Part shown: piece by piece, positions 1 to 34,539 of the stretch
How positions within the stretch are numbered: position 1 is the stretch's first letter
Layout: the number at the start of each line of letters is the position of its first letter
Origin: a virus
Virus record (IMG/VR): IMGVR_UViG_3300009076_001992
Coordinates: 1 to 34,539 of that record
Strand: one strand, 5' to 3'
DNA: 34,539 nucleotides
Program-made: the position numbers and the translations under genes
The notes under the pieces: model-generated
Database searches by the model: none
Told to the model about the DNA's origin: nothing
Seen by the model: only the letters and a program-made list of their open reading frames with translations

Positions 1-390
1 AATGCAGTGACCGCCACCCATGTAATGACCAACAAGCTTACCGTGCGGCATTCCAGCTCTGCTTTTCACAATCAACAGAACTTCAGTGCCGTTTTTCGGT
101 GCCGTATCCATCATTTCCCATGGCGACTCTGCGGGTAGTTCTCTGGATTCTTCGCCAATTAGCGTGTTGTCAGCGCTAAACAGTACAACCTGTTGGGCTT
201 TATTCGGATCATATACATGACCTTTTGGAGCGAGCTTCTTCCAGAGCGCCTCGGTTGCAGCTGGCTTTGTTGATGCGATTGCGACGTCACCAAACCTCAC
301 GGAACCAAAAACAGTAACGGTCATTGGGATGCAGCGGGACTTTTTAGGCACCTTGCCATATGTCATGGGAAAAGCTGGTTTATCTTTCAT
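1..390 (-). CDS. Phage early protein, TAPKNGTEVLL motif, 3' end outside window
   Basis: The reading frame opens at an ATG (complement of 388-390) and stays open to the left edge, so the C-terminus is missing; 130 codons are visible. Residues about 89-130 contain W-E-M-M-D-T-A-P-K-N-G-T-E-V-L-L followed by a glycine-rich G-H-Y-M-G-G-G-H segment. This W-x-x-M-x-T-A-P-K-x-G-T pattern is common in small uncharacterised phage proteins. The start overlaps the stop of the upstream gene by four bases (ATGA), so it is translationally coupled to the leftward early operon. No function can be given; it is probably a dispensable early accessory protein. Confidence 0.75.
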   Translation of the reverse strand, partial: MKDKPAFPMTYGKVPKKSRCIPMTVTVFGSVRFGDVAIASTKPAATEALWKKLAPKGHVYDPNKAQQVVLFSADNTLIGEESRELPAESPWEMMDTAPKNGTEVLLIVKSRAGMPHGKLVGHYMGGGHCI

Positions 391-758
391 ACTGCCGCCT
401 CACCATTCCATTCCGGCGGAAGGTATTCAGCCCACCCCAGCAGCTTGAGCTGCTCATTAAATTGTATGGGCTCGTAATAGCCACTGAAATCAGGGTGGTC
501 ATATTGGTTATGCCAGCCGATTGCGCTGATTGGATCTCCATCGGTGTTGACGTGGCAGTCGTCATCTAACGGTTCTCCGTCATCATCAAGTTCCAATGGC
601 TTGTTGATGTAGTTGGCCAGGTAAACTAATGTTCTTGGTTGTTCGCCTGCGCTCCACTGGCTTTGCACTGCAATCCAGAACAGATGGTTTTCGCCCTTTG
701 GAACTTCAGGTGTTTTTGATGGCAGTTGCCAGATCACTTGTGGTGTAAGTTGTTTCAT
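387..758 (-). CDS. Small acidic phage early protein (DUF551-like flavour)
   Basis: A 123-residue acidic protein. The C-terminal half has [13 protein letters not shown] (about 86-98) and [10 protein letters not shown] (about 106-115), a pattern seen in small phage early proteins of unknown role; the DUF551-like assignment is from memory of that pattern. It overlaps rdgC upstream by four bases and the next gene downstream by four bases, so it is an internal member of a translationally coupled operon. The function is unknown. There are no membrane segments and no obvious catalytic motif. Confidence 0.75.
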
Positions 759-1888
759 GCTGGCACCTCGCGCAGAAGAACTTCACGATTGCCGTTGTGG
801 CCCATCTCAGACACAACACCATTACGCGCCATGCCTTCAACAATGTAGGCTGAGCGGTTGTAGCCAATTCTGAATTTTCGCTGGATGGCAGAAACTGAAA
901 CCTTCTTCGACTCAACGACAAAAGCAACAGCCTCTGTGTAAAGCGGGTCTTCATTCTCTGCATTCCATATCGGATTCTTTTGAACGCCTTTAGCTGTTGG
1001 CTCGCCAACATTCCCATCAACAGCAGCAATCAAAGCCCGGAACTGCTGCGCCATCAGCAGCAAATCGGCATCGACACGCAGCACCAGGTCATCCCAACCA
1101 AGCTCGTCGCTGGTGTTGGTTGTCAGTTCGTTCCACTGAATGCGGCGGATAGAGCCGTCATCGGCAATTGTGAAGCTCAGCGCGTTTGGTAGTGACATTT
1201 CCAGCTTGGTGACCAGTTTGTCGTCCAGGTGGCTTTGCACTTCAGTAGATGAAAGCAGGTGATTGCTGAACTTGGCCTTGGCACCTTCTTCATCTGGAGC
1301 TTTTAGTTCGACTGAATTACCCAATTCAAAACCGGTTGGCAGATTTTTACCGGCCAGCCAGTCCTGCATGTTCAGGTTTAGCTTGTTGTTATCTGTCCAC
1401 GGCAGTGCTGGCAGTGAACCCAGAGACTTGCGCAGCAATGCAAGCAGGTCTTCGGCGCGCCCGGCGCTTGTGGTATTCACAATCAGATAGCCGGTTTTGC
1501 TGTCATAGATAACAGTAACAACTGACGAACGGGGCATAGCGCGGGGCAGCAGCGCCTGAATTAACTCTTCACGTAGCGCCTGCTTTTCTTTGCGGCCGAG
1601 CGGGCGACCTTTATCCAGTTCCAGCGCTGCAATTTTTGGCTGCAGTTCTTCATTGATAACCGCGGCAGGTAACATCTTCTCTTGGCGTTTGACAGCAACA
1701 ACAAACAGGCCGTCTTGGCCTTCATGTACTAGCTGCTTGATTGTCGGATGAACAGGGTAGGTGAAGCCCATTTTTACAGCTTCTTGCCCCATGCAGGGCG
1801 TGAACTGATGCTCTGCTAAAAATGCGTCATGGCCGGTTAAATTCAACTGATCAGTGACTTTGTAAATTCGTGCGTTTTTGAACCACAT
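755..1888 (-). CDS. rdgC: RdgC recombination-associated protein with C-terminal FtsK gamma (winged-helix) domain
   Basis: A 377-residue protein. Residues 1 to about 300 have the size and character of RdgC, a ring-shaped DNA-binding protein that in E. coli limits RecA filament formation: it opens M-W-F-K-N-A-R-I-Y and has [12 protein letters not shown] near residue 70. Residues 314-377 are a second domain closely matching the end of the FtsK DNA translocase, with [13 protein letters not shown] (about 333-345) and G-H-N-G-N-R-E-V-L (about 363-371). That gamma domain reads KOPS DNA motifs and activates XerD. No FtsK motor is present. E. coli RdgC is about 303 residues, so the extra domain explains the length. 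By my recall of E. coli numbering, contacts N1296 and E1303 are kept (N344, E351) while R1300 is replaced by Y348. The start overlaps the previous stop (TAATG). Confidence 0.88.
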
Positions 1889-2280
1889 TATTGTGCTACC
1901 CCAGTGAGTGAGTAATCTTTACCCTGGATAAAAAGAACATACCGGCCAACCACTTTAACGCGACCCCGTTTGTCTTTGGTTTGTTCTGGTGCTTTGATGA
2001 ACAGCTGCAAGTTTGCAAAAGGTTGTTTTTTTGCAATTTCGCAAAAGTGTTCGGCGGCAGCTGGAACGTTGTATTCAGGGCTGATCCGCACAGGTTTGGA
2101 TTGGCCAATGACACGCTCCAGTTCAGCATTCACTGCATCAGCAAATGCCTCTGGCGTTAACTCTGAATACTTTTTCTTGGCTTTGATGGCGGCCGTTTGT
2201 TTTTTAGCCTCGGCGGACTTGACCGCCTTTTCTGCTTTAGCCCGGGCTTTCGCCAGGTGCACACCAAACACTGCAAACAT
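1888..2280 (-). CDS. Hypothetical phage early protein, lysine/alanine-rich N-terminus
   Basis: A 130-residue basic protein with a Lys/Ala-rich likely helical N-terminus (about residues 10-45, repeated A-E-K-A and K-K motifs) and a more globular C-terminal half ending in [15 protein letters not shown]. The start is well supported: on the minus strand GGAGG lies about six bases before the ATG. It sits immediately upstream of rdgC with a TAATG stop/start overlap, so the two are probably made together. I do not recognise the family. The charge pattern would suit a nucleic-acid-binding partner, but that is inference. Confidence 0.7.
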
Positions 2281-2282
2281 GG

Positions 2283-2453
2283 TTAACCTCCAGATTTCTG
2301 ACGCCGCTCAAGTAGTTTTTTCACTTGAGCAATAATTTTCTGACACTCCGGATCATCTGCATTGACCCGGATTTCGCCGTAATTGGTCTGGATCACAAAC
2401 CCTCTAGCCATATCGGGTATTGATTTGCTCAGCTGGTAATCCGCTTCGTTCAT
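2283..2453 (-). CDS. Small hypothetical early protein (56 aa)
   Basis: A short frame starting at the ATG complementary to 2451-2453 and ending with TAA at 2283-2285. It encodes 56 residues beginning M-N-E-A-D-Y-Q-L-S-K, with a central G-E-I-R-V-N-A-D-D-P-E segment and a basic helical tail (K-K-L-L-E-R-R-Q-K). It exactly fills the gap between the genes at 2463 and 2280 in this tight minus-strand operon, and its last codons contain the ribosome-binding site of the next gene. The operon fit and sensible composition argue that it is real; the function is unknown. Confidence 0.6.
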   Translation of the reverse strand: MNEADYQLSKSIPDMARGFVIQTNYGEIRVNADDPECQKIIAQVKKLLERRQKSGG

Positions 2454-2462
2454 TGCAAACTC

Positions 2463-3161
2463 CTATGCCGCTTGGCTGACATCAACCGCCACTTGCTGAA
2501 CCCGTTGCAGGTCATCAGCAATAGCGTCCAGCACGTCGGCAATGGTTGGGTGGAGTAGGTCAGCTAATCGCCGCAGTACCTGCAATTTGGTATCGATGTC
2601 CGGTAATGGTTTGAATGGCTGAACTTCCAGCAGCTTTTCCAACTTCAGCAAGCTACTTTCAATTTCCAATGGCAGCGCCGGTTTTGATGGCTGCAACTGC
2701 GTCACAATTGCATTGGTTTCTGTTTCGGCTCGGACAACAACAGGAGCCGCCTCCAGTTCTTCAGCAGGATCTAATACCAGTGGTTTTTCAATGTTTTCTG
2801 ATAGGTTTTGCGCCGGCGCAGCAGCCAGCATTTGGTACAGGTCGTCACCTGGCTTTAATGCCTTGTCGGTATCCACATCTATAAGTTCTACTGTAATTTT
2901 TGGACGGCTACTTTGTTGCGCTTTAATCTTGGGGCTTTTTTCCAGCTTGGCTCGCAGATACTCTTTTCCTGCAGTAATGGAGGTAAATTGCCCGTTGTCG
3001 TACTTTTTGGCGTAACCAAGCTCAACGAGTTGATTCAGCAAGTTTGCTGCAAGGGCTCGGTCAATTTTCAAGTATTGGCTAGTAGCCATCACAGTCATAG
3101 CTTTGAAGTCTATGGCGATCAGCGCTGAGCGTTGTGTCGGATTTAATTCGGCCTGACTCAT
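2463..3161 (-). CDS. Hypothetical protein with N-terminal winged-helix-like region and acidic linker
   Basis: A 232-residue protein. Residues about 8-70 look like a winged helix (helices around Q-R-S-A-L-I-A-I and A-N-L-L-N-Q-L-V-E-L-G-Y followed by a short hairpin). Residues about 85-170 are a low-complexity acidic, Ala/Pro/Glu-rich linker, and the C-terminus (about 175-232) is helical with heptad-like leucines (L-L-K-L-E-K-L-L-E-V, L-R-R-L-A-D-L-L). This suggests a DNA-binding head with an oligomerising tail. It overlaps the upstream gene by four bases (ATGA at 3158-3161). The neighbour also looks winged-helix-like, so the two may be related regulators or DNA-metabolism accessories. The family is not recognised. 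Confidence 0.65.
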   Translation of the reverse strand: MSQAELNPTQRSALIAIDFKAMTVMATSQYLKIDRALAANLLNQLVELGYAKKYDNGQFTSITAGKEYLRAKLEKSPKIKAQQSSRPKITVELIDVDTDKALKPGDDLYQMLAAAPAQNLSENIEKPLVLDPAEELEAAPVVVRAETETNAIVTQLQPSKPALPLEIESSLLKLEKLLEVQPFKPLPDIDTKLQVLRRLADLLHPTIADVLDAIADDLQRVQQVAVDVSQAA

Positions 3162-3526
3162 GCTGATTCTCCTAACAAGTGCTGATTGACAAAACCGGCA
3201 CCTTTTTCAGATAGGCTGTACCGGCCTTCGTGTTCGCGAAGCCAGCCAAAGGCTTTTAAGTCACTCAGGATGTGCATGCATTGGGATCTACTATCAAAAA
3301 CGCCGGAAAGCATGGCGCCATTGATACCAACTGCTTTATCAACTTCTGCCTCACCTTTGCGATAAACGACATAAAGAGCAGCGCGCTGTTGTTTGCTTAA
3401 CTGATTGGTTGCTCCAGGTAACACCGGTGCGGCAATAAATTCGCCGTTCTGGATGCAGACACGAGCCAGCAGCCCGGTCGTATTTGTGATGGCTTCTTTG
3501 ATTTGGACTGCTGTTTGGAGTGTCAT
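3158..3526 (-). CDS. Hypothetical winged-helix-like early protein, first gene of leftward operon
   Basis: A 122-residue protein. The central and C-terminal part (about 42-115: Q-L-S-K-Q-Q-R-A-A-L-Y-V-V-Y, then L-S-D-L-K-A-F-G-W-L-R-E-H-E-G-R-Y-S-L-S-E-K-G) has the helix-helix-beta-hairpin look of a winged helix, with G-R-Y-S-L as the wing. It is the promoter-proximal gene of the leftward early operon. Upstream lie a candidate promoter and operator half-sites at 3583-3625. It overlaps the next gene by four bases. A role as regulator is inferred from shape and position only. Confidence 0.65.
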   Translation of the reverse strand: MTLQTAVQIKEAITNTTGLLARVCIQNGEFIAAPVLPGATNQLSKQQRAALYVVYRKGEAEVDKAVGINGAMLSGVFDSRSQCMHILSDLKAFGWLREHEGRYSLSEKGAGFVNQHLLGESA

Positions 3527-3582
3527 AGCGGCTCTCTTCGTTATTGAGTAAAGTCTATCTGGTAGCGAAAGCTTTCAAATAG

Positions 3583-3620
3583 TGAAGTTGACTTCATTTT
3601 ATGTTTTAAACTTCATTAAA
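3583..3620. promoter_or_regulatory. Candidate operator cluster for the leftward early promoter
   Basis: A near-palindrome TGAAGTTGACTTCA at 3583-3596 (only the central TG breaks symmetry) contains ACTTCATTTTA at 3591-3601. A second half-site, ACTTCATTAAA, is at 3610-3620. The same 11-mer recurs at 6148-6158 with an inverted copy at 6175-6185 in the rightward control region. The two half-sites here lie over the -10 and within the spacer of the candidate leftward promoter. Shared sites in both early promoters are what a common repressor or Cro would use; binding is inferred. Confidence 0.5.
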
Positions 3621-3625
3621 AGCAA
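3596..3625 (-). promoter_or_regulatory. Candidate leftward early promoter (PL equivalent)
   Basis: On the minus strand, TTGCTT (3625-3620) is followed after 18 bases by TAAAAT (3601-3596). It is about 70 bases upstream of the first leftward gene, in an AT-rich gene-free stretch, and is overlapped by the operator-like half-sites. This is the only reasonable sigma70-type pair I saw facing the operon. Confidence 0.5.
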
Positions 3626-3768
3626 GTGGCTTTATCAAAATAAAGTAAAATATTTTAAATGACAGTTGTCTGTGGTGGTGTAAACTTATACGGAAATCCG
3701 GCTTTCAGTTGCGTTAGCCAATGACATCGCGAACATAGCGGATATCAACGATTGATAATGCTTTTTTG

Positions 3769-3791
3769 TTTATTTTGTGTTACAAAATAAA
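3769..3791. repeat. Perfect AT-rich inverted repeat upstream of the accessory cassette
   Basis: Arms TTTATTTTGT (3769-3778) and ACAAAATAAA (3782-3791) are exact reverse complements with a 3-base loop. It lies 25 bases before the chosen start of the first cassette gene. It could be an operator or a leader hairpin. It lacks a GC-rich stem, so it is unlikely to be a strong terminator. Confidence 0.6.
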
Positions 3792-3816
3792 AGTTCTTAT
3801 TTTTGAAGGGGTTGTG

Positions 3817-4137
3817 ATGAATTCTATAGGCGGGCAATACACACAAATGACAGTACAAGAGAGCGGATCTAGCATTGCTCCTTCAGTAGCAGTGTCTGGT
3901 GCTGTTAAAGGAATTGAACCTTTAGTTACTTTAGATTCTGTTGTTGTAAACATATCGCCAGAAGCTTTAAAGCTGCAAAGCTTTGAGCAAGATTACGAAT
4001 CTCCACAAAATGGAGCTGGAACTTTGCCTCCAACTGAGGAAACTCAACCCGATCAAGGTGATGCCGCTCCTGGTCTTATTGTTCCGTTTAATGGTGGTGG
4101 CACATTGCCGCCAGACCCACCAAAAAGTAAGCCTTAA
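3817..4137 (+). CDS. Small acidic hypothetical protein with repeated GTLPP motif (cassette gene 1)
   Basis: A 106-residue protein. The frame could begin earlier at 3766, but ATG 3817 is preceded by GAAGGGG at good spacing, and the upstream in-frame codons run through the inverted repeat at 3769-3791. Residues about 37-52 read L-D-S-V-V-V-N-I-S-P-E-A-L-K-L-Q; the tail is disordered, acidic and Pro/Gly-rich and carries G-A-G-T-L-P-P and G-G-G-T-L-P-P, a near-duplicate 7-residue motif. There is no signal peptide or membrane segment. It begins a three-gene plus-strand cassette (gap of two bases to the next gene). The function is unknown; the repeats may be peptide ligands for a partner. Confidence 0.6.
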   Translation: MNSIGGQYTQMTVQESGSSIAPSVAVSGAVKGIEPLVTLDSVVVNISPEALKLQSFEQDYESPQNGAGTLPPTEETQPDQGDAAPGLIVPFNGGGTLPPDPPKSKP

Positions 4138-4139
4138 TT

Positions 4140-4631
4140 ATGTGGAGTCCTGGCATTTTATTTAGCTGGCTAGTTCTGGTATTGGTAGGGGGGCAACTAG
4201 CGCTTCTATTCAGAGTTGGGGAAGGACATTCTGAGAAAGCCGCAATTTCAGTTTGGCTCGTTATGAACATTCTGATGTTGATATTGACGCCATTCATTTA
4301 CGAAATTTGCGCTGCGTATATAAACTACAGTTACATTATTTGGTATTCCTTTTGGGCTTCACTAAATGTTTTATCAATTTTTAGCATTTACCTCATACAC
4401 ATAAGGTTTAAATTGCCAACCTCCAAACTGGCCGCATACATATCGTTCTCTTTTTTAGCGCTAACTGTAATTCAGGCATGTGGTTTTCTGGACCGAGCTA
4501 TTTTCGAGACAAAAGTCCTAGATGATGTATATAGGTTTTTAATACTTTCTATTAATTTTGCTGTTGTTCCGACAATTTTCATGCAGCTATATCGCAAAGG
4601 TTTGTTGCCGGTTAAAGGAATTTTTAAATGA
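4140..4631 (+). CDS. Polytopic membrane protein (about four TM segments), cassette gene 2
   Basis: A 163-residue hydrophobic protein with likely membrane segments at about 5-24, 37-58, 64-90, 98-114 and possibly 133-152, with short charged loops and a basic C-terminus (Y-R-K-G-L-L-P-V-K-G). It starts two bases after cassette gene 1 and overlaps cassette gene 3 by four bases (ATGA), so the three are a coupled unit. I do not recognise the family. Position between the repressor and the leftward promoter, as with lambda rexAB, and inner-membrane location suggest a lysogeny-expressed exclusion or conversion function; this is inference. Confidence 0.65.
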   Translation: MWSPGILFSWLVLVLVGGQLALLFRVGEGHSEKAAISVWLVMNILMLILTPFIYEICAAYINYSYIIWYSFWASLNVLSIFSIYLIHIRFKLPTSKLAAYISFSFLALTVIQACGFLDRAIFETKVLDDVYRFLILSINFAVVPTIFMQLYRKGLLPVKGIFK

Positions 4632-4978
4632 CAGAAACCATTGGTCTTGCTGTGATTATCGGCTTAGTTGTGGCTGCGACTTGGATTTACTCCAAACTAT
4701 TAAGTCGTCAGGGAATCATTTTTCATGAGAATTCGGCGCAAGAAAGCTTTTCAGCAAGGTCACACCACTTAATTGCTGAAGGCGTAAGAATTGATCAGAT
4801 GCCTTATTCATGGGAGAAGCATGAAGCGCACATTCGATGGGTTGAAAAGCTCTATGAGTATCTTGATGACTATGAAGTTGAGGTTGCTCAAAGCTTATCT
4901 AAAAACTCAGGTTCGAATGTCGTCGCTTACGCTGGAATTCGCATTTGCCCTACGCCTAAACAGGACAGCCAAATTTAA
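4628..4978 (+). CDS. Single-pass membrane-anchored hypothetical protein (cassette gene 3)
   Basis: A 116-residue protein with an N-terminal hydrophobic segment (about residues 5-24, I-G-L-A-V-I-I-G-L-V-V-A-A-T-W-I-Y) followed by a basic stop (S-K-L-L-S-R), so most of the protein is predicted cytoplasmic or periplasmic depending on orientation. The soluble part has S-W-E-K-H-E-A-H-I-R-W-V-E-K-L-Y-E-Y-L-D-D-Y (about 60-82), a Trp-rich amphipathic helix. It is translationally coupled to the polytopic protein upstream and probably acts with it. No known domain was recognised. Confidence 0.62.
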   Translation: MTETIGLAVIIGLVVAATWIYSKLLSRQGIIFHENSAQESFSARSHHLIAEGVRIDQMPYSWEKHEAHIRWVEKLYEYLDDYEVEVAQSLSKNSGSNVVAYAGIRICPTPKQDSQI

Positions 4979-5009
4979 CTGGTAACTTATGTATTTTTCT
5001 TTGGTTTCG

Positions 5010-5040
5010 TTGGAAATCACATGGGTTATTTGCCTATAAT
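5010..5040 (+). promoter_or_regulatory. Candidate sigma70 promoter for the secreted-protein gene
   Basis: A consensus -10 TATAAT at 5035-5040 is preceded by TTGGAA at 5010-5015 with a long 19-base spacer; TG at 5031-5032 lies close to the extended -10 position. It is about 77 bases before the ATG at 5117 in a gap after the cassette. No operator half-sites are near it, so expression in the lysogen is plausible. Confidence 0.5.
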
Positions 5041-5116
5041 CCATACAAGATTTGTACTTTGGCACCGCTCATCAGGCAATTGAAAAAACTGACATGCAAA
5101 ATTCATTAAGGCAGAT

Positions 5117-5554
5117 ATGAAAAGGATTTTGATTTTATTTTTCGTGTTTTTGATTTCTGCTCATTCGATTGGTCAGGTTTACAAATGCGAAAACAATGGG
5201 GTAACAACCTACAGCCAAACCCAGTGCGGTGAAGATGCAGTTGTTGTAGAAATTAAAACAAATGGACCGGGTAGCAATGATGGCTTTTCAGAAGATCAGC
5301 TCGTTACCGCTTGTGTTGAAATGCACAAGCGCCGACAAGTCTGGAAGGATATCGAGTCCGTAAGAGCAGAAGGTTTTACTAAAAGCTGGGTGAGTGATGA
5401 TAGTGGCCCACGACATATACTTACCGTGAACATAAATGCGAAAAATAGCTATGGGGGTTACGCATCTCCTGAGCCACATATTTGCTTCTTAAACCACAGT
5501 GGTAATGGATTTAGTAAAGTTCAGAAGTTCGTTTATATGGACAATAAAAACTGA
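5117..5554 (+). CDS. Secreted DUF4124-like protein
   Basis: A 145-residue protein with a clear signal peptide: M-K-R, a hydrophobic core I-L-I-L-F-F-V-F-L-I-S, and a likely cleavage near A-H-S-I-G (about residue 19). Mature residues about 20-45 (Q-V-Y-K-C-E-N-N-G-V-T-T-Y-S-Q-T-Q-C) match the DUF4124 pattern (V-Y-K-x-x-x-x-G-x-x-x-Y-S) found in many secreted proteins of gammaproteobacteria. The remainder contains four more Cys/His-type residues but no catalytic motif I recognise. It has its own promoter and ends three bases before the convergent repressor gene. Likely a periplasmic lysogenic conversion product; activity unknown. Confidence 0.68.
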   Translation: MKRILILFFVFLISAHSIGQVYKCENNGVTTYSQTQCGEDAVVVEIKTNGPGSNDGFSEDQLVTACVEMHKRRQVWKDIESVRAEGFTKSWVSDDSGPRHILTVNINAKNSYGGYASPEPHICFLNHSGNGFSKVQKFVYMDNKN

Positions 5555-5557
5555 AAA

Positions 5558-6031
5558 TCACGCACTAGTAGCGTTTTTAACAATAGGTTCTTGTTTGTCT
5601 AAGTTGAGCTTTTTCATGTAGCAGAACTTAGCTACATTTTTTACATTATTGTACTGATCTTCTGTTAAAGGAATAATCTTCATAGTCGTAATCGCAAACA
5701 AGAGCTCGTCAACGAAGTCCTTCATAAATGATTCTGTAATCTGATTGCTAGAAGCAGGATTACCACCACGAAAATAGCCTTCCTTGAGCAGCATCCAATG
5801 CTCTAACGTTTCCTGTCCAGGGATTGTCCTCAAAACTTCAACGACTCTGTCTAGAGTTTCCAAAGATGGATTTTTAGGAGCTTCTGATTTTAGGCTTCCG
5901 AGCTTTGCAATCATCGGATAGTTGATGTTAATACCACGCTCAGCAGCCCTACCATGAACTGATTTTAACTGCTCGCCGGATAAGCTTAATAGGTCCGTAA
6001 TATTTTGCGCGATTACTTGGCCAGTTCTCAT
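5558..6031 (-). CDS. Putative lysogeny repressor (HTH, CI position), no peptidase domain
   Basis: A 157-residue protein. The N-terminal half (about 1-75) looks like a lambda-repressor-type HTH: helices around V-I-A-Q-N-I-T-D-L-L, a central I-N-Y-P-M-I-A-K-L-G, and a closing P-S-L-E-T-L-D-R-V-V-E-V-L, the usual end of an XRE domain. The C-terminal half is helical and has none of the Ser/Lys features of a LexA-type S24 peptidase, so RecA-driven self-cleavage is not expected. It is divergent from the Cro-position gene at 6213 across 181 bases holding operator-like repeats, and its start codon overlaps one arm of an inverted repeat (6031-6039). The repressor role rests mainly on position and fold impression. 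Confidence 0.6.
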   Translation of the reverse strand: MRTGQVIAQNITDLLSLSGEQLKSVHGRAAERGININYPMIAKLGSLKSEAPKNPSLETLDRVVEVLRTIPGQETLEHWMLLKEGYFRGGNPASSNQITESFMKDFVDELLFAITTMKIIPLTEDQYNNVKNVAKFCYMKKLNLDKQEPIVKNATSA

Positions 6032-6070
6032 TCTTATAAGCTCTCTGTTATCAGAATTTCATTATAAGAA
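6031..6070. promoter_or_regulatory. Inverted repeat over the repressor start
   Basis: TTCTTATAA at 6031-6039 and TTATAAGAA at 6062-6070 are exact inverted copies 22 bases apart. The left arm touches the repressor start codon (complement of 6029-6031). The arrangement would allow autoregulation or an mRNA leader hairpin; the two arms could equally be separate operator sites. Confidence 0.45.
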
Positions 6071-6147
6071 AGCAGTAGTAATGTAACAACCTAAATTAAG
6101 CAAACTCGCAGTATAAAAATAAAATTTCACATTTCCGCATGAATAAA

Positions 6148-6185
6148 ACTTCATTAAACGCATGCTGACTTGCATTTAAAGAAGT
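6148..6185. promoter_or_regulatory. Candidate operator for the rightward early promoter
   Basis: Inverted arms ACTTCATTAAACGC (6148-6161) and GCATTTAAAGAAGT (6172-6185) pair at 12 of 14 positions around a 10-base spacer. The half-site ACTTCATTAAA is identical to 3610-3620 beside the leftward promoter. The right arm covers the -35 and spacer of the promoter at 6170-6198. Confidence 0.55.
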
Positions 6186-6198
6186 TACGCATTATCTT
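6170..6198 (+). promoter_or_regulatory. Candidate rightward early promoter (PR equivalent)
   Basis: TTGCAT at 6170-6175 and TATCTT at 6193-6198 are separated by exactly 17 bases. The predicted start site (about 6205) is only about 8 bases before the ATG at 6213, and no Shine-Dalgarno sequence is visible, so the first message would be nearly leaderless unless a downstream start is used. Confidence 0.5.
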
Positions 6199-6212
6199 AT
6201 CGATACAGATTA

Positions 6213-6455
6213 ATGTCTTCTAAAAGTGCATCAATGGATAAAGCTACCCAAAAACCATCAGTTCAGATCCAGTCTGGTCTTAGTGAAATGCTCCTAGTTA
6301 GTGGAGAGCTAAAGCGTTTTGCTGATCATAACGATTTCGATTTCAACTCTCTTTACAAAATTGCCAAAAACCAGATTCGTCAACCTGGTGTCGATTATGG
6401 GAATTTGATTCTCAACGCCATAAACAATTGGCCTAAACAAAAAAACAACAATTAA
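6213..6455 (+). CDS. Small protein at the Cro position, candidate regulator
   Basis: An 80-residue basic protein, first gene rightward of the repressor. Residues about 30-75 (L-K-R-F-A-D-H-N-D-F-D-F-N-S-L-Y-K-I-A-K-N-Q-I) are helical and could form a small HTH, but I do not see a canonical motif. Start choice is uncertain: ATG 6213 lacks a ribosome site and M8 (6234) is no better. Position makes a Cro- or CII-like role likely. It is followed 20 bases later by a zinc-finger gene. Confidence 0.5.
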   Translation: MSSKSASMDKATQKPSVQIQSGLSEMLLVSGELKRFADHNDFDFNSLYKIAKNQIRQPGVDYGNLILNAINNWPKQKNNN

Positions 6456-6475
6456 TTTCCTAAGAGAAAGCTTTT

Positions 6476-6673
6476 ATGACCGACCTCATCGACCAAGCAC
6501 AGCGCGAGTCAGATTTGCACTTAAGCGCCGCCTTAGCCAGGCGAGAACCGACAACACCATGCATCGGCCGGTGCACTTGGTGCAGTCAGCCTGTGGCTGG
6601 AAACGTTCAGTTCTGTGACAAAGACTGTAGTGATGATTGGCACCAACATCGAAGGATGAACGGCGGATGGTAA
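6476..6673 (+). CDS. Small zinc-finger phage protein (DksA/TraR- or DUF2116-like ribbon)
   Basis: A 65-residue protein with C-T-W-C (about residues 33-36) and F-C-D-K-D-C (about 47-52) spaced like a zinc ribbon, with G-N-V-Q between, then D-D-W-H-Q-H-R-R. This Cys4 pattern followed by an acidic-aromatic helix is typical of small phage zinc-finger proteins annotated as DksA/TraR-like or DUF2116. AGAGAAAG precedes the ATG. It may bind RNA polymerase or nucleic acid; the role is not known. It ends directly against the convergent frame at 6674. Confidence 0.7.
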   Translation: MTDLIDQAQRESDLHLSAALARREPTTPCIGRCTWCSQPVAGNVQFCDKDCSDDWHQHRRMNGGW

Positions 6674-6982
6674 TTAGCGCCTCGCCAGTTGCAACTGCAG
6701 CTCGGATATTAGTGAGAGCGACAGTGTTTGCAATAACCATAGCTGTTCGCCGGCCAAGGGTAGCGCTGAAACATGCGAATGCAAAACGTTGTAGAGCGCG
6801 ACTTCTGGCGCCAGCAGCTGTGGGTGAATTTCATCTAGGTGCCGAAGCATATCCGTGTGACTGGCCTTCGGCCAATCAAGCAGCAGAACTTCAATTGAAT
6901 TTAGTGACAGGAGCGGATCCGGCATTTCATCAAGCTTTAAATGTGAATTAAATATTAATAGCTGATTAATTGTAAAGCGCAA
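6674..6982 (-). CDS. Possible convergent minus-strand gene, leucine-rich
   Basis: A 102-residue frame opposing the early operon. It can start only at TTG (complement of 6980-6982) or at a later ATG (residue 20). It reads plausibly (E-V-L-L-L-D-W-P-K-A-S-H-T-D-M-L-R-H-L-D-E-I-H-P) and ends in a leucine-rich helical stretch. The opposite-strand frame at 6637-6951 is Ala/Arg/Val-rich, like an antisense shadow. No ribosome site is convincing, so this may be a real small gene or chance. If it is real, it is transcribed against the early operon from the dyad-rich region at 6993-7071. Confidence 0.35.
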   Translation of the reverse strand: MRFTINQLLIFNSHLKLDEMPDPLLSLNSIEVLLLDWPKASHTDMLRHLDEIHPQLLAPEVALYNVLHSHVSALPLAGEQLWLLQTLSLSLISELQLQLARR

Positions 6983-6992
6983 ATTTTAGATC

Positions 6993-7071
6993 CCATCGTG
7001 ATGGACCCTTAACTCAAATTAGCGTTTTACGGGTTTAACGTGGCGTTGATGTCGCGGGTCCATCGCAATGG
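6993..7071. repeat. Pair of dyad sites forming a larger inverted repeat
   Basis: CCATCGTGATGG (6993-7004) and CCATCGCAATGG (7060-7071) are each near-palindromes. Extended arms 6993-7008 and 7056-7071 (16 bases, two mismatches) are reverse complements across a 47-base loop. The interval between genes here (6983-7108) holds no other coding signal. Paired operators for a regulator are more likely than a terminator, because no T tract follows. Confidence 0.5.
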
Positions 7072-7108
7072 AATTTGATTTGTTTCTTTTCAACAAAACG
7101 AGGCTTCA

Positions 7109-7282
7109 ATGAGCAATGCACAAATTTCCGGATCAGAGCCATCTGCAGAGCTTAGCTTTCATTTGGCAACTGCAGAAAACGAGCTGAGCGCCGGGCTCAG
7201 AACACTTGAAGATGACTCCAGCCTATTCGAGGCAATCACCGGTGTTATTGGTGCAATCAAAGTTATTCGGGAGGCTTTGTGA
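7109..7282 (+). CDS. Small hypothetical early protein (57 aa)
   Basis: ATG at 7109 preceded by CGAGG; the frame runs to TGA at 7280-7282. It encodes M-S-N-A-Q-I-S-G-S-E-P-S-A-E-L-S then an acidic helical body and a hydrophobic C-terminal helix (F-E-A-I-T-G-V-I-G-A-I-K-V-I). The stop overlaps the GTG start of the next small gene (GTGA), which supports both being real members of the early operon. Function unknown. Confidence 0.55.
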   Translation: MSNAQISGSEPSAELSFHLATAENELSAGLRTLEDDSSLFEAITGVIGAIKVIREAL

Positions 7283-7428
7283 TCGACCTGAATATGAGGG
7301 TATCAACTGCTTTGGCCGGACTACATCTAATCAATTGGTTTGATGCTGACAGATGGAACATTCGACAAGGACTGAACCGGAAAATCGATGGCTTTGAACT
7401 GCGCTACGCGACCATGTTGGAATTCTGA
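7279..7428 (+). CDS. Small hypothetical early protein (49 aa), GTG start
   Basis: The GTG at 7279 has GGGAGG about five bases upstream and overlaps the preceding stop; an ATG at 7294 is the alternative. The product (N-terminus I-D-L-N-M-R-V-S-T-A-L) has an aromatic segment L-I-N-W-F-D-A-D-R-W-N and ends Y-A-T-M-L-E-F. It precedes a minus-facing terminator and the replication gene O. No family recognised. Confidence 0.5.
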   Translation: MIDLNMRVSTALAGLHLINWFDADRWNIRQGLNRKIDGFELRYATMLEF

Positions 7429-7431
7429 TTT

Positions 7432-7457
7432 AAAAAAAGCCCTGCTGTAACAGGGCT
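7432..7457 (-). terminator. Intrinsic terminator read on the minus strand
   Basis: On the minus strand, stem AGCCCTG (7457-7451), six-base loop, CAGGGCT (7444-7438), then a run of seven T (complement of 7432-7438). On the plus strand the stem is followed by CTAACAC, so it should not stop the early operon. It would block leftward transcription before the dyad region and the 6674-6982 frame. Confidence 0.7.
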
Positions 7458-7489
7458 CTAACACTAAAAAGCTTAATAGGAGCTTATTA

Positions 7490-8362
7490 ATGTCGACAGC
7501 AAATGTAATTGATCTTGAAGCCAGGCGCAAGGAGGGTGTTGTGATTGCTGATACTGACAATGGCTACACCCGAATAGCCAACGATATCATGGACAGGCTT
7601 TACCTGCTGGATATCAGTGGCAGTGCGTTCAGAGTGCTTATTGCCGTGATCCGGCAAACCTATGGTTTTCAGAAAACTACCGACCGCTTTACCAACTCAT
7701 TTCTGCAAAATTTGACCGGCCTTGGCGCAACCAGCGTTAAAGAGGCGCTTAATTTGCTTGAAGATCGAAACGTGCTGAACATTGAAAAAGCTGGCATGTT
7801 TAAGCTGATTTCAGTGAACAAATCAATGTCAGACTGGCAGTTAAATTGCGGTAAGTCGCAGAACAACAGCCGTATTAAAAAAGAGCAGTTGGCCGCGAAT
7901 CCGACCACTAAAGAAAGCCGCGAATCCGGCCACAATAAGCCGCGAATCCGTCATGAAGTGGCCGCGAATCCGGCTGAAGTTAGCCGCGAATCCGGCCACA
8001 CAAAAGAAGATACTCTACAAAAGAAATCTCTTAAAGAAAGCCAAGATGTTTTGACCGTATTCGAACACTGGAAATCGGTCATGAAAAAATCCAGAGCTCA
8101 GCTGACGCCAGAGCGGCGAACGAAAATCAAAGCCAGGTTGGAACAATACCCCGTCGACTTGCTGATTGACGCAATCGATGGGTGTGCCCGAAGTGACTTC
8201 CACATGGGGCGAGAGCCCGGTAAACCGACTGAACACAATGACATTGAATTGATTTGCCGTAATGGATCCAACGTGGAACGGTTTGCTGCGATGAAAATCG
8301 CAATTGCTGAAGTTACAACTGACTGGACACAAAACTTTGTCGGTACCGGAGGTCTGGTATGA
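7490..8362 (+). CDS. O: Replication protein O (origin-binding initiator)
   Basis: A 290-residue lambda O-like initiator that binds origin repeats and recruits P and the host DnaB helicase. The N-terminal region (about 24-100) is the Phage_rep_O winged helix: G-Y-T-R-I-A-N-D-I-M, F-R-V-L-I-A-V-I-R-Q-T-Y-G-F-Q-K, L-T-G-L-G-A-T-S-V-K-E-A-L. The middle (about 133-175) is low complexity because the DNA carries five iterons there. The C-terminus (about 180-285) would be the P-contacting domain. Translation starts at ATG 7490 with AGGAG upstream, and the stop overlaps the start of the P gene (ATGA). Lambda O is 299 residues, so the length fits. Confidence 0.88.
   Translation: MSTANVIDLEARRKEGVVIADTDNGYTRIANDIMDRLYLLDISGSAFRVLIAVIRQTYGFQKTTDRFTNSFLQNLTGLGATSVKEALNLLEDRNVLNIEKAGMFKLISVNKSMSDWQLNCGKSQNNSRIKKEQLAANPTTKESRESGHNKPRIRHEVAANPAEVSRESGHTKEDTLQKKSLKESQDVLTVFEHWKSVMKKSRAQLTPERRTKIKARLEQYPVDLLIDAIDGCARSDFHMGREPGKPTEHNDIELICRNGSNVERFAAMKIAIAEVTTDWTQNFVGTGGLV
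7892..7994. other. ori: Replication origin: five iterons inside O
   Basis: The 12-mer GCCGCGAATCCG occurs exactly five times at 7892, 7917, 7939, 7961 and 7983. Spacing is 25 and then 22 bases three times, close to two helical turns. The 22-base period is not a multiple of three, so the copies are read in all three frames (A-A-N-P, S-R-E-S, P-R-I-R), showing that DNA rather than protein is conserved. An A-rich segment (about 7996-8050) follows, suitable for unwinding, exactly as in lambda ori. Confidence 0.88.
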
Positions 8363-9039
8363 CGGTATCAACCCCGCAGCAGCACTTGGCCGGCGGTATG
8401 GCGCAACTTCAGCGCCGGGCTGCACGGCAAAGCGCACCAGGTCCAGTCGAGGTCAGTACTGCCGACCGCGCACTCATCGACGATTTGTTTGAAAAACTGG
8501 CGATGCTTTTCCCTATCGGCGCGCCGGTTGCTTCAGCAGCAGGGCCATACAAAATCGAGTGGTTGAAAACCATGGCGGTACAGGGCGTTGTGAGCCAAGA
8601 CCAAGTGCAATACGGGTTGATGCGGGCTCGGCGTGAGCAGGGCGATCGGCAATTCTGGCCATCACCTTTGCAGTTTTGTCGTTGGTGCAACCCTCAGCCG
8701 GAAGATTTGAACGTTCCAGCCGTGCAAAATGCCTATCGTGAAGCGATTCAGTACTATCGGCGTGGAAGTCGGCATAGCTGGAGCCATCCAATTGTTTTGG
8801 TAACCATTCAGGCGGTCGGGATCTGGCAGTTTAAAAACTTATCCGACAAAGAACTTTTTAGTCAGTTTTCTTACAACTACGAAATATTCCTGCGTCGTGT
8901 AATGGCTGGCCAGCCGATCGATATCGTTGTGCCAAAAGCGCTGCCCGATGTCGGTAATTCATGCCGCCTGGCTGATCCGAACTGTGAAGGCCGGCAGAAA
9001 ATTTTAGATTTACGTAAAAAAATGAGGATCCGGACATGA
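8359..9039 (+). CDS. P: Replication protein P (helicase loader)
   Basis: A 226-residue protein matching lambda P in size (233) and place. Motifs include F-P-I-G-A-P-V-A (about 51), an internal helical block and F-W-P-S-P-L-Q-F-C-R-W-C (about 99-110), the P-family F-x-P-S-P-x-Q-F-x-x-W-C signature. P delivers host DnaB to O at the origin. It is translationally coupled to O (ATGA overlap) and its stop overlaps the recombinase start. Confidence 0.85.
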   Translation: MTVSTPQQHLAGGMAQLQRRAARQSAPGPVEVSTADRALIDDLFEKLAMLFPIGAPVASAAGPYKIEWLKTMAVQGVVSQDQVQYGLMRARREQGDRQFWPSPLQFCRWCNPQPEDLNVPAVQNAYREAIQYYRRGSRHSWSHPIVLVTIQAVGIWQFKNLSDKELFSQFSYNYEIFLRRVMAGQPIDIVVPKALPDVGNSCRLADPNCEGRQKILDLRKKMRIRT

Positions 9040-10283
9040 GTAAAACCTATTACGGCAAGTTCAATCAGTCGCAGGTTCGCCGCTGGTTGGACAGCAGTGC
9101 ATGCCGTGATTTTCGCGATGCCCGATACCCAAACGTAAGGCTTCGGGCAAACCAGGCCAGAACCAAAGCCAGCGTGTTTTTGGTGATTAACCGCAAGGGT
9201 AAAACGCTCTGGCAAAAGCGTGGGCAATGGCCGATGGTGTGCATCGATACTCTGCTGAGTGATTTGCCTGCAGTAATGGCGAGGTTAGCCGATCAGGAAA
9301 AGCCTGCCAGTCAGCAGTTCGTGACTGTTGGCCAGCTTCTGAACTGGTACATCGACCACATAAAATCGAACCAAACCATCAGCCTGTCGTGGCGTAACAA
9401 CAGCCGGTCTATTGTTAAAACGCAGCTCAAATATCTATCTCTGATAGTCATTTCTGAAATTCAGTACATCGATGTTGATGAAAAACTGATTAAACCAATG
9501 CTGGCTGCTGGATTGGCGCCGAATTACATCAAACTGGCTGTGCAGGTGCTCAAAAGGGCATTTGGTGCCGCGGCCTCACTCCGGATCATTGCCAGCAACC
9601 CGCTGGCTGGTTATCAGGTGCAGATGTCGATTCGCTTGCCATCCGTTGCAGACGCCCAGTTGCGGGAAACAGATTTGTCAGAATTGTTTGAGCAAATAGC
9701 CAAGCAGCCGCACCAGGTGAGGGTGTTCTTTTTGCTGATGCTGATGTTTGGCACCCGCATCAATGAAACTAGGCTGGCAAGATGGGATCACTTCGCGGGT
9801 GATTGGTGGGCCATTCCAGCCGAAAACACCAAAAGTGGCGCAGCTCACCGGTTGCCTCTGACCAATACCGCAAAAGGTTTGTTACGGGCATACCAGCAAT
9901 GGCAGCTGAAAACCAAGGGCAAACGGGCGATGTTGTTCCTGGGAGAAAGCGGGGTGATCAGTATCCGGACAGCCCAGTATTGGTCTGAGCGGATCCGGTT
10001 TAAAGAGTTCACCAGCCACAGTTTGCGGAAACTCTGCCGGACCATCATTGCCGACCTTGGCACTGACACAATGGTTGGTGAGCGGATCCTGAATCATGCG
10101 TTGCCAATATTGCTGCGTACTTACGTTCACAGCCAGCTAAACACCGGCATGGCCAATGCGTTGGAGGAATATCACCAAGCCCTCATCGCTAAAGGTTTTG
10201 CCAATTGCGTGGCCGAGATAGCGCCGAGATCGTCATTAGATCCGCAATCGCCGCAAGCCAATAGCGGAGCAGGCTGGATTTAA
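9036..10283 (+). CDS. Tyrosine recombinase with complete active site, in the replication operon
   Basis: A 415-residue integrase-type recombinase. An N-terminal arm-type domain (about 1-90) is followed by a SAM-like core-binding domain (about 95-195) and a catalytic domain (about 210-385). The full active site is visible: R241 in G-T-R-I-N-E, K266 in T-K-S-G, H328-S-L-R331, H354 in L-N-H and Y363 in R-T-Y-V-H-S. It overlaps the P gene by four bases, so it is made with replication proteins rather than from a separate int/xis operon at an attachment site. No att core was found beside it. It could be the phage integrase, displaced, or a resolvase for replicating DNA. Confidence 0.85.
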   Translation: MSKTYYGKFNQSQVRRWLDSSACRDFRDARYPNVRLRANQARTKASVFLVINRKGKTLWQKRGQWPMVCIDTLLSDLPAVMARLADQEKPASQQFVTVGQLLNWYIDHIKSNQTISLSWRNNSRSIVKTQLKYLSLIVISEIQYIDVDEKLIKPMLAAGLAPNYIKLAVQVLKRAFGAAASLRIIASNPLAGYQVQMSIRLPSVADAQLRETDLSELFEQIAKQPHQVRVFFLLMLMFGTRINETRLARWDHFAGDWWAIPAENTKSGAAHRLPLTNTAKGLLRAYQQWQLKTKGKRAMLFLGESGVISIRTAQYWSERIRFKEFTSHSLRKLCRTIIADLGTDTMVGERILNHALPILLRTYVHSQLNTGMANALEEYHQALIAKGFANCVAEIAPRSSLDPQSPQANSGAGWI

Positions 10284-10287
10284 ATCG

Positions 10288-10314
10288 TTGCATCAGTCTC
10301 TGAAGAGGATGCAA
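10288..10314. repeat. Short inverted repeat before the XRE gene
   Basis: TTGCATC (10288-10294) and GATGCAA (10308-10314) are exact inverted copies with a 13-base spacer, in the 67-base gap between the recombinase and the XRE gene. It is a possible operator or weak hairpin; there is no T tract. Confidence 0.4.
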
Positions 10315-10350
10315 TAGACCGGAAAATGGTGAAATTGGGGAGTAATTGCG

Positions 10351-10605
10351 ATGGCTGGCACACAGGTTCGTGGGTTCGAAGTGTTGAGAATTGGCAGGCG
10401 GATCAGGGGGCTATCGCAAGTAGAAGTTGCCCAGTATTATGGTATATGCCTAAAAACGTACCAGCGTTGGGAAGCCGGTAAAACCGCTGTAGCATATGAC
10501 GATTTAAAAGTGATTTGCAGCGATGTTTTCAAAATTGAAATGGCTGATGTTGAGAAAATGGCCGAACTGGCTAAAAAAGGGGACAACACCAATGCAGCTG
10601 CCTGA
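10351..10605 (+). CDS. XRE-family HTH regulator
   Basis: An 84-residue protein that is essentially one HTH domain: L-R-I-G-R-R-I-R-G-L-S-Q-V-E-V-A-Q-Y-Y-G-I (about 12-32) then K-T-Y-Q-R-W-E-A-G-K-T (about 35-45), the classic XRE recognition helix and turn, and I-C-S-D-V-F-K at the end. It probably binds DNA as a dimer. GGGGAG lies about ten bases before the ATG. It overlaps the Q-like gene by 14 bases, suggesting joint control of the early-late switch. Its target may be the inverted repeat just upstream. Confidence 0.78.
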   Translation: MAGTQVRGFEVLRIGRRIRGLSQVEVAQYYGICLKTYQRWEAGKTAVAYDDLKVICSDVFKIEMADVEKMAELAKKGDNTNAAA

Positions 10606-10984
10606 CCGGACAATCCGTGACGTACGTGCCGAACTGAAGATTTGGGGCAATTACTGGTATGGTAAAGAACAGTTATCCGGTTATGCCAGCCGCAGTGCCT
10701 GCGATAAGCTGGGTGAGGTAATGACAAACAGCGATGCTCACCTTTATGAGCAAGAGCTAACCCCACCACCAATTGTCCGGGCGTATGACAGGCTGATCTC
10801 TGACATGGTGCCGGAGTGCCGCCGGGCGTTGCGGGCCTATTATGTATGTGGTCGTAGTGGTACCAGCAAAACCTTAAAAGATAAGCCTGGCGCTGGCGAA
10901 AGGCAGAACTGGGCTCTGATGGGGTTCGATAGTAAGAAAAGTTATATGTTCTGGCTTCGCCGGGCTGAAATGGAACTTGTCTAA
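10592..10984 (+). CDS. Q-like late antiterminator (sigma-like HTH)
   Basis: A 130-residue protein. ATG 10592 is chosen over an earlier in-frame ATG (10523) because it removes an unlikely basic-Trp leader; AAAAAGGGG lies upstream. The N-terminus (V-R-A-E-L-K-I-W-G-N-Y-W) and middle (Y-D-R-L-I-S-D-M-V-P-E-C-R-R-A-L-R-A-Y-Y) match the helical body of phage Q antiterminators, and the C-terminus (about 98-126) is a possible HTH. It sits last in the early operon, upstream of a terminator at 11983, as Q does in lambda. The family assignment is by resemblance and position. Confidence 0.6.
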   Translation: MQLPDRTIRDVRAELKIWGNYWYGKEQLSGYASRSACDKLGEVMTNSDAHLYEQELTPPPIVRAYDRLISDMVPECRRALRAYYVCGRSGTSKTLKDKPGAGERQNWALMGFDSKKSYMFWLRRAEMELV

Positions 10985-11000
10985 AATTTGAGGTAATGAA

Positions 11001-11855
11001 ATGGGGGAGTTTTTACAGGGTGTTTATGACGACTTCAAAAGTCGTATTGAGTCACCATTGTTTTTTGCAACTTTTGTATCATGGTGTTTTTGGAACATTG
11101 AATTTGTTTGGTTTGTCTTGCTTGGTGATAGTGTAGGGAAGTATTACAAAATAGTTGATTGGCCATTTGAAACTCTTTACGCATGGGTGCTTCCAGTGAT
11201 AACCGCTCCATTATTCATATTGTTAATGCCTGCGGCGAACAATTTATTAATGTTATGTCGGTACAGATTGCTTTCCTTGTTTCAGCACAAAGTACAAGAT
11301 AGCAAGGGGAAATATAATGATGCGTTGCAGCTCGTTTTATTGGAGAAAAAGACCGAGGAACTATTGTTGAGGTCATCTGCTTTAGACGAAAGGGAGGATG
11401 TTTATGTCGAAGCAAAAGCTAAGTTGGATCAAGACAGTGAAGAGTATGAAAAGAAGTTCAGAGCTTATACACTCCTAAGCCAGTCACTCGAAGGAATTTC
11501 TGATTTTCATAACTGGCAAACAAAGAAATCTGCATATGAGTCAAAAGTTGCAAGATTAGAGAGGCGGTTACGTGGAGACGTGCCTGAAGATGAATCAACT
11601 CAAGTTTCAATGGGCAGTTATGTTTATTTGGAATTTAAATCGTCTGAAAGCATGGACATAATTACCCAAAGGGATATTGAGGGGTATCTTGATGAATTAA
11701 CCTTAGCCGACAAAGTCCCAGTAGCGTTCGTTAATGAGTTGTTAGGTGTGTCAGAAGGAGCTAGTGTTCACGAAAAATTTAAAGCTAGCCCTAATAGCGA
11801 ACCTGAAATGTATCGAGTCAAAGTAGTAGGAGTCGGTATTAAGCTAACACTATAG
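11001..11855 (+). CDS. Two-TM membrane protein with long coiled coil, accessory
   Basis: A 284-residue protein. The N-terminus has Y-D-D-F-K-S-R-I-E-S-P-L-F-F-A (about 9-23), then membrane segments at about 22-42 and 58-84. A charged coiled coil occupies about 100-195 (E-K-K-T-E-E-L, A-K-L-D-Q-D-S-E-E-Y-E-K-K) and a beta-rich C-terminal domain about 205-284. The R-I-x-S-P-L-F opening resembles a group of two-TM bacterial proteins of unknown role that I cannot name securely. It is visibly AT-richer than its neighbours and lies between Q and the late terminator, a favourite site for accessory genes. A membrane sensor or exclusion role is possible but unproven. Confidence 0.68.
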   Translation: MGEFLQGVYDDFKSRIESPLFFATFVSWCFWNIEFVWFVLLGDSVGKYYKIVDWPFETLYAWVLPVITAPLFILLMPAANNLLMLCRYRLLSLFQHKVQDSKGKYNDALQLVLLEKKTEELLLRSSALDEREDVYVEAKAKLDQDSEEYEKKFRAYTLLSQSLEGISDFHNWQTKKSAYESKVARLERRLRGDVPEDESTQVSMGSYVYLEFKSSESMDIITQRDIEGYLDELTLADKVPVAFVNELLGVSEGASVHEKFKASPNSEPEMYRVKVVGVGIKLTL

Positions 11856-11982
11856 TGGGACAAGTAAGGAATTACATACTTTAGGACATAATTCGCCGTT
11901 TTTTTTTCGATTAAAACTGCCATGATTTGAATAGGCTGACGCAAGTTGTACCGGCCGTCCTTCTCCCTGTAGTTATTTCATG

Positions 11983-12012
11983 AGCCGCACCGTTTTTGCA
12001 GCGGCTTTTTTT
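11983..12012 (+). terminator. Intrinsic terminator downstream of the Q-like gene (tR' position)
   Basis: Stem AGCCGC (11983-11988) and GCGGCT (12001-12006) with a 12-base loop, followed by seven T (12006-12012). It lies between the Q-like gene and lysis genes, where Q-dependent phages keep the terminator that Q overrides. It also shows that the in-frame ATG at 11980 cannot be the start of the next gene. Confidence 0.75.
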
Positions 12013-12024
12013 ATGGTGCAACGA

Positions 12025-12603
12025 ATGCCTCAGCCATGCAACAAGGTATATATCGCCGGTCCAATGTCTGCCTTGCCTGCTTTTAATCGCCAAGCTTTCA
12101 ACCTGGCTGAGTTGGAAATCATGAGCGCTGGTAATGTAGTGCTGAACCCAGCACGTTTACCACATGGTCTTACAGAGAATGAATACATGGCTATTGCGCT
12201 GTCGATGGTTCAGATTGCTGATGAGCTATATATGTTGGATGGCTGGCAAGACTCAGCCGGTGCCAAGGCCGAGCATTCACTGGCGCAGAAGTTAGGCAAA
12301 CACATCATTTACCAGAAGCCTGCGCTTGGCAAAGAGAACGAGCTTTGGAACTGGTTCAGCATGAGCCGTGCCACATGGTTAACACTGCCTCGTGTCCTGT
12401 TACATGAAATGCCAATAGACTGGCAGAACAGCCTAGCTAAACTGCTGGACAAGTATGATCAGACGTTCAGTAATCCTCCTAATGTAAGTACACAAGTGAA
12501 CCTGACAAACCCAGCTGGCCGTCTTATCAAGACACCATCATGGTTGCTGAACTATAGGCATCCGGACAGATCTGAAATCCAGAAGTTGAAGGTGCATGAG
12601 TGA
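12025..12603 (+). CDS. DUF4406 / nucleoside 2-deoxyribosyltransferase-like protein
   Basis: A 192-residue protein. K-V-Y-I-A-G-P-M-S (about residues 7-15) is the signature opening of the nucleoside deoxyribosyltransferase-like DUF4406 fold, followed by F-N-R-Q-A-F-N, V-V-L-N-P-A-R-L-P and L-D-G-W-Q-D-S-A-G-A-K-A-E (about 88-100), the D-W-x-x-S-x-G-A-x-x-E-x substrate-site motif. It may cleave or recognise a nucleoside derivative; many phage copies have no proven activity. The C-terminal 80 residues are extra to the minimal domain. ATG 12025 is preferred; ATG 12013 lies directly on the terminator T tract. Confidence 0.72.
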   Translation: MPQPCNKVYIAGPMSALPAFNRQAFNLAELEIMSAGNVVLNPARLPHGLTENEYMAIALSMVQIADELYMLDGWQDSAGAKAEHSLAQKLGKHIIYQKPALGKENELWNWFSMSRATWLTLPRVLLHEMPIDWQNSLAKLLDKYDQTFSNPPNVSTQVNLTNPAGRLIKTPSWLLNYRHPDRSEIQKLKVHE

Positions 12604-12778
12604 CGGGCATAGGGCGAGTGCTGGTCACTGGTCGACCAGTGCGGGTGGTCAACCAGTCGGGCGGGTCCTTCCGGTTCCTTTGACTACGGGGGCGGAGAAG
12701 CCCGAGCTTTCACTTCTTATGAGATTTTTCTGGGGTTGGTTGTTGTTTCGACTTCAGTCTGGTTCGAATCGTCCCTGA
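12596..12778 (+). CDS. Possible small gene, hydrophobic C-terminus
   Basis: A 60-residue frame overlapping the previous stop by eight bases. The N-terminal half is Gly/Ser-rich and contains the 12626-12641 palindrome. The C-terminal part L-S-L-L-M-R-F-F-W-G-W-L-L-F-R-L could be one short membrane helix. No ribosome site is clear. The stretch 12604-12902 holds no better coding signal, so this may be a small membrane peptide or a non-coding control region. Confidence 0.3.
   Translation: MSDGHRASAGHWSTSAGGQPVGRVLPVPLTTGAEKPELSLLMRFFWGWLLFRLQSGSNRP
12626..12641. repeat. Perfect 16-base palindrome with a second dyad
   Basis: CACTGGTCGACCAGTG (12626-12641) is perfectly self-complementary. Seven bases later, TGGTCAACCA (12646-12655) repeats the TGGT/ACCA core. 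The region to about 12700 is GC-rich. There is no T tract, so it is not a terminator. An operator pair or packaging-related site are both possible. Confidence 0.55.
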
Positions 12779-12902
12779 TAAATTTATACCTTTGTGAATT
12801 TTGCAACAAATCAAAGCTAGGTTATTGAAATATATAACAAATGCACTTTTCGCACTCTGGCAGAGCTGGACTTCATTTTGAATAGTTAAGTACCCAGTTG
12901 AT

Positions 12903-13301
12903 TCAGCAACTTTCAGATCCAAATTGATCCTTAGTGATTCGTGTCGTTACTGCTGCCTGTTTCAGTTCGCACCAGGCGACTGGTAGGCCATCGATTAACA
13001 CCAGATAAACGCCATCATTAGGCTGGTAACAGCCGAGCATTGTTACTTCGCGACCATAGTAGATCCAGTCACCACCGAATCCGGTTTCATGGCTGAAAGC
13101 CTCGATTTCATAAAGTTTTACCCGGTGCATTTGTGCATCCGGTCTGCATGTATTTACGAATCCGGCAAATCTGACATTGCGGCCTTCACCGTTTTTTGTC
13201 TTCACCTTCACTGTCTGGCCACAGAGCAGAACTGAGCCACCGAGAATGTTCGGGTTCATTTCTACATGGCCATAGTTATAACGCCTGCGGATTTTTGGCA
13301 T
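12903..13301 (-). CDS. Hypothetical minus-strand accessory protein beside a LexA-type box
   Basis: A 132-residue protein, the only minus-strand gene in the late region. It starts with a basic segment (M-P-K-I-R-R-R-Y-N-Y-G-H) and contains G-G-D-W-I-Y-Y-G-R-E-V-T and D-G-V-Y-L-V-L-I-D-G-L-P-V-A-W-C, beta-rich patterns typical of a small folded protein. No signal or membrane segment is seen. No strong ribosome site is visible for ATG 13301 or for the alternative ATG (complement of 13257-13259). It is divergent from the endolysin, with a CTGT-N8-ACAG site between. Function unknown; SOS-regulated expression is inferred. Confidence 0.6.
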   Translation of the reverse strand: MPKIRRRYNYGHVEMNPNILGGSVLLCGQTVKVKTKNGEGRNVRFAGFVNTCRPDAQMHRVKLYEIEAFSHETGFGGDWIYYGREVTMLGCYQPNDGVYLVLIDGLPVAWCELKQAAVTTRITKDQFGSESC

Positions 13302-13318
13302 AGATAGATTTTATTGTG

Positions 13319-13334
13319 CTGTATATAAATACAG
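13319..13334. promoter_or_regulatory. LexA-type SOS box
   Basis: CTGTATATAAATACAG (13319-13334) fits CTGT-N8-ACAG exactly and differs from the ideal E. coli LexA palindrome at one central base. It lies 17 bases before the minus-strand ATG (13301) and 22 bases before the endolysin GTG (13357), so it could control either. No good -35 was found on either strand. Confidence 0.65.
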
Positions 13335-13356
13335 TGTATCAGTTGGGGGATTGTTG

Positions 13357-13836
13357 GTGAGCATAAATAAAAAACTTGCAGCCCTGGGTGTCACCGGAGC
13401 TTTGTCGCTTTCAGCGGCTCTGTTGATTATCCCAAGCGAAGGTGAAGTGCTTGCAGTCTACCTAGATCCGGCGCGAATTCTGACCAGTTGCTATGGCCAC
13501 ACCGGTCCTGAATTAAAAATGGGGCAGACATTTACGCGAGAGCAATGCCTCAAACAGCTGGCTGTTGACCTCCACATACACGACCAGCAATTGCGAAATG
13601 TTGTGAAAGTCCCACTTTCTGAGGGCGAGCACGCTGCTTATCTATCATTTGTTTACAACGTTGGTATCGGTAAGTTCAGGCAATCAACTGCATTGGCAAA
13701 GCTAAACGCTGGCCGCCGCATTGAAGCATGCCACCAGCTTATGCGCTGGGTTTATGCCGACGGAAAAGTCTTAGCCGGTTTACGCACACGCCGGGAAGCA
13801 GAGCGCAAGGTGTGCCTTAAGGATCTAAAAACATGA
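13357..13836 (+). CDS. SAR endolysin (GH24 lysozyme, phage 21 R type)
   Basis: A 159-residue muramidase. GTG 13357 is chosen because GGGGGA precedes it; upstream TTG codons are alternatives. The N-terminus (about 8-26) is a weakly hydrophobic Ala/Gly/Ser/Leu segment, a signal-anchor-release domain, with no cleavage site. The GH24 active site follows at once: E28-G, D37 and T43 with the exact E-x8-D-x5-T spacing, then S-C45-Y-G-H-T. A Cys at this place is used for activity control in R21-type enzymes. The enzyme waits tethered in the inner membrane and is freed when the membrane is depolarised. Rz follows with an ATGA overlap. Confidence 0.88.
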   Translation: MSINKKLAALGVTGALSLSAALLIIPSEGEVLAVYLDPARILTSCYGHTGPELKMGQTFTREQCLKQLAVDLHIHDQQLRNVVKVPLSEGEHAAYLSFVYNVGIGKFRQSTALAKLNAGRRIEACHQLMRWVYADGKVLAGLRTRREAERKVCLKDLKT

Positions 13837-14327
13837 TGAAACTCGGTAACACCTTAAAGCTGGGCGTGCTTTACGCATTGGCCTTGGCAATTGTTTGCAC
13901 TGGATTGTTTGCGGGCTATCAAACTTTTCAGCTGGTCACTGCTGAAAACACTATTGGCGTTCAGCAATCCACCATCACCAATCAGAAGTTGGAAATCGAT
14001 GGTTTGGCCTCTGAAGTTGTTTTTCTGAATGGCGAAATTTCGCAGCTGGCCGAACACGCTGAGCTGGTCGCAATGCTCAACTTAGAACACGAACAACAAA
14101 CCAAAATAATTACCGACACAGGTAACGATTGGCTGGTCAACTCCAACAAACTACAGGTATCAGAACATGAACCGACTCGCTCCTGGGCTTCTACTGCTTT
14201 GCCTGATGATGCTCGTCAGTTGCTCTACGGCTCCAGTCGAAGTCAGAACGGTGATAGTAAAACAGCCGGTTTATATCCTGCCTCCGTTAAACATAGTGAG
14301 CGGCGGTTGCCCATTGCCGCCATTTAG
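13833..14327 (+). CDS. Rz: Rz-like i-spanin
   Basis: A 164-residue inner-membrane spanin subunit. One N-terminal membrane segment (about 9-30, L-G-V-L-Y-A-L-A-L-A-I-V-C) is followed by a periplasmic coiled-coil region (about 38-100, Q-Q-S-T-I-T-N-Q-K-L-E-I-D-G-L). It overlaps the endolysin by four bases and carries the start of an out-of-frame lipoprotein gene at 14167, the classic Rz/Rz1 arrangement. With Rz1 it spans the periplasm and fuses inner and outer membranes in the last step of lysis. Confidence 0.82.
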   Translation: MMKLGNTLKLGVLYALALAIVCTGLFAGYQTFQLVTAENTIGVQQSTITNQKLEIDGLASEVVFLNGEISQLAEHAELVAMLNLEHEQQTKIITDTGNDWLVNSNKLQVSEHEPTRSWASTALPDDARQLLYGSSRSQNGDSKTAGLYPASVKHSERRLPIAAI

Positions 14328-14463
14328 CGGCAAAACAAATCTGGACCATCATCGATACACCCTGCAGCTGATTACCGATATTAAACTGTGTGATCTGCAC
14401 ATGAAGCGGTATCGGCGTTGGTGGGAAGTTCGCAGCAAAGAACTTGGAGAAAACAGTGGCTGA
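14167..14463 (+). CDS. Rz1: Rz1-like o-spanin lipoprotein
   Basis: A 98-residue protein begun inside Rz in another frame and running 136 bases past it. A lipoprotein signal ends L-M-M-L-V-S-C, with C19 as the lipidated residue; Ser at +2 predicts outer-membrane sorting. The mature part has V-Y-I-L-P-P and C-P-L-P-P, matching the Pro-rich character of o-spanins, and is longer than lambda Rz1. It partners with Rz. Confidence 0.82.
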   Translation: MNRLAPGLLLLCLMMLVSCSTAPVEVRTVIVKQPVYILPPLNIVSGGCPLPPFSGKTNLDHHRYTLQLITDIKLCDLHMKRYRRWWEVRSKELGENSG

Positions 14464-14689
14464 CAAGTTCGCAACTTCTGCCTCTTACACCGTGAGCGGC
14501 GCTACCGTTGTTGGTGGCGCTTTGTCACTTTCGGATATAGCCCTTTTTGTCGGCATCATAGGCACTTTGGCTACTTTGTTTTTAACCTGGTATTTCAAAA
14601 AACGTTCGGATGAACGTGAGCAGAGCAAGCATTTGATTGAAATGGCCAAGCTGCAAGCTGAGTTAGAAAAACTGGTGGAGAACGACTGA
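14456..14689 (+). CDS. Pinholin-like holin (S21 type)
   Basis: A 77-residue protein starting at GTG 14456 with TTGGAG upstream. Residues about 8-22 (T-S-A-S-Y-T-V-S-G-A-T-V-V-G-G) form a weakly hydrophobic first segment like the externalising SAR helix of S21, and about 27-46 (I-A-L-F-V-G-I-I-G-T-L-A-T-L-F-L) a true membrane helix. Y-F-K-K-R and a charged tail follow, as in S21. It would make small depolarising pores that trigger the SAR endolysin. It is last in the lysis cassette, unlike phage 21 where the holin is first. Confidence 0.72.
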   Translation: MADKFATSASYTVSGATVVGGALSLSDIALFVGIIGTLATLFLTWYFKKRSDEREQSKHLIEMAKLQAELEKLVEND

Positions 14690-14723
14690 TGTTTGGAATT
14701 TCCGCTATTTCGGGAGCCAGAGA

Positions 14724-15254
14724 ATGTCTCGGATAGTCGCCCAGGCGCCAGAGCCGCATTTATTGAATAAAACCGATATGTGTAGCAGCCTAAATATCAG
14801 CACTCAGGCGTACGACAAGTGGGATGTGCCATGCCACAGCAAGAAAGGCCGTGAAACCTTTTATACCGTGGCTGATGTGGTGCAAAACCGGCTCGGCAAT
14901 GCAGCAAAAAAAGCAATTCAGTCAGAGCCTGAACCTGGTGCACCCAATATCGATTTTGAGCGGTACCGACTGACCAAGGCGCAGGCCGACTCACAAGAAC
15001 TTAAAAACCAGAAAGACCAGCAAGAGGTGGTTGAAACATCTTTTGCCAGTTTTGCTCTGGTGAAGCTGGCCGCGCAAATCGGTTCGATACTGGATCAGGT
15101 CCCACTAACGATAAAGCGCCGTTTTCCGGAGCTGGAGCAGCGGACGATAGAAGCCATCAAAGCTGAAATTATCAAAGCCCAGAACATTGCCTGCGAAGTA
15201 GGCGACAAACTACCGGATATTTTGGATGACTATTTGCGCAGTACAGATCCGTAA
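14724..15254 (+). CDS. Terminase small subunit (Nu1/DUF1441-like)
   Basis: A 176-residue DNA-recognition subunit. The N-terminal winged-helix part (about 12-60: L-L-N-K-T-D-M-C-S-S-L-N-I-S-T-Q-A-Y, then F-Y-T-V-A-D-V-V) matches Nu1-like proteins, which bind cos or pac DNA. A long helical C-terminus (about 80-170) would contact the large subunit. It starts 34 bases after the holin and overlaps the large subunit start by 29 bases. The immediate upstream gap is too short for a lambda-like cos. Confidence 0.82.
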   Translation: MSRIVAQAPEPHLLNKTDMCSSLNISTQAYDKWDVPCHSKKGRETFYTVADVVQNRLGNAAKKAIQSEPEPGAPNIDFERYRLTKAQADSQELKNQKDQQEVVETSFASFALVKLAAQIGSILDQVPLTIKRRFPELEQRTIEAIKAEIIKAQNIACEVGDKLPDILDDYLRSTDP

Positions 15255-17211
15255 CCTGCAGCAAAAAGTCCGCGCAGGCCTGCGCTCTCTTTACCGGCCG
15301 CCGATGCTCACGGCAACAGAATGGGCAGATGAAAACTTTTATCTTTCGAGTGAATCAAGCTACCAAGAAGGTCGTTGGAAGACATTGCCGTTTCAAGTCG
15401 CGATTTTAAACGCGATGGGCAACGATGTGATCCGTACTGTTGATGTGGTGAAATCGGCGCGGGTCGGCTATTCCAAATTGCTGATGGCCGCAAATGGTTA
15501 TTTCTGCGAGCACAAAAAACGAAATATTCTGCTGTTTCAGCCGACCGATAGTGCGGCTGAATCATTCATGAAATCGCACGTCGAAAGTGCAATCCGCGAC
15601 ATTCCAGTCTGGGCAAAACTTGCTCCGTGGCTGGGGAAAAAACACCGGGATAACACCCTTGATACGAAGCGATTCACTAATGGCAAACAGCTCTGGGTGT
15701 TGGGTGGGAAGTCAGCAAAAAACTACCGAGAAAAATCCGTTGATGTTGTTGAGTACGACGAGCTTGCTGGTTTCGACGACGATGTGGAAAAAGAAGGTTC
15801 GCCCACTATTTTGGGGGACAAACGGATCGAGGGTTCGGTTTTCCCGAAATCCATTCGGGGGTCAACGCCCAAGATCCGCGGCCAGTGCCAAATGGAAAAG
15901 GCCGCTGACGAAAGTCCGCATGAATTTTATTTTTACCTACCTTGCCCGCATTGTGGCGAGATGCAACGTCTTAAATGGGGCGGCAAAGACGAGCACTTTG
16001 GCATCAAATGGGATGCCGGAAAACCTGAAACGGCATATTACCACTGTGAGCACAATGGGTGTGTGATCCGCAATCAGTCCCTAATGGACATGCAGGAAAA
16101 TCCCCAGGCGGAATGGCGCTGTCAGAAATCAGGACTGCGAACTAAAAACGGGTATGACTATTATTTCGACAATGGAGAAATTGCGCCAACGCCAGATTGT
16201 GTAGCGTTTTACATTTGGACGGCATACAGCCCTTTTACTACTTGGCGGCAGATTGTCACCGATTTTTACAAAGCCAAAGGCGATCAATCAAAACTCAAAA
16301 CCTTTGTGAACACCACTTTAGGTGAAACATGGGATGAGGACCAAGGCGAACGGTTGGAGTGGGAAGACTTAAAGCGCCGCCGTGAAATGTATCCGGCCGG
16401 TAAAGTCCCTGGCTGGGCGGTTTATTTAACCGCCGGTGTTGATACACAAGATGACCGGTACGAGGGCCGCGTCTGGGCTTGGGGGCCAGGTGATGAATGC
16501 GCGTTGATTGACCGTTTTATCATTTACGGTGAACCAGACAGTCAAATTATTAAAGACAAAGTTGCTGAGCGGTTAAACCGTAGCTACCAGCGTGCTGATG
16601 ATCTGCTATTGCCTATCGGTATCATCTGCTGGGACTCCGGCGGCCACTACACAGACACTGTATATGCAATGTCTAAAAAGATGGGGGTGATGAGGGTTAT
16701 CCCTGTGAAAGGTGCCAACGTCTACGGTAAACCAATCAGCAATTTCCCGCGCAAACGTAATAACAAAGGCGTGTATCTCACGGAAGTCGGTACCGACAAC
16801 GCCAAAGAACTTATCTACTCAAGACTTAAAAAACAACCGGATCTGACTCACAGAACGCCGGGTGCTATCCATTTGCCGCTCAGCGATGACATCTGTGATG
16901 ACGAAGAACTCAAGCAGCTGACAGCAGAGCGAAAAATTGCCGAGCGAAAAAACGGCACCACTGTTTATCGATGGAGCAGTGGCGGTCGGCGTAATGAAGC
17001 GCTCGACTGTCTTGTGTACGCGATGGCCGCGCTGGATATCGCTAAAACCCGCATGGGAATTTCTCTGGAAAAACTAGCTGTAGATTTAGCGCCAAAACCA
17101 ACAGTGAATGATGAAACAGAACCGGAAACAACGCCGAAACTACAAAACAAACAACGTAAATCAGCTGGCAATAGTTGGCTGGGCAATTCAACCAGTGGGG
17201 GTTGGCTTTGA
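15226..17211 (+). CDS. A: Terminase large subunit, lambda GpA family
   Basis: A 661-residue packaging ATPase/nuclease, close to lambda gpA (641). The ATPase domain has a Walker A-like K-S-A-R-V-G-Y-S-K (76-84), L-L-F-Q-P-T-D and a Walker B V-V-E-Y-D-E (174-179). An inserted zinc-finger-like element has C240-x2-C243 and C274-x4-C279. The nuclease domain follows with G-V-D-T-Q-D-D-R (about 412-419) and W-D-S-G-G-H. It cuts and pumps DNA into proheads with the portal. The true start may be 15226 or an internal ATG at 15304; overlap with the small subunit supports the former. Confidence 0.92.
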   Translation: MTICAVQIRNLQQKVRAGLRSLYRPPMLTATEWADENFYLSSESSYQEGRWKTLPFQVAILNAMGNDVIRTVDVVKSARVGYSKLLMAANGYFCEHKKRNILLFQPTDSAAESFMKSHVESAIRDIPVWAKLAPWLGKKHRDNTLDTKRFTNGKQLWVLGGKSAKNYREKSVDVVEYDELAGFDDDVEKEGSPTILGDKRIEGSVFPKSIRGSTPKIRGQCQMEKAADESPHEFYFYLPCPHCGEMQRLKWGGKDEHFGIKWDAGKPETAYYHCEHNGCVIRNQSLMDMQENPQAEWRCQKSGLRTKNGYDYYFDNGEIAPTPDCVAFYIWTAYSPFTTWRQIVTDFYKAKGDQSKLKTFVNTTLGETWDEDQGERLEWEDLKRRREMYPAGKVPGWAVYLTAGVDTQDDRYEGRVWAWGPGDECALIDRFIIYGEPDSQIIKDKVAERLNRSYQRADDLLLPIGIICWDSGGHYTDTVYAMSKKMGVMRVIPVKGANVYGKPISNFPRKRNNKGVYLTEVGTDNAKELIYSRLKKQPDLTHRTPGAIHLPLSDDICDDEELKQLTAERKIAERKNGTTVYRWSSGGRRNEALDCLVYAMAALDIAKTRMGISLEKLAVDLAPKPTVNDETEPETTPKLQNKQRKSAGNSWLGNSTSGGWL

Positions 17212-17411
17212 GTCAAGTTTTAATTCAACAGATGATCGACGCCTATCTGGCTGCCGAGCTGGACGTTTTGGCCGGTAAAACCGTGGTTCTCAATGGCAAA
17301 ACACTGAGTACGGAAGATCTGAACGAAATCCGGTCAGGCCGGCAAGAGTGGGAGCGCCGCTTAAATGCAGTTACCTTGCCTCGTGGTCCGAGCTTGGCGA
17401 GGTTTGTTTAA
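17208..17411 (+). CDS. gpW-like head-tail joining protein
   Basis: A 67-residue protein. TTG 17208 overlaps the terminase stop and is preceded by GTGGGGG, so it is preferred to the in-frame ATG at 17175. It has helical L-I-Q-Q-M-I-D-A-Y-L-A-A-E-L-D-V-L, then G-K-T-V-V-L-N-G-K and S-T-E-D-L-N-E-I, the helix-hairpin-helix shape of gpW. gpW plugs the portal and makes the tail-docking site. It sits exactly between terminase and portal, as in lambda, and its stop overlaps the portal start (TAATG). Confidence 0.78.
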   Translation: MSQVLIQQMIDAYLAAELDVLAGKTVVLNGKTLSTEDLNEIRSGRQEWERRLNAVTLPRGPSLARFV

Positions 17412-18946
17412 TGAGATTTATTGACAATGCCATAGGCATCATCTCGCCGGGATGGGCATTAAAACGCTGTGCCGCCCGCATGCAGTTTGAATCATTGCGA
17501 GCTTATGAAGCGGCTAAGCCTGGGCGCACACACAAGGGTAAAAAAGAAACCCGTTCTGCAAACAACGCTGTTTTTGCGGCGGGTAAATCCCTACGCGAGC
17601 AGGCTCGGTGGTTAGATGAAAATCACGACCTCAGCATTGGTATTCTGGATCGGCTGGAAGAGCGAGTGATCGGTGCTAATGGCATCGTAATTGAACCGCA
17701 GCCGCGTAGCCTTGCCGGTGAGTTGTTGCCTGATCTTGCGGATGAGCTGCAGCGCCGGTTTGCCAACTGGTCATTAAAACCCGATGTTACTGGTCAGTTT
17801 ACCCGTCCAGAGCTGGAGCGGCTTATTTTACGCTCAGCACTTCGGGATGGTGATGTTTTCGGCCAGCTCGTTCGCGGCAGGGTAAGTAAATTTAACCACC
17901 CAAATCCACAAGGCACGCCGTTCAGTATCGAAGCGCTGGAAGCTGACTTTATACCTTATGAGCTCAGTGAACCGGCCAAGCGGATCCGGCAGGGGCTAGA
18001 GTTAAACACCTGGGGGCAGGTGCTGAATTACCACGTATTGCTCGACCATCCTGCGGAACAGGTCGGTTTTCGTTACACAACTAAACCAGTTCCATCGGCC
18101 AACATGCTGCACTTACGCTTTGTGCGCCGGTTGCACCAACTGCGTGGTGTCAGCGTGTTCCACGGCATTATAACCCGGTTGGGCGATATCAAAGATTATG
18201 AAGAGTCCGAGCGGGTAGCAGCAAGAATTAGTGCTGCATTAGCATTTTATATCAAGCGGGGTTCGCCTGATGCATATGTGACGCCGACCAGCTCAACAGG
18301 TGGTCGCGAAATTCAAATTGCACCTGGTATGACGTTTGACGATCTAGCCCCGGGTGAAGATGTCGGGATGATTGAATCGAACCGGCCAAACACCCACCTC
18401 GCTGAATTTCGAAATGGCCAGCTCAAAGCATGTGCCGCGGGTACCCGCAGCAGCTACTCAAGTATTAGCCGTGACTATAAAGGCAGTTATTCAAGCCAGC
18501 GCCAAGAACTGGTGGAGCAAGACGAATCCAACCGGATCCTGCAGCAATGGTTTGTGGCGGGCTGGTCACGGCCAACTTATCGCGAGTGGCTGAAGATGGA
18601 GCAGCTAAATAAAGTTGACCCGCTTGTGCTTCCGGCAGATTTAGACCTGCGAACTTTATTTGATGCGGTTTATTTCGGTCCAACCATGCCATGGATTGAC
18701 CCTAAAAAAGAGGCCGAAGCCTGGGCCGAGATGATTTCCGGCAATGCCGCCACCGAGGCCGAATGGGTGCGTGCCCGTGGCCGAAACCCAACAGAAACGA
18801 AGCGGCAGCGGCAACGTGAAGTTGCCTATAACCGCGAAAATAAAATGGTGACCGAAAATGACCCAACTGATGGCACAGCAGCAAAATCAAAATCAGCTGT
18901 TCAACCCAATGGCCAGCGACCAGATGAAGATGATGCCAGCGAATAG
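17411..18946 (+). CDS. B: Portal protein, lambda GpB family
   Basis: A 511-residue portal starting M-R-F-I-D-N at 17411. N-terminal W-A-L-K-R-C-A-A-R and A-R-W-L-D-E-N-H-D-L-S-I-G-I-L are Phage_portal_2 landmarks, as are R-D-G-D-V-F-G-Q-L (about 145), L-R-F-V-R-R-L-H-Q-L-R-G-V-S (about 235) and Y-S-S-I-S-R-D-Y-K-G-S-Y-S-S-Q-R (about 350). Twelve copies form the DNA channel at one head vertex. The C-terminus is polar and overlaps the capsid fusion start by 89 bases. Confidence 0.92.
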   Translation: MRFIDNAIGIISPGWALKRCAARMQFESLRAYEAAKPGRTHKGKKETRSANNAVFAAGKSLREQARWLDENHDLSIGILDRLEERVIGANGIVIEPQPRSLAGELLPDLADELQRRFANWSLKPDVTGQFTRPELERLILRSALRDGDVFGQLVRGRVSKFNHPNPQGTPFSIEALEADFIPYELSEPAKRIRQGLELNTWGQVLNYHVLLDHPAEQVGFRYTTKPVPSANMLHLRFVRRLHQLRGVSVFHGIITRLGDIKDYEESERVAARISAALAFYIKRGSPDAYVTPTSSTGGREIQIAPGMTFDDLAPGEDVGMIESNRPNTHLAEFRNGQLKACAAGTRSSYSSISRDYKGSYSSQRQELVEQDESNRILQQWFVAGWSRPTYREWLKMEQLNKVDPLVLPADLDLRTLFDAVYFGPTMPWIDPKKEAEAWAEMISGNAATEAEWVRARGRNPTETKRQRQREVAYNRENKMVTENDPTDGTAAKSKSAVQPNGQRPDEDDASE

Positions 18947-20885
18947 CTGGTATCAGATGAAGAATCAAAACGGCACCGCCGAGCTGATGATTTATGAAGA
19001 AATTGGTTTCTGGGGCATCACCGCCCAGCAGTTCGCCCGCGATCTGGCAGCCCTTGGCCGTGTTACCAAAATTGAAGCTCGGATCCATTCCCCTGGTGGC
19101 GATGTGTTTGAAGGCATGGCGATCTACAACCTGCTAAAGGGCCACCCGGCTCACAAAGTTTGCCATATCGACGGTTTGGCTGCGTCTATGGCCAGTGTGA
19201 TTGCAATGGCATTTGACGAAATCATCATGCCGGAAAACGCCATGATGATGATCCACAAACCGTGGGGCGGCACCATCGGGGATGCGGATGACATGCGTAA
19301 GTATGCGGATCTGCTTGATAAAGTCGAAAGCACACTCATCGGTGCCTATAAGACAAAAACTGGCTTGTCCGACGAAGAACTGCAGGCACTGCTTGCAGAT
19401 GAAACCTGGTTAACCGGTGCCGAGGCTGTTGCCAAAGGCTTTGCTGACACGTTAGTTCAACCGCTGCAAATGGCAGCACAACTTAATTCCAAACGTTTGA
19501 AGGATTTCAAAAACATGCCAGAAGCATTGAAAAACTTGTTTGCCCCACAAGGCAACGCACCGGCCGCTCCAGCCCCTGCAACACCAATCGCAGCCGCGCC
19601 ATCGGTAGCTGATATCCAAGCCGCCGCAGCAGTAGCTAACAAACAACGCATTGATGGTATTAATGCTGTTTTTGCTGCGTTTCCATCATTTAGTACTGAA
19701 TTAGTGGCTTGTATTTCGGACGCAAACTGTACTCCGGAACAAGCCAAAGACAAACTACTTGCCAAGCTGGGCGAGCAAGCAGCACCTTCCGCGCCAAACG
19801 CCGGCGCTCGTCATCATGGCCATATTACTAACGGTAATTTAGTTGGTGATTCAGTTCGCGCCACATTAATGGCCCGCGCTGGTCATGCGGAACGTGAAAA
19901 AACAAATACCTATGCTAGCTACTCATTGCGGGAACTGGCACGCGCTTCTTTAATGGATCGTGGTATTGGAGTCACAGGTGAAAATATCATGGCTGTTGTG
20001 GGGATGGCCTTCACGCACAGCAGCAGTGATTTTGGTTCAATCTTATTAGATGTAGCCAATAAATCCGTGTTGCTCGGCTGGGAGCAAGCTGAAGAAACAT
20101 TCCAGCTGTGGACCAAAAAAGGCGATTTAAGCGATTTTAAAATTGCTAACCGAATTGGTTTGGGTGAATTTGGCAGTCTGCGTGAGGTCCGCCAAGGGGC
20201 TGAATACAAATACGTGACAATCAGTGATCGTGCTGAAAAAATTGCTCTGGCCACCTATGGTGAGTTATTCAGTATTACCAGACAGGCCATCATTGACGAT
20301 GATATGAACGTTTTGACCAGTGTGCCGATGAAAATGGGGGCGGCTGCCCGTGGGACAATCGGCGATTTGGTTTATGCGGTCCTGACCAAAAATCCAAAAA
20401 TGTCCGACAATAAAGATCTGTTCCATACAGATCATAAAAACACTCTTGGCGGTGCTGCTACCGTCGAAACGCTTGGAGCCGCAAAAACTTTGATGCGTAA
20501 CCAGAAAGCTCAGGGCGGCCGGTCATTGAATATCCGTCCGGAGTTTGTACTTTGTGCAGTGTCAAAAGAAGACTCCATTCGTCAGACTATCCAATCTTCG
20601 TCTGTGCGCGGCGCCGATGCGAACGCAGGTATTACCAACCCGATTAAAGATTTTGCGAAAGTCATCGGCGAATCACGTCTGGATGATGATAGCCCGGATA
20701 AATGGTACCTGGCTGCCGGTCAGGGTAAAGACACTATCGAAGTGGCCTATCTCGATGGCGTTGATTTGCCTTATATCGAGCAGCAACAGGGCTTTAACAT
20801 TGACGGCGTCGCCACCAAAGTCCGGATTGATGCAGGCGTTGCACCGCTCGATTTCCGCGGCTTAGTTCGCAGTACCGGTGTTTAA
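18858..20885 (+). CDS. ClpP-like prohead protease fused to major capsid protein
   Basis: A 675-residue fusion. Residues about 35-205 are a ClpP-type protease with catalytic S110 in G-L-A-A-S-M-A-S, H133 in M-I-H-K-P-W-G and D181 in L-A-D-E-T-W-L-T. A scaffold-like Ala/Pro/Gln-rich linker spans about 225-320. The major capsid domain runs from about 330 to 675, ending G-V-A-P-L-D-F-R-G-L-V-R. Lambda splits these tasks between C (with nested Nu3) and E; here one chain supplies protease, scaffold and shell, so self-cleavage should release the capsid protein. A strong terminator follows. The start overlaps the portal gene. Confidence 0.9.
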   Translation: MTQLMAQQQNQNQLFNPMASDQMKMMPANSWYQMKNQNGTAELMIYEEIGFWGITAQQFARDLAALGRVTKIEARIHSPGGDVFEGMAIYNLLKGHPAHKVCHIDGLAASMASVIAMAFDEIIMPENAMMMIHKPWGGTIGDADDMRKYADLLDKVESTLIGAYKTKTGLSDEELQALLADETWLTGAEAVAKGFADTLVQPLQMAAQLNSKRLKDFKNMPEALKNLFAPQGNAPAAPAPATPIAAAPSVADIQAAAAVANKQRIDGINAVFAAFPSFSTELVACISDANCTPEQAKDKLLAKLGEQAAPSAPNAGARHHGHITNGNLVGDSVRATLMARAGHAEREKTNTYASYSLRELARASLMDRGIGVTGENIMAVVGMAFTHSSSDFGSILLDVANKSVLLGWEQAEETFQLWTKKGDLSDFKIANRIGLGEFGSLREVRQGAEYKYVTISDRAEKIALATYGELFSITRQAIIDDDMNVLTSVPMKMGAAARGTIGDLVYAVLTKNPKMSDNKDLFHTDHKNTLGGAATVETLGAAKTLMRNQKAQGGRSLNIRPEFVLCAVSKEDSIRQTIQSSSVRGADANAGITNPIKDFAKVIGESRLDDDSPDKWYLAAGQGKDTIEVAYLDGVDLPYIEQQQGFNIDGVATKVRIDAGVAPLDFRGLVRSTGV

Positions 20886-20901
20886 TCCGCAGTAAATAAC
20901 T

Positions 20902-20923
20902 AAGGGGCTTCGGCCCCTTTTTT
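20902..20923 (+). terminator. Strong intrinsic terminator after the capsid gene
   Basis: AAGGGGC (20902-20908), loop TTCG, GCCCCTT (20913-20919) and six T ending at 20923. A UUCG tetraloop makes this very stable. Being inside the late operon, it must be read through to make tail proteins, or it lowers downstream output relative to capsid. Confidence 0.88.
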
Positions 20924-20949
20924 GATCACTCCTTTTTGAGATAAATCAT

Positions 20950-21273
20950 ATGAAAAATTATGTTGGCGAAGGCCGGACTATTACTTTCATCGCTGCAGCA
21001 GCTCTGGCCGCTGGCCAAGTAACGAATGTGGGTGAACTGATCGTTGTAGCTATCGATGCCGCGGCTTCTGGTGCCCCTTGCGTTGGTGTAACAGAAGGTG
21101 TTTTTGCATTGCCTAAAGCTCAAGGAACTGAGCTGACTGTTGGCGAAAAGGTATGGTTGGCATCTGGTCAAATCACAGATAACAGCGGTGCCGCAGGCGC
21201 AATTTATGCCGGCAAAGTGTTCTTAGATGCAGGCAATGGCACAACCAGTGTTGATGTGAAAATTAACGCTTAA
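20950..21273 (+). CDS. DUF2190-like capsid cement protein
   Basis: A 107-residue beta-rich protein: G-E-G-R-T-I-T-F-I-A-A-A-A-L-A-A-G-Q-V (about 6-24), V-G-V-T-E-G-V-F-A-L-P-K (about 45-56) and G-E-K-V-W-L, typical of DUF2190 proteins encoded right after capsid genes. They decorate or stabilise the expanded head, replacing lambda gpD. The stop/start overlap with the next gene (TAATG) shows coupling. Confidence 0.8.
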   Translation: MKNYVGEGRTITFIAAAALAAGQVTNVGELIVVAIDAAASGAPCVGVTEGVFALPKAQGTELTVGEKVWLASGQITDNSGAAGAIYAGKVFLDAGNGTTSVDVKINA

Positions 21274-21563
21274 TGGCACTGCAAAGTAAAATGGCGAGGC
21301 TGTTCCGGAAACTGGCCTCGCCGTGTCAATTCATTCCGGGCGATGGCTCTGTGCCATTTGAACGTTTAGTCAGCACCGGCAATAACCGCCGTGAGCTGGT
21401 AAAGCAGTCAGAATTTATAGCTGAGCCGGTCCTGCTTGCAAGTTTTCTGAAATCCGAAGGTGCTGTGGCCGCAGGTGACGTTTTTGAGTTAAACGGTCAA
21501 ATACACGAATTAACTCAAATGTACCTGATGGATGATTTCAGCGTTGATTGGATCTACATCTGA
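21273..21563 (+). CDS. Head-tail joining protein (gpFII position)
   Basis: A 96-residue protein lying between cement and Z-like genes, where lambda has FII. It has N-terminal M-A-R-L-F-R-K-L-A-S and a small beta domain with G-A-V-A-A-G-D-V-F-E-L-N-G (about 63-75). Ends D-F-S-V-D-W-I-Y-I. Probably a completion or stopper protein; assigned mainly on position. Its stop overlaps the next start (TGATG). Confidence 0.6.
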   Translation: MALQSKMARLFRKLASPCQFIPGDGSVPFERLVSTGNNRRELVKQSEFIAEPVLLASFLKSEGAVAAGDVFELNGQIHELTQMYLMDDFSVDWIYI

Positions 21564-22114
21564 TGGCACTCAAAATCGAAGGCTTTGCCAACGTTAACCG
21601 TGAGCTCAAGCGTTTTTCAGACAAACAAAAGCCAGCCATAGCCCGGGCATTGCAAAGCACTGCAGCTATGGGCCGTGATTTGGCCGTTGACGCCATTTTT
21701 AAGCGTTATGGATATGCTGATCGTAGTTATGTCGACCAGCATCTGAGTATTCGTTTAAATGAGGCAAAGTTGGAAGCTCGGATCATTGGCCGGTACCGGC
21801 CTTCAACTATTTCACGATTTGTCACTAAAGGGCTTACTCGCGCAAGCAAAACTGCGCCTACCAGACCGGTGGCCGCCGGATTGCGTGTAAGTGTCATGCG
21901 AAACAAAGTGAGCACCTGGCGCACCGCATTTTTGTTCCGCGGCCGAAATGGCAATGAACTGGTCACTATTCGCTATAAGGGCGAGAAGTGGCGAAAAATA
22001 CCCCGCTCACAATACGGTCCGTCAGTGGCTGGTAGCTTTGCGGCAGTTCGTCAAAGTCTTGAGCCGGTGCTGGTAGACCACTTGCGTACTACTTTTCAAA
22101 GGCTGACACGATGA
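21563..22114 (+). CDS. Minor tail protein Z-like
   Basis: A 183-residue basic protein starting M-A-L-K-I-E-G-F at 21563; the earlier in-frame ATG at 21548 would overlap its neighbour more. It resembles prophage minor tail protein Z: helical N-terminus with A-R-A-L-Q-S-T-A-A-M-G-R-D, then many Arg/Lys and W-R-T-A-F-L-F-R-G-R-N-G. It completes the tail top before head joining. It overlaps the U-like gene by four bases. Confidence 0.72.
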   Translation: MALKIEGFANVNRELKRFSDKQKPAIARALQSTAAMGRDLAVDAIFKRYGYADRSYVDQHLSIRLNEAKLEARIIGRYRPSTISRFVTKGLTRASKTAPTRPVAAGLRVSVMRNKVSTWRTAFLFRGRNGNELVTIRYKGEKWRKIPRSQYGPSVAGSFAAVRQSLEPVLVDHLRTTFQRLTR

Positions 22115-22524
22115 TCGAATCCATTCGCGCGAGACTGGCGCAGATCCCTGACTTTGAAGTAAAGCCGTGCTTTTATCAGGCAGGAACTTCAACAGCGGGG
22201 CGAGTCATTTTTATTGAACCTGATGACAGTGTGGGGGAAATTAAAAGCGGGCAGAACTCTGCGTACATCGAAACAACGAAAATTCGAATCGTGATCGGAG
22301 TGCCTTCTAAAAGCAACCCAAACGCCCCCCAAGAAATTATTGATGCAGTTCGCCAAGTTCGATCTGCATTTTTTAAAGATGAGCGATTCCCAGACAAAGT
22401 AACCTGGATGGAATGCACTGGTTTTCGCGAGTTTGAATCCTGCAAGTTTATTCGTCCCGAGGCAAACGAAACAAAAGCCCTGGCGATGATGCTGATCGAA
22501 ATTAAACAACGTGTGTCCATCTGA
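22111..22524 (+). CDS. Tail terminator (gpU position)
   Basis: A 137-residue protein: I-R-A-R-L-A-Q-I-P-D-F (about 5-15), a central beta sheet and I-I-D-A-V-R-Q-V-R-S-A-F-F (about 76-88), and the final L-M-L-I-E-I-K-Q edge strand-like pattern usual in tail terminators. It would cap tail-tube growth. Assigned by position between Z-like and tube genes. Confidence 0.6.
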   Translation: MIESIRARLAQIPDFEVKPCFYQAGTSTAGRVIFIEPDDSVGEIKSGQNSAYIETTKIRIVIGVPSKSNPNAPQEIIDAVRQVRSAFFKDERFPDKVTWMECTGFREFESCKFIRPEANETKALAMMLIEIKQRVSI

Positions 22525-22562
22525 CACTGCAAAGACAACCTCCCATAAATTAGGAATGACAT

Positions 22563-23285
22563 ATGACTGGTACTGTTACCGAGTCCTATATCGGCGCTGG
22601 CATTGTTTATGTCAACGGCCGCGACGTAGGCAACGCCTCTGGCGTGAAAATTGACATCGAGCAGGAAACAAAGTCGCTGCCAAATTACCGTGGCGGCGGT
22701 GGCAATGCGGCTGAAGTAACCAAGGTGAAGTCAGTTAAATTGAGTATGACGCTCAATACTTTTAGTAACGCAAACCTGGCGTTGGCACTGCGTGGGCAAA
22801 TTGAAGCTCTGGTTGCAGCAGTCGTCACTGACGAAGCGGTCATTGCTGTTCATGACGGTCTTGCGGATACATCTCGCATGATTGATGTGGCACAGGCAGT
22901 AACCGTCAAACATACAACCGGTGCGCCAACTTATGTAGCAGGCGAAGATTACATTGTGAGCGCATCTGGTATTCGTGTGCTTTCAACCGGTGATATCGCG
23001 GCCGGCGCCAGCATTAAAGTCAGTTACACAGCTGCAGTAGGCAGTGCTCTGCAGGCGTTAGTCGAATCAGGACAGGAAGTGAAAGTGGTGGTCGATGGCA
23101 TTAATGACTCCGATGGCAAAGCCTGGTCGCTGAAATTTTTCAAGTGGAAGCCAAGCCCGACTGCTGGCCTTGAGCTAATCGGTGACGATTTTGGTTCGTT
23201 TGATATTGAAGGCGGTGTTTTAGCAGACGGTTCTATCGTTGCAGCAGGTAAATCAAAGTTCTTTGTTCGTTCCGCCGCAGCGTAA
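22563..23285 (+). CDS. Major tail tube protein
   Basis: A 240-residue protein. It opens with a beta-rich tube domain (Y-I-G-A-G-I-V-Y-V-N-G-R, V-K-S-V-K-L-S-M-T-L-N-T-F) and ends with L-I-G-D-D-F-G-S-F-D-I-E-G-G-V-L-A-D, a common tail tube pattern. Rings of this protein stack round the tape measure. It directly precedes a terminator and the tape measure gene, where lambda has V then G/GT. Confidence 0.78.
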   Translation: MTGTVTESYIGAGIVYVNGRDVGNASGVKIDIEQETKSLPNYRGGGGNAAEVTKVKSVKLSMTLNTFSNANLALALRGQIEALVAAVVTDEAVIAVHDGLADTSRMIDVAQAVTVKHTTGAPTYVAGEDYIVSASGIRVLSTGDIAAGASIKVSYTAAVGSALQALVESGQEVKVVVDGINDSDGKAWSLKFFKWKPSPTAGLELIGDDFGSFDIEGGVLADGSIVAAGKSKFFVRSAAA

Positions 23286-23303
23286 TCGTCAAGATCGCTC
23301 TAT

Positions 23304-23341
23304 AACGCCCGGTATTAGCCTTGCTGATCCCGGGCGTTTTT
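23304..23341 (+). terminator. Intrinsic terminator between tail tube and tape measure
   Basis: AACGCCCGG (23304-23312) pairs with CCGGGCGTT (23330-23338), followed by five T (23337-23341). It probably keeps the abundant tube protein well above the tape measure, needing antitermination for passage. Confidence 0.82.
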
Positions 23342-23368
23342 ATTTTGCAAAATCAGTTTAGGTAAATC

Positions 23369-26300
23369 ATGAGCTTTAAAGACCAGGTAATTAATCTCAT
23401 TATTCAAGGGCGGGATCTGTTTTCGTCTGAGGCTAAGAAATCTGAAAAAGCCCTGGGTGAGCTGGCTTCGCAAAGTGAAATTTTAAATGCTCGCCTTACT
23501 GAGCTGCAAAACCAGCAAAACAGTGTTCGCCGTATTGAAGAGTTGACGGTCGCCATCAAAAAAGGTGAGCAGTCATACAAAGACAGCAGTTTGGCACTGG
23601 ATAAACTGGTATCTGCCCAAAAAGCTGCCGCGGCCGAATCAAAACGACTCGAGCAATCACAAAAGGCTGGTGTCGCAGAACTGGCAAGGCTGCAGGCGCA
23701 GCAGGCTGAATCCACACAGCAGCTGCAGCGTTATGAAACACAGGTTGCGCAGGCTCGGACTGAAGTTGAGCGGCTTAGCCGTGAACAGGCAGAAGGCGCG
23801 ACAGCTGGCAAAGCACAGACAGCAGCACTTGCCACCGCAACAGCAGAACTGACCGGTCTGGAGAAGGCCCAGCGTGATGTCACACAGGCGGCACAACAGT
23901 TTTCCGCCGCAATTACGCAGCAAGAAAATGAATTGCGTGAAACGGGCGCCGCGACTGAACGTGCTGGCCAGACAAAAGCTGAATACGCATTAAAGGTAAA
24001 GACCGCCCGGGCAGAACTCACTCAGCTTGGTAGTACGCTTAACAAAAACCAAAACGAGTATCGCCAGCATGAAGCCAGTCTGAAAAGCGCTGGTGTGGCC
24101 ATGGACAAACTGGCTGATGCCAGCCGTGATCTGAAACAGCAGCAATCAGCTGCAGAAATTGCAATTTCCGGAGTCAATGAAAAGCTATCTCGGCATGAGC
24201 GCTTGCTGGATCAATCGTCGAAAAAAGCCGGCGATTTCCGTGGTTCAATTGCGGCAGCCACAGGCAGTCTATTTGCAATGGCTGGCGCATATATCGGCAT
24301 CGACCGTTTGCGAGACAGCATCGTTAGTGTTTTAAGCACTGGTGATGATGCTGTCGCGTTTTCGGCACAGATGACTGCCATGATGGGTAGTATTGAGGGC
24401 GGCGAGCAAGCAACAGCTTGGATCAAAGACTTTGCAAATCAAACTGGCACTAGGCTCGATAGTGCACGGCAGGCATTTGCCAGCTTAAAAACATTCGGTA
24501 TTGATCCGATGTCCGGCAGTTTGCAGTCGCTAACCGACTACAGTGCAAAGCTCGGTGGTGGTCAGGAACGGCTCAGTGGGATCATTCTTGCGGTTGGTCA
24601 AGCCTGGGCAAAACAGAAACTGCAAGGTGAAGAAATACTGCAGTTGGTCGAGCGTGGTGTGCCGGTATGGGACTTGCTGGCATCCGTGACCGGAAAAAAC
24701 GTTATTGAGTTGCAAAAGTTAAGTGAATCTGGCCAGTTAGGCCGGGAAACCATTAAAGCTCTATTTGAGGAAATGGGTAAACAGGCCAATGGGCAGGCCT
24801 CAACGAGCCTGAACCGGCTTAGTGGCCAAATCAATCTGATCAGTAATAACTGGGAAAGCTTTAAGCAAAAAATCGCGGACAGCGGCGCCTATCAGGTCGC
24901 AGTAAATTTTCTGAAAGAATTAAACGCCAAGTTTGACGAGCTCAATGCCAATGGCCGTTTGAAACAAGCGGCTGAAGATATCAGTAATTTCTTTACCAGC
25001 ATCATTCGAGACGGTGGCAGCGGGCTGCAAACCACGTTAGAAAACATCACCGCGTTTACCCGTTTTGTACAAGTGATCGCCGGTTCAGTTCGCTTGGTAT
25101 TTAATGGCATATCTTCCGGCATATCATTTCTCGGCGCCGCAGTTACACAATATTTTGCCAATATGGCAAATGGTTTATCTGTCTTTATTGGCGCGCTTGG
25201 CGGTGACAAAATTGCCGCAAGCCTCAGAAGTACCGGTGAAATGTTGCAGGCGGTATCACAGGCCTATAAAGACCAGATTGAACAAGACGGCAAAGATATC
25301 ACCGCAGCATGGAAACAGGTTACTGGTGAAAGCGCTGAAGCTTCAAAAACCGCATACAACACCGCATCAAATGCCGCTGCCGAGTCGGCAGCACAGCAAA
25401 TCAGTTCAATCAGAACGATCGCCGATGCTGAGGCCGAAAGGGCGGCTGCTGCTGAACAGTTGTCATTGCTCATTAGCAAGTCAGGGATTGTCACGGTTCA
25501 AAGCTTACAAGATCAAGAAACCGCGGCGAAGCGTGTCTATGATGCCATCGATGAGCAGTATCAAAAGGGCACACTGACGGCCTTTGAAGTAAAGCAGGCC
25601 TATGAGAAATGGGCCGAGTCTTCTTTAAAGTTGGCGGCTGCTCAAGGCGCCGCAGTGCCGGAAACACTCAAAGTTGAAGCCGCTGCAAAAGGGCTCTCTG
25701 CCACGTTAGATGGGCTTGTTAAGCAAAATACAGATCTGACTGAAAGCCAAGAAAGTGCTAGCCAGTTCCAGGCGCAGTACATCAGCAAAATCAATGAGAC
25801 AAACCAATCAATTGAAAAGCTGAAAGCCACATTGGCAAGTACGACGGCGTCCGTTAAAGAAAAATCTGATGCTCAGCAGCAGCTGACTGAAAAGCAAAAG
25901 GCTCTGAAAGACCAAACTGAAGAGCTCAACAAAGTGAAGTTGCTGGAAGCGCAAACTTACGGTGAGTTAATTCAGGAATATCGAAGCACGCAAGACGAGC
26001 ACGACCGATTAAATGCAATGTACCAGCGCGGGACAATTGCTGCCTATGAGTACATCGAGGCCAAGGAAGCGTTGGAGCAACGACTGTCCGTCGTGAGCAG
26101 GCTGATTGGTGATTTTGAACAGCAGCAACAAAATTCAGGCGAGCAAGTCGACCGCACAAACATTGGGCTGCGTGAGCAGAAAGATCGGATGGATGCGCTG
26201 GCAGGCTCAACCGGCCGAGCTATTCGGTATACCAGCATGTTTGCTGAAGCAAATAATTATTTGCGGCAAGAGTTTGAGCTAACCGGCAAATCCAATAAAG

Positions 26301-27088
26301 AATTGGAGGACCGCATTCAGGTGCTGGATGAAAAAATTCAGCAGGCCGGTGCCACCTTTGGAGATTTTTGGCGAACGCTAGCAAAACAATATGAAGAGGG
26401 TTTTAACCGTGAGCGCGCAATCCTCAGCCAGACACTTCGCTATCGTGAATTAACTGAGGAGCTTGACAATAACTCGGTATCGCTAAGGCGACTTAGCGAT
26501 ATTACGTATATCGCTAACAACAACATGGGCAAGCTCGATAGCGCCAGCATGGAAAACTTGCTGAAGTCCATCGATGCAGCACGTGGCAGGGTTCAACTAT
26601 TAAGTGATGACTTGACGGGTACTGTTTCGAACCTACGGCGTGAACTTTCACAGCTGAAAGGCGAAACTGACAAAATCGAAGCCGAAGAGTTTCGAGCAAG
26701 AAACGAGGAATTAACGAAAAAGCTTCGGGAAGCTGAGAAAATTGGCGACCGCGAATCGATCACTAAAGCACGTGAAGCGCTGGAGTTGGCTCGGCAAATT
26801 GCTGTTGAAAAACAAAATCAACGTGCTGAGGATGAGCGTGAAGCAAAAGCGCAGGCTGATGCCAAAAAAACGGTAGACAAGCCGGCAGTTAAACCAACAA
26901 CTTCGAATACTCAAACCCCTCCGGTTGTCGCAGTCAGTTCTGCCCAGCAAGTGTCAGCAAGTAATTCTGATCTGCCAACCTTACTGGTGCTGCAAGTGGG
27001 AAATCAAAAATTCAACACATCAATTGATAGAGACGTTCTTGCCCAACTGGTTGCCGCAATCAAGCAGCAACTCAGTGTCGGCGGATAA
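23369..27088 (+). CDS. Tape measure protein
   Basis: A 1239-residue protein setting tail length. The first about 280 residues are almost continuous coiled coil rich in Gln, Ala and Glu. A conserved tape-measure block follows (about 325-505: D-D-A-V-A-F-S-A-Q-M-T-A-M-M, W-A-K-Q-K-L-Q-G-E-E-I-L-Q, V-P-V-W-D-L-L). Hydrophobic stretches lie at about 560-620, as needed for membrane passage of DNA. More coiled coil follows to about 1180, and a small C-terminal domain. By the lambda ratio the tail would be roughly 180-200 nm. No lysozyme motif was seen. GTAAATC precedes the ATG. Confidence 0.9.
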   Translation: MSFKDQVINLIIQGRDLFSSEAKKSEKALGELASQSEILNARLTELQNQQNSVRRIEELTVAIKKGEQSYKDSSLALDKLVSAQKAAAAESKRLEQSQKAGVAELARLQAQQAESTQQLQRYETQVAQARTEVERLSREQAEGATAGKAQTAALATATAELTGLEKAQRDVTQAAQQFSAAITQQENELRETGAATERAGQTKAEYALKVKTARAELTQLGSTLNKNQNEYRQHEASLKSAGVAMDKLADASRDLKQQQSAAEIAISGVNEKLSRHERLLDQSSKKAGDFRGSIAAATGSLFAMAGAYIGIDRLRDSIVSVLSTGDDAVAFSAQMTAMMGSIEGGEQATAWIKDFANQTGTRLDSARQAFASLKTFGIDPMSGSLQSLTDYSAKLGGGQERLSGIILAVGQAWAKQKLQGEEILQLVERGVPVWDLLASVTGKNVIELQKLSESGQLGRETIKALFEEMGKQANGQASTSLNRLSGQINLISNNWESFKQKIADSGAYQVAVNFLKELNAKFDELNANGRLKQAAEDISNFFTSIIRDGGSGLQTTLENITAFTRFVQVIAGSVRLVFNGISSGISFLGAAVTQYFANMANGLSVFIGALGGDKIAASLRSTGEMLQAVSQAYKDQIEQDGKDITAAWKQVTGESAEASKTAYNTASNAAAESAAQQISSIRTIADAEAERAAAAEQLSLLISKSGIVTVQSLQDQETAAKRVYDAIDEQYQKGTLTAFEVKQAYEKWAESSLKLAAAQGAAVPETLKVEAAAKGLSATLDGLVKQNTDLTESQESASQFQAQYISKINETNQSIEKLKATLASTTASVKEKSDAQQQLTEKQKALKDQTEELNKVKLLEAQTYGELIQEYRSTQDEHDRLNAMYQRGTIAAYEYIEAKEALEQRLSVVSRLIGDFEQQQQNSGEQVDRTNIGLREQKDRMDALAGSTGRAIRYTSMFAEANNYLRQEFELTGKSNKELEDRIQVLDEKIQQAGATFGDFWRTLAKQYEEGFNRERAILSQTLRYRELTEELDNNSVSLRRLSDITYIANNNMGKLDSASMENLLKSIDAARGRVQLLSDDLTGTVSNLRRELSQLKGETDKIEAEEFRARNEELTKKLREAEKIGDRESITKAREALELARQIAVEKQNQRAEDEREAKAQADAKKTVDKPAVKPTTSNTQTPPVVAVSSAQQVSASNSDLPTLLVLQVGNQKFNTSIDRDVLAQLVAAIKQQLSVGG

Positions 27089-27097
27089 AGAGGTGCC

Positions 27098-27466
27098 ATG
27101 ACAGTTATCGACGGGATCGAAGCGGATAATCTTCTGTGGACGAACCGCCATAGTATTCAGCGAGTGGCAAGTACAATGAAGCGCGCATTAAATGGTGCTC
27201 CGCACGTCCAGCAGACAGCTATTGTCGCAGGCCACTCCTTACATTTTGGTACCAAAAATGGCTGGCTTAATGCTCTGACATTTAATGAGCTCAAAGCACA
27301 CAGCGAAAGCACTATGACCCCTTTTACATTGGTCAATGGTAGCGAGTCCATATCGGTTATTTGGGATCACACAGCGGGTCCCGCTGCTGTTGGAGATGAC
27401 CTTTTTGACCATGTGACTGGTGACGATAATGTGGCCAACGTAACTTTGAAATTTTTAACCGTTTAG
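27098..27466 (+). CDS. Small tail protein downstream of tape measure
   Basis: A 122-residue protein nine bases after the tape measure stop, with GAGGTG upstream of the ATG. It is beta-rich with W-T-N-R-H-S-I-Q-R-V-A (about 14-24), G-H-S-L-H-F-G-T-K-N-G-W-L (about 45-57) and a final V-A-N-V-T-L-K-F-L-T-V strand. It may be a distal-tail (Dit-like) or gpM-like ring protein; not recognised further. Confidence 0.65.
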   Translation: MTVIDGIEADNLLWTNRHSIQRVASTMKRALNGAPHVQQTAIVAGHSLHFGTKNGWLNALTFNELKAHSESTMTPFTLVNGSESISVIWDHTAGPAAVGDDLFDHVTGDDNVANVTLKFLTV

Positions 27467-27473
27467 GATCCAT

Positions 27474-29906
27474 ATGACCGGCTCAATCAGTAGAACCGAC
27501 CTCAAGATATTCAAGCCGGAGCAGCAGGGCAATAATGAGACTGCCGGCGGCCAGCGTTCGACTCATGAGGTACAGAACGGCCAGCTCAATCAGGTATTCA
27601 CATCTGTAAGTGTCATTGATCACAGTCAGGGCTCGGTAGAAATTGAAAAGATTTTCCCGGGCATCGATACGCTAGGTAATGAGCGATTAAAAGATGCTCA
27701 TATCTATTTGAGTGATCCCCCTGAAGACCCGTTGGTAAGTTGCTTCATTGTGCAAAGTATCGATCTCAATGATGAAAGCCGGTTGCCTCAGATGAAGGAA
27801 TATCTGGAATCAAACGTGGTGCCTGGCCTGTTGTTACGCTCTGGCCTATCGGGCATGTTGAAATATCAGGATCTGCTGCCTGCAGCTGATCTCGCACAGG
27901 ACGAAAGCAACACACGTCCTGTGAATTTGTCTATTGGCGATCTAATTTGCATCGCAATTGAGTATACAGGTTCGGAAAATACTGAGTGGCCAAGGCTTGT
28001 TCATTTTGCACAGGTTGTTGAAAAAACTACAGCTGGTGTGAGGTTCGCCCCGGGTTTACCGTTCGAAGCACCCGCGCCAACGGTTACCGTAAACGGCCAA
28101 ACCGATATCACCAAACTCCGGTTCACTTCGGCCAGGGATGATCTGAAGTTTCATGGGGTTACCCGCATCACCGCTGCAGCAAATATTGGCACCAGGCTGC
28201 TCCAGGTGCAAAACACTATTGGCAAGCTGTTGCCGGAAAACACGGCGGGTGATGACCATATCGGCCTGCAGATTGATCCATATTCTGAGGCCGGCGGTTT
28301 AATTCGGATCGTTTCAAGTAAGCCTGCTGTGAATGGCCTGTCGTACTCCTGGTTTGTTGGCGATTTATTTTCTGGAGCCGTGCGCGGAGTTTATGCCGGC
28401 GTCCTTGTGCGCTACTACTTTAATGGTAAATGTTACATCGAAGCAGATCCAACTTTCAGCACTATTAACGGCGGTTTTATGTCAATAACGCTGAATCGCA
28501 GGCCAGATGCTGGGACTTTGGTTTCTGTGAGTTATCTAAGTAATTTACGTTACCAGGAGTGGACTTCGAATTTAAGTATCGATGGCAAAACTGTCGTATT
28601 TAACACAGTGTCTGGGACCGTGCCAAACCCTGAGGGTGGTTCAGTGCTGCGGGTAGTCGATTTTAACGGCGTGCTCTATTGGCATACCAGCTCAGAGTTT
28701 GCCCTGGCGAACCCCGAACGCAGAGTGGGCACAATAAGCGCTGCAGGCGTGATCACTTATGAAGGGGGATTTTCCGGAGCTCTGGTTTCTGCGCTCACTG
28801 AATATGGTGCAGCTGACGGCGATATCAACTGCATATTTGCGGTCTCCGTTTCCGACTACGACCCTGCGACTTTTTATATGACTGTAGAGCGGGTAAGTGG
28901 CGGCACTTACAGCGCCGCGGCAAATGCCTCAGGTGCTGTTTTTGGTACCGGAATTACCGGTAGTATCGAAAACGGCATCGTGAATCTTGATTTTTCTCAG
29001 CCGGTGCTGCTCAGCACCTTACGTTACGACATCACCGAAAATGTTGGGTTGCTACCGCCTGGTGAGTTGTACGGTTTTAACCCAATCCGCTTGCCGCTCG
29101 GTGGCCGTGTCGAAATGTATCATAAGTGGGGCGTAGTCGTGGTGTCCGACAAGCAGGTGATTGCTATACCGGCGCCAGCGGCTGGCCAGACCCATGCTGC
29201 CAGGCCAGAAAGCTGGGTTGAACTAACCGATAAAGACGGCAAAAGTCTATGGACGCCGACTGATACGCACTACAGCTACATCAAAGAAACTGGCGTTGTC
29301 ACGTTACATGGTACGTTCGTTGGGTTTACAGCCCCATTTGTTTTAACTCACACCCTCGCAGAAGAGGCTATGGTCGTTAACCGGACCGTCGATTCGATTG
29401 AATTGGCCAGCCCATTAGCCCGTAGTTACCCCATTGATGCGGTGGTATCGAGCGTGCAGGTTCTTGGCGATTTGCAATCCCGGGTGAGTGACGTTTGGGA
29501 CATGACCAGCTGGAATGGCGATTGGACCAGCCTCGGGCCATCGGCCACAGCAAGTGTCAATGTTGTGGATTATCCCATTGTGGTGACCAACCAGGGGGCT
29601 GTAAACGAAGAGTGGTTGCTGCTGATGGTCACGCAATCCAGTTACCGCTGCATTGGTAAAAATCTCGGACAAGTTGCAACCGGTGACACCATGAATACGT
29701 TCGCCCCGATCAATCCCCGAACGAACCAACCCTATTTTGTATTACCGGCAAATGCCTGGGGTGGTGGATGGTCGCCTGGTGAGGCGGTTCGTTTTAACAC
29801 CTATGCCGCCAGTAAACCAACGATGCTAGTGCGCTCTGTTAGTCCTGGACACAGCATGATTGACAAAGACAGTATCACTTTGATGCTACGTGGAAACGAG
29901 GATTAA
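27474..29906 (+). CDS. Large tail-tip/structural protein
   Basis: An 810-residue protein rich in beta structure, Gly, Thr and Val. The N-terminus (about 1-200) includes I-E-K-I-F-P-G-I-D-T-L-G-N and L-I-C-I-A-I-E-Y, and later parts have repeated domain-like segments (G-V-V-T-L-H-G-T-F-V-G-F). It resembles large tail proteins of Mu-like siphoviruses (B3/D3112 type) by order and style rather than lambda J. No catalytic motif was seen. A baseplate or receptor-facing role is inferred. The stop is two bases before the next ATG. Confidence 0.7.
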   Translation: MTGSISRTDLKIFKPEQQGNNETAGGQRSTHEVQNGQLNQVFTSVSVIDHSQGSVEIEKIFPGIDTLGNERLKDAHIYLSDPPEDPLVSCFIVQSIDLNDESRLPQMKEYLESNVVPGLLLRSGLSGMLKYQDLLPAADLAQDESNTRPVNLSIGDLICIAIEYTGSENTEWPRLVHFAQVVEKTTAGVRFAPGLPFEAPAPTVTVNGQTDITKLRFTSARDDLKFHGVTRITAAANIGTRLLQVQNTIGKLLPENTAGDDHIGLQIDPYSEAGGLIRIVSSKPAVNGLSYSWFVGDLFSGAVRGVYAGVLVRYYFNGKCYIEADPTFSTINGGFMSITLNRRPDAGTLVSVSYLSNLRYQEWTSNLSIDGKTVVFNTVSGTVPNPEGGSVLRVVDFNGVLYWHTSSEFALANPERRVGTISAAGVITYEGGFSGALVSALTEYGAADGDINCIFAVSVSDYDPATFYMTVERVSGGTYSAAANASGAVFGTGITGSIENGIVNLDFSQPVLLSTLRYDITENVGLLPPGELYGFNPIRLPLGGRVEMYHKWGVVVVSDKQVIAIPAPAAGQTHAARPESWVELTDKDGKSLWTPTDTHYSYIKETGVVTLHGTFVGFTAPFVLTHTLAEEAMVVNRTVDSIELASPLARSYPIDAVVSSVQVLGDLQSRVSDVWDMTSWNGDWTSLGPSATASVNVVDYPIVVTNQGAVNEEWLLLMVTQSSYRCIGKNLGQVATGDTMNTFAPINPRTNQPYFVLPANAWGGGWSPGEAVRFNTYAASKPTMLVRSVSPGHSMIDKDSITLMLRGNED

Positions 29907-29907
29907 T

Positions 29908-30927
29908 ATGCCGCAAGCAGTGACAGTTTATCGCTGGGATGATGCCGGTGCGCCACAGATTCCAAACGGAAAGCCATCGCAAATACTTGATGTACTCACC
30001 AAATGTCTCGTGGATGGTTATGGTTCAAAAGCACCATTAGGTTGGACTCGCCCGTATTATGACGCCGGTGTTCAGGCTGCCGTGTTTCGCAACAATGTAG
30101 CTGCCGGTGGATCAGGTGGTTTTGCAAAGTTTTATAGCAACACCGCCGCAGATGCCAATAACACTGTAATGCGTGTAACCCATGCTGCGAGCATGACCGG
30201 TATCAGCGATTTCTTTCGGCAAGGGAATACACAAGCGTTTACTGCAACAAGCGGATTAACTCGCTGGGTTTTGATAGGCACATCAATTGGTTTTTATTTA
30301 ACGATTGATACTAACTTATCAACACTAAAAATGACGGGCCCCGGCACCTATGGGGTTGCGATGTACGTTGGTGATTTTTATTCGGCAGTTCCATCTGACA
30401 CCAGTCGATTTATCACGATGGCGTCATTTTGGAATGGCGCATTTTCGGCACCAGCTTCAGAGGATTCTTTGTATTACATGAGGGCAACTGGTGATTCGGC
30501 AATAAGAACACCTTTAAAAATATACGACGCTGATAATTTTGATGCGTTTAGTAATTATTGTCTCTGGTTACCGTTTTGGGGTAACACTGGGGGTATAAAT
30601 AATATTGTTTGGCAGTCTGAACCAACGTCACCTGAAGTACTAATGCCAGCTTTTGTGTGGTTGTCTAGTCAAAATATTCTCAGTATCACTACCGACCGCC
30701 TTGGCCAAATAGTGCGTGATAGTACGGTAAGCCCACTGCTTCGTGGTGTTTTACCAGGATATGGTTATTCGCTTAAAGTTGGTTATGGCAACACGCTGTG
30801 GCCTTTTAGCAAAACAATCAGCAGTCAACAACATTGGTTAATGCGATCTTACACAGCAGGTGGTTATACTTCTGCAGGTGCTTTTATCAACATGGAGCAA
30901 TGGAATGACCCATTTGGTAATGTTTGA
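29908..30927 (+). CDS. Tail-tip structural protein
   Basis: A 339-residue protein; ATG 29908 with GAGGATTAAT before it is preferred to an upstream GTG at 29890. It begins M-P-Q-A-V-T-V-Y-R-W-D-D and has P-S-Q-I-L-D-V-L-T-K-C-L-V-D-G-Y-G. This is followed by a Ser/Thr/Gly/aromatic-rich beta domain (F-I-T-M-A-S-F-W-N-G-A-F), which looks like a surface-exposed or carbohydrate-contacting piece. The remainder is lower in GC than the adjacent tail genes. It may contact the host; function unproven. Confidence 0.68.
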   Translation: MPQAVTVYRWDDAGAPQIPNGKPSQILDVLTKCLVDGYGSKAPLGWTRPYYDAGVQAAVFRNNVAAGGSGGFAKFYSNTAADANNTVMRVTHAASMTGISDFFRQGNTQAFTATSGLTRWVLIGTSIGFYLTIDTNLSTLKMTGPGTYGVAMYVGDFYSAVPSDTSRFITMASFWNGAFSAPASEDSLYYMRATGDSAIRTPLKIYDADNFDAFSNYCLWLPFWGNTGGINNIVWQSEPTSPEVLMPAFVWLSSQNILSITTDRLGQIVRDSTVSPLLRGVLPGYGYSLKVGYGNTLWPFSKTISSQQHWLMRSYTAGGYTSAGAFINMEQWNDPFGNV

Positions 30928-31216
30928 GCAACCTGGCACCGCACCGCTTCATCGTGGCATCGTTGAACTTGATATTGACCCGGCAGCAGAACGTTATGCG
31001 GTATTAGATCGGCGTGATATGAAACCGCTGATGTTTGGTGTCAGGCCGACAACAGGAGTTGTTAGGTTTATCGTTCCATTCGATTACACCACCAATAACC
31101 ATCTATTGTTTTTAATCCTGGATGATACCGGGTCACCGGCCTACGACGTGGCAGGCACCGATAAAAAGAAAGCCGATTTGGTCGATGCTAAGAATGTTGG
31201 TTCCATTTTGTACTAA
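30905..31216 (+). CDS. Small tail-tip associated protein
   Basis: A 103-residue protein overlapping the previous gene by 23 bases. ATG 30905 has GGAG six bases upstream; ATG 30920 is the alternative and would give M-F-E-Q-P-G-T. The body is beta-rich (G-I-V-E-L-D-I-D-P, V-R-F-I-V-P-F-D-Y, L-L-F-L-I-L-D-D). Probably a tail-tip assembly component of the same module. No family recognised. Confidence 0.6.
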   Translation: MTHLVMFEQPGTAPLHRGIVELDIDPAAERYAVLDRRDMKPLMFGVRPTTGVVRFIVPFDYTTNNHLLFLILDDTGSPAYDVAGTDKKKADLVDAKNVGSILY

Positions 31217-31227
31217 CTGGATAACTC

Positions 31228-33018
31228 ATGTCCGTATTACTGCGATTTTCCAGTCTACTGGCCAGTCCGGTATCGCCTGTTATACTGCGATTTGTCGGCG
31301 ATTCACAACCACCAATGCCGATTGGTGCTCCGACTGTTTGGGCAACCGTTGCAGTCAATTTTCAAAAGCATGATCCTGTAGCGGCCGGAGCGAGGATTAA
31401 CTGGCTAAACCCGCAACCTTTGGTATTTGCTCCAACGACGCCCTGGCGAACTGAGTTGCCGTCGTTAGTGTGCTGCTCGCGGCTGATGCCACGGGAATTC
31501 ACGCCTGTGGTATCAAATTCAATGAGGGGGGCGTTTGCGTTGTTTCCGGATTTGTCGGCCAATAGCTTTCTGGCAGGCTGGGATTCGGCCGATCTCCATT
31601 GGGGTGATTGCAAGGTCGCATTTTCTTTGCAAACCAATATCGAGTCAGTTGCCAACTTGGTGCCGTGGCGCGGCAGGCTAACGCTGAACCAGCAGCAACA
31701 TGCAAACCAGTGGTTAAAAACCGCGTTGAACATGGGGCAATTTACCAGCCATTATAAAAGCGTCGATGCTATTCGGGATCCGCACATTTTGCCTTATGGC
31801 CCAACACCTTCTCGCTGGTACTGCTCAGGGAATTACCGGCCGCAAATTGGGCGAGCCCGAATTCGTTTTGCTTCAACGCAACAAAATGATGACGGCGCAG
31901 TCCAGCTGCGCTTTACAGCGTCACCTGTCGTGTGTGTCTATCTGCCTGGTGGCGGATTTAAAGTAAATGTTCCCTCAACACCTGTCATTGATGTGAACCT
32001 GCCAATAGAGCCGCAGGTGCAAAGGGCTTATGTCATGCAACCAACGTTAGACTGCATCCGGATTAGAGATAATCAACGGATCATAATCAACAGCTTTTCG
32101 ATTGGTCACAGTCGTGGACAATTTGCCATGACAATCTCGTGTGAGTTTTCGAGCCGGATTGATTCTGAACGGACGAAAAATGAACTGTTGAAGTGGACTG
32201 TGAATGGCTATGAGTTTTACGGCTACATTGAGCAGTATTCAAAGCGAACAATTTTCGGAGATGAAACTTATTCAGGTAGCGGTCGAAGCCGCATTGCTGA
32301 AATTGCAGCTCCGTACAAAAGCCAGATCAGTTACACAAACATGACCATGCGTAGTTTTGCCGGTATCCTACAAGACTTGCTGCAGTTCACAGACTGGACC
32401 GTTGAGCTCCAGGGCGTTACCGATTTCAGCGTTCCTGCACGCGCCTTTTCTACCGCAGGCAAACCTCCGGTGGAAGCCGTTAACGAAGCAATTGGCCAGC
32501 TTGGTTGCATGATGTTATGCGACGATGAAAACCAGAGCATCAAAGTAATTCCGCGATGGCCAGTATCACCCTGGCAAACCGCTGCAGCTGTGCCGGATAT
32601 CGTTGTACACGATGCGGTGATCCAAGAACAATCCGAAACCGACCAAATCAGCCCGCTTTATGACAGTGTTTTTGTCCGAGGGGAGCAGGTGGGAGTTTCT
32701 GTAAAGGTGCGCAGGATGGCCACCGCGGGCGATACGCCTGCACCTGATATTTCATCATCACTGATCGTTGATGTTCAGGCCGCACGATTGGCCGGCACGG
32801 CAGCATTAGCCGACTCTGGCCACAAACGTAACTGGCAGCTCACACTGCCGGTTATGGCTTCACTGCCACCGTTTAAAATTGGTCAATTAATTGGCGTCAG
32901 GGTAGGGACTGATATTTTTAAGTCAACATGCGACAGTTTTTCGATGCGAGCCGCAGTTGGAACCGATGGCGCCATTGATATATCTCAGTCGGTTGGTTTA
33001 AGTGAAGCCCTGGAGTAA
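31228..33018 (+). CDS. Tail hub-like protein
   Basis: A 596-residue protein. The N-terminal third is a variable adapter; residues about 275-590 have the feel of a tail hub (gp27/gpD-like): L-D-C-I-R-I-R-D-N-Q-R-I, I-L-Q-D-L-L-Q-F-T-D-W-T-V-E-L, I-K-V-I-P-R-W-P-V-S-P-W (about 434-445) and late K-I-G-Q-L-I-G-V-R-V-G. It would form the ring capping the tube and holding the spike made by the next gene. Two bases separate them. Confidence 0.65.
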   Translation: MSVLLRFSSLLASPVSPVILRFVGDSQPPMPIGAPTVWATVAVNFQKHDPVAAGARINWLNPQPLVFAPTTPWRTELPSLVCCSRLMPREFTPVVSNSMRGAFALFPDLSANSFLAGWDSADLHWGDCKVAFSLQTNIESVANLVPWRGRLTLNQQQHANQWLKTALNMGQFTSHYKSVDAIRDPHILPYGPTPSRWYCSGNYRPQIGRARIRFASTQQNDDGAVQLRFTASPVVCVYLPGGGFKVNVPSTPVIDVNLPIEPQVQRAYVMQPTLDCIRIRDNQRIIINSFSIGHSRGQFAMTISCEFSSRIDSERTKNELLKWTVNGYEFYGYIEQYSKRTIFGDETYSGSGRSRIAEIAAPYKSQISYTNMTMRSFAGILQDLLQFTDWTVELQGVTDFSVPARAFSTAGKPPVEAVNEAIGQLGCMMLCDDENQSIKVIPRWPVSPWQTAAAVPDIVVHDAVIQEQSETDQISPLYDSVFVRGEQVGVSVKVRRMATAGDTPAPDISSSLIVDVQAARLAGTAALADSGHKRNWQLTLPVMASLPPFKIGQLIGVRVGTDIFKSTCDSFSMRAAVGTDGAIDISQSVGLSEALE

Positions 33019-33020
33019 CT

Positions 33021-33233
33021 ATGTTCAAACAACTGCAGCAGCTGATCAGGCAACCAAAAAGTATCGTGGAAGTAATATCAGTAAATCCGGAAGGAACGGT
33101 GACCGTTGAAACCCTCAGCGGCCACGCAAGTACCGTGATAGGCACCGGAACAGTGGGGCAGATGGTCTATATTCAGGATGGCAGGGTGCTGGGTGCAGCG
33201 CCTGAATTGCCTTATTCGGAAATTGAGGTTTGA
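33021..33233 (+). CDS. Small beta-rich tail-tip (spike-like) protein
   Basis: A 70-residue protein: S-I-V-E-V-I-S-V-N-P-E-G-T-V-T-V-E-T-L-S-G (about 14-34), V-G-Q-M-V-Y-I-Q-D-G-R-V-L-G and a terminal E-I-E-V. This OB-like small fold recurs directly after hub genes in Mu-like siphoviruses. A role at the tail tip is inferred from position. It is the last clear virion gene; no tail fibre or chaperone gene follows. Confidence 0.65.
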   Translation: MFKQLQQLIRQPKSIVEVISVNPEGTVTVETLSGHASTVIGTGTVGQMVYIQDGRVLGAAPELPYSEIEV

Positions 33234-33331
33234 GATTTCAAAGCGAAAACCTGGCTGCAATGCCATAAGTTGCCTAATATGCTCTGTGGTGCGGTAATTT
33301 TTATATCGCAAATTTTTGACTGGAGTAGTAA

Positions 33332-33814
33332 ATGGGATTATTTGACTTTGTACGTGATGTAGTTAGTGGCACTGTTGATATCGTCTCTGAAGTAGCTACC
33401 GGTACGGTAGATGTCATCTCTGATGTTGCTAATGGCACTTTTGATGTTGCTTGTGATGCAATACGCAATACTGTCGACGTGGTAAGAGATGGTGTTGATT
33501 ACGCTGTAGAAAATCCCGGAAAAGTTGCCGTAATTGTTGGAACTACAGCAATAACTGGTGGAGCAGCTTTAGTTGCTGCACCAACTATAGCTGCAGCGGC
33601 AGGAGGTGCTGGTTTATTGGGCGCAGCTTCAACGGGTACTGCAATTAGTACTTTATCTGGGGCTGCATTAACAAATGCTTCTTTGGCTGCTGTTGGTGGT
33701 GGAGCTCTGGCAGCGGGTGGCGGCGGTATGGCCACAGGTGTAGCTGTGATTACAGGTGTTGGTGCAACTGCTGGTACAGTAGCTTCCAGTGCAGCTGTAA
33801 AATCCGCATCCTGA
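33332..33814 (+). CDS. Hendecad-repeat plus glycine-zipper protein, accessory
   Basis: A 160-residue protein with GGAG before the ATG. Residues 12-55 are four 11-residue repeats (S-G-T-V-D-I-V-S-E-V-A, T-G-T-V-D-V-I-S-D-V-A, N-G-T-F-D-V-A-C-D-A-I, R-N-T-V-D-V-V-R-D-G-V), predicted amphipathic helix. Residues about 64-155 are Ala/Gly/Thr/Val-rich with G-G-G-A-L-A-A-G-G-G-G, a glycine-zipper pattern able to enter membranes. It stands alone after the tail genes with its own terminator. A pore-forming, exclusion or conversion role is possible; unrecognised. Confidence 0.62.
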   Translation: MGLFDFVRDVVSGTVDIVSEVATGTVDVISDVANGTFDVACDAIRNTVDVVRDGVDYAVENPGKVAVIVGTTAITGGAALVAAPTIAAAAGGAGLLGAASTGTAISTLSGAALTNASLAAVGGGALAAGGGGMATGVAVITGVGATAGTVASSAAVKSAS

Positions 33815-33831
33815 CAATTTCTGTATTGGGT

Positions 33832-33857
33832 AAAGCCCGGATCGGTTCGGGCTTTTT
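33832..33857 (+). terminator. Intrinsic terminator after the repeat protein
   Basis: AAAGCCCG (33832-33839) pairs with CGGGCTTT (33848-33855) around an eight-base loop, and the stem runs into a five-T tract (33853-33857). It ends rightward transcription of the phage. Confidence 0.82.
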
Positions 33858-34140
33858 ATTTTATGACACCCTAATGAAGGTTAACAATTACGTAAACTTC
33901 TCATCGTATCTACTTGTGCCTTTGCGAACGTTTGGTTAAGTAATCTAACAATGAATAATGCCAAAGTGTAATTAACACCAAGCGTTAAATAGTATCGGAG
34001 GGCAATGCTGTAAACTGGCGTGGATTTGGCGCGCTTAAAATCCGACGAGGCGAATTAAGGAAGTAAATCATTGTAAAATAGATGACTAATTTTCAGTACG
34101 AGTAGATTTGAACCTCAGCCTTTGGCGCCCTTGAGAGAAT
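33858..34140. other. Gene-free stretch, possible phage end
   Basis: No coding frame with a ribosome site. It contains AT-rich sequence and a tRNA-T-loop-like GATTTGAACC at 34105-34114 without a matching stem. An attachment site could lie here, between the phage terminator and the minus-strand gene, but no repeat partner is inside the window. Confidence 0.3.
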
Positions 34141-34539
34141 TTATTGGGTAGAAGATCCAATCTGTGGAATTTGAGTAAAAATCTTCACTAATTGTGACGC
34201 ACAATTTTCTATACTTAGTTTAGCATCTAGTCTATCCGTCTCGGTAAAATCTTGGTCTAATTCGTAGTCTGCGGTGACTCGGTGATTTTTTGCCGCTACA
34301 AGCAAATATGACAATATCCTCAATTCTTTTTTATCAAATCTTGTGTCTGCGCAACCACGTTCTAAATACTCGCTTACCGATTTGTGTACTCCAATATTTG
34401 CATATTTAGGCATTTCAGGGAAAGATTCGCGAATAGTGTGGAAAAGCCAGTAATAATATCTGCTAGTAAAGTTTCGTCGTGAAAACTCACACTGAGGTGA
34501 CTGTTCGTTACACCAAGTCAAAATATCAATTACTTTCAT
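34141..34539 (-). CDS. Hypothetical protein at right edge
   Basis: A 132-residue minus-strand protein whose first ATG is the last three bases of the window, so it may begin further right. Aromatic N-terminal part (S-R-Y-Y-Y-W-L-F-H-T-I, about 26-36) and helical middle (K-K-E-L-R-I-L-S-Y-L-L-V-A-A-K, about 70-84). Lower GC than the tail genes. It could be host DNA beyond the prophage or an accessory gene; no family recognised. Confidence 0.55.
   Translation of the reverse strand: MKVIDILTWCNEQSPQCEFSRRNFTSRYYYWLFHTIRESFPEMPKYANIGVHKSVSEYLERGCADTRFDKKELRILSYLLVAAKNHRVTADYELDQDFTETDRLDAKLSIENCASQLVKIFTQIPQIGSSTQ

Follow-up and report, generated by a model that had tools for sequence, protein, structure and literature searches.

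The window, by which we mean the whole viral contig of 34,539 nucleotides analysed here (IMGVR_UViG_3300009076_001992), carries between its leftward operon and its repressor a three-gene unit, P1-P2-P3, that recurs in other genomes and is apparently undescribed. The trio is best explained as a self-contained accessory unit in a variable slot of the immunity region. With a probability of about 45% we read it as a lysogen-expressed unit for exclusion or defence, in which P1 would be the cognate ligand of the membrane protein P2. A literature search, the coverage of which left most subscription papers outside, found no description of the trio. The analysis defines the unit and finds it in Shewanella prophages and in one family that is related to this genus.

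The three genes and the immunity region of the window

An earlier note on this DNA had described a tightly coupled, AT-rich cassette of a small acidic protein with a duplicated GTLPP motif, a four-to-five-TM protein and a single-pass protein, located between the leftward promoter and the repressor, and in these points it was correct (Table 1). P1 and P2 are separated by 2 nt, P2 and P3 overlap by 4 nt (ATGA), and the GC content of the genes is 0.38-0.44 compared to 0.478 for the window. P1 contains 12 D/E and 4 K/R residues; P2 shows five hydrophobic segments, which agree with the five predicted helices, and P3 one. The leftward genes span 3526 to 387, and operator-like sites are present on both sides of the region. 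In the sister phage contig IMGVR_UViG_3300025116_000096 (L002) P1, P2 and P3 follow in unchanged order, with identities to the window of 54%, 87% and 85% and dN/dS values of 0.35, 0.11 and 0.06, respectively. Due to this conserved order and these values the trio consists of real protein-coding genes, all under purifying selection, and the dN/dS values rule out chance ORFs.

Table 1 Features of the trio and of the surrounding immunity region in the window
Feature	Position	Strand	Description
Operator-like site, leftward-promoter side	3609-3627	-	ACTTGCTTTTAATGAAGTT; exact match to the 19-mer pattern
Candidate trio promoter	3659-3686	+	ATGACA-16-TAAACT; consensus scan; both hexamers kept in L002
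P1	3817-4137	+	106-aa acidic protein, two C-terminal NG[AG]GTLPP copies
First P1 motif copy	4009-4032	+	NGAGTLPP
Second P1 motif copy	4090-4113	+	NGGGTLPP
P2	4140-4631	+	163-aa five-helix membrane protein, predicted N-out/C-in
P3	4628-4978	+	116-aa protein, one N-terminal TM, helical part predicted to be cytoplasmic
Repressor	5558-6031	-	assignment based on position, operators and the layout of homologous loci; convergent with the trio
Terminator-like hairpin and T run	5616-5637	+	could end + strand transcripts; consensus scan; within the repressor gene at its 3' end
Operator-like site, cro side	6168-6186	+	19-mer pattern common to 3609-3627
cro-like gene	6213-6455	+	assigned by position

Since neither the repressor nor the cro-like gene of the window has a credible family match, both assignments rest on position. 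The repressor call is supported by other loci, where the genes at the equivalent position are of the HTH or CI type in a Pfam tally. The 19-mer pattern ACTTGCWTTTAAWGAAGTT matches exactly at both operator-like sites, while 0.1 matches are expected when up to 3 mismatches are allowed. The terminase of the window phage is of the lambda type (58% identity to lambda gpA over 92% of the query). The repressor is encoded on the - strand and therefore the trio runs toward it. The candidate trio promoter sits outside the operator-like site, and its sequence and that of the candidate terminator are largely kept in L002; the consensus scan that found them gave no excess over shuffles.

Between P3 and the repressor the window encodes a DUF4124 protein with an N-terminal hydrophobic stretch (5117-5554, +), and four other loci (L006, L017, L025, L032) have DUF4124-like genes within or close to the corresponding slot. 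Because the other trios inspected go from P3 straight to the repressor, we treated this gene as separate from the trio. Within the leftward genes, an RdgC-like protein is fused to a C-terminal FtsK gamma domain (755-1888, -; E 1.1e-79 and 5.4e-24), while the RdgC ORF of L002 has 293 aa and stops ahead of the FtsK gamma part. Downstream of an integrase-like gene, a 284-aa ORF with 39% GC (11001-11855, +) gave no PADLOC match.

The earlier note had also placed the cassette at the rexAB position, which applies to the site and not to the operon. Like RexAB of lambda (and RexABpp of Pseudomonas putida, PMC12894663), the trio is carried by a prophage between the leftward operator and the repressor and encodes a membrane protein. 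In lambda, however, rexB, rexA and cI all lie on the - strand between oL and oR, with rex downstream of cI, whereas the trio is opposite to its repressor and converges with it. This orientation rules out a rexAB-type operon. It is very improbable that the trio is an abortive-infection pair of the RexAB type with P2 as a RexB-like channel: P2 is similar in size to lambda RexB (163 vs 144 aa), but homology between them is not detectable (hhalign with the 63-row P2 profile, probability 1.3%), and a RexA-like cytosolic partner is missing from the trio.

On the + strand of lambda, opposite to the leftward operon and cI as in the trio, lies an open frame at 34482-35036, which we take to be SieB. SieB of lambda and P22 resembles the trio as a membrane protein gene in this orientation, but is a lone gene between ral and N that lacks a partner of the repeated-peptide type. 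With an hhalign probability of 0.2% for P2 against the lambda frame, homology is not detectable here either, and we rejected it as we did for RexB. No repeated and self-consistent motif of the P1 type is known from Rex or Sie. P22 SieA, an exclusion protein of the inner membrane that is polytopic, has 162-164 aa and is expressed in the lysogen, is by its description similar to P2 as a small polytopic inner-membrane protein of a prophage (PMC10883804). It differs by three predicted TMs and by acting alone, with no need for other phage proteins (PMC10883804). No family or system tested has the parts of the trio architecture; the function of the trio could still be of a known class.

Recurrence of the unit and the variable slot beside the repressor

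Profiles were required to reach relatives of the trio. Neither the locus nor P1, P2 or P3 gave a match in 50,697 phage records searched at the nucleotide level and with tblastn, and the P2 proteins of two other loci (L124, L128) gave none there either. A two-row P2 alignment found nothing in genome contigs, and scans with the flanking gene products returned the sister phage L002 as sole match. The phrog_31674 profile matched 4 genomes among 395 of Shewanella's order; in all four P1, P2 and P3 are present in this order, and no obvious phage genes are seen in the 3.4 kb shown. A six-row P2 profile, used on 197 genomes from the family of one of these four, matched 36 of them with up to 8 matches per genome. 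From the fetched stretches 63 distinct P2s were parsed, with a P1-like ORF upstream in 54 (five other ORFs upstream of P2 were set aside by hand) and a P3 candidate in 48. A wider profile search matched 2/299 genomes of a phylum sample, both already known, and 0/369 of a class sample, where the empty result is uninformative.

As an independent test, 2.9 million viral contigs were scanned at the DNA level for the P1 motif alone. Among the 16 contigs obtained, L117, L121, L124 and L128 have a gene for a small motif protein beside a P2 homologue. On inspection, each of these four also carries P3 and two HTH genes, one convergent and the other located beyond it. L117 repeats the known locus L099 and therefore three of the four are new, so that a simple DNA signature of the unit locates new members in contigs. 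When inspected, the small motif ORFs of L116 and L118 were not next to any P2-like gene, and we regarded them as chance matches. Truncated or broken remnants of the trio were observed on plasmids of Enterobacter asburiae (IncHI2; L132:4031-4614) and Acinetobacter gerneri (L133:3557-4608). In consequence of these relatives the range of the unit is wider than one family.

In many related prophages the trio is found beside repressor-like genes, and it also occurs in some bacterial chromosomes. By eye, a convergent HTH-looking gene is present at 26/63 loci, and in this eye-picked set Pfam assigns HTH_3 to 15 and Phage_CI_repr to 13 members. A convergent HTH gene within 1.3 kb was found for 26/46 P2s compared to 39/514 other genes of the fetched stretches, which are centred on the trio and in which P1 and P3 are counted among the others; the counts 26/63 and 26/46 refer to separate sets. 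In the P2 tree, supported branches require at least 7 changes of the repressor label.

For about one half of the P2 homologues no repressor is adjacent, and therefore the unit is not only a gene set of phage immunity regions. Since, in addition, several P2 loci adjoin ordinary-looking chromosomal genes that recur as neighbours between genomes, a role for the host or for other mobile elements is possible. We regard it as unlikely that the trio is host-physiology cargo, for instance for envelope homeostasis or stress, which moves between chromosomes and phages and takes no part in phage competition. The identical neighbours that chromosomal loci keep in several genomes are in agreement with such cargo, as are the plasmid remnants and the P2 tree, in which the window and L002 fall into a clade together with four chromosomal loci (95/90). 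The concentration of the unit beside prophage repressors and in a slot that holds defence systems argues against it, and a general housekeeping role would leave the variation of the motif between loci unexplained.

This slot was surveyed in Shewanella lambdoid prophages that had been gathered via a P-like replication gene, irrespective of slot content. The trio P1-P2-P3 occupies 3 of the 22 slots read (L029, L033, L035). Other slots match PADLOC models for a retron RT, PtuA/PtuB, a type II methylase, type IIG R-M and PD-Lambda-5 A and B; the tool tied a match to its gene for the RT of L017 alone, and the other assignments (L017, L009/L019, L024, L034) come from gene order, size and Pfam. In this slot of the Shewanella prophage L017, a retron-type RT is followed by apparent PtuA and PtuB genes (L017:4215-7439, -). 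K139-like prophages of the Vibrionaceae likewise have a defence hotspot beside cI, a variable slot with different defence genes (PMC9122126). Those prophages are related to phage P2 and have the slot between cI and the integrase (PMC9122126), while the trio slot belongs to phages with lambda-type terminases and is bounded by the leftward operon and the repressor. The earlier suggestion of superinfection exclusion or another defence gains positional support, given by the retron, R-M and PD-Lambda-5 systems of the slot and by the repressor-like neighbours, and loses the rexAB analogy due to orientation and the lack of homology to RexB. As support for a defence function, these slot neighbours amount to guilt by association.

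The P1 motif, the membrane proteins and the proposed function

The consensus of the P1 family alignment (A14) is GNGGGxxPP. A strict form of the motif matches 47/60 P1s, which carry one to seven copies each, mostly near the C-terminus. Among the 24 P1s with two or more copies, the variable dipeptide is identical in 64/77 pairs of copies within a protein compared to 17/276 pairs between proteins, and since the latter figure includes related P1s the contrast is conservative. Adjacent copies within a P1 differ at 58% of synonymous but at only 7% of nonsynonymous sites, with pS ≥ 0.2 in 24/24 multi-copy P1s. Recent tandem copying is ruled out as the source of the similarity by the pS of 0.58 for adjacent copies. 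The copies are therefore old and are held alike by selection within each protein. From the sequences we interpret this pattern as selection for recognition by a single partner at each locus, for which the P2 of that locus is the simplest candidate. The motif would then represent a private recognition code that differs between P1s.

An N-terminus that appears Sec-like by a hydropathy rule is found in 30/60 P1s, 20 of which contain Cys-x4-7-Cys; the P1 of the window has no hydrophobic (Sec) signal. In 16 of 60 P1s there is a stretch of the type D-x-V-x-[IL]-S-x-x-A, as in the window P1, and a few have N-termini that look by eye like GG leaders (e.g. L056, L106, L113). These leaders would suit a bacteriocin-like system, in which small toxic peptides would be released from P1 by processing and the producer would be protected by P2 and P3. 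The private motif of each locus and the up to 8 P2 matches within one genome would also fit, but the unit includes no dedicated exporter or processing enzyme and NGGGxxPP looks neither amphipathic nor pore-forming, which makes such a system quite improbable.

The statement of the earlier note that none of the three proteins resembles a known family was nearly right. The window P2 matches phrog_31674, a family of unknown function, with E 1.1e-9, and 39/63 P2 homologues match this family as well. In Pfam at E 0.01 no family matches more than one P1, P2 or P3 member, and the window P2 has no match. NCBIfam gave weak FlgM and FLIPr matches alone for P1 members and none for the P2 and P3 of the window, and PADLOC 2.0 profiles matched none of the three window proteins at E ≤ 1. 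The structure model of P2, made from a six-sequence alignment, has five helices (pLDDT 79) and found no Foldseek match at E ≤ 0.001. Its best VIA match (Z 7.5) lies within the range of common helical arrangements, and weak fold matches such as cytochrome b561 (Z 7.0, rmsd 6.8) are not above the helical background. The P3 model, a long helix and a hairpin, is of low confidence (pLDDT 66). According to the charge bias over the 63 P2s, the N-terminus lies outside, as do loops 2-3 and 4-5. Among the best conserved positions of P2 are S31, W68, Y69, H87, Q112, D118, R119, Y131 and N139; as judged from this topology they are probably mostly periplasmic, with W68, Y69, D118 and R119 in outside regions.

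On this basis we propose that P1, with a Sec-like signal in many homologues, supplies the repeated short N-G-G-G-x-x-P-P motif, which may act as private ligand of its own P2. P2 would be an inner-membrane protein of five helices with a mostly periplasmic conserved face, and P3 its single-pass partner with a helical part that is presumably cytoplasmic. Together, P2 and P3 could form a complex that acts at the lysogen's inner membrane and blocks or aborts infection by other phages, and P1 would set the state of this complex. P22 SieA is a precedent for exclusion at this membrane (PMC10883804). We infer expression of the trio in the lysogen, export of the window P1 in spite of its missing Sec signal, binding of P1 to P2 and the outcome in exclusion or defence. 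The trio would probably help the resident prophage to keep other phages out, and if so, it would constitute a membrane-based defence of a new kind, in which the partner is a coded peptide.

The same features of P1 would also suit communication. The arbitrium system of AimP, AimR and AimX involves a small peptide precursor that is encoded by the phage near its lysogeny control, as P1 would be. The trio differs from it by the lack of an AimR-like receptor, by P2 and P3 being membrane proteins, by the multi-copy motif and by its Gram-negative hosts. In an arbitrium-like scheme P1 would be a multi-copy pheromone precursor, from which exported and processed peptides are sensed by P2 and P3 and inform the choice between lysis and lysogeny. 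Copies that stay alike within a precursor despite synonymous divergence and differ between loci are consistent with this scheme, and so are the Sec-like signals, the Cys-x4-7-Cys stretches, the position beside the repressor and the putatively periplasmic conserved face of P2. We nevertheless consider it rather unlikely. Sec export alone would leave P1 in the periplasm, the trio lacks a DNA-binding output, half of the copies have no nearby repressor, and the repressors that adjoin the trio match several HTH families. A cytosolic receptor of the RRNPP type is likewise missing, with no such match in Pfam and with P2 and P3 in the membrane. If the trio does signal, peptide communication would extend to Gram-negative phages. 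Possible, though doubtful, is a broader peptide-recognition system of Gram-negative phages, in which an exported precursor of alike GNGGGxxPP peptides would be read by its own five-helix receptor and the single-pass partner, and in which a private code of each prophage would control either exclusion or the lysogeny decision.

Just past the cro-like gene of one trio-bearing prophage, a 143-aa ORF (L082:7073-7504, -) contains the copies GNGGGIEPP and GNGGGNEPP and a C-terminal hydrophobic stretch that ends in RK. It represents a second P1-like protein of this prophage, which is possibly anchored in the membrane.
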